A stretch of 64,000 nt of DNA, from the NCBI GenBank assembly GCA_021234155.1, contig JAJEKV010000430.1:143206-207205 (forward strand), written 5' to 3'. The translations under genes and the position numbers were made by a program. The stretch's first letter is position 1, and every line of letters begins with the position of its first letter. The notes below the pieces were generated by a model, which had not been told where the DNA came from, did not search any database, and saw only the letters and a program-made list of their open reading frames with translations. Below are positions 1-64,000 of the stretch, one piece after another. Origin of the DNA: Isoetes taiwanensis. Lineage: Eukaryota > Streptophyta > Lycopodiopsida > Isoetales > Isoetaceae.

Positions 1-721
1 ACCATATCTATTTTTATGCCTCCGATGTTCTTTACTACAGTATAACCATCCATGCAAAAACATTAGGCCTAAAAGCACGAGTCCTATATGCTTTCGCTTG
101 AACTGCTTAGAATCTAAGGAAAGCATGTTAGTTGTAATATGTTAAATACAAATCGGTGTTTTTCAAACAATAAGCATTTCATTCAATAAGCATTGCTAGC
201 ATTCAATCATGAAAAATGGAAAAGCGGAATCATTATGAAAAACAATGGACCCAACTTAGCTTGAGCCTATCACATGGATCGTGATAGAGATCAATAGAAG
301 GATTATTCTATTCTATTCTAGACTATTCTATTCTATTCTATTCATGCATTATTTTTGTGAGTGCATTTGTTTTAGAGGTAAACGTAAGTGACACACATGT
401 AAAAGTTTAGACTACTCAAAGAAGACAATGCATCATATGATCCTAGCAGGTTGTTTCTTGATAGAGAAATATTCAAGTGATGTAGGGTCATGCGGGGGAA
501 GTCCACTTGAGAATTGATTTATACTAAGATCAAGATTAACTATGAGACTTTTGAATGTCGAATCGCAATCTTACATATACGGATAATCTAGTTGTAAGCA
601 AGTTAGGAAAATATGCAATGGCATTAGGGATAGTCAAGTCAAGGACTTCAAGATTCAACATTTTTCTAAATACTTTGCAATAGGCTTTTTTGTTTACAAC
701 ACGACTTCAAGGCGGAGAGGT
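1..721. other. Non-coding, no gene seen
   Basis: AT-rich sequence without an open frame of note on either strand. The only structure seen is the ATTCT microsatellite near position 303-345. No transposon ends or splice-flanked segments were recognised. Confidence 0.5.
303..345. repeat. ATTCT pentanucleotide microsatellite
   Basis: About eight imperfect copies of ATTCT in a row, interrupted once by a GACT variant near the middle. Confidence 0.85.
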
Positions 722-915
722 TTGTCTTTGGTAGTCATATTCAACTACAACCATGTTCAACTAAAACAATCATCTCTTTGTACTTTTTGGGGTATGGTAC
801 TCCTTATTTTGATTCATGGGTTATTAGAAAATATTGGTTTTGGATCTACTAGTGGTGGATCTGCCTCTGGAAATTCAGTTTTCATTGCGGTGACCTTTGT
901 ATTTCCCTAGACTAT

Positions 916-1260
916 ATGTACAAGTCTCACAGTCAATGTCACATGATGAAATGGAGAAGAAGTTATGTGGACCTTATAAGTGATGATAGAGGCCAACACC
1001 TAATGGATTTGTGCAAGTCAATGGAGATGGTGATCTACAATGGGGTAGATCCCTTTCCAGGACCAGGAGGATTTACTTCCAGCAGACCTCAAGGCTCTAG
1101 CGTAGTTGATTACCTCATTGGAGAACCACAACCCCAAATTGTCACAAGTTTTTGTGTCAAAGATGAGTCGGACACATATCACGCCACACTCCGCTTTGAT
1201 GTTGTATGTTTGTCCACCAAGCATGTAAAAGGACCAAGCGAGTCTGATAAAAATCAATAG
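916..1260 (+). pseudogene. LINE endonuclease-domain fragment (non-LTR retrotransposon)
   Basis: The 114-codon open frame resembles the C-terminal half of the apurinic-endonuclease (exonuclease-endonuclease-phosphatase) domain of plant LINE polyproteins. It has the core RGQHLMDLC, then a segment on the theme of V-I-x-N-G, then GFTSSRPQGSSVVDYLI. GSSVVDYLI is the usual motif upstream of the catalytic SDH triad. The expected SDHxPL is degraded to SDTYHATL, so the catalytic histidine is displaced. No N-terminal half and no reverse transcriptase follow in frame. In the intact family the domain nicks target DNA for target-primed reverse transcription. This copy is a dead fragment. Identification rests on motif recognition only. 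Confidence 0.6.
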
Positions 1261-1263
1261 CAT

Positions 1264-1773
1264 AAAAACTAAGGAATATACAAATCATATTGGCGGCTTT
1301 CCCAATTTTTCAAGATCACAACAAAACATTTATAAGGTGGGGTGCCACCAATGGTGAACTTAAGGTAAAATTCACTCCCACAAATTCACATGGCAGTGTA
1401 AAACCATAAAAATTTTCCACAAACTTGTGCTCTAGCACATGTTGAATCAAATCAGTCATTAACTATCTAAAATCAGTCATCACTGTAATTACCATTTCAA
1501 AGTCAGAGTGCGGACCCCTTGATGGTAATCGCTTGCTCAATAGTTGCCTGAGAATATATGTGATGCAAAGGAGCCTTATTGGTGAGGATGTCGTTATAAA
1601 ATGGTGATGGCTGCTGCGGACATGGTGAAGCATTAAAAATGACATGGTGATGGTACGATCAGACCACAATGATTTATATTAGCGGAATGATGAGTTTAAT
1701 TCTGAATGGTGCAAAGAATTTCATGACATGGTGACAAGAAGAACTCAAAAACTTAAAAAGATTACTTCAATAC
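1264..1773. other. No gene seen
   Basis: AT-rich spacer between the LINE fragment and a minus-strand exon pair. Only short random frames are present. Confidence 0.45.
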
Positions 1774-2007
1774 TTAACCATGAACTATAATTTTAGCGAT
1801 CGAAGGAATTGAACCCCATTGACGGAAATCTAGCCAATTACCATTATCTGCACCTGCAAAACAAACATAAATTCGTGTTAGTATATTCAACACATAACAA
1901 ATGACATGTAGAACAAATGGAAATTTTAAAGATACCTTTTGGAGGGATCCTATCCATTGAAGCATATATAGAACATGATCCAAAGATAGGATCCCTCAAA
2001 TGTGTTT
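1774..2007 (-). CDS. Two terminal exons of an unrecognised spliced gene (partial)
   Basis: On the minus strand a 72-base segment (2007 to 1936) is flanked by an AG acceptor (CTTGCTTAG) and a GT donor (AAAAG/GTATCT). An 82-base intron ends in a strong TTTTGCAG acceptor. The last exon (1853 to 1774) ends in TAA. The joined frame stays open and reads like real protein: DPIFGSCSIYASMDRIPPK, then GADNGNWLDFRQWGSIPS, ending IAKIIVHG. I do not recognise the family. A splice-flanked segment at 2423-2238 on the same strand may be an earlier exon. It could be a gene fragment carried by a transposon rather than a gene in place. Confidence 0.35.
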
Positions 2008-3882
2008 CTAAGCAAGACCTTTACCGCTCCAAAGCCTCCAAAATACTTGACTTAACACCAAATCTTGCTCATCTAATTACACCATCAATAAAATAGAATT
2101 CTTCAAATAAAGAATGATAAACAAGATACATTTACATAAGAGTTTGGTAGCATACCTCGAATAGAGGTCAAAGATGCAAACCTTTGCTCAAAGTACAGCA
2201 GATTAATTGTTGAAATGACAATACATGCATTTTTGTCTCAAAGACCCAAACTTTGGAGGTCTTTGTTACTTCGAGACCTATATAGTTCTTCTAAGCCCTT
2301 AAGCTTTCCATTAGCTTGAGATTCTTCATCGAGAATCGATGAACTTGGAGTAAGCTTTTCATTTAGCTTTTTTTTTTCACGCAATGCCGTCCATGAACAA
2401 AGTTGAGTTTTTCGAGGTTGCAAGGCAAGGTCACATCATCTTCTTTGTCTTCAAATGCAGCCAAGGGTAAATTTATAAATAAATCTAAACCTTGCATTTG
2501 CTTGATAAGTTTTCAGCATTAGGCAATTCATGGACATTTTCAGCTTGACATTCATTATTTTCGTGCATATATTGTTTTAGTAAGAAACTCACTTGTTAGA
2601 ATAAGTGGACCATCATCAAGTCACGTGCCTCTGATTCCATCATGTTTTGGGTTGCCCACAGAAGTGTAAACCCTCGTTTATCAATGGGTATGTGGGCATA
2701 TCGGTATATGGCGACATATCTTTGGTGGCGCTCCAAAGCTGGCGCTGCTGTAAACTCTTGGTCATCACCCCATTCCTTCGCCTGACAACGAATGAGCGTT
2801 TCCTTCTTCCGCCTCTCGCCTTGAAGAAACCACTGCACTGCGGTTGATTGCGACCCCTTTTGCCGTCGTATCGGAACCCTTATGTAGCCTTTGATCGGTG
2901 TCGACTCTTAAGCTATATTTTTTTTCCATTTAGTTGGTGACCCTCGTCGATTGCGGAGATATGGCCTTGACATCGATTTAGTAAGTTCAACCAAAATAGA
3001 CTCGTGAGATAAGCTTTTTGAGTTTCTATTTATCGATTATTTAGTCTAGCTTTGCTATCACGATTCATTTTCTCTATCCTTGCTTTGCTCTGCGATAACA
3101 TCTTGGATGATTGATCATGATCGACCAGGCCCTTCACATTCACAAGTCTTGCTTATTGCTATAAAAATGCACGGAAATACCTGCGCAGCCGGAGGATTTA
3201 TGGTAAGATTTATGGTCTACAAGATTGCTTCTTTTGGATTTGTCATTGCCCAAAAATTACGTGCTTGAAATATTAAAGAGATTGGTACTTGGAGATAGAC
3301 ATGTACATGATGGCGTCTAATTCTAATATTGCTTGCTTTTGATTCAGGCTGCTAGAATAAGCGAAATAGAAGAAAGAAATGTTAAGAGGCCTTGATCTTG
3401 GCACTTCAAGTTAGGAAGTAAGTTCATAGCTTCATGTTTCTATTTTTGCTAAGAGCTTGCTCTTGTCTATATTATTATTCATTCTTACATTGCATATCTA
3501 AAAATCTCATTCTACTATATTTTTAGGACACTTCTCAATTCATGGGTTAATGAAGCGAAATGCCTTATTGCGATTAAGGGTACTCAAAAGTACCTTTCTA
3601 CGCAATACATATCTAATGTATCTTTGGAATTATCATTAAGCTTTTTAAATTTTGAAGCTTTAGCGCAAGTTATGCATGTTTGTGAAATATAGATGTAATA
3701 GGATCTATATGGAGTTGGATTACATGGTACGCACTTGATATGAGTTCTGAAATTAGATCTTATGTTACGACTAGCGATTCTGGGGCAGAAACTAGATTAA
3801 GAGGTATTCATTCACATATGCCATGCTCATGACTTGAGGAGGAATGATTGATTATTTTTCGATCTATGACCAAGTGTAACAG
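2008..3882. other. Mostly non-coding; two possible exon-like segments
   Basis: A minus-strand 61-codon frame at 2238-2423 is rich in Lys/Glu/Ser and could be an exon, with a homopolymer of ten A inside it. On the plus strand 3348-3417 is bounded by TTTTGATTCAG and a GTAAGTT donor, and reads AARISEIEERNVKR before a stop. It could be an upstream exon of the syntaxin fragment that follows, but similarity is too weak to assert. The rest shows nothing. Confidence 0.3.
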
Positions 3883-4172
3883 ACTATGGACAACCTAATA
3901 GAGACAAGTGATAGTGAGTCCATCTTTCAGAAGGCAATCGAAGAACAAGGACGTGGTCAGGTATTAGACACCATGAAGGAAATCCGAGATTGGCATGATT
4001 CTGTCAAGGACATTGAAAGAAATCTTCTCGATCTATCAGGTACCCAATTTCCAGCTATAATCATAGGGTTATCATATGGTGACGATCTTGACTTTTGGGA
4101 TTTCAGATTTTTATAGACCGCGGCGGGCTTAATGGAGGCACAAGGGGAATGCTTAATAATATTGAAGTTCAA
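3883..4172 (+). pseudogene. Qa-SNARE syntaxin (SYP1 group) fragment, two exons
   Basis: The first exon (3883-4039) encodes TMDNLIETSDSESIFQKAI, EEQGRGQVLDTMKEI and SVKDIERNLLDL. This matches the segment of plant plasma-membrane syntaxins that leads into the SNARE helix (family theme: IDxLIETGxSExIFQKAI, QEQGRGQ, EIQERHDAV, LLDL). After a candidate 67-base intron (GTACCC...TTTCAG) the second exon (4107-4172) continues the family's FLDMAVLMEAQGEMLxNIE. Here it reads LMEAQGE and then LNNIEVQVK after one missing A, and it ends at a GTAAAG donor. Such proteins sit in the plasma membrane and drive vesicle fusion. The membrane anchor and N-terminal Habc helices are missing, as is the conserved HQ before the intron. 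This is a broken fragment. SYP13-type is my best guess because that subgroup has introns. Confidence 0.75.
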
Positions 4173-5560
4173 GTAAAGTCATGACGTGCATATTTTGAAG
4201 TAGATAGAAAATTGATCTCGAAGGCTTCTTCTCATTGTCATCATCATAATACTAGCAGTTTTGGGTCCATGTAGAATGGTAAAGCTTAATCCACTTTATG
4301 TGCACCCAACAGTTTGTTTCGAGTGGTTGTTGAAGAATCTGTATAGATGGATCTTGAGCGAGCGTCTTTGTTCCGTTTTACAATTCCTTGGCACAATGTG
4401 GGGGTTGAAAAAACATAGTTGACACTCATGTTGACGATCGTCCTTTTATGTAGCAAAACATGTAAAATACGAAATGGAACTCATTAATTCCTTTTTAAAA
4501 TTGGTTTCACCTCTTTGTAGGCCGGTAACTAATCACGCAACATGCACTTTTTAGAATGATGTGCATTCTCAAATGACTTATGAATACTAGGCCTTTATAT
4601 GAAAACTTAATATATTATATGGCTTATGTTCTTTATGCTATAACTAGTTATGTATTTTGATGATTGACAATGTATTAGAACTTAAAATATATGATTTGAA
4701 TGAAAAATGTTGTTTAAAAGTTCAAATACTATTATGCAGAGTAGCTATACATGTTTTTCTTGCAACTCACTCCCCTTGAAACATTTTTTTATTCTAAGTG
4801 TTCTAAGATGTTCTTTAAGCAAAGGGAACTCAAATCCGTTTTAAAATTGAAAAATTTGAATGTTGGCTGTTCCGTTCCCATCCGTTCGATCCGTTCAGAT
4901 TTTGGGTCCAAGTTCCCAAAAAGTTCCGTTCGGGTAACTATGAGTCTATTAGTGATTTGCAATTATCGCGATGGTCCAAGTTTTAGGTTTGAATGTCTTT
5001 TGCATTGGATGCGGTATGATAGGGAGGGTTACATGGCTGAACATATTTGCCATTGGTGAGGAATTGAAAAGATGTTTTGGTGGAGTCTTTTTTCGGTTCT
5101 TTTTATGTCATTCTTGCGAACAAACTTCGAGCTTTCTTTGCTTGAACGCTGAAGCCTTTGCTTAAGCTGTTGAATCTTTCAATTATATTGTCCATTTGGG
5201 GATCTTTGGGATGCTTCTAACCTAGCTGCTAGCACTATTAGATTAGTTGAATAACAAACTTATTTGGCCTATGATTTAGGATAAATTTTAGTATACCTTT
5301 GGTAGAAGTATCTAAGGGCTAAGATTTATCCCATGTGTTGAGTTCGGTTCTCAAAGCTAACGACGAAAAGACATCAAAGTTTTAATATGCATATGGCAAA
5401 TGGGTTCTTTGCTATAGGTGTAGTCCTAGAATTTGATGCAAAAGTCATAGCGTGTGAGAGCTTTGTGGCTATGGAGGAGGATTGAGGGCGAGTATGTGGA
5501 TTTAGAGGACAATGGGAGGCCAATTGGATGGAATGCTTGGAGCGAGGCACAATTTCTTTG
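4173..5560. other. No gene; TTCCGTTC-type short repeat cluster
   Basis: AT-rich. At about 4868-4940 the motif (A/T)TCCGTTC recurs five times within 75 bases, followed by short frames without recognisable similarity. It may be a transposon terminus, but no partner end was found. Confidence 0.35.
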
Positions 5561-5659
5561 AAAGCGGACCTCTAGGCTGAAGCTTTCTGAGTAGAAAAAA
5601 TTGGGGATTAAAAGCGGACCTCTAGGCGAAGCTTTCTGAGTAGAAAAGATTGGGGATTA
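5561..5659. repeat. Tandem duplication of about 50 bp
   Basis: Two adjacent copies (5561-5610 and 5611-5659) both start AAAGCGGACCTCTAGGC and end TTGGGGATTA. They differ by two small changes, so the duplication is recent or maintained. Confidence 0.9.
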
Positions 5660-6328
5660 AATCTTCTTGCGATGGATGGAATTCTGTTCGACATCGCTTA
5701 TGCAGCATTAATGATGTTTTTTAAGTTTGGAGTCATTTTACGGTAAGTGTAGGCGCATCCATGGAGCTTTTATGATTAAAACTAGTTTATGTAAGAGCTT
5801 CTTTTTGTTCTCACGAGCTTGATTTTCGTTTCTAAGTATGTCTTATGTAATATGTGATAATGAGCAGTTGTAGATCTACTTAAATATTGAATTAGGGAAT
5901 TTATACGGTAAAAAGGAGTGATTTAGTAAGGACAAGTAGTGCATAGTTTGCACGTCAAAAGAAAGTGATAAAATACTTGCTTCCAATGATGAACATATGG
6001 TACTTAGCAAGAAGAACATGGTCTATAAGCAAGAAGAACAACTATTTGAAGACATTGCATCTGTGTTTACCCATTTAAGTTTAGAAAGCTCAACGTGCAT
6101 CTTGGCATAAATAAAAATATGTTCCTTGCATGCAGCATGCCAGAAATAGCATCGATCCGAGCCCTCGGATCGTTATTCTAGGATGGGACGAGCAGCTATA
6201 TATGTGCTCTCCTTCTTGTGGCTCGTTATCGGCGTCTTCTCACAGCAGCATCTCTTTCCTTGTCCATACCCTACCCGCCCTTATATGTTATTTTGAGTTC
6301 GTATGTTGGTGATGCTATTTTTTCTTTT
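5660..6328. other. No gene seen; stray copy of a downstream satellite motif
   Basis: Near 6118-6145 the sequence TATGTTCCTTGCATGC plus flanks matches the core of the tandem array at 7180-8450, so a single degenerate monomer lies here. Nothing else was recognised. Confidence 0.45.
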
Positions 6329-6724
6329 ACCACCTCTCGGTGCTGTTTTCTATTTCTATATATGTTTGTTTACATTTTCGAACGTCTAACGGGTGATTTT
6401 TCATCTATGTTTCAGTTCCTGCACTCTTTGTTGTTGTCCACTTTGGGTGTTGCTATAATAATGTTTTTCTTTGTTCATCGGCATTATGCCGCATTATTCT
6501 CCACCTGCGGGTGATGCTGTTTTTTTCCACCTTGAGGGTGACGCATATTTCTGTTCTCCACCCGTTGGGTGATGCTTTTCTTCACCCTATGGGTGATGCT
6601 ATCTCCACCTGCGGGTGATGCTGTTTATTTCCACCTCGAGGGTGATGCATATTTCTTGTTACATGATGGTTCTCCACCCGTTGGGTGATGCTTTTCTCCA
6701 CCCTATTGGGTGATGCTCTCTCTT
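6329..6724. repeat. Array of self-complementary CCACC...GGGTGATGC units
   Basis: At least eight units of the form CCACC(C), four to six variable bases, then GGGTGATGCT, spaced about 30-60 bases apart. Each unit can form a short hairpin because CACC(C) pairs with (G)GGTG. A two-unit higher-order pattern (a CTGCGGGTG unit, a GAGGGTG unit, then a GTTGGGTG unit) is repeated twice. Short plus-strand frames across the array are by-products. Confidence 0.75.
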
Positions 6725-6949
6725 TTTCTGCTATGCTCTTCTTCTTATGTTTCTACTGCTCCTATTGTTGGGGGCTTGTAGTTGTGCGGCTTGCCTCGTC
6801 ACTACTATGCATGTTTGATTTTCTCTAACCATTCACGGGTGTTTTTTAGGGTTCTTTGTGTTGCTTGCATGTTTTACGCCGTCTTCGAGGTCACCTTTTT
6901 TGGCCGCTTATCGACCCATCTCCCGGTTCTCCGGGCAACACATTCAAGG

Positions 6950-7110
6950 TTCTTGGCGACAATTTCTCATTAGGGTTTTCCTTGAAAACCCGCAGAAGGG
7001 CGAGGATTTTTTATCCCGAGTGAGAAGTTATCGCCATTACCTATCTTGCATCGCGCACATTTCTTTTTAAGGGTAGCCGATATTGTTCCTATGGTGGCTA
7101 CCCCTCTCTA
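6950..7110 (+). repeat. Dispersed repeat with conserved stem-loop, copy 1
   Basis: The segment TTTCTCATTAGGGTTTTCC ... ATCCCGAGTGAGAAG and the following CGCC-rich and GGCTACCCCTCTC parts are also present at 54381-54576. The outer arms (TTCTCATTAGGG and CCCGAGTGAGAA) pair in both copies. This looks like the 5' region of a retroelement or a small non-autonomous element. No coding capacity was seen. Confidence 0.55.
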
Positions 7111-7179
7111 TTCTTCAAACAAGCGTGATGAATGACAAGCCTATCTATCGGAATTTGGTTTTGTGTTCTTTGGGAGTTC

Positions 7180-8450
7180 CTTCGAAATAAGCAGGGAATA
7201 TAGAGATAGAGTATATAATAACAAAAACAGGACGGAAAAGAAACATGGTATAAAATAAAACTTGATCTTTGGCTTTGGACTTGCATATAGCATAAACCGA
7301 ACTATCAGCCTTATACTTTTTTCATTGCTCAAGTCCATTGCATGGGAATAATTCACAAACATTCAGCCGGGAACTTTATCTCTTCAAAATGCCTTTTAGC
7401 TTTGATTCTAAAGCATAAAACCACGAACACTTTTTTTGTCAAATAACTTGTTTAAGCAAGCAATGGTTTATGCGGCAACAACGATTGTAATGAATGTGGT
7501 AGCCGCAACTTTATAGAGGTAAAAGATAAAGCTCATAAAAAAGCTCGGCATGCATCTGGCATGGATAAATGTATGTTCCTTGCATGCGGCATGCAAGAAA
7601 TAAACATGAATATAGAGGTAGAGTATATAATAATAGCAAAAAGGAGAGAAAGCAAAAGGTGACAAAAACATGGAATAAATTAAAACGTGATGCTAGCTTT
7701 GGACTTGCATATAGCATCAATTGAACTATCGACCTTATGCTCTCTCATTGCTCAAGTCCATTGCAAGGGCATAATTCACAAACCTTCCAACCATTATGAT
7801 GGGAACTTTATCTCTTCATAAATGCCTTTTAGCTTTGATTCTAAAGCACAACCCTTTTGAACAATTTTTTTATATCGTCAAGCAATTTGCAATTTTTTAG
7901 AAAACAATGGTTTTTGCGGCAACATCGATTGTAATGAATGCGATAGAAAGCAACTTCATAGAGGTAGAAGATAGAAACTCATAATAGAAAGCTCGGCATG
8001 CATCGGCATGGATAAAGAGTATGTTCCTTGCATGCGGCATGCCATAAATAAATAGGAATAAAGAGATAGTAGATAATATTAACAAAATCAGGAGAGAAAC
8101 AAAAGCGAGAGAAACATGGAATAAATTAAACGTGATCTTTGGCTTGGACTTGTATATAGCATAAACCGAACTATCAACCGTATGTTCTTCCATTGCTCAA
8201 GTCCATTGCATGTGCATAATTCACAAACCTTTCACCCATTGCGATGGGGAACTTTATCTCTTCACTTATTTGCCTTTTTAGCTTTGATTCTAAAGCATAA
8301 CCCCGAACAACTTTTTATCTGTCAAACAAGCGCAATTTTTAAGCAAGCGATGGTTTGTACAACAACGATTGTAATGAATGTCAGTAGAAGCAACTTCCAC
8401 GAGGTAGAAGCTCATAATAGAAAAGCTGCATGCATTACGGCGTGGTCCCA
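7180..8450. repeat. Tandem array, three units of about 420-450 bp
   Basis: Blocks such as GCTCAAGTCCATTGCA recur at 7327, 7750 and 8195 (spacing 423 and 445). TATGTTCCTTGCATGC recurs at 7572 and 8020. Each unit holds the same order of segments: ...GAGATAGAGTATATAAT..., CAAGTCCATTGCA, CTTTATCTCTTCA, TTTTAGCTTTGATTCTAAAGCA, AACGATTGTAATGAATG, and GGCATGCAT...GCATGC. Short indels make the copies diverge. Minus-strand frames of 60-98 codons repeat because the array repeats, and they carry no family signature. Confidence 0.85.
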
Positions 8451-9774
8451 TCACAAGCAAAACTGAAGGTGGTATAGACATTCCAACATCGGTATGAATT
8501 TGCTAACAATAAAAGCCTCAATTCTATCAAATAAACTTCCTTAAAACTATAAGAGAATTGAATAATAGACATGTCTTTATTTGCATTCAATTACATTCAA
8601 TAAATAGACATGTCTTCATTCAACTTGCCCTCTATCTTACGAAATTATACCTTGAGAATCCATATATAGAACTTAAAACAACAAAACTGCAATGAGCTTA
8701 TATTGGTTCATATCTGTTGATGAATGAAATACCGTGGTCGCTCATAGAAATCTAGACTCAATTTGCATTGGCTGAAACACCCATCAAAACTCTACAATAG
8801 TAGCGGAATCGATGTAGAATCGCATGAACATTCAATGGCATACATATTTAGATAAATGTATAAAGCAAAAGTTCTTTCCCCATAGAAATTTCAGCAAAAG
8901 ATGCTTCCAATAAAGATCACTGTGAGGAAGGAAAAAATGCATGATTCTTACTATTGCTGACAATATCCTCTCTTATCCATCCTCAAAGCCATGATGGTCA
9001 AAAGATCCGAGGAGAAGAGTCCACGGAGTCGATTTCGAGAGAAGAACGTCTTTTAGATGGCTGCTCAATGATGGAATTAAATTCCCATATTGTACAATTA
9101 GATGTGGTTATGATAGATAGCTTACAGCCCTGAGGTTATGAATATACTATCCACGGACATGGGAATCACGTACCATCATTCATCTCGACAAATCATAAAA
9201 AGCATGCCGCGTGACAATGACACCGGTGGCAATAGATGCTTGTGACATCGATAAAACATTCACGGTGAAATTATCAATCTCTACATTACAGAGTACCCCA
9301 TAGAATATATTACCAAATTAGGATCTGCAATTTTGACAAAAGCAAAAACAATCCCAATGATTATGCTTCACAATAATTATTCTTGCTACTGTCGGTTCAA
9401 AAAGGCTGTTGACGTACCTCTTCTTGATTAAGCGAGAAACAAAGGCATTGTTTGACATAAAAGGCTTAGGAGCAGATTTGGGGAGAGAGTCACGAAGATG
9501 TGTAATGCGGTTGGCGAATCTTGGAGGCGATCGAGAATATATACAACGAAAAACCCTACAACAAATTGACTCCACAACAAAATCCATTTAAAGAGCCTTC
9601 CAAGTGAAAGAATATAGATCCGAATGTAGATTCGAAGCCTAGGAAGAAAAAGTAGACGCATGCATCAAAAAAATCTTACTATGCATCTCTGTCTTCATCT
9701 CTTATGGATTTAGGCATAATAACTTCTGGCTAATGACCTGCTTTCCTTTTAATCAAATAAATCGTAAATCCAAA
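8451..9774. other. No gene seen
   Basis: AT-rich. Overlapping open frames at 9318-9661 on both strands are hydrophobic or basic by composition and have no recognisable domain. No repeats were noted. Confidence 0.45.
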
Positions 9775-10352
9775 TGTTAGTCCTGTGCCTCCTAGTGCGA
9801 GGACTATTCATCATCTGACGGACCAAGTCAAGCTCAAGGATCCAGGGCGGCACGGGTCAGGCCGTCAAAAAGCCAGCAAAAAGACCAAGCGGCGGAACCA
9901 CCTTGATCCAAAGCACGGAGTGCCGCTGCAAAAGCGCCATTTCGGACAAGTGGCGGCCCGTCACGCCGCGTCGGCGTCAGCGTGATTTCAAGCACTTCAA
10001 AGGCACCGCCGGCATTCTACCGTCGGGCCTCCTTCGAGTCGGCAGAGATCGATCAGTGTCTATATTGGGCCAAGGCCATTGTACTATATATATGAGTAGA
10101 GCTAGCACATGAGTTTTTAGATGAGTTTTGAGTCTTGTCTCGCTTCGGGTTTTCTCTCGATTGGAGAGCTCATGTATGTTCATCATTGATATCAAGGAGC
10201 TTATCATTTTCCTCTCATTGTTCTCTTTTGTTCGTTTTTCTTCTTACGGTTCTCTTCTTGCAAATCGGCGTGACATAGTCCCGGATTCTCTGTTAGATCC
10301 TTGGGTCCTCCGAGGGCTGTCTTGCGAGGAGTTCGAACCCGGACCCCAAACA
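9775..10352 (+). mobile_element. LTR of a plus-strand Ty3/gypsy element
   Basis: A 578-bp segment starts TGTTAG and ends CAAACA, so the ends are inverted (TGTT/AACA). It has a TATA-like ACTATATATATGAG about 310 bases in (near 10083), then a pyrimidine-rich leader. A primer-site-like sequence and a gag frame follow directly. The second LTR was not found because the element is cut off at 12696. Confidence 0.5.
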
Positions 10353-10373
10353 TTGTCGCCCTTGCGGGTCTGA
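10353..10373 (+). promoter_or_regulatory. Primer binding site-like sequence after the LTR
   Basis: TTGTCGCCCTTGCGGGTCTG follows the LTR end without a gap. It resembles the TGGCGCC-type tRNA primer sites of plant Ty3/gypsy elements with several mismatches. The tRNA species is not assigned. Confidence 0.35.
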
Positions 10374-10478
10374 TTCGCTTTTCCTTTCTTAAATCGCCGT
10401 AATGCGTCGCAACTTCACGCTGAAGAACTTCTTTCCCGGGCGGCGTCTGCGCTTGGGGCGTCATCAGCGACGAGGAAG

Positions 10479-12696
10479 TTGTTCGTGATATGTATGGATG
10501 CATATGACATTGAGGAGGCCACATTCGGTCTAGGGCTCGTCATGCCACCACCCCTCGTGTCATGTCTCGTCCAAATTCCCCACCTCAAGCGTGCAAACAT
10601 TGCTCACAGCCTCGGTCACCTCATCACTATCAGGAGCCCTATCAGGCTCCACCTTCTCAACCTTACTTTCATACCCCCAAACATGCCTACATCCATCATT
10701 CTTACGGCCCATCGCCTCTGCCTTCAACCATCATCTCCCCGGGTGGGCGGGGATATCCACATGTCTCTTTTGCACCTCCCGGGGAATTTCCCTTCCCCAC
10801 CTTTACCACGCGCTCTTCTGTTTTACAACCTTACCCGACCTCAAAACCAATGCTCGGGCACCTTGGTACCTCCCCGCTTAGTCACCCCGTCATCGGGGTC
10901 CCCGGGGCACCATGCCACCACCAACTCCACCTCAATATAATCCCTATCCGGTTCTGTCCAGCCAAGCACTTTCACCTCTACCTTTCAAACCCTTAAAGGT
11001 GACTTATCCTACCTTTGGCAACCACGAAACCAAAGTGCTCAAGGCCCACATGGAAGAATTTGAGGCTCTGGCTGTCTGAATGGTCATCGCAACCTCAACT
11101 GAAATTCCACATCTTTTCCACCACCCTGCGTGGCTCCTCATCAATGGCTCATGTCCAACAAAAGCCCGCGAAAACAAGATTGGTCGAAATGAGAAGCTGC
11201 TTTTCTTTCTCACTATGGGACCACGGATGATGATCAACTTCATCTCAAACAACTCAATGACCTTCAACAAGAGCCCCGCAGTCTGCGGGGATTTTGCGGA
11301 TCGACTTCACATTCTTTCGGCAAAATCAAGGAGTACCCAACCGAGAGCGGATCTTGATGCGGTTTCTCAGGACTTCCTCGGCTATCCGAGCTCATGATGG
11401 AATACTGCGCCGAAGACTTTGGGGCGGGCTATGGAACCTTGTCAATCCCTTTCGATCAATGTTTCCTCCGGTGGCGTGGCTCTTGGGGAGCTCCCTTTCA
11501 TTCCACTGTCATGGTTCCACGGGCTTTGTCCAACCTCAACGCGCCAAATCCTTGGTTGATCCGGATCTGGTGCCATATCGCAAATATCAAGGCCACTTGG
11601 CGAATGAGTGCAACTCCACCAATGGCCGCCTCATTAAAAGATGCAACATGTGCAATCATGCCATGGAAAGAGTGCACTGCACTCATCCTACACCTTCATA
11701 ACAAAGGCGGTTTTATCAAGTGCAAAACAACACCTCGGCAACAATGCGCAATATCGGCGACCACCACCGGCGAGCGCAACCCAATCAACTCTATCGGCCC
11801 CGCGGGGCAACAAGCGGGGACCCAACACCGTCCTCCTTTTGACCCTTCTAAAGCTTCGGTGTTATCTTTGCCAAGAATGGTCACACCACCCACGGCGTGT
11901 CCTCAACTTCCACAAGTTGGTGCGGCTTCATGGCACCAATCAGACCACATCGGTCCGCCTCACGGCTTATCAACTCTGGATTGCCAGCGGCAAACAAGGC
12001 AGCGTCTGTTCTTGGAAGCCACCTCGCGGCGCCTCGGCAATCACGCTATCAACCAGCTCCTGCCAATCAACCTCGGATGGATCAACAAGCACATGAAGAA
12101 ATTTTTTCGGGCTCTTAATCCTCGATCCGGTAGTCAAATTGGGTTGGTTTGGTTTCACGCGACCGGACGGTCACGCCCCTTAACCATTATTTCTAATGGC
12201 ACGCCAACCTGCTTTTGCGGTCGACACCATTCCTCATGAAGAGGAAAAAAAAAAGGTTCACTTTGCACGACTTGGAGAAACTCATGCCGCATGTCATGCC
12301 TAAGTTTTGCCAAAGCATTTTGAACCTCATGCAAGCTGTTGAAGGCGCCGCGTTGGCTAATGTTCATGCCACCACGAGCTCAACAGCGACAAGATCCACC
12401 TTCCACATCTCAACCTCCGGCTCTCGGACATATCCCAATATTGCTGCTGAGGTTGACCTACTCAAAAAGTTCTTTGCTAGCTACCACGCACTCCGACTTT
12501 GTGGATCCGGCATATCCTTTTTTCTCATGTGCCTTTGGAACTCCAAGAGGAGCTAGCAAAAATCAAAATTCCCTTAAGTTTGGCAACAATTTTTGAAACT
12601 TCGTCACGCTCTCAAGGACCGGTTACCACTCCACTGTTTTGGTTGGGGCTGTTGCTACCTCTACACCCACGGTACATGCCCGCGGTGGGCAATCAA
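10479..12696 (+). pseudogene. gag: Ty3/gypsy gag and start of protease, frameshifted
   Basis: A Pro/Gln/His-rich N-terminus (10562-10996) is followed by a retrotransposon gag domain spread over all three frames. Its theme is VTYPTFGNHETKVLKAHMEE, then LKFHIFSTTLRG, then HVQQKPAKT, then DFADRLHIL, then RILMRFLRTSSAIR. A zinc-knuckle pair follows near 11570-11690. The first knuckle keeps GHLANEC but has Tyr where a Cys is expected; the second reads CNMCNHAMERVHC. From about 12420 to 12690 the frame reads PLELQEELAKIKIPLSLATIFETS, probably the linker towards protease. At least five frameshifts are present. Gag packages element RNA in cytoplasmic particles. The element ends where a family-A LTR fragment begins. 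Confidence 0.7.
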
Positions 12697-13525
12697 TGTG
12701 GCTCCTGCTAAGCGTCTGGCCCGTGCGTACACTCGTGAGAAATCCCCCATCGGCTCGACAGCGCATGGGCCCGCCGTCTACCTCACGAGGTGACTCTTAG
12801 TGGGGAATTCCTGAGGTGTCTTGGCGCCCCTTCCCCTATGGGCTCCTATAACGGCGGAGCGATAACACGTCGAACTAGCATCAACATATACAAATACTAC
12901 CTCGAAGGGTAGTGCATCACTCATAAACCAAGGCAAAAGATGATAATCACGAACCATAAAACATGAGAGCTCCTACCGGCTCGGACTCATAAGGAGGATG
13001 GACCCCCGGCTAGGCCTCAAGATAAGCGAGACCAGAGTCATGGCAATGGCGAGGGGCTGTATAGAACAATGGCTAGGGTTGACCACTCCATCCGCCCCTC
13101 TGTGCATACTGCGGATGGGCTAAATCGAGGGCTACGGCATGACTCTAGCCTTCCGGGATCACATAATCCCATGGCATCACCCATCGGGACTACTCCAGGT
13201 TGCATCTCCACAGTCCGATGAGGCGGGAAGGGTTGCATCTCCCTTCCGGGGGTCTAGAGGTGCCGTGGGCGGCTAGAGAATCGTGGCGACACGATTCGTG
13301 CCGGCCGAACCCCCAAAAGCGAGAGCCAAGCCAACACTTGCAGCTCTCGAGGCGTGGCAACACCATTGCCCCGGAGGTGTGGGACCCATGCCGGCCCACC
13401 GCAGTGACCCGACCATAAGCCTAGCCCACTATGGGATCCCCGAAGCCCCCACTTTCGCGGGGATCCTCCCTCCCTTCCCTCTAGCCCCGATTGTATGGTC
13501 TTTGAGTCACACAACCACCCCATTG
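12697..13525 (-). mobile_element. LTR fragment of family A (3' part in element orientation)
   Basis: Collinear with 31037-31850 of the complete family-A LTR. It begins TGTG..GCTCCT.GCTAAGCGTC and continues through ATGGGCTCCTATA, CTACCTCGAAGGGTAGTGCATC, GGTTGACCACTCCATCCGCC and ACTATGGGATCCCCGAAGCC. It stops matching near 13525. Open frames on both strands inside it are shadows of the LTR. No primer site adjoins it at 12696, so it is a 3' LTR end or a stand-alone fragment. Confidence 0.8.
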
Positions 13526-13589
13526 CAGGTCCACACCTAAAAACAATGATAACAAAAAAGACCACATGTCGTTGTTCCAAAAAAATCTA

Positions 13590-14280
13590 CATGTGGTTAT
13601 GTGGAGGTGTGGTTTATTAAGGAGGCGGTGTAGTTTTTTTATGAAGCTATAGTTTTTTTTTGAAGGTGTGGCCTTTTTTTTGAGGTGTCATTTTCTAAAA
13701 AAGTGTTGCTTATTTTTTGAGGGGTGTTGTTTTTAAGAAGGTGTTGTTTTTGAGGTGTAGTTTATAGCTAGGTGTAGTTTTTTAAGAGTCGTTTTTATGG
13801 AAGTATAGTTTTTGAAGTGTGGTTTATAAGGAGGTGTAGTTTTTAAGTGGTTGTTTTTTAAGGAAGTATGGTTTTAAAGTGGTATAATTTTTTAATCGGG
13901 GTGTTGTTTTTGAGGTGTCGTTTTATAAGTGGGTGTAGTTTTTAATAGCTATTTTTAAAAAGTATGGTTTTTTGAAGTGTGGTATATAAGCGGTGTAGTT
14001 TTTAAGTGGCTGTTTTTTAATGAAGTATGGTTTTCTGAAGTGGTGTAGTTTATAACTAGGTGTAGTTTTTAAGAAGCTGTTTTTAAGGAAGTATGATTTT
14101 TTTTTTTGTGTGGTTTATATAACTAGGTATAGTTTTACGTAATTTGTTTTTAAAGTAAGTATGGTTTTGAGGTGTGGTTTTTAGTTTTTTTTTCTGAAGT
14201 GTGGTTCTCACGAAGTGGCATAGTTTTTCTGTGACTATTTCTTAAGTATAGTTTTTAGGCTATTTTTTTAAGCAAAGCAC
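13590..14280. repeat. T-rich degenerate tandem repeats
   Basis: About 690 bases of imperfect units built from GGTGTAGTTTTTAAG, (A/G)GCTGTTTTTAAGGAAG and TATGGTTTTTGAAGTG. The period is roughly 50-65 bases with much drift. No coding. Confidence 0.7.
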
Positions 14281-14344
14281 CACCACACGGAATATTGTTT
14301 TGTGTGCTCAACTTTGGGAATGTAACGTATTGTTTTACATTCGT

Positions 14345-15490
14345 GAAAAATAACGTGGCTCAAACATGCCACGTGGGCTCCAACATGCCACTTAGGTGCC
14401 AACATGCCAAGGTGGCTCAAGCATGCCACCTAGGCACCAACATGCCACCTAGGCTCAAACATGTCAAGGTGGCTCAAATATGCCTTGCGGGCTCCTATAT
14501 GCCACCTATAGGCTCCAACATGCCACGTGGGCTCCAACATGCCAAACTAGGCTCCAGCGTGCCTCAAACATGCCACCTAGGCCCCAACATGACACCTGGG
14601 CTCAAACATGCCAAGGTGGCTCAAACATGCCACGTGGGCTTCATGCCACCTAGGCTCCAACATGTCAGGGTGGCTCAAACATGCCATGTGGGCTCCAACA
14701 CTGCTAAGTCAGCTCAAGCATCTTTGCCTAGGCACCAACATGCCACCAAGGCTCAAACATGCCTGGGTGGCTCAAACATGCCATCATGGGTCCAACATGC
14801 CACCTATGCCAAGGTGGCTCAAACATACCACTAGGCTCCAACATGCCACCTAGGCTCAAACATGCCAAGGTGTATGCCACGCCGAGGTCCAACATGCTAA
14901 GGTGGCTCAAAATGCCACGGGGCTCCTACATGCCACCTAGGCTCCAACATGTCGAGGGTGGCTCAAACATGCCCGTGGGCTCCAACATACCACCTAGGCT
15001 CCAACATGCCACCTAGGCTCAAACATACCAAGGTGGCTCAAACATGCCAATGCGTGTTCCAACATGTCACCTAGGCTCCAACATACCAAGGTGGCTCCAA
15101 CATGCCACCCTAGGCTCCAAGCATGCTAAGGTGGCTCAAATATGCCAAGGTGGCCCAAACATGCCTTGGGATCCAACATGCCACCTAGGATCAACATGCC
15201 ACCTAGGATCCAACATGCCACCTAGGATCCAACATGCCAAGGTGGCTCAAATATGCCATGTGGGCTCCAACATACCACCTAGGCTCCAACATGTCAAGGT
15301 GGCTCAAACATGCCACCTAGCCTCCAACATGTCACCTAGGCTCAAACCGCCAAGGTGGCTCAAACATTCCATGGCGCTCCAACATGCCACCTAGGCTCCA
15401 ACATGCCAAGGTGGCTCAAACCTCTTGCGTGGGCTCCAACATAACATCTGAAGCTTAAACATGCCAAGGTGGCTCAAACATGCCAAGGTT
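14345..15490. repeat. 19-bp minisatellite array, block 1
   Basis: Some 55-60 imperfect copies of GGCTCAAACATGCCACCTA and its variants (GGCTCCAACATGCCAAGGT). Three 19-bp units make 57 bp, so frames stay open as 19-residue repeats such as HAKVAQTCHLGSNMPPRLK. Frames of 80-180 codons occur on both strands. They are best read as satellite by-products because both strands are equally open and no start context stands out. Confidence 0.9.
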
Positions 15491-16019
15491 CTTGAAGGGT
15501 TTACGTTTGGGGGGGCGTTTTGGTCATTTGCACTTGGGGCGTTCTTTGAGAAGTCACAGTTGAAGGCATAAAAGCAACAGAAGCTGACACTTCCCGAGTT
15601 TGGATCTATCCTCCTCTCGAAGTGGCAATCAAAAAGTCAAGAGTCGCTTTGCGAGTATCAAGACATTGTTTGGGATTATTACGTATGGCGATAAATTGGG
15701 ACCTCGTTTCTTCGGATTGTCATGGCTCTGCATGCATATTTAGAATGGTGCACTAAGTTATCCATGAAAACTAGCATGTTTTGGCCTTCAAAATGTAAAC
15801 CCCTGTGTGTTGCTAGGTTATTGAAGGGTTTATGTTTTGGAGGCGATATCTAGTTTGATTCAGCAAGATCTTGCAGTGTCATCACGTGGGGCGGTGTTGA
15901 AGCAGAAGATGGACCCTTAAAACCTTCTAGAAAGCAGTTTGTCCCAAATGCCCTCTCCCATGGCCTGGCAATGGATGTGCAACTCCACGACCCTAAAACT
16001 ATAAATTAGCCACATAGTA
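15491..16019. other. Non-repetitive part of the minisatellite-bearing element
   Basis: TTGAAGGGTTTACGTTTGG near 15493 and TTGAAGGGTTTATGTTTTGG near 15822 are related. The stretch from GGACCCTTAAAACCTTC at 15911 to about 16010 is also found at 32646-32750, just before the other minisatellite block. The non-repetitive and repetitive parts therefore travel together as one larger repeat. Confidence 0.6.
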
Positions 16020-16490
16020 TCAACCATGCCACTAGGCTCTAAGCGAGAACACATGGCTCAAACATGCCACTAGGGTCATAAAAACCCTTTCAAATGATTT
16101 ATTTTTTGAAAGAATGAGATACAAGTTTGTATGTTTTTCTTATATGGTTGAAATGTTGTGCCCCTAGGCTCAAGCATGCCCTTGGCTCAAACATGCTAGA
16201 TTGGCTCATGCATGCCATATAGACTCAAATGTACCACATACTCGACTCAAACATGCCACCTAGGCTCAGCGACCCCTAGGGTCAAACATGTCCTAGGCTC
16301 AAACATGCCACATAGCCTCAAATACCTTGGCGCAAATGCCACATAGGCTCAAACATGCCACCTAGGCTCAAGCATTGCCCCTTGGTCAAACATGCCCTAG
16401 GCTCAAATATGCCACATAGGCTTAAACATGCCACCAGCATCAAACATGACACGTGGCTCTTAACATGCCCCTAGGCTCAAACATGCCCGC
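16020..16490. repeat. 19-bp minisatellite array, degenerate block 2
   Basis: Same monomer as block 1 but with shortened, more diverged units (CTCAAACATGCCACATAGG and similar), split by a 90-base AT-rich insert near 16080-16160. Isolated monomers continue near 16975-17050. Confidence 0.8.
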
Positions 16491-18510
16491 ATGTTGTGGT
16501 AAATCTGCTTGTTGGGCAGTGGCAATGTAGAGGTGGAATAGTGGCACATAATGTGACATGGCAATGATATGGCACTAGAATGATGAGGTGGCATGAAAAA
16601 AAAGCAAGCAAAATTCTTTCTTTTGAAGAAGGTGACTATTTGCAAAAATTATGGGAGATGACATGGCATGAGTATGGTGAGGTGGCAAAGATGAGTGGTG
16701 GTGGCAAAATATAAAGGGGTGGAAAATAAAGAATTTGCCTACACAACTTTTCAATTTATAGAAAAAACACATTTCTCCATGGTGACATGGCATTTCTTTG
16801 GATGGTGGGCATGTGACATGATGACTAAGCATTTATGCACTTTAGATAGAAAATGCTTGGGGAAGGGGGGGATTTTATGAGTGAGATAAGTAATAGTGGC
16901 AAGCAAGACGTTGGCATTGGACTATGCAAAAGTTGTGTTGTACTATAGAGGGTCTTAGGCTGAGTCCATTGAGGGCTCAAACATGCCACAGCTCAAACAT
17001 GGCACATGGCTCAATTTGGACATGGCTCAAACATTACCACATAGACTCAACATGAGACATGGCAAAATTTAAAAATGACAAAATTTAGAAAAACATGCAT
17101 GATATAGTTATATAGCGATCAATGGCCAAGATGAGCAAGCGAGATTGTGATCAAGTATTGCATTGTAAAAGTGTTTTTTTCCTTTTTAAGAGCAGTCTTT
17201 GCTATTTTTGTTCACTAGATAGGAAAATTTGTATATAAGGATCCGAGAAAGTATTTCTGCACAAGTCGCGTAAAAGTTCAATTATAATTAAATCTAAATC
17301 CTAATCGCCTTTGTTCATGCTAAAACACCACATCCTTAATGGTTTTGAATACCATAAAATATTTTGACTATTCACTCTATTATGGGAAACTTGGCCATGC
17401 AAATATCTTCTTCTAACACCCTTGTTTTAAGGAAATTTGTCTCCCAAAGCGTTGTTTCATCGTAATTGAATCGTAATGTACCGAGGATCCCAACAGTTTG
17501 AACATTTGTCTAATTGTGAGGAAAGCGAAATTCTTAATTTACCCTTATAATCTAAGTGGCGTCAATGTCCAGCATAGTGTGGAGAAATTATGGTTCTAAC
17601 TTGATATTATCCATGGGTATTGTCTATATCCTTGTTGCATATAATGGTAATCCATTAAACTATGCCTAGAAACTAACTTTGATTTTTGAATAAGTAACTA
17701 TGTCCCTTAGAGCAGTTGCCACCATGCTTGAAATTTTCAATGGTCTAATCCTTTTGTCCATCATTTCCACATTGTTGATGCACAATACCTTTAAATTAAT
17801 GAGACATATAAGCCAATTAATGATAAGACATGTAAAGTGGCCCTCGTTATTCAAGTGGTGCCTAGGCGGCCTTGAATATGCCAAGTACTAGCCATGGGAA
17901 GCTTTGTCAGGCAGGGGCCCAAAGCTCAAGGATGCCATGATGCTTCTCCTATATTGGGAATTTGGTGTTTAAACCCGGCAACACGCATTAAATGCATGGC
18001 AAATTTTGTGTATTTTGGTTGTGTTTCAATGATTTTAATATGTATTTTCTTTCCTCTTTCAATGGTAAGCCAATGAAAAACAAAAACAATTAACACTTAG
18101 GGATTTATTTCCCTGGCCAAGTTTTGCAATTAAAATGCCATACCTTATCGAAGTGGGCCAAAATTGTTTGGATTACTAATTTGTTAAAGGTCTAAAATTG
18201 GCCGAAACAAGGTCCGATTTCATTCTCATGGCCCATGCAAGTTTAGAAGAAAACTCAACCTCGGATCTTCATGGGAACCTGCTAGCCTTTTGGACCTCAA
18301 AGAAAACCACTGAGGTGTTGCCATGGAAAGCACCCTTAGATATAAGTTATGGAATGTCAAATTAGAATGATAGATGAACCCGTTCGACATAGTATAGCCC
18401 AATGGGTGCAGTTGAAACAAGCAATATCGTTGTAGCAATGGATCCAATCTATTTTTACCCGCTACCAGGCTTTTCGGATGGCGAGATGGAGGGGAGTGCA
18501 AATCCGATAC
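16491..18510. other. No gene seen
   Basis: GGTGGCA-rich then AT-rich sequence. Only stray minisatellite monomers (16975-17050) and short random frames are present. No splice-flanked coding segment was recognised. Confidence 0.45.
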
Positions 18511-18620
18511 CTCCATTATTTCATAACCTATGTGTTTCTTCGCTAAGATGAATGGCTCAAATTAAATCTCCATTATTGTCTTAACTATGTGTTTCTTCCC
18601 GCTAAGATGAATCAAAAATT
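18511..18620. repeat. Tandem duplication of 57 bp
   Basis: CTCCATTATT...TATGTGTTTCTTC..GCTAAGATGAAT occurs at 18511-18567 and again at 18568-18620 with small differences. Confidence 0.85.
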
Positions 18621-18899
18621 TAAATGATCGTCGGCCTAGATTTGATCTAGGCCTCCGGTGTGATGGTTGGGCGGTGTGCCTTGCCTTTTGTCGGTTTCCC
18701 AAAGCGGAATGGAGAATGCCGCCCGCGACTTTGATTATCGCCATAATTACACCTAGGGACCACCGAGCCATCCATGGATCAAATCGGGCAGCGGCTAAGA
18801 AGGTTTTAGGTCGGTGCCGTTCGGCCCCAAATGCATTGATGACATTTTGCGATTCCGGATTACGGAATGGGATACCCCTTTTAATATAAAACGTATTTT

Positions 18900-19236
18900 T
18901 CTTTGCTAGGTTATTTGAAGGGTTTACATTTTGTGCTTCGGAACTTTCAATCCGTTCCGCCAAACATAACCGATTTGGTACTTTTATTCTTTCCGCCATG
19001 AAGCAATACACCTTCAATGGGTTTTGGATTTTTCCTCCACATTTTCCCGGACGAATTAAAGTCAAAGATGCCTTTAGGAGATCACGCAAAATTGTTTAGG
19101 ATAATAGGATGGCCAATAGTCCAAGCCGGTTATTCCATTGCATTGGCTCCAATGCATGTTTAGAAAAGGTACCTTGCAACAAGCCAACAACGCCGTTTGG
19201 CCGCCAAATGTAAAGGATATTTCTCAACCTAGCAAT
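18900..19236. mobile_element. Possible fold-back MITE-like element
   Basis: The left end reads TTGCTAGGTTATTTGAAGGG then TTTACATTTTG. The right end, read on the other strand, gives TTGCTAGGTTGAG..., CCTTTACATTTGGCGG. The ends are thus partly inverted over about 35 bases. The interior repeats GTTCCG and CCAAACGGCG motifs. The same TTGCTAGGTTATTGAAGGG end sequence also occurs near 15812. No transposase. The 175-codon minus-strand frame over 18562-19089 has no recognised domain and is not called as a gene. Confidence 0.35.
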
Positions 19237-19240
19237 TGCG

Positions 19241-19992
19241 GGATTTTTTCGTTTTGGGGAGCAAAGAGCTGAAATCATCATGTTAGATAACTAGGTGGCC
19301 TTGATTTTAGGGGGTATAAAATGGCTTACAATGAAGAACTAATGGCCATTTTGATGTGGGATTTCTTGTAGATTTTGATGTATGCAATTGAGAATATCGG
19401 TGAAAGGAAGAGAAAGACAATCCAAATTTTCGATACTAGAATCAAAGGTCTTTTGGCGGATTCAAGCAATGTGCTTCTTGCTTGCTAATTTCGATGGAAG
19501 AAGGCAAATTTCTTCAAAAAAACCCCCTTCCAAGTTCATTCTATTGTTGAAAGCCTGATTTTTACAATCGGCATTATATTGTTTTGTATGTGAATAGTAT
19601 GGCTGGAATTTTGGGAAATTAAGTTAAATAAGAATAGGTTTTCCAATGTTTGTTCTATTTATGAGATAAGGTCAATAAGAATATGTTTTCTAATGGTTGA
19701 AAGGCTATTTGCAATTCTAAGTGCGGGAAAAATTAAATTTAAAACCAAACATAATATGGGCATTTCAAGACTTGAAAGAAAAAGTCTAGAACTAAATGTG
19801 AATGAAAGTCATTTAAATTTGTTTTAGTTTTATTACCTTCAAAGGCATTCAAACCATATCTCAAGAGAAAAATAACCTGGAACCATTTATTTTTATAAAC
19901 CACATCTATATATCAAGATTCTTCTTTATGAGAAACAATAGGCCTCAAGATGATCGGACAAAATCATGATACATGGTAGGGCGTTGTTTTTT
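19241..19992. other. No gene seen
   Basis: AT-rich spacer with short frames only. Confidence 0.45.
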
Positions 19993-21210
19993 TGGCTGGG
20001 GTTGACCATCCATCCGCCCCTCATGTGCATTTTCAAAGTGTTAGATAAGAACCGACAAGACTCTAGCCAGGTTGTTTTAATCCCAAATCACCATCGGGGA
20101 AACAACATGTTGCATCTCATTTTATTATGAACCAGGAAGGTTGCATCTCCCTTCAGGATCTAAATTGCGTTACATTTAAAAAGGAATATGGCGACACATA
20201 TAATTCCTACCATGTGAACCCCCAAAGCGAGAGCCAAGCCAACACTTGCGACTCTTTAAAAAAGGCTAAATGTAACACCATTGCCCTAAGGTGTCGGACC
20301 ATGTCATTCATTACGCAGTGACCGACCATAAGCCTAGCCCACTATGGTTTTTTGGAAGCCCCCCACTTTCGGGGATCCTGAAAAAACTTTCCCTCTGGAC
20401 CCGTTATATGGTGCTGGAGTGTCATATCATAGCCTCAATAGCCTGGTGGGCTCCTATGCGAGCCGCAACTAATAGGAACTAAGGGTTCTACTCTAGGAGC
20501 ATACTACATATGGCTCTGGGTCTCTACCCCCTTCCCAATACAAGAGGAGCAAACAAGATCAACCAACATCCATACTCATCACATCATGAGAATAATCATA
20601 AGAAGAACATCTTAACCTAATCATACAAATCTAACTAATAGTTAGGGTTCCTTGATTAGGGTTCAAGAAGTTCAATATGGGTTCTAGGATGGCTCTACTC
20701 TAGATACAAAATACTAGCATATCACGGAATGCTAATTTCCAGATGAGCTATCACAACTACTATCCTACATACCTGCTCTGAGCTCTCCCCCTCGAGATCA
20801 TTATTGCCTCCATGGTCACCGACTCACGAGATGCCACCTACTCCAAGAGCGTGTCACCGAGTCTATGCCACAACAAGCGATGTTGAAAGCGGGGTTGGAG
20901 CGGTTTTGGCGATAGGTGAGTCTCACAGGTGCTAGGGCTGGAAAGAGGTCTAGGGTTAGGGTTTATGCCTATATGAGTTAGGTCCACCTAGGATGCCGCG
21001 TGGTACCAATGGTGAGTCTGTGTGGCGGTGCCCCAATAGGTTAAGCCCCGTGGATAATGGCTTAACCTATGGTTGGCTAAGTTATGAGAATAACTTAGCC
21101 ATGCCCCTAGTGCCACAATCTATGGTATACAAGGCTATGAAGATAGACTTGTATGGTGGCCGGATCGAGGAATATCGTATTTATGGCGTATATTCCACGG
21201 GCCAATCACA
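19993..21210 (-). mobile_element. Family-A LTR fragment (5' part in element orientation)
   Basis: Collinear with about 31425-32643 of the complete LTR. It starts at GGTTGACCATCCATCCGCCC and ends CCAATCACA where the intact copy has CCGTCACA. It lies on the pol 3' side of the family-A element, where a 3' LTR is expected. Its distal quarter is missing here and a similar part lies at 12697-13525, but the two fragments overlap by about 400 bases of LTR, so this is not a simple split by one insertion. Confidence 0.75.
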
Positions 21211-22105
21211 TTCTCAACAGGACAATCTTTGTCCTCGGCATTGCGCTAAGGTGACGAACCTACCTTATGCTTGCACAAGCAACAACATGTCATAACCTTT
21301 AGTTTGGTTTAGCAATCAAGTTTTTATTAGTTCAAGTCAAAAATTTAGGCTATATTTGTACTTATACAAAATTATATAGCCTTAACAGGATTATTTCTTC
21401 ACGATAATTCAAAACATTATTGTAAGAGTTATTAGGGGTTCATAATCTAAATTATGGCTCCCCTATCTTCTCGTGTCGGCTCACCGTTGAAGTCCACCTT
21501 CTACTTGCGCAAGAGGGCACATTACGTTAGTTTGGATTAATAATTTGTGGTTTTAGGGGACCACCCCCCTTACCTCCTTGTAGCGAACTCTTGACTCAAG
21601 GTTGTCCTACTACCTTGCCCAAGATCATGGCCCTTTTCGGTTGAGCTTAAGGATCATTTAAGATGCTCCCATCATAAGCCCATGATCGAGTGCTACCTAC
21701 TTTCGGTTACCGGTGCAGTACCCCTAGTGCATCATGCCCCCGGGTTTGAAGCTAGGGGCGTCTCCGCGATCCCATCATCGGCGCATGATCACTTTAACCT
21801 TCACCATGACCCTCCCTACGGCCCGGTGTGCGTACCCGCATCGTGGCATAGAGATCATCCGTCGATGTCCCATCATCGCCACCATGCCTCATTCCTCACT
21901 CACATGACCCTAATGGTCATGCACCTCTTCAGTGCGTGTGGCCTAGAATGCCCTAAAAGGTGTATCCCATCATAAGCCCCCACGATCCAAGGTTACGGCA
22001 CATGCACCTACTAACTAGAATGCATCGCCCGGGCTTAAAACTAACTAACAACATACTAGCTAACCACGGCAAGTTTGGAGTCGACCAAGGAGGCGACTAA
22101 GCCCA
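21211..22105 (-). other. 3' untranslated part of family-A element
   Basis: Lies between the pol stop and the LTR in element orientation. No open frame with similarity and no clear polypurine tract directly next to the LTR were seen. Confidence 0.4.
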
Positions 22106-23420
22106 TCAAACTCCTTCATAAACTTCTGGGTATTGCTTCTCCAAGTCTTGCTTCAATACCCATGTCAGCGTCTTCCGCGGGTAAGTGCTTCCCTTAACCA
22201 AATATTGGAGGAATTGAGACCTCTAGTCTTCTTGAATGACTTATCAAGAAGCAATTCAGGCACTATTTCTACTTGCTCCTCCATCATTTCCAACAAAGGT
22301 TGGAGTATCCAAAACCTCCTCGGGGTTAGGATTGTGCCTTTTAATAAACTTACGTGGAAGACCTTGTGAACCTTGAGATGGGTTGGAAGATCCAACTTGT
22401 AGGCTTGAGAGCCCTCTCTCCAAAATCTTGAGCGGACCAGCCCACCTAGGGGCAAGCTTCTTGCAGCTCCCAATCGACTTGGCTTGCTTCACCTTTATCT
22501 TCAACCCGGGCTTATCGCCTACCTTGAATTCTCTTACGGTCACGGTAGTATGCGGCTACACTCTTCTGCCCGACTTCTTCGCCAATAAATAACCCTTACT
22601 TCTTCCACTAGCTGCTGCATATCCCCTAACATCTGCTGGGATACTTCTACCTTGGACGAGGATTGTGCGGTGTCAGGGGTTAAAGCAGCGGTGCCGTAAT
22701 TTACCATGAAAGGAGACATCGCGAGATGACAGCGGCAGCCTTTGTTGTAAAGCGAATTCCACCAAGTGGATGTACTCATCCCACTTGGGCGCTTATTCCA
22801 CACATAGTTCGAGCATGTCTTCAATGATCCGATTCGTCCTTCCGTGCGGCCCATCGTTTGGGGATGATATGCGTGCTCATGGAGAGCTTGATGCGAATGG
22901 TGCTGAAGAGGTCCTGCCAAAAGGCACTCATAAACTTGGAATCCCTATCGGATATTATCTCCGAGGCATGCCATGGAGTCTGAAAATCTCCCTTACAAAT
23001 AACTTGGCGATTATCTAATGCGATTGTCGATAGTCTTGCAAGGCACAAAATGTGCCATCTTAGATAACTTATCTCGACAACCATCAATGCATCCTTGCCT
23101 CGAAGAGTTCTAGGGAGACCTGTGATGAAATCCATGCTTATGACCTCCCACTTTGCATTTGGCACCCCAATGGCTCAAGAGCACACGGAATCGAAGTTGC
23201 TCCGCTTTGGTATGGCTGACATCTTGGCAATCCAGAATATATGCAGCTATCGCCTCTTCATTCTGGCGGAAGTAGCTACTTGAATCTTGAAAATAGGTCT
23301 TCATGAAGCCCGGCATGCCACCGCTATTGAATTTTGTTATGTGTGTCATGAAGAATTAGCTTCCTTACCCACGATGATTCGGGCACACACAACTTATGCT
23401 TGTGATACAACAGGTTGCCT
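22106..23420 (-). pseudogene. pol: Family-A Ty3/gypsy integrase and chromodomain
   Basis: Read downward from 23349: a zinc-binding remnant (GFMKTYFQDSSSYF), then the catalytic core starting NAKWEVISMDFITGLPR, with the second catalytic Asp in SDRDSKFMSAFWQDLF and the region of the catalytic Glu after YHPQT. Then come SPFMVNYG and the integrase C-terminus (REFKVGDK, CKKLAPRWAGPLKI, HLKVHKVFHVSLLK). Last is a chromodomain-type tail (EIVPELLLDKSFKKTR, then TWVLKQDLEKQYPEVYEGV and a stop at 22106). At least six frameshifts separate these parts. Integrase inserts the cDNA copy and the chromodomain guides insertion, so the element is a chromovirus. This copy is dead as read. Confidence 0.85.
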
Positions 23421-25060
23421 TCCTTCTTATAATGCTTGAAGGCTTCCGGCTCCTTATCTGTTCGGCTTCCTTGGAAAGGCTTTCCCATACCTCCTTGAAG
23501 TCCACATCGTTGGCAGGACTCCTCAATCTTCTTGCCAAACTCACTTTCGAAAGAGTGGAAATCGCATTACAATCGTCCTTGTACGAAATGGTCTCACGGA
23601 GGGCATCTGCTACAACATTAAGCTTACGGACTTATATAAAATATCAAAATCATACTCCTCAAGAATTCCATCCACCTCCTTTGTCTTAAGTTGAGGGTGG
23701 CTGGGTGAAAAGATCTTGAAGGCTCGGTGATCGGTATCCAGCTGGAAACTTCCTTCCGGCCGGATAATGCCTCCATATCCTCAATGCCACGACAATGGCT
23801 AGCAGCTCCTGATCATGGGTTGGGTAGCGTTGCTCTGGCGTCGTTCATCTTCTTCGAGTCGTGGCGACTACCCTTCCTTCTTGCATCAAGGCCCTTTGTT
23901 GCTATCTTGCTTGCATCTGTTGCTACCAACTTATCTTTACTCGGATCCGGGAGAACAAGCACTGGTGCTGTTGTTAGAGCCTCTTTAAGCTTCTCAAAAA
24001 AGCTTGGACTTTCTCTAACCAATGGCTAGTCAATCCTTAATCTTCTTGGCCTTAGTGAGGTCGGAGCAAGGGGGCGCCCGCCGCAAAAGTCCTTGGCGAA
24101 CTTTACGTAATATCCCGCCAGCAGAAAGCTTCTTACTTACGCCCACATTCCTTGGAGCTGGCCAATCAACTATTGCCTCAATCTTAGATGGATGCGTGGA
24201 GATTCCCTGGGATGTTACTACATGCCCCAAGTACTACTCCACTTTCGACATTTGCAAAGTGGCATAGAGAGCTTCCCATACAACCGATGGCGTCTCAACT
24301 TCTCCAACACTTTCACGAGATGCTGACAATGCTCCTCAAGGGACTTGCTGTAGATTAGAATGTCGTCGAAGAAGACAATAACAAACTCATCCAAGAAGTC
24401 TCACGAAGATGTCGTTCATGAGCGCATAAGCGTTGCTGGAGCATTCGATAGTCCAAAGGGCATTCTTGTAAACTCAAAATGACCATAGCGTTACGGCGGT
24501 CTTATGGATATCCTCTTCTTTTATTCTTATCGATGGTATCACGACCTCAAATCAATTTTAGAATACCTTTGCTCCTTGTGGCTGGTCCATTAGATCATCG
24601 CCCTTGGCAATGCATACTTGTTCTTTATCGATGCGCTTATTAAGCTGGCGATAGTCTATCACATTCTTAAGCTCCCATCTTTCTTCTTCACAAAGAGTAT
24701 AGGTGCTCAGAAGGAGACACACTTGCTCTTATAAATCAAGCTCGAGCAATTCTGAATTTTGTTTCTTGAGCTCAATCAATTCTAGGGTGCTCATTCTATA
24801 TGGCCTTCTTGGTAGGCTTGCCAGCATCCGGAGCCAATGTGATCTCACATTCCACACCCCTATAAGGTGGCGTTTGCTTGGGATTTCCTCCGGAAATACA
24901 TCCTTGAACTCTGAAATAAGCCTTGCTATGCACGGGCAACCGATTTCCCTTTGGGTCACTTCCATCCTGCTTGCACGGCTCAGCGATTCCATCCTCAAGA
25001 TGTAATCCACCTTATTCCTTTCTATACTCTTCCTTAGCTGCTTCAAAGAAATACACTTTG
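23421..25060 (-). pseudogene. pol: Family-A Ty3/gypsy reverse transcriptase and RNase H
   Basis: From 25046 downward: the protease-RT junction (LISEFKDVFPEEIPS), a palm segment (YGHFEFTRMPFGLSNAPAT near 24470-24420), and the catalytic box [12 protein letters not shown] with its two aspartates at 24362-24373. Then come [25 protein letters not shown], and the RNase H start (APVLVLPDPSKDKLVATDAS). The usual Tyr of the YxDD box is Phe. Several frameshifts are visible. The protein copies element RNA into DNA. Motif order fixes the minus-strand orientation and agrees with the primer site at 31023. Confidence 0.85.
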
Positions 25061-26500
25061 CATAGGAGAATCTAGCTTCTTACCTTTCACTATCAACTTG
25101 CCCGTGCGGTGCCGTCATGGTGACTTCATTCGGTGCCAATCAATCATGGCTTTGGTGGCTTCAAAAATTCCATCCCCACTATCGGATCATATCTTCCGAT
25201 GTCCATGACTTACGCTCCCATCCCCACTTAGCCCCACTAAGGTCTATGTCAAAGGTGATCCTCCTCCCCTTAGTGTGCGAATGGGCCGTTTGCCATAGCC
25301 TCTTGGCCTTGGCTTAGACTTCAATACCTTGTTCTTCATTAGAGCAGACCAATCTAGGGAGATGCAAAATTATGAGAGCTACGTATCTATGAGGACTACA
25401 TAAGGATTACTATCTATGATCCCATCGCCCGGCGATGGCGGTTAGTGATTCTCTATATCACTGTCTCAATGTTTGCACATATGTGGCACTCACCATCTAT
25501 GAAGTCACGGCAGCCCTCCTGGCGTTAGTGGGTAAGTCTAATTAAAACTACGTTGGGGAGTCCCAATCAAAGAGTTACGCCAAAATTTGCATGGCGAATG
25601 GACAATCATGTGTTGATTGCCTTTTGGCTGGAAGCACACGAAGCATAACTTTTTTCTCAATGCATTCACGTCTCTTTTCCTTGTTGTTGTCTAGGAGGCG
25701 GCTTGGCCTTACGATGCGATTACGTGGCTTACTACGGTCCCCAAAAGCTTTGTTCTGACCCTTACCTTCTTCTTGACTCCACGATGGTGTAGCGCTGGCG
25801 ATTATACCTAATATTGCCCACGATCTTTAGTGAACTCTTACCCCGAAGGTTGTTGTTTCTCTGGCTGGAGTTGCTGGTGCCTCTTTAAACTTAACTTTTA
25901 TCTTACGGCACATTACAGTGACTTGAGGTTGATTGCTCTAACAAGCCTCTTGATATTCTTTTCAACCCCTCAATGTAAGTATCCACGGCTTGCCTCTCAC
26001 GAGACTCGGGGAACATGCGACTGAGCCTCATAAATTCTTCGGTATATGCTTAGCCAGCGATAAGCTACCGATTCAACTGTGTAAAAGCTGGCGAATCGTC
26101 TACTAGTATGAGACCTTGGCACATAGTGTGCTGGGGAAAGCTTTGCGAAGGTCTTAAACCTACAATTGTTCCTCTTCGGCTTGTTGGACTTAGCATATCC
26201 CTTCCACCGGATCCTTGCGGTCCAATAAGGTTAGGCTGTAACAACTTTCCCCTATGTCCTTGTCTTTCATACCAGGTATGAGTTGCCAAATTCTTCCATT
26301 TCATCAAGCCATGCTTCAGCCTCCATGCGATCTGTCTTTCCACGAGGCGGCGGTAGAGCTTCCTTGTCTTCCATACATTGCTCATAGCACTATCCACCTT
26401 TTACGATAGTCATCGTCTTTCTTGCTCTTTTCCTTGCTTTTAGGTGTGCGGTATTTGTCGGACCCGGTTATCCTCTTGGAAGAGCTATCGATGAGCTGGA
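25061..26500 (-). pseudogene. gag: Family-A gag with degenerate zinc knuckle
   Basis: The segments EEFMRLSRMFPESRERQAVD then TYIEGLKR (about 26030-25950), and a Met-Glu-Ala-Glu-Ala-Trp-Leu-Asp-Glu-Met start of the gag domain near 26310, match the retrotransposon gag family. Near 25680-25600 a zinc-knuckle remnant reads LCFVCFQP then HMI..C. The frame is broken several times. The strand below 25600 should hold protease, but I could not pick out a D-T/S-G motif. Confidence 0.65.
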
Positions 26501-28702
26501 GCTAGATGGTGATGGACTCTGGTTCTCCTCTTCCTTCTCCTATCCACGGCGTTCCCACGGTTGCCCTCCCCTTCTGGCGAGGGACTTCGTCACCACACGG
26601 AAAACAAGGTGGAGGTGGAGGACCATCTTCACGTGCATTCATAAGAGGTGTAAGCCCGGTTGATGAGGTGTTGCATCACGGTTCCTCATCGCACCAACCT
26701 TGCGTTGGCCTGCCTCACGGTGACATATCACGCTCAAAAGTCTTCGTTCTCGCCAAACAAGTTCCTTGGTACCCAATTGCGTGGTCGGTCTGCTGATCTT
26801 GAGATCACGCACTTGAGTTCTTCTTTGCAAGGATTGATCATCAATACATTTTATTTGGGTTAGATGTTGATCAATTTTACTTGCAATTGAATTATCTTTA
26901 GTTATAAGAAATCATACAAAGCCTTACATTGACAAAGCGGTTAATAGTCATTAATACATAAGGATTACATGATAAGGTAGATATATCTTAGCACAATGGG
27001 TACAAGAAACATTTAGCACAAAACTTAAGAAAATTTTACAACTATTCAATGGCCTCGAAAGCACGAAGAAGTTCTTGACATCCACGAATCCGGAGGCCTC
27101 TTGGGGATGGCAAAAGATGTTCTCGTCGATCTTCCTTCAAGTGCTGGGGCCATCTGGGTTCCGGGAGTTCGGTGTTGTTCTTCTACCTGAGGAAAGTGTT
27201 GCATCCCTAAGGTGCCCTCTCGCAAAGTTCCAGGCAATGGAATTTGGCTGCGCCCTGTTGAAAGGAATGATGTGATGCGGCATGGTATATCTTGAAAGTG
27301 CTGCCGAAGCCCGAAAGTGCTATGAGAAGTGCCTGCGGATTCTTCCCCTTGGGCTGAACTCCTTGTGGAAGACTATCATTTGCCCTTGGTTGGGGCTGGA
27401 AGATAGTAGCGAAGTGCGTGCCCTTCCCTCGCCTACCGCGATCCGGTGCCCTTCCCAAGCCGCTTCACCAGGTAGGCATCCAACGCCATCGGTCTTCATG
27501 ATCCCTCCACATCTTTGGTTGCATTGTCCAAGTTGATCTTTCTTTGGACCCTTCCCTCATGCTCTGGCTCGGGCCGGCCGGCTTGAGCTTGGGCCCTTCC
27601 ACGGTTTGTAGAGTATGCTCAGCCGTATCTGGCTGGAACTCCTCCTCTGAGATGATAGGTTTCTTTGCCGATGAATCTCCCTTATCTGGCGATAGGCTGC
27701 TATGTCCGACATTGTCTCTCCAGTAAGAGTGTCTCAGCCCGGCTCCCTTGGGATCTCACGGTATGAATAGATGGATGGTGCGCTCTTCCCGTGTGCTATC
27801 ATGCCCAAGAGCTTCGTCGATTAGAAGACCACGTTCACGGCAATGGGACAAGTTGGGGATGTCATTTGCAAAATGTACTCCTCCCCGTCGATGACTATCG
27901 GTGGCAATTTTGTGATCTTATTAATGGTGGGTGCGTTATCTGTTCTCCGTCGTCGTCGTCATGCCTCAACGCGATACCTCCGCATTCTTGTTGCCTCCAC
28001 CGCTCCCATTCGGGTTACGCTCCCCTAAGCCGCTTTCGTAGTCTTCATGGATGCAACAGAGATGGTGCCCCGGACGTCGTGCCGCTATAGTATTAATAGG
28101 CGGGAGGACTCTATATTCGGGATTTGATCCTGGGCCCCTACAGGGCATCAAGTGGCGCTAAGTCTAAGGGCTGAGCAGGGGTTCCCCTACTTTGTTGATT
28201 GACCTATAGTGCATGAAGAGGGCAAAAGTCGCATGCAGTGAAAAGGTACCTATGCCTATTATGTGCCGGGTCATGTGTAATCGGGCATGGTCCTAGTCCT
28301 ATCCCATAGCTGCTTCTTGCCTTTGGATCCTGCCAACTCTAAAGACCTAAGGCTTGGGTAAGTGTCTCAAGGGAAACCCAATTCCTCCCCTAGGAGGCGA
28401 TCCTAACTTCCCAAAGGCGGGGACCTGGCTGGTCATATTGGCACATAATGTCGTGTAGTAGGGTGTTCTAGTCAAAGTTGCGTGAAGATCAAACAAGTGA
28501 TCAAAAACATTGAGAAGGCTTGATCTCTTGGAAGCTGATGGATATGGCTGGCAGCATTGTACCATCTCTCAAAAGTTCTTTGAAGCCATTGAGCGGAAAG
28601 GGTGTAGAAAATGGCTTGCAAAGATGGAGTGGAGGATCAGAAAATCGCCCTAAAGGGCTGAAGGGAGCAGTTAAAGGAAAAAAAAAATGGCAAAATGGGG
28701 CC

Positions 28703-28712
28703 TATTTTTATA
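28703..28712 (-). promoter_or_regulatory. TATA-box-like element
   Basis: TATAAAAATA on the minus strand, in GTC-TATAAAAATA-GGCCCC context, upstream of the unknown frames between 28150 and 26640. It could be the core promoter of a nested element. Confidence 0.3.
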
Positions 28713-28880
28713 GACTATGGGTGACCTGGGGTTCGTGCAAAAGGTACCTACCTAAGACGACCTTGGTTCTATGGCTCGGTGTCCAAATGAACTACCATGA
28801 AGTGCAAACTTAAAGCAAAACAAAGCAAGAAATACTACATGGCAATTTGTTGGATCAAATTTGGCTAATTTGGGCCAAAG

Positions 28881-29190
28881 ATGGGCTGACCAGGTGAATC
28901 AGCTGGCGGATGGCCTCAGCGTCCCTTGGGCATGGACGCAAAGCGTTTAAGCTTGGTCTCACCCGGTTGGCTTTGTTTTGGGCCAATTTTTGGTCATTTC
29001 TGGGAATTTAAAGATGCTAATATGGCTAATTGGGCCAATTCTAACCTAACTAGCAACTTATTTTGAGCAAAACTGACATCTAGAAGCTTGATTTTGGGCC
29101 CAGTCGGGTGAATCCGCGCGAAACACGCCTGCGTCGGGAACGCAGAGGCCCTAAGGCGGTGGTCTCACCGGTTGGCCCGATTTTTCAGCA
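28881..29190. repeat. Degenerate direct repeat around GTGAATC...GGTCTCACC(C)GGTTGGC
   Basis: Two segments (28890-28980 and 29103-29185) share GGTGAATC near the start, a GCGT-rich middle, then GGTCTCACC(C)GGTTGGC. They lie about 210 bases apart and differ considerably in the middle. Confidence 0.5.
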
Positions 29191-29391
29191 TTTTAGATGA
29201 TTTTTTTGCCAAAATTTTGTTGTAGTCATGATTTCTAGGGTGTTTCTAGACATGCTATGAAGAATTCTACCACAATTGGGTTCTATTTCCTATATTTCAA
29301 GCATACAACATTTTTTCTAATTATAGAGGGAAAATAACTTTTATATTAATAAGAAACATAGTTACATGAAAATTTAGCTTTCTTACAAAAT

Positions 29392-30484
29392 TTACAAAAT
29401 TTGAGGGCCTAAGGCCTCTCTCTCTGCAATCCTTCGTGCTAAGTGAATATCCTTGGGCATAAAGGGTAACTCTCTTAGCATGGATAGTATGAGAGGTTCC
29501 CTTCCTCGAAGAGCTGGACCAGCTCTGCTGAAGCCTCTTGCGAGCGGGTCATTAGAGGGTAACCCTATAATCGGTCGGAGCTGCTACAAAACCTCTCTAA
29601 GGAGGCTCGAAGGAGCCTTCCTTATCGGAGATGCGTGCACATCACGGAAGTGCGAATCTCCCTAAACACCGGGTGTATGTGCTATTCGCCCGTGGTGAAC
29701 CCTCTTGGGTTTTCGGTCTCGGTGGGGTGGCTTGGGCTGGTTCTTCTTCCCCCGCCGCCCCACCGCGGCAACTGGCGCACCTCTGGCGGCAATACCACTC
29801 ATTGTACCTCGTCCAACGACGAAGGTACTCCTTGTATGCCACCATCTTCCGCTTAAACTTCGGTCTCTTTGGAGCTTGAATGCCTCCCCTACCTTTTGCT
29901 TCTTCACCACCTTAGGTGGTTCCGCCATTTAGGGTAGGGTGGCTAGCGTTGGGTCCCCCTCGCTCTTCTTCCTCCCTCGTCTCAGGTAAGCCCTTTGTTG
30001 GTGCTCCTCCTCCGTGCGGGCCTCTTCTATAAGCGGCCAGTCCGGGGAGGCGTCGTTCCTCCTCTTGGTCAGCCTCTCCTGCTCCCTCAGCTCCCTCTCC
30101 AGCTCAGCTTCTTCTGGCTGACCCCTCTCCTCACGGCCACTCTTTGACTTTTTCCTTCCCCTTCTTTTTTTTGAAGGGCCCGGCCGTCGATCACGGTGGT
30201 GGTGCTGCTCTTCCACCTGTTCTTCAACCTGTTCCTCCACCTCGGTGTCAGGGGCCAGTGTGAGACTCATCGTTCTCTGTGTGCCTCCCAGATGGTGGCG
30301 CTCTTTGGGGCTCTCCTCGGCATCATGATGCGTTATCGCCCCGGCTGCTGCTGCTGGGGGAAGCTCCTCTTCCCCTTTCTTGGGTGGGAGGTGCTCAGGG
30401 GATCTTCTTCACATGTAGCCCCTGCTAGCCATGGAAGGGGTAGGTCTTGGTCGAGCTTCTGTAGGTTTGTTTGGTGCGTGCCAT
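29392..30484 (-). CDS. Histone H3-like protein with a very long tail, inside the family-A element (frameshifted)
   Basis: The minus-strand frame begins MARTKQTYRSSTKTY at 30484, the hallmark start of histone H3 (MARTKQTxRxST). After about 250 codons of acidic and Lys/Arg-rich linker (EEQVEEQVEEQHHH; KKRRGRKKSKSGRE; RELREQERLTKRR), the C-terminal part resembles the H3 histone fold in order. FREIR (alpha-N) is near 29665. IRKAP...LLREV (start of alpha-1) is near 29620. SQEASAELVQLFEEGNL (alpha-2) lies at about 29555-29495. IHAKRVTL (loop 2) then MPKDIHLARRIAERE (alpha-3) lies at about 29485-29420, followed by a stop. At least four frame changes interrupt it, several at homopolymers. Typical H3 is about 135 residues; this would be about 360. 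It starts about 540 bases after the primer site of the LTR. Candidates are a retroelement-captured H3, a divergent centromeric-type H3, or an H3 pseudogene hit by insertions. The fold assignment is firm at both ends and weaker in the middle. Confidence 0.7.
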
Positions 30485-31022
30485 ATCTTGTGGTTGAGGG
30501 AAATGGGTGGCGTAAAGGTTTTGAGCAAGAGAGAGGTGAAGGTGAAGGGTTGGAGAGAGAGAATGAGGTGTCGGATATTTAAAAGGAGGGTCCCCGGGAA
30601 TATTCTCCTACCATAACTACCCTATTTATTAGTCCCCCCTTATTAATTACACCATATTTAGTAATTATTTAACTATTAATGTATATGTTAAATCTATATT
30701 AATTGATATTATACTTAGATTTTCGAATTTTTCTAATGGTTGAAGTGCAACCTATGAATTTTCGCCATTTTTCACTGGGTCTCGATTGGCATGATTCTTG
30801 ACCCATTTTAGGGTTAATTTTCACTCCAAATTTACTAGAAGATGAATTTGACTCACTCAACTTTCGTCTAACACTTAACCTAAGTAAGTCTTGCCTAGGA
30901 GAAAAATTTTTCCCCATTTTTGTGGTTCGATGGTGGAAATGTTTATTTCACACCCTATAGGCCTGTTAGACTACTTCATGGTTATGGATATGGTGCTAGT
31001 TCTTGGTCAACCAAGAACATGC
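30485..31022 (-). promoter_or_regulatory. Leader with TATA-like box upstream of the H3-like ORF
   Basis: Minus-strand TTTTAAATATCC (30573-30584) lies about 90 bases upstream of the ATG at 30484. A CT-rich leader (CATTCTCTCTCTCC) lies between, as in a plant promoter with a pyrimidine-rich 5' UTR. Further up it is AT-rich. This would let the ORF be transcribed separately from the LTR. Confidence 0.35.
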
Positions 31023-31034
31023 GCTCTGATACCA
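31023..31034 (-). promoter_or_regulatory. Primer binding site (initiator tRNA-Met type)
   Basis: TGGTATCAGAGC on the minus strand, two bases inside the LTR end at 31037. This is the standard plant primer site for minus-strand DNA synthesis and proves that the element runs right to left. Confidence 0.9.
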
Positions 31035-31036
31035 TT

Positions 31037-32643
31037 TGTGACGCTCCTCGCTAAGCGTCACGGTACGCCGTACACTTTCGGCAGAAATCCCCATCGGCTC
31101 GGCAACCGCGATGGGCCCTTCGTCTACCCGCTTTCGACGGGTGACTCTTAGTGTGGGAAGGGGACTGAAGGTGTCTTGCGGCGCCCTTCCCTATGGGCTC
31201 CTATAGGCAGGCGATAACCACGTCGAGAACTAGCATCAACATATACAAATACTACCTCGAAGGGTAGTGCATCACTCATAAACCAAGGCAAAGATGATAA
31301 TCACGAACCATAAAACATGAGAGCTCCTACCCGGCTCGGACTTCGTGGGAGGATGGTAGAGGCTAGGCCTCAAGATAGAAGCATCGAGTCATGGCAATGG
31401 CGAGGCTGGCATAGAACAATGGCTAGGGTTGACCACTCCATCCGCCCCTCCCGTGCATACTTTGCAAATGGGCTAGATCAGGCTCGACAAGACTCTAGCC
31501 TTCCGGATCGCAATCCCATGGCATCACCCATCTGGGACTACTCAGTTGCATCTCCCCGGAAGGGTTGCATCTCCCCTTCCGGGATCTAGAGGTGCCGTGG
31601 GCGGCTAGAGAATCGTGGCGACACACGCATTCGTACCAGTGAACCCCCAAAGCGAGCCAAGCCAACACTTGCAGCTCTCGAGGTGTGGCAACACCATTGC
31701 CCGGGGAGGTGTCGGACCCATGCTGGAAGCCCACCGCAGTGACCCGACCATAAGCCTAGCCCACTATGGGATCCCCGAAGCCCCCCACTCGGCGGGGATC
31801 CTCCCTCCACTTTCCCTCTAGCCTGTTATATGGTGCTGAGTCATATCATAGCCTCAATAGCCTGGTGGGCTCCTATGCACAGAGCCGCAACTAATAGGAA
31901 CTAAAGGGGTCTACTCTAGGAGCATACTACATATGGCTCTAGGTCTCTACCCCTTCCCAATACAAGAGGAGCAAACAAGATCAACCAACATCCATACTCA
32001 TCACATCATGAGAATAATCATAAGAAGAACATCTTAACCTAATCATACAAATCTAACTAATAGTTAGGGTTCCTTGATTAGGGTTCAAGAAGTTCAATAT
32101 GGGTTCTAGGATGGCTCTACTCTAGATACAAAATACTAGCATATCACGGAATGCTAATTTCGGATGAGCTATCACAACTACTATCCTACATACACGCTCT
32201 GAAGCTCTCCCTCCGGATCCGTGTGCCTCCATGGTCTCGACTCACGAGATGCCGCTCCTACTCCAAGAGCGAGTCTACCTGGCTTTGGGGCTCTTTTGAT
32301 CTATGCCTGACAAGCGATGTTGAAATGGGGTTTCGAACGAGTAGGTGAGTCTCTGGGTGCTAGGGCTAGAAAGAGGTCTAGGGTTAGGGTTTATGCCTAT
32401 ATGAGTTAGGTCCACCTAGGATGCCACGTGGTACCAATCGGGTGAGTCCTGTGTGGCGGTGCCCCAATAGGTTAAGGCCACGTGGATAATGGCTTAACCT
32501 ATGGTTGGCTAAGTTATGAGAATAACTTAGCCATGCCCCCTAGTGCCACAATCTATGGTATACAAGGCTATGAAGATAGACTTGTATGGTGACGGATCCA
32601 GGAATATACGTATTTATGGCGTATATTCCCCTGGACCGTCACA
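31037..32643 (-). mobile_element. Complete 5' LTR of family A (1607 bp)
   Basis: Bounded by perfect inverted 7-mers TGTGACG...CGTCACA and followed, in element orientation, by the primer site. Two partial copies lie at 12697-13525 and 19993-21210. A short internal CTCCCCGGAAGGGTTGCATCTCCCC duplication is present near 31550. On the far side (32646) the sequence resumes as the minisatellite-bearing repeat, so the element inserted into that repeat. Small frames on both strands are shadows. Confidence 0.9.
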
Positions 32644-32645
32644 AC

Positions 32646-32929
32646 GGACCCTTAAAACCTTCCAGAAGCAGTTCGCCCTAAAAGTCCTTTCCCGAAGGCC
32701 CCTGGCCATGGACAAGCAATTCTCCCACTCCGGAACTGTGAATTGACTCTGCCAATGGACTCAAAACATCGACATTATCCTGGACACCAAGTTTCGTGGG
32801 CAGAAGACCACCCCTTCTCCAAGAAGCGCCAAAGTAGCTCATGTCCAAAATATTCGTAGTCAATTAGCCTAAGAGGTGGTTGCAGAATACTGCCATGTAG
32901 AGGGTTCATGTTTCTTTCGTTGCCAACTT
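32646..32929. other. Flank: non-repetitive part of minisatellite-bearing element
   Basis: GGACCCTTAAAACCTTCCAG and the next 90 bases match 15911-16010. The remainder is not shared with that copy. No coding. Confidence 0.6.
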
Positions 32930-33745
32930 CAACATGCCACCTAGGCTTCAACATGCCACCTAGGCTAAAACATGCCAAGGTGGCTCAAACATGCCACCTA
33001 GGCTCCAACATACCACCTACGCTCAAACATGCCAAGCTGGCTCAAACATGCCACATGGGCTCCAACATGCCACCTAGGCTCCAACATGCCAAGGTGGCTC
33101 AAACATGCCATGTCGGCTCCAAGATGCCACCTAGGCTCCATCATGTCAAGGTGGCTCAAACATGGCAAGGTGGTCAAACATGCCACGTGGTTCAACATGC
33201 CACCTAGGCTCCAACATGCAAGGTGGCTCCAACATGCCACCTATGCTCAAATATGCCAAGGTGGGTCAAACATGCCGCAGCGAGGGCTCCAACATGCCAC
33301 CTAGGCTCAAACATGCCAAGGTGGCTCACAACATGCCACCCGGGGCTCCAACATGCCAAGTTGGCTCCAACATGCCACCTAGGCTCAAACATGCCAAGGT
33401 GGCTAAAACATGCCAAGGTGGCTCAAACATGGCAAGATGGCTCAAACATGCCACGTGGCTCCAACATGCCACCTAGGCTCCAACATGCAAGGTGGCCCAA
33501 GCATGCCACTTAGGCTCCAATATGCCACCTAGGATAAAACATGCCAAGGTGGCTGAAACATACCACGCGGGCTCCAACATGCCAAGGTGGCTCAAACATG
33601 CCATCTAGGCTCCAACATGCCACCTAGGCTCCAGCGTGCCACCTAGGCTTCAACATGCGAAGGTGGCTCAAACATGCCATACGGGCTCCAACATGCCACC
33701 TAGGTTTCAACATGGCAAAGTGGCTCAAACATGCCACGCGGGCTA
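32930..33745. repeat. 19-bp minisatellite array, block 3
   Basis: About 40 units of the same CATGCCACCTAGGCTC(A/C)AA family as 14345-15490, better conserved than block 2. Overlapping 70-104 codon frames on both strands come from the 57-bp periodicity. Confidence 0.9.
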
Positions 33746-34622
33746 AAGATTAATATATGTAGTGCCGAGAGATGGATGGCCTAGATCTCGGTCGAGTGCG
33801 ATCACCGCGATTATAATCCCTCTTGGTTGAAGTAATGGGATGGACGGCATAGATTTTGGCCAAGATAAACAGCTGAGATTGCAATCCTTGTATTCTCGTC
33901 TTATTGGCCACATCATCTTTCCCATGCTACTTGTTGGTGCCAGAAGGGTAACGACATGCCCTGCCAAATTCTGGCCACTTGTGGCAAAAGGAGCAACTCG
34001 TAACATCGAAAATGAGATCATTTAACCGAGCATAGCCAAAAGGATGCACAACGTGATGATGGAACTGGAGAAATAGAGTAAAAGTGCCTAAATCAATGAA
34101 CATTATACTAAAGAATAAATAAACGGGTGCCTGACGTTGTCAGACATAAATAGTTGTATGTTAACTAAAATCACGCAGGTCTCATCCATCTTGGAGTGTT
34201 CAAAATGGTTGAAATTGCTTGTGAATAGTGGTAGTGTGAGATTGCCCAAACGACAATAAGCAATCGAGGTGGCTAAGATGTTGGCATAGTTGTTCTCTTT
34301 GTATTTATAGGAATTAGTAAACGGAGCATGATTCCAAAATTATAGTTGGAATGGGATTATATATACCTTCAAGCAACTCAATACTTTGTGCCTGTTATGT
34401 GTTTGGCTAAAATTCTACGTAATGTTATCTACACATTAGGTTTTATACGTTTGTGATAAAGTCGGGCCTAGATGAACGGCCATGATCTTGATCTCCGTCC
34501 TGCGATTTTATTGGTTTTGTTTTTTAACGCTTCAGATTGACTGCAGCGGAGATGAGCGGTAAAGATCTTGATCCTCGTCCTCTGTTCTTATTAGCCCAAA
34601 ATTAACGGCTCAGATTGACCAG
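33746..34622. other. No gene; 80-bp duplication at the right end
   Basis: GATGA(A/G)CGG..., GATCTTGATC..CGTCC, TTATT..., AACG(G)CT(T)CAGATTGAC is present at 34471 and again at 34551. Related but more diverged GATGGA(T/C)GGC motifs occur near 33770 and 33840. The rest shows nothing. Confidence 0.5.
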
Positions 34623-34640
34623 AGATGTTACGATCCCGCC

Positions 34641-35450
34641 ATGCTTTCCCTCTCCACTCTCCAGCTATGGCGCATTCCCTCTCAAGCTATGGCGCCATCT
34701 TTCTCTCTCCAGCTATGGCGCATCTCTCCAGCTATGGCGCATCTATTCCGCCATTGCTTCCCCTCTATGGTGCTATGGCGCTATGCCACTGCAGATTCCC
34801 CTAGGAGCGGTGCAAACAGAAAGCAGGGGACGGTGGGCGATCATTCCGGCATCTGGATTACAGAGATGAGCTGCAGTTTAGCACAATGGCAGACCTTGAA
34901 GCCCAACTAAAAGACTGAGGCAAATCGGCTGGAGTTGCTCAGCGGATTGTTATGAAGGCAGACCTATAAGCCTGTAGATGATCGAGAGAAGCAGTTATAG
35001 AAAATCTTGGAAGATGCAGGGGTAGCCGGTTATCTGCTCGGACCTGCTGGTCTCTATTTGGTGGCCGATTTCTGCTTCCCAGCATAGCTTAATAGACCTG
35101 CGTCCTTTCTGTACTTAAGGCTGGAAGAGGAGCGGCCGATCAGCTCAGATGAAGGCTGTCCCATTCAATATCATCGGCCCCAGCTACCATGTTGTTCCCT
35201 GCTACCATGTTGTTCCCTGCAAATCAGGAACTTGTGTTCTTTATCCAGTTCTACCGGATAAGATGCGACAGCCTTTGAGACTTGTCCAAATCAGGTAAGT
35301 CCAGTTTGTTTGTTTTTCACTGCTTAGCTTTTTCTAAAATCCTTTTTCTAAATTGTTTGTTTTGATCCAGACACAGATGTCTTCAATAGGGCAGGATTAC
35401 TTCCAAGAAAAGGGGTTTTCAAGTTCGTATTGAAAATTTAGTATAAGTAA
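34641..35450 (+). other. Candidate spliced transcript with AGCTATGGCGC array
   Basis: Five copies of (A)GCTATGGCGC lie between 34660 and 34785 in a CT-rich leader, inside an 89-codon frame (34641-34910) with no recognised domain. Downstream, CAAATCAG/GTAAGT (donor at 35295) and TTTTGATCCAG (acceptor ending at 35370) define a plausible 76-base intron. GCTACCATGTTGTTCCCT is duplicated at about 35184 and 35202. No protein family was seen; it may be a non-coding RNA or an untranslated exon. Confidence 0.25.
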
Positions 35451-36879
35451 GTTTACTTTCTTTCAAACTTGCGGCAGATGGCAAAACAGAGTCTGCTCTA
35501 GGTGTTTTTTCTGTATTCAATGCATTGAAAGTAGCTAAAATCAACACACTATTGCTGAAGGCAACACTGGCAGAAGCAAATTATTTTTGCTAAAAGACAA
35601 ATCCTCACAGACATTTGTATGCCTTAGACTTTTTATGTTTTACGATGTTACAGTGACAACAGTGGCCATTGGCACAGTCAACTATGCTACAGTACCGAGT
35701 CAATACCGGTTATATGAGTAACAGTGCTTTCAAATTATATTAATCTCATGTTTTGATACTTCACCGTTAATTTAATTATTCTGAACCTTTAACCATTAAT
35801 CAATTATGAGTTTTACTGATTTACCAATTAATGGAGAAACTTGTGATAGTTGGCTTGTGTCCCAAGTTGTCTATACCTTCTTATTACTATACCTTCTTAT
35901 TACTCATTGAATGTTTCAATGTAATGTTAAAATATTAGATTGCAATCTAATAATATTTGTCTTAATTTTTGGGCTTGATTCTTAAAGCCTTTCTTAAAAG
36001 GCTGTATTCATTTTGTTTGTGTTTGTATTCAAATTTTGCGGTGCTCTATATTTTGCAGATTGAAATTATCATTAGGCATAAAGAAAAAAGTAGGTGTGCT
36101 TTTTTTTTTTTAAAGAATTGGTGCCATGTGTCAAGGTTTGATTAGTTAAAAAGATATCCATGTATAAAGAATGAGCGCCACGTGTCAAAATTTGATTGCC
36201 TAAAAAGATGTCCACATGGAACCAAACATGTTGTTTTTGTAAACTTAAAAAAAGTCCACGGATATTTTATTTTAATTTTCTTGCAAAAACAACACTTGGA
36301 AACAACTAATTTAAAAAATAACGTGTCTACTTTTTAATAGCTACATATAATATTGAGGAAAACAATGTTTAAAAATAGCAATTATTTTTAGATGCTACAT
36401 GTGGATTTTCTTTAAAACTATGTATCTTTCTCTAAGAAAACAATGACAACTTTTAAAACTACAAGTAGAGGAAAAAATAAAAGTGATAGAAAAAAAAAAA
36501 GATCTGTCTTTTTACTTCTTCATGTAGTAATATCGTAAAATCTAATGCATGTACTTTTCAAAAAACAACGCATGACTTCTTAAAAAAACAACAGTGACAA
36601 AAAAAGAACCACACGTAGAAACAACTGATAAAAACAACAGTGCAAAAAAAGGACACGTTGACAAAAAATCACAAAAACTATGTCAATTTTTCCTACGCGT
36701 GGATTTTTCTGCCAAAAAACCACCGTGGAAAATTTCTGCCAAAAAACCACTGTCTCTTTGTGCAAATCCGGATAAACGGGCCACGTGGACTTTTGGGGCC
36801 ATTATGGTGTTGTTTTTGGCATAAAACAACACTTCCGTACAACTAAAAAACAACTGTGGACCAAAAATTGGGGTCAGTG
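35451..36879. other. No gene; AT-rich, then AAACAAC/CCAAAAAACC-rich
   Basis: The part after 36200 is A/C-rich with repeated AACAAC and CCAAAAAACCAC words, probably LTR or spacer of the element that follows. No coding similarity. Confidence 0.4.
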
Positions 36880-36887
36880 TGATCTTT

Positions 36888-37018
36888 CCCAAATCGATTT
36901 GGGGAAGGATTGGGGGTGGAGGCCCAGCTTGCCCCCTTGGAATAGCAAGTCTCCTCTGGCCCAATCGATTTGGGCCAGGTGGCTCCCCCTATTGGCTAAT
37001 TAATATTATTAATTAGCC
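36888..37018. repeat. Cluster of three palindromes
   Basis: CCCAAATCGATTTGGG (36888-36903) is perfect. A near-perfect GGCCCA...TGGGCC palindrome around ATCGAT lies at 36958-36976. A hairpin with 11-base perfect arms GGCTAATTAAT/ATTAATTAGCC and a 3-base loop lies at 36994-37018. Confidence 0.85.
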
Positions 37019-37180
37019 TAATTAGGTTAATTAAATTAACTAGTCTATGATTATTTAGTATAGCTAACATAAACCCCCTTTCTAATGTTAGCCCCTAATC
37101 CCCATTATAGTCCAAACATACCTAGTGATGTGTCTTAGTATTTATACGTATAGTGTATGAACACGAGGAACGTCATATTC

Positions 37181-37190
37181 TACCCCCCCT
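37181..37190 (-). promoter_or_regulatory. Polypurine tract of element B
   Basis: AAGGGGGGGTA on the minus strand, about 390 bases after the pol stop and just before a candidate LTR start (TGACGTTCC) in element orientation. This is the position expected for the plus-strand primer. Confidence 0.5.
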
Positions 37191-37576
37191 TGGAATAATG
37201 TTATCCTCAGCATTGAACCTTATAGAGCAATACAACTATTAAAAAAATACAAGCACTTTATCATATAATAGAGAAGATTACAAGTAGATCATAAGTGATC
37301 AAAAGTTTTGGACCGAAGTACCTTCCTTCCATTCCTTCCATAGACCGATTGGTCTCCGTGGACGATAAAAGTACCTTCCTTCCTTCCTTCCTTCCACACT
37401 ATAATATAGAATACAAGTTAACATGCACAATAACAAGATCCTCAGTGGACCAAAAGGAACATACATAAGAAAGCACAACATGGCCCCTAAAGTGAGCCAT
37501 CAAAGAACTGCAGATGTCGTCGTTTGCACTACTCACCATTGGAGTTGGAATCGATAGCATCGTGGATAGTCCAATC

Positions 37577-38575
37577 CTAGCATTGCTGCATAAAGTCGGG
37601 GTAAGCCTTATCAAGGTCTTGTTTAAGGACCCAAGTGGCATCCTCGGTTGGCAACTGTTGGCACTTAACCAAGTATTGCAATATCTGGGTTCTTCTCGTT
37701 TTCTTATATGATCTGTCGAGAAGAGCTTCTGGAACAATTTCTAATTGTTCATCTGTCATTTCCAGAAGTGTTGGCATATCCAGAATCTCATGAGGATCCA
37801 GGATGTGCTTCTTCAAAAGGCTTACGTGGAAAACTTTATGGACCTTGAGATGGGCGGGCAAATTCAGCTTATAGGCGTGAAAACCTATTCGTTTGATGAT
37901 TGGAGAGGGTCCCCCCCATCGTGGTGCCAGTTTTTTGCAATTACCAATCTTGAGCTTGGCCTGCTTAATCTTGATCTTCAACCATACAGAATCAGCAACT
38001 TGAAACTCCCGTGACGTGGGGTGTTTGTCTGCTAGACTCTTTTGTCGACTTCGTGCTGCCAATAAATAACCGTGGACTTCTTCCACCAAGACATACATAT
38101 CAGTAAGCAACTGCTGTCAGACTGCCACCTTGGAAACCGGGTTATGCCACGTGTCTGGAGTAAGGCATTGATAGCCATAGGTAATCATAAAGAGCGACGT
38201 TTTTTAAGACTCCTGCTTAGTACTATTGTAGGGAAATTCCAATAAATGAATGTAACTTGTCCACTGAGATTGCTTATTCCAGACGTAATTGCATAACATA
38301 TCCTCAATAATGCGATTGGTATGCTCTGACTGCCCATCTATCTGAGGTGATACGTGGTACTCATGGAGAGCTTGGTTTGTATAGTGCTAAAGAAGTCCTT
38401 CCAAAAAGCACTAACAAACATAGGATCACAATCCGAAATAATGGTTCGTGGCATCCCCATGAATCTCTTTGGAAAATAAGAGTGTCGTATCCAAAGCAGT
38501 GTCGATGGTGCGACATGGCAAGAAATGCGCCATCTTAGAAAGCTTGTCGACTACCACCATCAAGACATCAATATC
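37577..38575 (-). pseudogene. pol: Element B integrase core end and chromodomain
   Basis: From 38575 downward: VVVDKLSKMAHFLPCRTIDT with a core Asp. Next, broken by a frameshift, comes a segment equivalent to the SDxDP...VSAFWKDFF box. Then QIDGQSEHTNRIIEDM with the catalytic Glu, and LLEFPYNS. The last 177 codons (38110-37577) are open and carry the integrase C-terminus (KKLAPRWGGPSPI, HLKVHKVFHVSLLKKHI) and a chromodomain (EIVPEALLDRSYKKTR, then LPTEDATWVLKQDLDKAYP). It is closely related to family A. The part upstream of the integrase core continues at 47396. Confidence 0.85.
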
Positions 38576-39439
38576 TAGCATTATAATATGGGGTTTTTTT
38601 GTGGTTTTATATGGTTTTCATATGATTTCATGGGCGTATTGCACGAGGCATATTAATCAGTACATCTAGAGTGCACCAAGTTTTTGCATGCAATTTGTGC
38701 AATTTTTGTTTCATCCTCCTCAATGGTTAAGATCAGATCAGAGGGCTTACAAAGAAAGCCCTCTTTTAATTCAAAAAGATCCAAGGGCTTATAATAAGAG
38801 CTCTTTTCTCATGAGATTCGAGACAGTCGGAATTAGGGCACGGTTAGGGTTTGTGGAATCGATGGTAGCTGCTTACTTGGAGTCATGCATAGCCGATGGA
38901 ATAGGGCGATCTCAGGGCCGATTCTAACTGTGGTGTTGCAGCAAGAAGGCATCTTCGTCCTTGGCAGTTGAGAGGGAGTCTTTGTTGCCCAAAACCTTGT
39001 TTTCAAGTTTTTTCAGTTCTCTCTTCTTCTTTTTTGATTGCATCTTCGTCCTTGCTTCCCAAAACCTTGTTTTCAAGATGTGCTTTCGGTTCCCTCCATT
39101 TTGATTGCATCTTCGTCGAAACCTTTTGTTCATGTTAATGCCAGTTTCATACAAGACTTCGATGACTGGTCATAGCAGGCAACCATTACAAGCCTTTGTT
39201 TCTGTTATTTAGAAGAGAGAAGATCTCTCTTCAGAATTGAGTTGTCTATTACGATGGTAGAAAAAGATGCTATTTAGCATAAGTTTTTCAACGGTCGAGT
39301 CTAATACATCGGACCTAGAAGCCACACAATCTTCATCAAGCATCTGGATGTAAACTCTTGCTGCAAACGATTGTTTTTATGTATCCACTCTTTCAGTGAA
39401 ACTGAGGGAAAGGGAATGTCCAGGCATGCAATCATCTTA
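38576..39439. other. Left flank of the CACTA element; short repeats
   Basis: GCATCTTCGTCCTTG with CCCAAAACCTTGTTTTCAAG repeats at about 38949 and 39042, and part of it again at 39107. The 76-codon minus-strand frame across it is Lys-rich by composition. This is part of the foreign DNA that splits element B, but its own identity is unclear. Confidence 0.4.
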
Positions 39440-40204
39440 CACTACTAGAGAACGGGCTATTAGCGACTTCGGTTTGCGACGATGGCAAACGCCGACGCCG
39501 CAAAATAATCGCGCGCTGCTCTTAAAAGGTCGCTAAGATTTTTTCACGACGCCGCGATAAAGCGACGTACACGCCGCATTACAAACGCTCAAGCAGACGC
39601 CGCATCGGCCTACGTTGCAAACAAAGAACGCGACCACGCCGAACCGCAACGCCGCCATCGCCAGATGGGCAACGCCAGAACGCCGCTATACAACGCCGAC
39701 GCCGCATATGAAACGTCCGGACGAGTGCGCGACGCCATCGCTGTAAAGCGACGGGACACGCTATGGTCAACGCCTATCGTAACACACGCGACGCCATGTC
39801 AAGGTGCGACGCGCGGTAATGCTTTATGTGCGACGCCATGTCCGATAATGCTATTTTTAGTAAAACCCTAATAAAACCCGAGACCTATTTTCTTTTTGTA
39901 TGCTTGGCTTGCACCTAGAAGAGCCTTCTATTAATGGATGATAGCGCTCTCAACCCCAAGCACGTGAGAAATTTTTAGAAAGTGCAATGAGAGAAGAACA
40001 AGAAACACTAGAGGGTGCTCCCCTTCTTCGAGAGTTTCGCGGGCGAGGAGGATATGTTAGAAGCTCTTAATCCCGATGTTGATTTGGATGATTTAGAATA
40101 CGAGGAAGATGTTGGTGATGGAGGACGTATTACATGACTATTATGGTAATGATCCCATGATGGTGGAGGCAAGAGACAAATCTATTTCCGTGCTCTCAAA
40201 CATC

Positions 40205-40720
40205 AAGATTGTCCGCTTGTTTGTTAATTCTCAATTTACAAACTAAGTATGGATGGAGCAACACAAGTGTGTCCGACCTTTTAAGGTATGCAACTTGACT
40301 AATTTGTTTGTTGATTAGTATGGGCTTTTCTTTACTATCTTATCAATAATCGTTATATGTTGGACCTGCCTTTCATGGTATTAGCAACAATTATTAATTG
40401 GTCATTTATCATATTGGTTATGTAGGTTATTGCACGAGAAGATCCTTCCGTAAGGGAATAGTTTACCCTACCATCGAGATGATGTGAAGAAGATTATTCA
40501 GCAACCGGGCCTTGGTTACAAGAGCATTCATGCATGTCCAAATGATTGCATGATCTTCTATCCTCTTGAAACATTTAGCAAAACTACGCATTGTATGGTG
40601 TGCAATGCCTCTAGGTACAAAAATGATATGCAAGGTAAGAACGTACCTGAGAAGATGGTTCGCCATTTCCCATTGCTTCCTAGGCAATGGTTCGGCATTG
40701 TTGTGCAGATGGTAGTCACA
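40205..40720 (+). pseudogene. TNP2-type CACTA transposase fragment
   Basis: LILNLQTKYGWSNTSVSDLL (40212-40275) is followed by a GTATGC donor. A probable intron ends with GTAG near 40425. Then come RDDVKKIIQQPGLGYKSIHA, CPNDCMIFYPLE, HCMVCNASRYK and VRHFPLLPR. The zinc-finger-like CPNDC...CxxC and RYK are signatures of the transposase family tnp2. The DDE core that should follow is not recognisable. In active relatives this protein cuts and joins element ends in the nucleus. An acidic N-terminal stretch (LNPDVDLDDLEYEEDVGDGG) near 40070 precedes it. Confidence 0.75.
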
Positions 40721-42179
40721 TGTTTTATGAAATTGCGCAAGAAATCATATTATATATCATTATGGTCTATATTAAGATGTATTATTGTCTGCTGATGATT
40801 GAGGTTAACCGCTTAGTTCACTTTGATCGATGGCGATAGGTCTCAGCGTTCAAGTCCTCGTGATAGACATGCAATATAAAGTGAATGGGGACCAGACTAT
40901 AAATAAACCTTAGTGTAATGGTGTGTGCATCTCTAGACATGTTGCAATTGTTGCAATATAAAGTTAATGGGCAAAAGAAACAAAGAAGGGGCTTGAGTGT
41001 CGCTTCTAGTTCAAAAGATCCGCTTATAGCATCCGGGCATTTTCGTAAGCCTATTCAGGTTGTGGTGGTGAGAGTAAATAGCAGCTGAAGTTGCTTTCTT
41101 TTTGTTCATTACATGCCGCTGTATTGTTCTTATATAGTTGTGTTTCCCATTTTTCATTTGCATGGATGGCAAGCTCGGGGACATTTCGCCGTGTGATGCA
41201 TTATGGGACCGATTAACTTTGGTGGGGTTCAAACCCCATGCTTCATCTTCCTTGGCTCTTGAGATTTCATTTTCTCGGCCGGTCTGCTCATGATAGGTTG
41301 ATGTGTTGGATCGCCTAAGACACATTTGCATTTCCTCAGTCCATCCATGTTTCGAAGTTGAAGTGCTTTCGGTTACATTTCAACTATCCTTTTCAGCCAT
41401 AGTGCCCTTTTCATGTTGCTTTTGTGTCTGTTATGTTGATGTGTGGCAGGAAGAGCAGCTTCTCTCGACCATGCTAACATGTAACATAAAGGACGAAAGT
41501 GTTGCATAGATGTCGCCCCGACGGCAAGGTAGTGAGCGATGTGCATCATGTCCATGTACTTTTGATGGCTATTTCCATGTCAGAAATATTTCTAACTATA
41601 GAAACAAAATCTTTAGCATTGTCGTTTGGAAAAGTGTAGATGCAACATTTGTAAGCATCATTTCTCGTAAACTCAGAGCCTTTGTGTTATATGTTCACCG
41701 TGTTCAATACCGCTGTAGGAGTTTGTGTTAGAGTAATGAAAAGACTTCACGAAAATCTCCGTGGAAGGTACTTCTTCGCTTGGATCCCGTGGTAATGATT
41801 GATTGTATGATCGACTTCTACACCTTTCCATCCTTTGCATTCATAGTGTTCTCCTCACGTTTATCTGTCTGTTATATGCACGCATGACAGTTCCCGTAGT
41901 CCTAAGGTGATGAACAATCTATACATTTCTATGTCAGCTTGAAGTGACTATGGTCTTGAAACCTTAGGGCCGGTGTGGATATTGGGTTTTGATCCCATCT
42001 TCAATTTGGCCCTATGGCCAAGGTTGAAGGATATGGTATATTCTCCGTATGTTCCCCGGGTTCTGATGGAGGAGTATAAGGATGGAACAAGAATATTCTT
42101 AATAATGGAGAAATATTATTATGATGTATAATCTAGACCTAACCCTAAGTTATCTTATTTTTCAATCGACAACAAAAAG

Positions 42180-43450
42180 CTTATCGGATTTGTTGAAGGG
42201 CTCGAGGAGAGGCCATGCAAAAGCAGCAAGTCATTGAGTTAAAATAGGCAACGGTTGAGATGGAGCATGTACTGATTGATCTCTTCTTTACTTATGGTCT
42301 CCGTGTTCTTATAAATGATGATATTTCCCGTTAGGGCTCAAATTGTCATAGAAGCACTTCAATGCAAGGAATGTTCCATGGATCTTGAGTGGTGTCGCAA
42401 GAAGGTACAATATGACTGCTACTAGTTTTAAGTAGGTGTAATTTTTGACAAGTATTTTTCGAGGTGTATATCCAAGTAAATATATACACTAATATCAAAG
42501 TTTCTTTTTTCCCTTCTTCGTGACAATAAAAGGAAAAAAGGGGGCAAACATTTTAACGACTTTTAAATTTCAAGGGGAAAGAAGGGGAAAAATTCTCACG
42601 CGGCTATTTTTCGCATTCTTTCATCCGATGATCTCTTGGCTATGGCGAAGGTTTAACCATCGAGGCTATGGCTTCAAAACCTTGGTATTTTTGTGAACTT
42701 CCTGAAAGCCCCGCTCAACTTTTAAGGTAGTAGATCATTTGGTCTTCTTTCCTCTTGCATTTATTTTGCTTCAGCCGCTGATCTTTAGTCTTCCTGGCCT
42801 GGCTTTTGTATACGATTTGGCGATGGAGCTTCCCTTTGACATCTTCATAGCCACGGGCGGCATGTGCCATCTTAGATTTAGAGAGATGATTTTGGTAGCT
42901 AAATCGGGGTTAAGACTCATAATTGAAATATTGCTCAAAATATGCGGAAGGGTCCCCGCTTTATACATTTTGGATTTTGCTGGCCGCTTTTTGTGGTAGC
43001 GATTCTATCCTGAACTCCTCGTGTTAATGTTAACAGTTTCTTTGATCTTTTGGCATGCATGATTGATTCTCTCGATGATGATAAGCATCGAGTATGTCCG
43101 CCCGTAAAAGCTCGAGGAAGAGGGTGGTTCATAACGCCTTAGGTTGGTGGCATTTTAGATTCTTCAAAGAAACACGGGTGCCCATTCCGGCATAAATAGA
43201 TAACCGTGTAACCATGATGTGTCGTTATTTCATTTTTTTAAGGGTTAGTATATAGTGTGTGCCAAGGCGGCCCTGATTCCTATGGTTTTACTAAGGTTTG
43301 TTATGCATTACAAGAGGTGATGGTGCCGTTGGTAAAACTTGCATCCCGATCTCCAACAACACGCTTCCAACGTGTAGCTTTGAGACTTCTGCTTTACTTT
43401 TGGAATTATAGACATAGTTTCTTATTTAAGACACCAAAGCTATGATCATC
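42180..43450 (+). other. CACTA interior, unassigned coding-like remnants
   Basis: EAMQKQQVIELK then ATVEMEHVL (near 42210-42275) looks like a coiled-coil of a second CACTA protein. The frame 42739-42999 follows an acceptor-like TTTGCTTCAG but has no known domain. No firm assignment. Confidence 0.25.
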
Positions 43451-43722
43451 ATGTTATAATCCGATTTTGAGTCTATGCCTAATGTTCTTTCTAGATTTGA
43501 GTCTAATGTTCTTTTCATGTTCTTGTTCTTAATGTTTCTTGTTCATGTTCTTAATGATCATCATGTTATAATCCGATTTTGAGTCTATGCCTAATGTTCT
43601 TTTTCTAGATTTGAGTCTAATGTTCTTTTCATGTTCTTTGTTCTTAATGTTTCTTGTTCATGTTCTTAATGTTTCTTGTTCTTTTCATCATGCCTAATGT
43701 TCTTTCTAGATTTGAGTCTATG
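43442..43722. repeat. Tandem duplication of 112 bp plus partial third copy
   Basis: ATGATCATCATGTTATAATCC starts copies at 43442 and 43554. Within each copy TTCTTAATGTTTCTTGTTCATG is itself duplicated. A third partial copy ends near 43722. Confidence 0.9.
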
Positions 43723-44639
43723 TGTATATGAGTTGCTCATATTTGATGTTCTCATGCTACCTTATCATGCTTAAAAATAATGGGCATGCTTTGCGTGACA
43801 AGAAGATTATAACAGATTTCACCCTAGTTATCGAGGGCAGATGTATTTCTCCCTCGCATTCCCTCTCATCAACAAGGTTAGTTATGAAAACATTTCTAAA
43901 AAGATGGTTATATGCTTAAATATTTGGCTTATAGACTAGTTTATATAGCATTCAATATGGTTTGATGGCAATATTGGTGTGCAAAGGGATTCCGTAATTG
44001 AGGCATTGCGCTCCTTCATTTTCTATTATTCTTGTTGGGATCTAAAATAGGCTAGATGAACTTTGAAGATACATTTCAGTTTTTATTTTTCTTGTTACAA
44101 AAATTGATTGTCCAAGTATTGCTATATTGTTAATATTGTTTATGCCGCCTTCTAGTATGCTTAAGTAAATTACAATGGATATTTAGGTGTTGAATCATAT
44201 TGACTTATTGCATGTCTATTTTTACATCTCCATGATGATAAGCGCTTGTTCTTCGACCATCATCTTGAGCTGCTCCAATAACCACCGCCAAGTAATGTCA
44301 AGCAGGTAATACTTAGATATTTTTTCCTTCAACTTTTAGAGAAGTTTAATCTTGCATTATCGGAGTTACAGTAATGTGAAAGCTGTCCTTAATGCAAATT
44401 TATTAAGATTGTCCTCCATTTAAAGTAGAAAAAAAACAGAAAAAATAAGCACAACTATTTGTTATTTGTTGTTTGTGCTATGGCTTGCTTTTTTACTTCT
44501 TATTTTCATGTCCGATTGAGTTTTTGGGTTCGATTCCCAAAAGGCTTTTGGAAACTTTGTATTGTTTTTAGATATAGTTTTTTAGAACTCGTGTCATTAT
44601 TTGAGAAAGACGCTATTTACTTTGTGAAGGACGTCTAGA

Positions 44640-45030
44640 CGCTGCAAAAATATGTTGCACGACGTCGAAAACAACGCTTCATGGGTAACGAAATAGAACG
44701 AGATTAGAACGCCCTAGCCACATATTAACAACGCCTTAAAGATTTTTTTTACGACACGGTGAAGGACGTTTTGACGTTGTAAATATGTTGCACGACGTCG
44801 AAAACAACGCTTCATAGGTAACGTAAATAGAACGAGATTAGAACGCCCTAGCGACGATATAACAACGTTAAAGCGACGCCACGGACGCCGCGAAACATGA
44901 CGCTTCACCCGCGACGCGGACGCCCCGCGACGAATCCTAGGCGACGCCCTTTGCAACGCCCGCGGGCAACATTTGCAAGACGCCCCTCGCGCGACGCCCG
45001 ACGCCTCTAATACGCCATGTGACGCTGCTA
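44640..45030. repeat. CACTA right subterminal repeats, including a 133-bp duplication
   Basis: TATGTTGCACGACGTCGAAA begins copies at 44651 and 44784. Each continues through AACGAGATTAGAACGCCCTAG. After it the CGACGC word recurs every 10-20 bases to the element end. Confidence 0.85.
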
Positions 45031-45064
45031 ACGACGCTAATAGCCCGCTCTCAGAGTAGTGTTA

Positions 45065-46390
45065 TTTATTGTGGGTGTGGTAGAGATCTTTAGTATGCCT
45101 CGTAGTGCTCTCCCTATGCCCGGGAAGGAAAATCAAGTAGTGATCAATCAGAGAATTAAGAAATGTTCAACCCATCCTTGGGTTTATCCATTAATCTAAG
45201 GTATATGTCCTATATCCTCATTTTGCATAGTTCCAAATTTTTCCAAAGGATGGTCCATCCAATGTTGTTTTTCAAATTTACCAAAGCCCTATTTTTGCTG
45301 CAATTCTACTCCAAAAATTGGCGATATAGATTTTCCACTTGAGCCGAATATACTGTTTTTAGGTTCGGGGTAAGTGTAATTCAAGAAATGTACATGTCTC
45401 AATCAGATCTAAAATTAACGCGTTTTTAACAAAAAAAGGGAGAATTTAACTTTTCTTGTAGGCCTAAAATAGAAGTCCTTAAGCAATTGCAAGTCGATGA
45501 AAGGCACGTGAGGGTCGCCACACGCAGTAGCTTAGTATTCTTCCCACTTTAGATGCCGCTGAATTGTCTACTTGCCAAGAGGTTGAGCTAATACTAGTTT
45601 GAGTCCCAAGCCTTTGTCGAAGATAGACTTGCAACACCGATAAATGTAACCAAGGAGCCCCGAAATGGATGGCTGCAATTTATTTTGGGTAGACGCCCAT
45701 TCTCCGACATCGCTTTTTTCCTCCTTTCCTTTACCTTTTGCCACTTCCACCTGGTGCAATTTTCTTTCTTCTTCCTCACCGGTGCATTTGGGGTTATAAT
45801 ACGAGAGCAAAAGATCTCGCAGCTTCAAGCTGCAACGATCAATATTTTGGAGCCGCCGAATTATGTACAAAGCTCAAGCAAATGTCCTCGCCAAGGTGCC
45901 AAATATAATATCTACTTTTGCAATTGAACATTTAGAATCCTTCTAATTCGCCACAATTAATATTGGCGACTATGTTCTTAGTGCGTATGATGCATAATTA
46001 TGCTCTCTTCTTTGATTAATAGTATTGGGCAAACGACAACATACCTAATGCAACACCCTCTCTTGAAATAGGTCTCGTATATATATTTTAAACAACAAAT
46101 ATTCTTCCCAAGCTTTATGTAAGTTTTTTCTCATGTAAATTACATGATATCCTTGAGATTAGCATTCAATAAAAAAAAAAGAGATTCCATGGATAAGCAT
46201 TTCTCATGCGTGGATTCCCCTTAGGCATATGGATTGCAATGTGAAACGTGATAAAGCTCCACTTTCAGTGAGATTTGAGCTTTGCTTCCCAACCCTTGTT
46301 CCTAGTTGGCTTTCTCGGGTTCTTCGCTTGGTTGCACCATGCCCAAGCAGGTTGCAAACTCGCAGCGGATTTGTTGGTCGCAGTAATCGA
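45065..46390. other. No gene seen (right flank of CACTA)
   Basis: AT-rich. Frames near 45568-45927 on both strands are compositional (Lys/Glu or Phe-rich). Nothing recognised. Confidence 0.4.
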
Positions 46391-46805
46391 GGTCCGATGC
46401 CCCCGCTTTTTAAGAGCAGTGACTAAACTAGAAAGACATCAATATCTCAACGACATCAACAAGAGGTATATCTGCAACCTCGTCAAACATGGGATCTCAG
46501 GATATGCCCAACAGCAGGAAGGTTACTCTCATGAAGATCACTCCGCTTTGCAGTTCTTTGAGAACATGCAACAGGAGGAAGGAAGGAAGGAGGGCATAAT
46601 GCTAGATCAGATAACACCCCTAAAGCAGGGAGAGAACATCCATGAACTTATTATTGGAAGGAAGTTTCAGGTCAATATTGTCCTTGGGAATAAACTTTGA
46701 TAGGCATTCCAAGTGTGCAAGCTTAGAGGATGCAGAGAGAGCTTTTTGACAAGTTGTTGGATAGAGATATAGTGTTATGGATTCATATGATTTTAGCACA
46801 TACAC
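46391..46805 (+). pseudogene. PPR protein fragment (PLS type)
   Basis: ISGYAQQQEGYSHEDHSALQ, FFENMQQEE and LKQGENIHELIIGRK, FQVNIVLGNKL are followed, after frame changes, by DRHSKCASLEDAE and DKLLDRDIVLW. This is the order of a plant PPR repeat pair (theme: GYAQ..EALxxFxxM, QGKxIHxxI, NxLIDMYxKCGSLEDAxxxFDxMxxRDVVSW). Such proteins bind organelle RNA. Only about two motifs remain, with two frameshifts and no start or E/DYW end, so it is a scrap. Confidence 0.7.
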
Positions 46806-46997
46806 ACATGAGCACTTTATGTGCCTTTACAAATGGCAAATGCTTTTATTAATAGGCCGTTGGTAGTGGAGACAAATTTTTGGAACTGCCCAAGTAATGG
46901 CAAATGTCGTTGTCATTAGTTTTACTAAACTGTTGTTCATACGAGTAGGTTGTTTAACGATTTAGGCCCTTAAAGTTTATCTATGTTTGCTTTTGTT

Positions 46998-47392
46998 AGG
47001 GCCTGAAGGGCCCAAAATGTTTTTTAATATAGCAATCAACACACAACTACCATTAACATTATTAACACAAACCATTACATTTAACACATTTAAATTAAAA
47101 TTCCCCTTAAATCCCCTTTGGTTTGGGTGCATATTCACACGGGGGGTTACGTAGGGCAGCGAGAGCCCCAAAAATATATTTACAATACATGTACAAAATT
47201 AACACCATTAAGTACATTCTCTCAAACCTTATAGTATTTTACAAACTTTAATATACAGTATACATAAACTTGTACATGCATACCCCACAAACGAGGATCG
47301 CTATGTACGGTCCAGATCTTGGAATAAAGGGCAAATATGCCCATCCGACAGCTCTTATTGCCCGGAGTAATCCCCCGTGTGAATATGCACCC
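46998..47392. mobile_element. Small inverted-repeat element(s) with GGGTGCATATTCACACGGGG motif
   Basis: GGGTGCATATTCACACGGGG at 47125 is repeated inverted at 47373-47392, giving a 268-bp fold-back unit whose right edge abuts the interrupted integrase sequence of element B (GAAGTCATT). The left flank 46998-47124, which begins GGGCCTGAAGGGCCCAAAA, is shared in inverted orientation with 52188-52470, so the family has longer ends than the 20-bp motif alone. Confidence 0.5.
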
Positions 47393-47395
47393 ACA

Positions 47396-48414
47396 ATGAC
47401 TTCCCATTTTGCATTGGGAACGTCTAGAGGTTCAAGTTCGCCGGGGTCGTTAACTGCTTTGCTTTTGTTTGCTGGCAAAGTTGGCACTGCTTAATGTAAC
47501 AGGCAATATGCTTCTTCATACCAGATCAGAAATAACTGGATCTTATCTTGAAATACGTCTTCATAAAGCCAGCATGACCAGCTATTAGACCGTTATGTAT
47601 GCCATGGAGAATAAGCCTTTTAACTCCTGATGACTCGGGCACACATAACTTATCTCGGTAATACAAAAGGTTACCGTCCTTCTTATAATGCTTATATGTT
47701 TGCCTTTGCTTGTCTGTCCTGGCTTCTTTAGAAAGGCTGCTTCACACTTCACGAAACTCTGGATCTGTTGGAAGAGATTGCTCAATAGTCTTCCCAAATT
47801 CACTTGCCAGATTGGAAATAGTATTGCAATGCGTACGTGTTGTCAACAGGTGCCGAGATAGGGCATCCGCAACAACATTATGCTTACCGGGTTTATACAA
47901 AACCTCAAAGTCATATTCTTTCAAAAATTCTATTCACCTACGTTGTCTGAAGTTAAGATTAGCCTGTATGAAGATGTATTGAAGGCTTTGATGATCCGTA
48001 TCTAATTGAAAATGTCGTCCAAGAAGATAGAGTCTCCAGATGCGCAAAGCACGCATGACCGCAAGCAATTCTTGGTCATGGATGGAATATCTCTGTTCTG
48101 CATCATTCATTTTATTAGAATCATAGGCAATGACCCGTCCTTGCATCAAGACAGCTTCAGACTGGCATCAGTTGCAACCGCCTTGTCCTTTTGAGGATCA
48201 GGTAGCGTAAGGACTGGCGTTGAGGTCAAAGCGTCCTTTAACTATTGGAAGCCTGCCTGAACCTTGTGCTTCCAATGTGTTGCCCAGTCTTTGACTTTCT
48301 CATGCTTCATGAGGTTGGTGAGGGGTGCTGCAATCTTGGCAAAATCCTTAACAAACTTGCGATAATATCCTGCCAAGCCCAGGAAACTCCTAACTTCAGA
48401 AACATTCATAGGAG
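47396..48414 (-). pseudogene. pol: Element B RT end, RNase H and integrase zinc-binding domain
   Basis: From 48414 downward: NVSEVRSFLGLAGYYRKFVK and DFAKIAAPLTNLMK (RT thumb), a segment on PVLTLPDPQKDKAVATDAS (RNase H start), DQELLAVMRALRIWRLYLLG, QLDTDHQSLQYIF, YKPGKHNVVADALSR (RNase H end), and the integrase HHCC finger (HGIHNGLIAGHAGFMKTYF then CYIKQCQLCQQTK). It breaks off at NAKWEVI at 47396. The rest of the integrase lies at 38575. Several stops and frameshifts are present. Confidence 0.85.
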
Positions 48415-49460
48415 GGGGGTGAAAGCACGCTGTGGTGTTCCAATTCGGCTGTCCCCCCTGTCCCCCCAAAATGTGGCGTTGCATCCGCCACTTTTGTGGT
48501 ATGAAAGTATAATTATGGCACCGCTCAACTGCCGTTATTTAAGAATGGAGTCCCAATTTGTGGGGGAAATTCTAATTTCAAAAACTAAAATTCAAATTCC
48601 TATTCTTTGGCCCCTTCCCGTTTTTGCCTACGCCCCGTTTCTTTGGCTCCTCCCCTCCACGCAAGCTCCAATTCATTGTGGATATGGATGTCAATGAGGT
48701 AATCCGTCCACAAACCCGCATTTCGCATGTGAGAAAACGAAGAAGAACCAAGGAAGAAGAAATGTTGAAGAAAAGACGCCAGAGGAAAAGAAGAAGAGAA
48801 GAAAAATTGAGCTTGCGTAATTGGTAACAAGGATCCGCTTTCATCAAGAAGTGCAAGCAAGAACGCCGTGATTGTCCTTAATTTGCTAACGCTCTTTCCA
48901 TAAACGTACCAAAAAAATTTGAGAATAGCATGAAGAAAGAAATTTTACTTGAGTTTTTGAGGGATAAAACATTGGAAAAATTCATAGGTGAAGAATTAAA
49001 AGACTTGGAAGCCAAGAGCATCGCTATAAGAAGCCTCGACTCCATGCGACCGCCAAACTCTCTACCAAAGAATGACCCGCTTAGCGCCAAGAATAGCCGC
49101 CTTTGTAATGTACCAGACCACTGCGATTCTCAAACAAGTGACAAAATCAGCCAAATGAGATCTTGAAAGATATTAGGTGTTCACCCAAGAAACCCGCAAA
49201 AGGCAAAGAAAAAAGAGGGAAGAGATCGATTACAATGGTGGGAAATGGGTTTCTTTACAAGAGGGCTAAAAGATTCGATGCAATTTCGTGATGAACATAT
49301 AAAAAAGATTCAAAATTTTGGATTGAGAACACCAGAGTGTCTCCTAACACAAAGGATGTTAGAACTAAGATTGGAGAGAAATGTAAGAGAACATGTCGCC
49401 CACTATCCGGAGGAATCATGTGTTAGTTTATTTCAAGTATTCATGTTTTCTTAGTTATGG
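48415..49460 (+). CDS. Unrecognised, strongly basic ORF series
   Basis: A same-frame run starting at ATG 48684 reads VRKRRRTKEEEMLKKRRQRK and RRREEKLSLRNW, then a stop. It continues in frame through QGSAFIKKCKQERRDCP and (from 48930) KKEILLEFLRDKTLEKF, GEELKDLEAKS. A further frame (49245-49454) reads GLKDSMQFRDEHIKKIQ. It resembles the basic N-terminus of a transposon-encoded protein, but I recognise no family. The left edge at about 48415 (GGGGGGTGAAAGCACGC) interrupts the RT of element B, so this block was inserted there. Confidence 0.3.
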
Positions 49461-49782
49461 TGCTTAGTGTGGTGGCGATGTGGTGGTTATTGTGTTGTAC
49501 GTTGATTGTGGTGTAATCGTATGCAAAGATGTGAATTGTGTGTAGTTGACTCGCAGTGTTCCCAAATGCAATATTTAATGTTTGGAATATTAGAACATGA
49601 TGTAATTGAGTATTCCTTTAATTGGGTGTGTGTACAAGCCTAAAAATATTTGAGAATGATAGATAACTAATCGATCCTAAGAAGTACAAGTTTTTGTTGA
49701 ATAAAGATAATTTTTGTCGATTCAAGCAACGTACTGCTGGAAAGTATAATATATTAAAAAAGGATCTTACAAAATTTGGTTT

Positions 49783-50404
49783 TTACAAAATTTGGCTTTC
49801 CATTGAAAGCTCTGCACTGGTAGAACTAAATTTACATGCATTTCCTAAGCAGCAGGAAATGCTGGTATGACTGGCTCGAGAACTGGTGCATCCAAAATTA
49901 TTATTTTCTGCACTAAAGCATCTAAGCTTTCTGCAATCATCCCAAAATTTGACAGGATGAGGTTTGCCGCTGCTTCCCCGTGATCCCCCGGTGGTAAGAA
50001 CGCAACCTTGCCGCATTCCCCATGTTGCCACTCGTGAGCGTGCAAGTGACAGAGAACAATAAACCAAACCGCTTTTTGCAAAGCTAAAGATGTAACATAA
50101 GGTCATGGACCTTGTCTAAGAGCTCACTTCTTCATCAATCTGACCCCAAGCATAGCCATTGAAGGCCCAAAGATCCAAATTGCTTGTATGGCTTTAGGGT
50201 GGAATCAAATCAGAAAGAAGGTGGATTTACGATTTCCACCTTCGTAGATTGGTCACAAGCCCTATTTAACATATGCCGAATGCCCTCCTCGCTCACCCGG
50301 GGTAGGCCATAGTGATCTCTGAACATCCCTACCATTGCCAGAATGAACTTGTTCAAATTGAGAATGAAACGCCAAGAATCGACGCCAGAAGGATTTAGGA
50401 CCAA
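49783..50404 (-). CDS. Unrecognised spliced or broken gene fragment
   Basis: Three protein-like pieces in order on the minus strand: 50404-50210 (NPSGVDSWRFILNLNKFILA, MVGMFRDHYGLPRVSEEGI), about 50175-50115 (LDLWAFNGYAWGQIDEEVS), and 50081-49845 (QKAVWFIVLCHLHAHEWQHG, ECGKVAFLPPGDHGEAAANL, ending PVIPAFPAA and a stop). The regular amino-acid use suggests real coding sequence. I do not recognise the family. It may be a captured gene fragment like the others in this window. Confidence 0.35.
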
Positions 50405-50520
50405 GATCCTTTCTAATGATTAGAAGAGGAATGTAATTATTATCGGTGCAATGAATTTCTAAATGTTTATGAGAGCAAAGCTAGGCAGATTTTTTTATAT
50501 CAGACTAAATAGGGATAAAA

Positions 50521-51275
50521 AGTGATGTGATGTGATGTGTGGTGTGGTGTGGTGTGATGGTGTGGTGTGGTGTGTGGTGGTGTGGTGTGGTGTGGTGTGG
50601 TGTGGTGTGGGTGGTGTGGTGTGGTGTGGTGTGGTGTGGGTGTGATGTCTATGGTGTCATGGGGGTGTGTGCATGTTAATGTATGATATGTGTGGATTCA
50701 ATTTTATTTATTCTCCCCCTCACCCCACCACACCCCATCATCTATCCCACCACCATAAACTACCACCACATCTTTGAGTGACCACCACATTACCACCACA
50801 TGCACCACATTGTCCATTACCACCACACTCCACCACCCTCCACCATATCCCACACCACACCCCTCCACCACACTCCACCATATCCTGCACCACACCCCTC
50901 CACCACACTCCACCACCACCACCACCACACTCCACCACACCACAATCCACAACACCACACCACACCCCCCACCACACTCCACCACCACCACACTCCACCA
51001 CACCACACCACACACCACCACCACAACCAACCACCACCACACTCCACCACACCACATCATACCACCACACACCACTACACACACCACCACCACCACACCC
51101 CACCACCACCACATACCACTCCACCCCCCCCCACCACCACACTCCACCACCACCACTCCACCACACTCCACCACCACCACCACACTCCACCACCCTGCAC
51201 AATGTCCTACAACTCCTTGCTACCACCACACATTTGGTGTATGGTGTATGGTGTGTGGTGAATGGTGTGGTGTGT
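50521..51275. repeat. TGTGG / CCACA strand-switch satellite
   Basis: 50521-50645 is (TGTGG)n on the plus strand. After a short unique spacer, 50705-51215 is almost pure CCACCACACTC on the plus strand. 51230-51275 is G-rich again (GGTGTATGGTGTGTGG). The first and second blocks are complementary and could fold back. Long Thr/His/Pro-rich and Val/Trp/Gly-rich frames on the two strands are artefacts of composition. Confidence 0.9.
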
Positions 51276-52149
51276 CAGAAGGCCCCCAAAAATGAACCAA
51301 TATATTTAACCAATACTAGATGGTCAAAAAACCATGATATATGTGGTTTTTTATGCATGAATATATTTGGCAGAAGAAAACCATATGCCATAGTGGTTTG
51401 TTAAATTGAGAGTGGATTCTGATATGGTTTTCCACGTTGGTTATCAATCCAATAGTGGTTTGTCAAAACTAATACTAATTTATGTCATTGTTTCATGTAT
51501 ATATAATAGATCATCAAAACTTGGTTTGGAGATAGTAGTTTAATTATGCTCAAAATTAATCAATGACACAAATTTTGGCTAGCATAATGATTTGTTAAAA
51601 TAATCATTTTATGGAGAAATGAATAATAAGAAATCTTAGTCCTCAAGATGGTTTTATTCCCAACATTTTAACTTTTATCTTTACAATTTAACTTACCTAA
51701 TGATCTTTATGCTCTTTTTTTTTTAGTTCGATTCATCTCTTTTTGGTTTGCCCCTAAGAGGCAAACACTCGCTCATGTGGGGTATGTGGAATATCTGTAT
51801 ATGCCAATATATTCCTAAACATTCCTCCGGGTCGGCTTAAACTTGCTATCGATGATACAATAGGCTAGATCGACGGTTAATTGCATGTTTGTGTTTCTAA
51901 ATTGTAGCTAACACTTTCAACTGAATGTGGGCCAACTTGCAGCTTGATCCGTTGATATCTTCCCCGAAGCTTCTAGGTATGATACTTAAATGATCCCAAT
52001 ATATTACCTTGTTTTGGCAACTTTCCATTTCGCCATAGGCGTAAGGAAGTCTTGCTCTCTAATTACTCTTTTATAGAAAATTCTTTTTATGGCAATTATA
52101 GAGTTATACTGGATAATATGAACATGTTAATTTTATAACTAGTTTTATA
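51276..52149. other. No gene seen
   Basis: AT-rich with repeated TGGTTTGT(C/T)A words (51380-51600). A GGTTTGCCCCTAAGAGGCAAAC hairpin near 51748 is related to the one at 63104. Confidence 0.4.
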
Positions 52150-52470
52150 ACCATGTTACCCTATGTCAACCCCCGTGTGAATATGCACCCAAACCAAAGG
52201 AGGTTTCAGGGGGATTTTAGTAGTAAGTGTAGGAGTAATGGTTGTGTAGAATGGTTTTTACAAATTACTTGCTAGGATCTAATCTAGCAAATACTATACT
52301 CCAAGAACTGAACCTAGTTAGAAATTGAGAATTTGTCTGTCCTGGTTTAAACCAGGCCCACACCCATCACCTGGCACAAATACATGGTAAGGCATTACAC
52401 CTAGCATTCTCTAGTAAAAGCCAAATTAATTTTGCCAAAAAATTTTGGGCCCTTCAGGCCCTTGAGAAAA
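52150..52470. mobile_element. Inverted copy of the GGGTGCATATTCACACGGGG element end
   Basis: The motif lies inverted at 52169-52188 and is followed by AAACCAAAGGAGGTTTCAGG. The far end near 52447-52470 reads GGGCCCTTCAGGCCC, the reverse of the GGGCCTGAAGGGCCC at 46998. The middle is longer than in the 47-kb copy. Confidence 0.5.
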
Positions 52471-52544
52471 ATATTGCTGGCATTAAACATAACAAAAGTT
52501 CAATGAACAAACATAAGAAAAGTGCAATGGAACAAACATGTAAT

Positions 52545-52910
52545 GAATGAGACTTTAACCCAGTGTATGCTTGCAAAACCATAGTGCCTATATCTTACAT
52601 AACTATACAACTTATATGTCTGCCAAATAAGGATGAGATACCACACGAATTGATATTGCAACCACCATAGATTGCAATCACCATAGATGGTGAAGCTTCA
52701 ACTTTGATCTTTAAAGAACAAATAAAGACTTGAACCCAACGCACCCTTGCAAAACAATAGTGAATATATCTTGCAAAACCATACCGGCTATATCCAAATA
52801 AGGATGAGGTACCACACAAATTGAATTGATACTAGAACTGCCATATATTGTGAAGCTTTAAATATGAAACAATGCCCTATGTTTAAGGAACAACAAAATT
52901 ACTTGTAACA
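52545..52910. repeat. Direct duplication of about 171 bp
   Basis: CCAAATAAGGATGAG(A/G)TACC is found at 52623 and 52794, with collinear flanks (CTTGCAAAAC.ATAGTG, ACCATAGAT...GTGAAGCTT). Confidence 0.8.
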
Positions 52911-54380
52911 TTAAAGAAATTTGGCAACAAAATGTCTTATGTAGAATGTCTTATAAATTGTAACACCAATGTGCACAAAGTGCACAACTATTGAAGTATG
53001 AGTGTACAGGGCCCCAAAATTCAAAATTATAAGCACAACGCATGTATATAAATGATAAATCTAATGATAAAGTGCACCCGGTGATTCTTACTGATCATCC
53101 CAGAGCATGCACTATTTCAGGAGATTCGGGATTGCACATGACAAGAAAGTAAGCAAATAGCCAAAGTAGTATTGCTGTAACTTAATGATAGTAATAACGT
53201 CCTTGCCCAACCTATCCCATTTTTAAAATGCGATTTAATATATTTGGGGCATAGAAAAACAACACTTGTATTTCTTGATATACATGTTTTACCATGACCA
53301 CAGGTTTAAAATAAAGAAAGAATTCAAACCTTGCCTGACATGTGCGATGACAGTTGAAATCTGCTTGTCAATGTAGACTTTTACACTTTATTTTCGGAGA
53401 ACACTATCTAGTATCTGCAAAGCTGCAACATTGGTTCCACTAGAAGAATGTGTTAGGCAGAGGATATTAACAACTCTTACAATAGATGCCCACATGCATT
53501 CTATGTCATCTTAATGCTGTTGTATACATGTTTGTCAAGCTGTGCTATAACTGTTTCTGCTGCTTTCAACTTGCTACCTTCATAATGTTGCCTGAATAAA
53601 AGCAAACACATTTGGCAATAAATGACCGAGTAAGATATCCTTCATAGATTTTCATGTAACATCATGTTAGCACTGCTCTGTTAAGAAGAAGAAGAAGAAG
53701 AAGAAAAAAAAAAAAAGGCCTTTCTATTCAAACCCTAAAACAATTAGAAACCCTAAAAAAATTTCATTGTTTTAACCACAGAATTGCATTTCTTTTTCAG
53801 AATCAACGGCTGGGAAAGACTGAAATATTGTTTCGTACATCTGCATGGATACAACAACGAAATCATAGAAAAACCATGTGAAGAAAGGTATAAAAAAACA
53901 AGGTGCTGCGCACGAGGGGTTGCCCTCTTGCGGCTCGAGAGTGTGTTTTCATTGTCTCTATTTCAAAATATCCATATGACTAGCAAATAAAGGATATAAG
54001 CTTTTCTTATTTCAGATAGACAGTGCAATAACTTCTATCAGGAGGACAGAGAACATTCTTTTTGTAGCAAATTTCATATTGTTATAGTACTCACAGCTTT
54101 GATTCAATCACATTAATAGATGCTTAAAGCATAAGCATGTTACAATTGTAGACCAACAAGGCCAATGTAGCATACACATACTATTTTATATAGACATTCT
54201 ATTAATATAATATTGCTAAGAAATTGAACCATTGAGCTAAACCCCTCTAATGACCCCCCAGTTGTTTTTGTTGATATTCGTACATGGCGTCTAATGGTAG
54301 GCGAGGTACCCTACATACATAGGTACGAATTTGTAAAGGTTGTGAAGCACAATATACATATGGGCGTACGTAACATTTGT
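52911..54380. other. No gene; (GAA)n plus poly(A) tract
   Basis: A (GAA)7 run followed by A13 lies at about 53683-53716. The 68-codon frame at 53784 has no domain. On the minus strand near 54225-54250, GTTTAGCTCAATGG resembles a tRNA 5' half (box A) without a matching 3' half. Confidence 0.4.
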
Positions 54381-54576
54381 TGACAGTTTCTCATTAGGGT
54401 TTTCCTCAAAAGCCCGAAAGAACGGGTTTTTTTTTATCCCGATGAGAAGCCGTCTCCAATGTTTTTCATCGCCCCATCATACTCTCTAGAATTATCAAAA
54501 CCCTTCTTTCTCCTTCTTTTCCCATATCATTGGGGTAGTCCGACAGCATACTTATGGTCGACTACCCTATCCATCT
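54381..54576 (+). repeat. Dispersed repeat with conserved stem-loop, copy 2
   Basis: Matches 6950-7110 in segment order. Outer arms TTCTCATTAGGG and CCCGATGAGAA pair around an inner hairpin (AAAAGCCCG...CGGGTTTT). A CATCGCC segment and a GTAGTCCGACAGCATACTTATGGTCGACTACC hairpin-like segment follow, as in copy 1. Confidence 0.55.
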
Positions 54577-55751
54577 CTTTTTGGAGACATTGCATGCTGC
54601 TGCTGTGAGGCCTATCTATCTTTCTCCCTAACTTTCTTGGAAAACACCTTATCAGCTATCTTAGCCTTGTAGTTGCTTATAAGGAAATATATTGGGCTAG
54701 ACTTTAGCATCACAAAATTGTATATCTCAAGCTGGACTCAGTTAAGCTTATGATAAGTGGATTGGCAACTCATGAAGAAGCGCCTCTTGACCATCAGACT
54801 TCGTGTTAGGTTCAACATGTAGATTATGAAACTTCATATGTCATGGAGAATTAGTGCTAGATTATTAAGTAGGTTATGAAACTTCATATCTATGTTCGTG
54901 CAACTGCTCCATGCCTTCTGCTAATATTTAGGTTGGGAAGATTTATGGCACCAAAAAGTATCTTTTAGCTCCACTAATGGCTCCTATCAAACTCTTCTAA
55001 TCTATTAATCGAACCTCGTAGACATTTGGCCAGCGTCATGCTTATCCAAAACAATGCTAAGTCCTTAAAAACTGCAATGTATTTCTACGCTCAGCTATCA
55101 ACCACGATTAAGCTTGCATAATTAGTTTAGAGATGCCGGGCACGCCAGTTGACAAAGATTCGACGCGGGACCGGTGGGTCCCGCGACCGGGCGGTAGCCG
55201 GAGCGGTCACCGTCCACGCCTAATGCGGGACCACCGGCGCGTCAAAGACAACATGGTAACCGGGAGCAAAAATTTTGCCGGCATTTTTTTTTGTCTTTCT
55301 CCCATCCAAAGAGCCTATGGCGCCGATTTTAGAAAGGCCCTCCTCGCCTCGCTTTCCTTTCCTTTGGCGCGGCGGCCGATAAAGCCATAGTAAGGCAAAA
55401 TATGCGAAGCTATGGCATAAGGGAGGCAGGTGCATTTTTGCTTTGCACGCTTGTTATTTGGGAAGTTTTTTATGTTCTTGGTATTTTCTTCAGCTTTTGC
55501 ATACCGAGCCTTTTATCGACTCTTTCGACATTCTTTAGGTATTATTGTCGTTTTCATTCGATCTTTGTTGAATTTATTGAATGTAACTTGTTTTCTTTGA
55601 TAAATGCAAAAAGTGTAAATGGAAGTCTAGTCGCTGGATTCAAGCTCTTTCGGGCGATTCGGGCGCGGCCCTCGAACCTAGGTTTTGATGGTTTAGGTCT
55701 TTGATTTTGCTGTTCTTTTTTGTTACAGGTTATAATATTGTCTGCATGCAG
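54577..55751. other. Upstream region of the recombinase gene
   Basis: A short direct repeat ((A/G)GATTATGAAACTTCATAT near 54815-54900) is followed by a GC-rich block (55133-55260) with GGGACC and CCGG words, then a possible 5' exon frame (55402-55704). No domain was seen. The promoter and 5' UTR of the downstream gene probably lie here. Confidence 0.35.
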
Positions 55752-57450
55752 GTGAAAACTTGGTTAGCGCAGCTGTAGAGTCATCTCAGCCGACTATGGC
55801 GACTCAGTTACCATGTTGTGTGCTGGATTCGTCTATTAATTTAGGTAAATTTGTAATTTTGTGTTGCATGTCTATTTTTTCTTATGTATTTGTCTAATCT
55901 TTGTTGCATGCAGCTCGGGATGTAGCTGTTGCACCTGTTCTTGTGGATCCGAGGTCAAATGAAGGTAAAGCATTTTCTTTCTTTGTTATTTTAGCTTGTT
56001 TTTTGGTTTGTTTCTAATCATTATATCTTTTGTTTTTTTATTTAGGAGATTTGTTCACTGGGAAAGAAAATGAAGTGACTGATTGTCCTTCATTTAGTCT
56101 TGGGGATATTGTTACTCCTATAGAAAACATTGCTGATCCTGGTAGTTCTATGGAGAAGGCTGCTAGTCCTATGGAGAAGATTTCTAATTTCGAACAGAAT
56201 GGAAAGAGGCCCTTAAATTTGTCTAGAATTAAAGATTTAGATCCGGAATTAGTTGAGAAGGTTAATGCAGCTGGTCCGAATGCTTCAGAAGAAAAGGATG
56301 ATTGGGCAAGGGGTCGTTTTGACGCATGGAGAGTTCTGAATAATTTTCCAATTCAAGCTCCAATTGAGGAGATTCCTCTCAATGAATTAGCTGATATGCT
56401 TGAAAAATTTATACTTTGTGTGCATCGGCAAGATGGTCAGAGATATCCTCCAGATTCGTAAGTATTTTGAATTTGTTTTTGTTGTATTTCTTTTAATTTT
56501 TTCACATCAGGTTCTCAATTCCGATTTTGCAGCTTGCGTAACTGCTTTCGCACGCTCAATAGAATATTGAGGAGAGCATGTGATGCCGTAATTTTGCAAA
56601 ACTAGGAAGGATGAGAAATTGATAGACATTTACCATGATGTCAATTTCTTAAGGGCACGAAAAAGCATTAGAAGTTGCCATGGAACAATCACATCGCAGT
56701 GCACTTCCGACACGGAAAAAAAAGTGATATTCTCGAGCTCGGGAAGATCGAATAGAATCTTGGCACATCCTATGCATCAGTCAACATCGCCATTGTGTCT
56801 TCAAAAGCCGCTTTTGCTTTTATTGTATGACTCGATTGACGACGAGGTGTTGGAGAGTTACGGAAGGTACGAGATTTCCAACTTAATATTGGCAGTGGAT
56901 TTTGTTAGAGAATACATAGAGTACCGGAGAGACAACAAGCAAAAATTGGCATGGTGGGATAAACAAGTGTAGGCCGAGGATTTTAGGGAACCAAAGTGAG
57001 ATGCTATGAGGTCGACGCTATAGAGACATGGAGACATCTTGAGGGCCATCTTCCATCGTGATGAAGTGAAGGATAAGATTGGGGAAGATTTGTATTTCGG
57101 CAGCTATTAACAAGTTCGTGACTTGGTATGGTATATACTTAACCATACAAGCACTAAGAGTATTTCTGCTATGGCGCAAGTGGAGATGATGTAAGTGTGT
57201 GGGATTAAGGGTAATTTCACTAATAAAAGTTGCGTGTCTACAATGATCACCGTGATGTCCGCTTTCGTGTTCCAATTGAAGTTGGAATGGCGATTACAGT
57301 CACAAGAATCCAAATCCAAGCCGTATGATCACCGTATTTACATAAGGCGTACCGCAATGGATGTCTCCGCACCGGGCATACGTGTTATAGAGATGCCCGC
57401 AAAGAATGTGGAAAATTTAAATGTTGGATTGGTCGGATCGAAAGTGTGAA
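55752..57450 (+). pseudogene. Crypton-like tyrosine recombinase (DUF3504-type), spliced, 3' half decayed
   Basis: Three exons with matching phases are open: 55752-55844, 55914-55964 and 56046-56457. A fourth starts at 56533 (GCAG acceptor). They encode a low-complexity N-terminus, then DDWARGRFDAWRVLNN, LADMLEKFILCVHRQDGQRY PPDS and LRNCFRTLNRILRRA. This resembles the N-terminal SAM-like part of the Crypton/DUF3504 recombinases found in KIAA1958, QRICH1 and ZMYM proteins (theme: WA..F..W, L...L..F...VRR.DG..YPP.SL). After a stop at 56602 the catalytic part survives in pieces: KLIDIYHDVNF, RILAHPMHQSTSPLCLQK, GIKGNFTNKS, RVPIEVGMAIT. Crypton enzymes insert circular DNA by recombination. At least five frameshifts or stops are present. 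The Arg/His/Tyr catalytic residues cannot be confirmed. Confidence 0.6.
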
Positions 57451-58136
57451 AGGTCGGCCGGATTGGCGGCGATCGGATGAGAAGTCATTGGTTGACATTA
57501 CTAATGTTGGATCCAGAATCTTCCCCGCTGAAATTGATGACGAGTATTGTAAGGATTTAGACATTCGTTAGATCAAGTCCAAAGATCAAGCAAAGATTTT
57601 TCCGTGAGATTGTTCTACCGGTGTGGATCACGGCCTTAGAAGTTCTCGTGGTGGCAATATATCTTTTCGTGTAATAAAATTGAAAAAATTATCATTCGTG
57701 TTAGTAATACGCCCGATGCAAGAGATTTCAAGAAATTGTGAGTATGTATTTTTATTTGCTTGATTTTGTGCTTTTTTCTTATTTTTATTTCGCTTAGGTG
57801 TGTGGAGGGCTAGCTTCGATCATAAGGATGGCGCAAAGGTAGTTTACAAGTTTTTGGTGATAACGATGGCGCAGGTTTCATGTAAGTTTATTTAATTTAT
57901 CTTTTGATATATGTAGCTTCATCTGATGTATGTTTTGAATTGCAGGTTTGTGTTCGCATTAATTTGATTGGTCAGATGTTAGTGATTGGCTGCAGATGCA
58001 GATGTTAGTCATTGGCTGCAGATGTTCGATGGCAATTTTCTTCTATTGCGATGATCTGATCTTCAATTTTCTGAAGTCAATCAGAAACTGGTCCAATCTT
58101 TTCAATGTGTGAAGTTTTTTTGATGGCAAACTATTG
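57451..58136 (+). other. Possible 3' end of the recombinase gene; no clear coding
   Basis: Intron-like stretches with TTGCAG and CGCTTAG acceptors alternate with short segments (near 57800-57880 and 57945-58100). GATGTTAGT(G/C)ATTGGCTGCA is duplicated at about 57976 and 58003. Confidence 0.35.
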
Positions 58137-58189
58137 CTACAATGGCCAAACTTTTGTGACTTTGAACTTTGTGTAAATACTTTGTGTAC

Positions 58190-58350
58190 TGTGAACTGTG
58201 GTTTGAATATGAACTTGTGAACTTGTGAATATGAACTTGTGAACTTGTGAATATGAACTTTGTGTACTTGTGAACTTGTGATTTGAATATGAACTTGTGA
58301 ATTTGAATATGAACTGTGATTTGAATGTGAACTTGTGTAAAAACTGTGTT
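58190..58350. repeat. GAACTTGTGAATAT tandem repeat
   Basis: About ten imperfect copies of TGTGAACTTGTGAATATGAA and shorter forms. The minus-strand Ser/Thr/His-rich frame here is a by-product. Confidence 0.85.
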
Positions 58351-58446
58351 TTTAAGGTTTTGAACTTTGAGGAAATTTTACCGGTTGTAGCCCTCAGAAG
58401 AATCCAACAGACGGAATTGGCATCCCTTTTCCATTCCGAATGTAGG

Positions 58447-58460
58447 GTGCCACGTGGCAC
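58447..58460. promoter_or_regulatory. Perfect 14-bp palindrome with G-box core
   Basis: GTGCCACGTGGCAC holds CACGTG, the plant bZIP/bHLH site. No gene start was identified close by, so a function is not claimed. Confidence 0.4.
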
Positions 58461-58880
58461 AATGACATTCACTCAGAGAAAATAATGCACCCGCCACCAT
58501 GTTAGTAATAGGTAAAGGCATTTAGGTTGCCGTTTCCAGGGCGGCGGTGGAGGTGGAGCCGGGCGGGTCGTACGAAGTGGGCGCGCCAAATAACCTCATC
58601 ACGCGTGCCTTTTCGCCGCAACGCTGGCCTAAATGGTTTTACTTACATAAAGGCAAGGGGCCACATTTTAATACCGATGCCACGGGCCAAAGATCATTTA
58701 TAAAGCTTTTTTTTTTATTCTTACCTCCTTTTTCCTCGGGCGATAGTTCCGGCCGCCATAGCCAGCCTACGAGCATGGGCGCTTTGTCGCTTTTGCATGG
58801 GCGCTTTGTCGCTTTGCGCTTGTATAGCATTTTGCATGCTTTAGCCGCTGATATGGGCTTATTTCTTCATGCTAGCTTTT

Positions 58881-59240
58881 TTTGCTCAATCTTTGTGTTC
58901 TTGGGATTTTGAGGCCGACGCCATGGCTGATTTTTTTGAGTTCCTGACGCCGCCATACCTCGAGGTTTCGCAGGATTTTGTCGGGTTGATTTTAGCCGGC
59001 CATTACTTTTTGCTCAATCTTTGTGTTCTTGGGGATTTTGAGTGCCGACGCCGCCATAGCTGATTTTTGAGTTCCTGACGCCGCCATAATCGAGGTTTTA
59101 GAGATTTTGTCGGTTCCAAAGATTTCTTGGCGCAGTCAGCCATTACTTTTTTGCTCCATCTTTGTGTTCTTGGGGATTTTTGAGTGCCGACACCGCCATA
59201 GTTGATTTTTGAGTTCGGACGCCGCCATAGCCGAGGTTTC
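58881..59240. repeat. Three tandem units of about 130-140 bp
   Basis: TTTGCTC(A/C)ATCTTTGTGTTC starts units at 58881, 59009 and 59149. Each continues GGGATTTTGAG.GCCGACGCCGCCATAG, GATTTTTGAGTTC, GACGCCGCCATA..CGAGGTTT, AGATTTTGTC. Just upstream (58775-58815) GCATGGGCGCTTTGTCGCTTT is duplicated. No coding. Confidence 0.85.
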
Positions 59241-59781
59241 GTGAGATTTTGTCAAGTTTTTCTCGTTAATGTGTCAATAACAGAGTGCTAACATCCGCCT
59301 TTTTCGCTTCTCATAGAAATCAGCTTTTGATCAAGTAATATGTTGTTTCTCGGGAATTTCTATAATATGCTGTTTTTAACTTCTATAATACGTTGTTTTT
59401 GATTGAATATCCGTAATTTCTATCTTATTTGATCAAGTATATTTCTGTATAAAAATCAACTGATAAGTGACCTGAAATCAACTGACCATAACAAGAACTA
59501 TTACTCGATTTAAAATTGGCGAAAAAGCCGAAATGTGGCCCCTTTACCTTTTATGTATTGCGGGCTTTTGCCATCTTTGGGCACCTTATTTTCATTTAGA
59601 GGTCAAATGGCTATTCTTGTGGGTTTTGTGGCATGGTTGAAAGGAAGGAAGGTAATGCACGATTTTTTTGGAGCGACTTTCCAGGGAGTGGATAAGACTA
59701 CACTCTCCTTCTATGCATCGTAGCTTCTGTTCAGTGCCAAAGGCAATCCGATATGCCTGGGAAACCGTTATTCTGCTTGTT
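59241..59781. other. No gene seen
   Basis: AT-rich, with repeated TATAATA(C/T)G(T/C)TG words near 59338-59390. Short frames only. Confidence 0.4.
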
Positions 59782-59833
59782 GAAAGCTCTGGTGAGGCCA
59801 TTGGGGCCTGGAGGTTCGAATCCTCCGGCTTTC
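59782..59833 (+). tRNA. tRNA-like structure without D arm (possible SINE or truncated tRNA)
   Basis: A 7-bp acceptor-like stem (GAAAGCT/GGCTTTC, one G-U), a hairpin AGGCC-ATTGG-GGCCT in the anticodon-arm position, and a perfect T arm GGAGG-TTCGAAT-CCTCC. The T arm contains the Pol III box B consensus GGTTCGAATCC. Only 21 bases separate acceptor and T arm, so there is no room for a normal D arm and a 7-base anticodon loop. AGCTCTGGTGAGG partly resembles box A. Probably a degraded tRNA or a SINE head, not a working tRNA. Confidence 0.3.
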
Positions 59834-60435
59834 TTTCACTCATCTTTGTTGGCGGTTAATGGACAACGGATGAGCGTTGTGGTTTCCTTTTTCTGGAGAT
59901 AGCCAAGCTGTTAGCAGTAGCATCAGAGCATCCATTCCTGCAGTCCATAGCTGACCTGTGTGTTCGGGATGGACTATTGGTGGAGTTTTTTTGCATTTTT
60001 TTTCATTTCTGTGGCACCAATCATTGGCACCATTGGAACTTCCATAGGGTTCACGTACAAAAAATTAGGGGCGCGTGATCTGTGAATATTTCCGAGATCG
60101 AGGGTCCACAAAACAAGATGAAAACATCCCATTTATTTCTTATATTTCTTATTTTCTTATTTCTCAGTTATCAGCCACTAAATAGATATGCCATCAGCCG
60201 TGGTTTAAACACTACATTGGCTACATGAAGAAAATACCAACCAGTTTGTTGTTGACAGTTTCCTCTTCCTAATCGCATAAAAGTCAATATATAGGGTCCA
60301 ATATATAGAATGCAAAGCTGCTTGTTGATGCCCCCTGGTGTGCAACAAAACCCCCCAAAAAAAGCTTACCCCATCAATCGGAAGCAAAGGACAAAGGTTT
60401 CGGTCCTTGATATGGTTAAAACAAAACGTCTCAAG
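59834..60435. other. No gene seen
   Basis: AT-rich 3' flank of the PPR pseudogene in its own orientation. Nothing recognised. Confidence 0.4.
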
Positions 60436-61990
60436 TTAGTTATTGGCAAACAATTGTTCTGTCAGACCAACATCTGCGTGAAGATTAGACAGAAGTAAAT
60501 AGGTTGCAGAACTGGAGGTATCCAAACTAAGAGCATGTCTAGCTGCGCGTTTTCCTTGTCCAAAAGCATCATGAGTTCTACAAGATCCAAGAAATGTTGT
60601 CCACAGACTAGCATTGGGTTGAACGGGCATGTTGTTCATTAATGCCTCTGCATTATCCAGGCATCCTGCCCTTCCAAGGAGATCAACCATGCAGCTGTAA
60701 TGCTTCATTGTAGGAGAAAGACAATAATTACTGGCTATAGAAATGAAGCAATAGCTACCTTTTATTAACCATACCCCTCATGACTGCACGCAAAGATAAT
60801 ACTGTCCCAAAGTCACTGCATCTGGTCTGATCCTTCTTGCACCATCTTATGTAAAATCTTAACCGCACCCTTACTTTCATTACCATGCTGCGCATATGCA
60901 GCTACCATGGAAGACCATGAAACAACATCCTTCCAAGGCATTTCCTCAAAAAGTTGGGAGGCTTTATTGAAGTTGCCTTGCCTAGCATGCACGCTGATCA
61001 TTATTGTCCAAGAAATGATATTCCTGTCGGGCATTTCATTGAAGAACTGGATGGCCTTTTCAGGTAATCCATGATCAGCATAAGCAGACAGTATGACATT
61101 CCACGAAACTGTGTTCCTTTGAGGCATTTGTTTGGCATCCTTGAGATATTCATGATGTGCATATGCAGCAACCATGATGTTCCATGAAACTACATTCGTT
61201 TCAGGCATTTGTTTAAAGGGGTGGCTTCCTTCAAGTTTCCTTCCTGGACATATGCTGAAATCATGGTATTCCATGACACAACGTCCCGCCGAGGCATTGT
61301 TTCAAAAATTTTAAGAGCCTCATCAAACATTCCCTGCTGGGCATAGACTACAAGGATAGAGTTCCAAGAGACCACATTCCTTTGGGGCATTTTCTCAAAA
61401 ACTTCAAGCGCATCCATGAAATATCCTTCCTGAGCATAAGCTGTAATCATGGCATTCCAGGAGATAACATCCCTTTGAGGCATTTGTTCAAAAAAATCAA
61501 TTGCTTGCCTGAACTGCCTATGTTGGACATGAGCATGTCACAATGTTAGGTTCTTATCGACCAAAGGCTTCTTTGAGCATTCCTTGCTGTGCATAAGCTG
61601 CAACCATGGCATTCCACGAAACTATATCATGCTCAGGCATCTGTTTGAACAAAGTTAAGGCAATGTCAAAAATACCCTTTGTCTGGCATAACCTGAGATC
61701 ATTGCATTCCATGAAATTATATCACGTTCAGGCATTTGCTCAAAAGTTTAAGAGCTTCTTCCATACACCCCTGTTGGGCATACCCTGCAATAATTGCATT
61801 CCACGATACCACGTTTCGCTCAGGCATCTCTTTAAAAGTTCCATGGCCTTCTTTACATAACCATGCTGACATAATGCGCCAATCATGGTTGTCCATGACA
61901 CCACATTCCTGTGCGGCATTTGCTCAAAAGTTAAAAATGCCTCCTTGAGAAGTCCTTGAAGGTTATATGCAGCAATCATGATGTTCCATG
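60436..61990 (-). pseudogene. PPR protein of short-repeat type with E-like end, 5' truncated
   Basis: About thirteen successive 31-residue motifs of the form (V/I)SWN.MI.AYAQ.G...EAL..FE.MP.R(D/N) run from 61990 to 60813. Examples are SWNAMITAYAQEGYFMDALE and MPQRNVVSWNSILVVYAQQG. The C-terminal part (60740-60436) has MKHYSCMVDLLGRAGCLDNA, EALMNNMPVQPNASLWTTFL and SSATYLLLSNLHAD, an E-domain type end without DYW. Such proteins bind organelle transcripts, one motif per base. The frame breaks at least five times, often where a run of T is one base short (AAACTTTTGAG for the expected CTT TTT GAG). The first motif begins directly after an intron-like AAG, with no start codon or transit peptide. 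It stands downstream of MCM and GPAT fragments on the same strand. Confidence 0.85.
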
Positions 61991-62142
61991 AACTTTAAGT
62001 AATGACAGAGAACATAGACATAAGAGTAAGAATAACAAGGATGACACACAAGGCACCAACGATATGTCTAGAAAAAAGGATGCAACAGTCAGAACTTTGG
62101 TTTGGCTACAGATGGCTTTGTTGTCAGTTTGTCTTTGCTCAC

Positions 62143-62417
62143 CCCCATCCTTTACAGCTGTCATGGTAAGTCCAGCACTAGTGCTTCCAAGCCCAGTCGT
62201 AATGACAAATCGATGACTCAGTTTTGCTGCATACTCGAAAACTGTGACTTGCCAGTACCTCCCAGAAGTTTTCCATTGCTTGTTAGATGTTTGAATTAGT
62301 CGTCAACGATTCTAAGCATCAGACCAGGATCCCCAACAAGGAGCAAGTGTGATTCCTCCGTAGATTTTGTTCCAGAGCCATCCACATGTTGAACTCCACC
62401 AATTAATGTCAAAGCCA
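62143..62417 (-). pseudogene. MCM8/MCM9-type helicase fragment, two exons
   Basis: Exon 1 (62417-62325), after a TTGCAAG acceptor, encodes [17 protein letters not shown] and [11 protein letters not shown] 66-base intron (62324-62259) follows. Exon 2 (62258-62143) completes the Walker A motif GDPGTGKSQF across the junction, then [27 protein letters not shown], and ends at a GTGAGC donor. These are the P-loop region and following helices of MCM ATPases. The HVDGSGTK and TSAGLT pattern fits MCM8/9 better than MCM2-7. One T is missing in the TTTT run after SQF. Walker B and the arginine finger are absent, since the next exons are not there. The intact enzyme unwinds DNA in recombination repair. 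This copy is a fragment. Confidence 0.8.
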
Positions 62418-62608
62418 CTTGCAATGTAAGGCTACTGTTACTATGTTATATCTTATACAAAACTGCCTATGAACAATAAAACTACATCAGCTAGTTGAAA
62501 TAGCACAAACTAGAATTGATAACCAGCATTATTGCACAGATAAGAAAAAGGTGAAGATGCATAACTCAGAAAGTGCTCTGTCTCTATCAGGAAAACAGCA
62601 AGTAATAC
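62418..62608 (-). other. Intron-like link between GPAT and MCM fragments
   Basis: AT-rich, bounded by the GT donor of the GPAT fragment and the AG acceptor of the MCM exon, both in sense orientation. A chimeric transcript could therefore splice from one to the other. Confidence 0.4.
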
Positions 62609-62960
62609 CTCAACTAAAACCCCAGGTTTTTTCAAGAATCTGGTTCCTAAAATCTTGTCTGCCCCTAAGTAGGTCTTTGCAAAATCCTCAACCAATATAC
62701 GAGGGTTTGCAGTTACGACGCATCTCTTCCCGCAAGATAAGAAACCCGCAGGGCATGAGAATGCACATCTTCTGAGTACAGCCCCTACAACTTGCTCAAT
62801 TTGCGAAACCTTGAGTCCAGCAAATGAAAAGAAGAGTAAAATCTGAATACCTGCAGCTTCTGGATACGAAATGATAGAGAATAAGCTGCCTTCCTGAGCA
62901 GCAAATCCGGCTGTCCAGATATAAAATGCCCATATTCAGTAGAAACAGCACAGCCGGTTA
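62609..62960 (-). pseudogene. Glycerol-3-phosphate acyltransferase (GPAT) N-terminal fragment
   Basis: Reading down: GIQILLFFSFAGLKVSQIEQ, then KRCVVTANPRILVEDFAKTY, then LGADKILGT and LKKPGVLVE, ending at a GTATTAC donor at 62608. The order matches the HAD-phosphatase-like N-terminal half of land-plant GPAT4/6/8-type enzymes (theme: GIQxLIFISFAGLK, VVTANPRxMVExFxKxxLGxDKVxGTE, GFVKKPGVLVG). These make cutin and suberin precursors in the ER membrane. The segment between the two parts is shortened and out of frame. The region after LGT lacks the usual E-x-E and Gly-rich stretch. The acyltransferase boxes (HxxxxD) are missing, so it is a fragment. Confidence 0.75.
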
Positions 62961-63103
62961 GCCGAGTTTGCATAGCGGCCGCCTATCGATGCTGGTGACC
63001 GCGAATTTACAGGAAACAGCAAGTTTGTAGCAGGTTTTAGCATATTTTAAGCATATTCCTAGCATATACTTGAAATATGCCGAAAACCCACATGAACAAG
63101 GGT

Positions 63104-63144
63104 TTGCCCCTAGGGGCAACCCAAAAAAAAAAAAAAAAAAAAAG
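63104..63144. repeat. Hairpin followed by a 22-base poly(A) run
   Basis: GGGTTTGCCCCTAGGGGCAA CCC forms a hairpin of about 10 bp with one bulge and is followed at once by A22 (63123-63144). A related hairpin lies near 51748. This may be the end of an inserted element next to the gene-fragment mosaic. Confidence 0.6.
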
Positions 63145-64000
63145 AACTCTCCATTGGTATGCTAGATATATGGGGAAGAAGTCAACTGTTAAAATGCAAA
63201 ATTTAAAGAAGTTGAAATTTTATTTATGCATGATTTTGATTGATGGTATGTGCGACAACTAGATTTATGGATCATAGGGTGTTTTGAGGATATCCATTGA
63301 AGGAGCAACATGCATGAACATGCAATGGGTGCAAAGGAATTATGGCCAAACAATTTTCTTAAAAAAAGAAAACCAAGGGACTGGTTCATGTAAAAAAGTG
63401 GCCAAGGGCTAAGATTGAGTCTTGGGATGGATCTTAAGGGCCCAAAGTAAATCCCTTAAATGGAAGGGGTGTAAGAGGAAAAGTAGAGCAGTAGCAAGAT
63501 TCAAGGCCATATGCATGCATTTTCTTGCTACTCCAAAGAAATTTTGAACTGCAGAAGGCTTTGTAAAATGCAAACACGCTGGTCGGGTAGCCTCATAAGC
63601 TAGAAGTAGTCAAGGAGGAAAGCATTTTAGATGTGTTGGGCGTGAGATGAACAATCGGGCGATCGAATGGGCGCAGTCAGATAATCCCGGGTTTCTAGAT
63701 CTTCAATTTTTGTATCTCGATGTCATGCGATGTATATCTAGTTTAGACCTCCACCCATCTCTCAAATTTTAAAGGTATTTTTATCTCGATCTATGCCGTT
63801 TTTGTGATCTTATCCTTCAAAATTATAGGGTTTTCCGTGACTTTTTTTTTATTACAGTATGCATCTTGTGATTGTGTCACGAAAGCTTCACCGCTTATGA
63901 GCCGTGAAGGATATCATGAACTTAATGCAAGCCTTTTTGCTTCTTCCTTCACCATTTATGGCTAAGGAGCTTCATATGGCAATACAGAGGAGATTATGCT
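63145..64000. other. No gene seen
   Basis: Short frames only. Near the right edge CTTCACCGCTTATGAGCCGTGAAGG forms a small inverted repeat and is partly repeated 60 bases later (CTTCACCATTTATGGC). Confidence 0.4.

Follow-up and report, generated by a model that had tools for sequence, protein, structure and literature searches.

A histone H3-like gene in two forms, carried by Ty3/gypsy retrotransposons of the quillwort Isoetes taiwanensis

Ty3/gypsy retrotransposons of the quillwort Isoetes taiwanensis carry a histone H3-like open reading frame (ORF) that is linked to the elements, comes in two protein forms and is open in some copies, and the purifying selection on its H3 core is about equal to that on gag and reverse transcriptase (RT). 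This selection, which keeps the ORF intact-looking, suggests that the elements use the H3 protein on host chromatin. We consider it probable that the ORF encodes a replacement histone through which a domain or tail of the element is placed on chromatin, although we infer both its incorporation and its effect.

The window, a 64,000-nucleotide stretch of contig JAJEKV010000430.1, carries on its minus strand a Ty3/gypsy element that is old and broken. We call the H3-like ORF of these elements ORF-A and refer to the form found in the window as type II; the other form, type I, is divided by its N-terminus into subgroups Ia, Ib and Ic. The parts of the window element are as follows.

31037..32643, minus strand: 5' LTR, with TGTGACGG...CGTCACA termini
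31023..31034, minus strand: primer binding site TGGTATCAGAGC, which we take to be a tRNA-Met complement, following the 5' LTR
29392..30484, minus strand: H3-like ORF (type II ORF-A), frameshifted and broken by stops; intact relatives are L035, L044 and L048
29428..29669, minus strand: histone-fold part of that ORF (REIR ... LARRI), from tblastn with the L035 ORF
27869..28624, minus strand: remnant of ORF-B, a protein of no known kind, homologous to type I ORF-B by similarity and hhalign
25883..26397, minus strand: gag remnant, from tblastn with the L019/L027 gag (best E 1e-21)
22415..25277, minus strand: protease, RT, RNase H and integrase remnants, from tblastn with the L029 pol (E 1e-115); the protease is called solely from similarity to gag-PR frames, the other domains through the Pfam domains of L029
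22124..22419, minus strand: remnant of the integrase C-terminal and chromodomain region, from tblastn with the L031 integrase-chromodomain frame, up to residue 355 of 388
19939..21210, minus strand: 3' LTR with its far end missing, from LTR-LTR comparison

The H3 ORF, gag and pol of this element are all fragmented into short frames. Its two LTRs are 82.9% identical including gaps (114 mismatches in 1273 columns), and the insertion is therefore old; near-identical seed repeats had suggested a young element, an idea that was dropped after the full LTR comparison. Longer pieces of the 5' LTR are 68-76% identical to the LTRs of the type I copies L009 and L027, and a single 59-column piece is 90% identical to the LTR of L026. 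Degenerate 19-bp (57-bp) minisatellite arrays resembling CAACATGCCACCTAGGCTC occupy window positions 14353-15408, 16165-16487 and 32930-33737, the last of which starts about 290 bp outside the 5' LTR. A second, split pol lies at 48421-47391 and 38569-37532 on the minus strand, its longer pieces sharing 64-83% protein identity with type I elements; when three type I ORF-A proteins were searched against the window by tblastn, no H3 ORF belonging to this pol came up at E 1e-3. A relict at 13302-12877 (minus strand) is related to type I LTRs at 71-74% identity.

The first-pass annotation had reported H3 signatures in the minus-strand frame. They are present and in the right order, with the start MARTKQTYRSSTKTY at 30484 followed by FREIR, LFEEGNL, IHAKRVTL and MPKDIHLARRI, but they are spread across different reading frames. 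A scan of five stop-to-stop frames of the window gave no match to the Pfam histone model, so that the window copy by itself is weak evidence for an H3. When the 1093-bp stretch was compared with the genome, the best 40 of 1354 candidates were scored and all of them match: the window itself and 39 other copies at 77-87% identity, with 34 of the 40 matches running end to end (33 of 39 without the window). The intact relative L035 matches the Pfam Histone model at E 3.6e-28 and a solved histone H3 at E 2.5e-31, the latter across residues 254-364 of its ORF. A chance resemblance to H3 is ruled out by these 39 relatives together with the two L035 matches. The long tail that had been put at about 250 residues is borne out, with about 277 residues preceding the histone fold in L035. 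The ORF also lies between primer site and gag, as proposed, with the refinement that ORF-B (28624-27869) separates it from gag; the primer site is upstream as claimed, at a measured distance of 550 bp before the ATG (31034-31023) where about 540 bp had been given. This order up to gag is seen in the window copy, the remaining type II loci fetched ending before gag.

We read 26 type II copies, namely the window and the 25 best-scoring full-length copies among the 39 others. The frame is unbroken in three of them (L035, L044 and L048, with 365-369 residues) and broken in 23. Every copy begins with MARTKQT (26/26); the start codon is present by choice of sample, since the 25 fetched copies are full-length matches, and codon differences within MARTKQT amount to 0.07, 0.063 and 0.256 at positions 1, 2 and 3, respectively (25 copies, L035 excluded). 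In L034-L038 the primer site lies 564-593 bp upstream of the ATG. The six type II loci with upstream sequence, the window among them, have a TTAAATA box and CT-rich sequence about 90-120 bp upstream of the ATG; as the entire upstream stretch is alike among copies, this region only leaves room for a possible internal promoter.

The type I form emerged from a Pfam histone search of the whole genome, in which the best 150 of 8704 candidates were scored, all above the cut-off. The top 15 places have match positions 2-122, like ordinary H3, and the eight fetched from among them all encode an ordinary H3 core. The other 135 are non-host-like, with open frames of at least 400 residues in 36 and shorter ones in 99; these more than 100 histone-fold matches are likely to be element ORFs and not an H3 gene family. 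We fetched 20 of the 135, selected mainly for long frames. Type I ORF-A consists of an N-terminal part of about 300 residues without known relatives and an H3 core that is 84-89% identical to host H3 (Pfam Histone E 3.2e-42 in L018 and 3.3e-42 in L025). A conserved N-domain precedes the core in all 20 loci, ORF-B lies behind it in 19 (in L021 about 3 kb farther downstream), and a third ORF, ORF-C, is found in 16. Gag is present within 10 kb in 17 of the 20 loci, and 14 have a primer site with one mismatch or none. At L012:5360-5632 the H3 ORF directly adjoins gag, with ORF-B and ORF-C not found there. The conserved part of ORF-C begins right after TTGCAG in nine of nine copies (L009, L011, L013, L020, L022 and L024-L027), in which no conserved ATG was noticed at its start; it may be a spliced exon.

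The gag of L018 is recognized by Pfam as Ty3_capsid/Retrotrans_gag, and a Ty3-type gag and the order RT-RNase H-integrase are present. In two of the four downstream pieces pol can be read, and its frames contain RVT_1, RNase H, H2C2, Tf2-1 SH3 and a near-cut-off rve; the rve scores of 30.2 and 31.9 bits fall just below the cut-off of 32.6, and H2C2 and RT_RNaseH are far above theirs. The sole readable integrase end among these four pieces, in L031, carries a chromodomain (PF00385, residues 309-357, E 6.3e-10). The pol is of chromovirus type. LTR identities including gaps are 90.7, 93.0 and 95.3% in three type I copies, and a fourth has no LTR match within the stretch fetched.

Hhalign comparisons show homology between the N-domain of Ia/Ib and that of Ic (probability 100) and between type I and type II ORF-B (probability 93.5, E 2.3e-7), but none between the type II tail and the type I N-domain. 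A search of 5.8 billion proteins, in which matches require shared five-residue words, returned no relatives of L018 residues 1-300 (the N-domain) or of L026 ORF-B at E<=1, and the best matches of the N-domain to Pfam and PDB have E 0.16 and 0.36. With the whole type I ORF-A as query, ordinary H3 dominates the result: of at least 120 proteins listed, 13 were inspected, and 12 of these have a canonical core while one was unreadable by pattern. In the H3-core tree type I forms one group (support 96/95, bootstrap not settled), and type II is a single row on a very long branch of unsure placement. In RT-RNase H, the Ib sequence L029 (from the L026 copy) is separated from the Ia copies L012, L031 and L014 by a dS of 0.74-0.92, a divergence no greater than that among Ia copies, whereas Ia-Ib comparisons of the H3 ORF and ORF-B are saturated; from this disparity it seems that Ia and Ib elements have exchanged leader modules and gag-pol.

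For the H3 core of type I, the Nei-Gojobori method gives dN/dS of 0.033 in Ia (36 pairs, dS 0.88) and 0.015 in Ib (6 pairs, dS 0.64). These values are biased downwards because the sample lies within the best 150 places by histone score and was mostly selected for long frames, a choice that reduces dN. When more of these loci are compared, over 82 codons, the ratio is 0.031 for Ia (91 pairs, 3 saturated) and 0.011 for Ib (10 pairs). The N-domain, on which the loci were not ranked, still has ratios of 0.09 in Ia (22 of 36 pairs usable, the others saturated) and 0.18 in Ib (6 pairs), and Ia-Ib pairs have saturated synonymous sites throughout the N-domain, linker and core; both observations argue for a real constraint. 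The linker ratios are 0.19 in Ia (35 of 36 pairs) and 0.11 in Ib (6 pairs). In the same elements, dN/dS is 0.021 for the capsid core (19 of 21 pairs usable), 0.032-0.086 for RT-RNase H (6 pairs) and 0.085-0.51 for ORF-B (4 of 10 pairs usable). Among the intact type II copies (3 pairs) the ratio is 0.02 in the fold and 0.11 in the tail; across all 26 type II copies, most of them broken, it is 0.30 and 0.38.

The two forms depart from host H3 in different ways. We compared the core with position lists that we take to represent the H3-H3 bundle and the DNA contacts. In type I, all ten listed bundle positions and most of the listed DNA contacts are unchanged. Ia, Ib and Ic share core changes at 86, 87, 89, 102 (3/5 in Ib), 105, 107 and 124 (12/14 in Ia); others are confined to subgroups, at 60 in Ia (13/14) and Ib, at 64 in Ia, at 62 and 121 in Ib, and at 54, 59 and 125 in Ic. 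In a by-eye alignment of 12 type I tails, proline replaces K9 before STGGK or a variant of it in all 12, with a shorter K27 region. In type II, the fold shares 66-67% identity with host H3. In L035 it retains R49, R52, R63, R69, R72, R83, K115, R116, T118 and K122 and is altered at K56, K79, F84-L90 and elsewhere; with K56, K79, F84 and other surface residues lost, the type II protein may form no ordinary nucleosomes. Its tail begins with ARTKQT and continues with about 270 unrelated residues, and neither type has the conserved short H3 tail with K4, K9, K27 and K36.

These results bear on the two origins proposed in the first-pass annotation, a captured H3 carried by a retroelement or a divergent centromeric-type H3 overrun by one. 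The former is supported: the ORF turns up repeatedly together with the element, exists in two forms and is under selection. Taken alone, the window copy could have the appearance of a host gene, canonical or centromeric, hit by an element insertion, but the same arrangement across many copies makes this scarcely credible. The type II fold is 52% identical to Arabidopsis CENH3 and so nearer to host H3, and loop 1 has the H3 length in representative Ia, Ib and II cores and lacks the two-residue insertion of Arabidopsis CENH3, in a comparison with one Arabidopsis CENH3. Recurrence with the element and the H3-length loop 1 lead us to reject a single host pseudogene or an overrun CENH3; judged from these sequences, the element H3 is no overrun host gene, nor is it a CENH3 on the criterion of loop 1.

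A functionless host H3 copied along by the element, as in fungal hAT elements, would be a passive hitchhiker, and the 23 broken copies among the 26 type II copies read would fit this, as would the documented capture of H3 by a transposable element followed by inactivation of copies (PMC6710886). We regard it as very unlikely, given a type I core dN/dS of 0.015-0.033 at dS 0.6-0.9 and a value of 0.02 in intact type II copies, all in the range of gag and RT. If the protein is used, it might act outside nucleosomes as a mimic or decoy that soaks up histone chaperones or the readers and writers of the H3 tail, or packages element cDNA. The ARTKQT at the extreme N-terminus of type II, kept as MARTKQT in every copy read despite third-position variation, and the divergent type II fold (67% identity to the host core) are consistent with this, but the core is the most constrained part and a tail decoy would not need it; we find such a role doubtful. 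Slightly less doubtful, and still only a tentative alternative, is that the H3 protein sits in or on chromatin and its N-terminal part recruits the integration complex, supplementing the chromodomain in the choice of site. The N-domain found in all 20 type I loci and the chromodomain after the integrase in L031 would suit this, as chromodomains are reported to steer integration to heterochromatin through histone marks (PMC9289625 and PMC2864245); against it, protein, Pfam and PDB searches found no relative of the N-domain.

In the replacement-histone reading that we prefer, a chromovirus-type Ty3/gypsy lineage would encode its own H3, in a long ORF that comes first after the primer site and ahead of gag. 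The protein would be made from the element RNA, which could be translated directly because ORF-A is its first long ORF. Because the H3 core is preserved, the product would be expected to pair with host H4 through the intact H3 fold and to meet host chaperones and DNA. It would then be deposited in host or element nucleosomes, and chromatin would thereby display the element-specific N-terminal part in type I or, in type II, the long charged tail that begins with ARTKQT. The likeliest use would be to hold element DNA in silencing-resistant chromatin, because the 12 type I tails have proline at the place of K9 and a shortened K27 region. We would rank protection from K9-based silencing highest, with tethering of integration a close second and titration of host factors after that. 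One can also speculate, with rather low confidence, that this lineage builds its own kind of nucleosome, in which a type I H3 without K9 could not be marked by the host H3K9 silencing enzymes and would show an element domain on each nucleosome it entered, so that element DNA would be protected or tagged in the plant genome; type II might then be a second, independent capture whose K4 tail was kept as a signal of active chromatin.

Chromatin control usually acts on mobile elements. The retroelement lineage described here appears to have a core histone of its own, under selection about as strict as that on its capsid and polymerase. This makes it directly testable whether an element can escape silencing or direct its integration by changing the composition of nucleosomes.

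The quillwort elements share with chromoviruses gag, RT, RNase H, H2C2, the integrase core, Tf2-1 SH3 and, in L031, the chromodomain, and differ from them in three additional frames between primer site and gag (H3 ORF, ORF-B and ORF-C). Ogre/Tat elements likewise have an extra ORF before gag, together with a second RNase H; to our knowledge they have no chromodomain, unlike L031, and no H3 in the extra ORF. Wasp bracovirus is another parasitic genome with a core histone, and it encodes an H4 with an extended N-terminal tail; it differs in that the histone is H4 and not H3 and the system is an insect virus. In the open PMC papers searched we saw no LTR retrotransposon that encodes a histone, and a term search of the main text of two Isoetes genome papers (PMC8566536, PMC10541799) found 'histone' 0 times. 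Orchid Ty3/gypsy elements with an AlkB-type demethylase ORF are similar as plant Ty3/gypsy elements with an additional host-derived ORF, although that ORF encodes an RNA demethylase and not a histone, and both mentions of 'histone' in the main text are unrelated to a histone domain in an element (PMC9289625). Fungal elements offer a parallel in cargo, since there too an H3-like gene travels on a mobile element and is multiplied by it: H3L of Pyrenophora tritici-repentis has tail insertions, an adjoining ORF of unknown function and ESTs (PMC3538342), and hAT elements carry H3 in Pseudocercospora and relatives (PMC6710886). These fungal carriers are DNA transposons bounded by terminal inverted repeats; they number tens to hundreds of copies, possibly subject to drift or to inactivation by RIP. 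In place of the hAT transposase and terminal inverted repeats of that class we found LTRs and gag-pol, and the window has no inverted-repeat pairs of at least 60 nt. Compared with these fungal systems, the quillwort elements are plant LTR retrotransposons in which the H3 stands behind a large N-terminal part and is under purifying selection.
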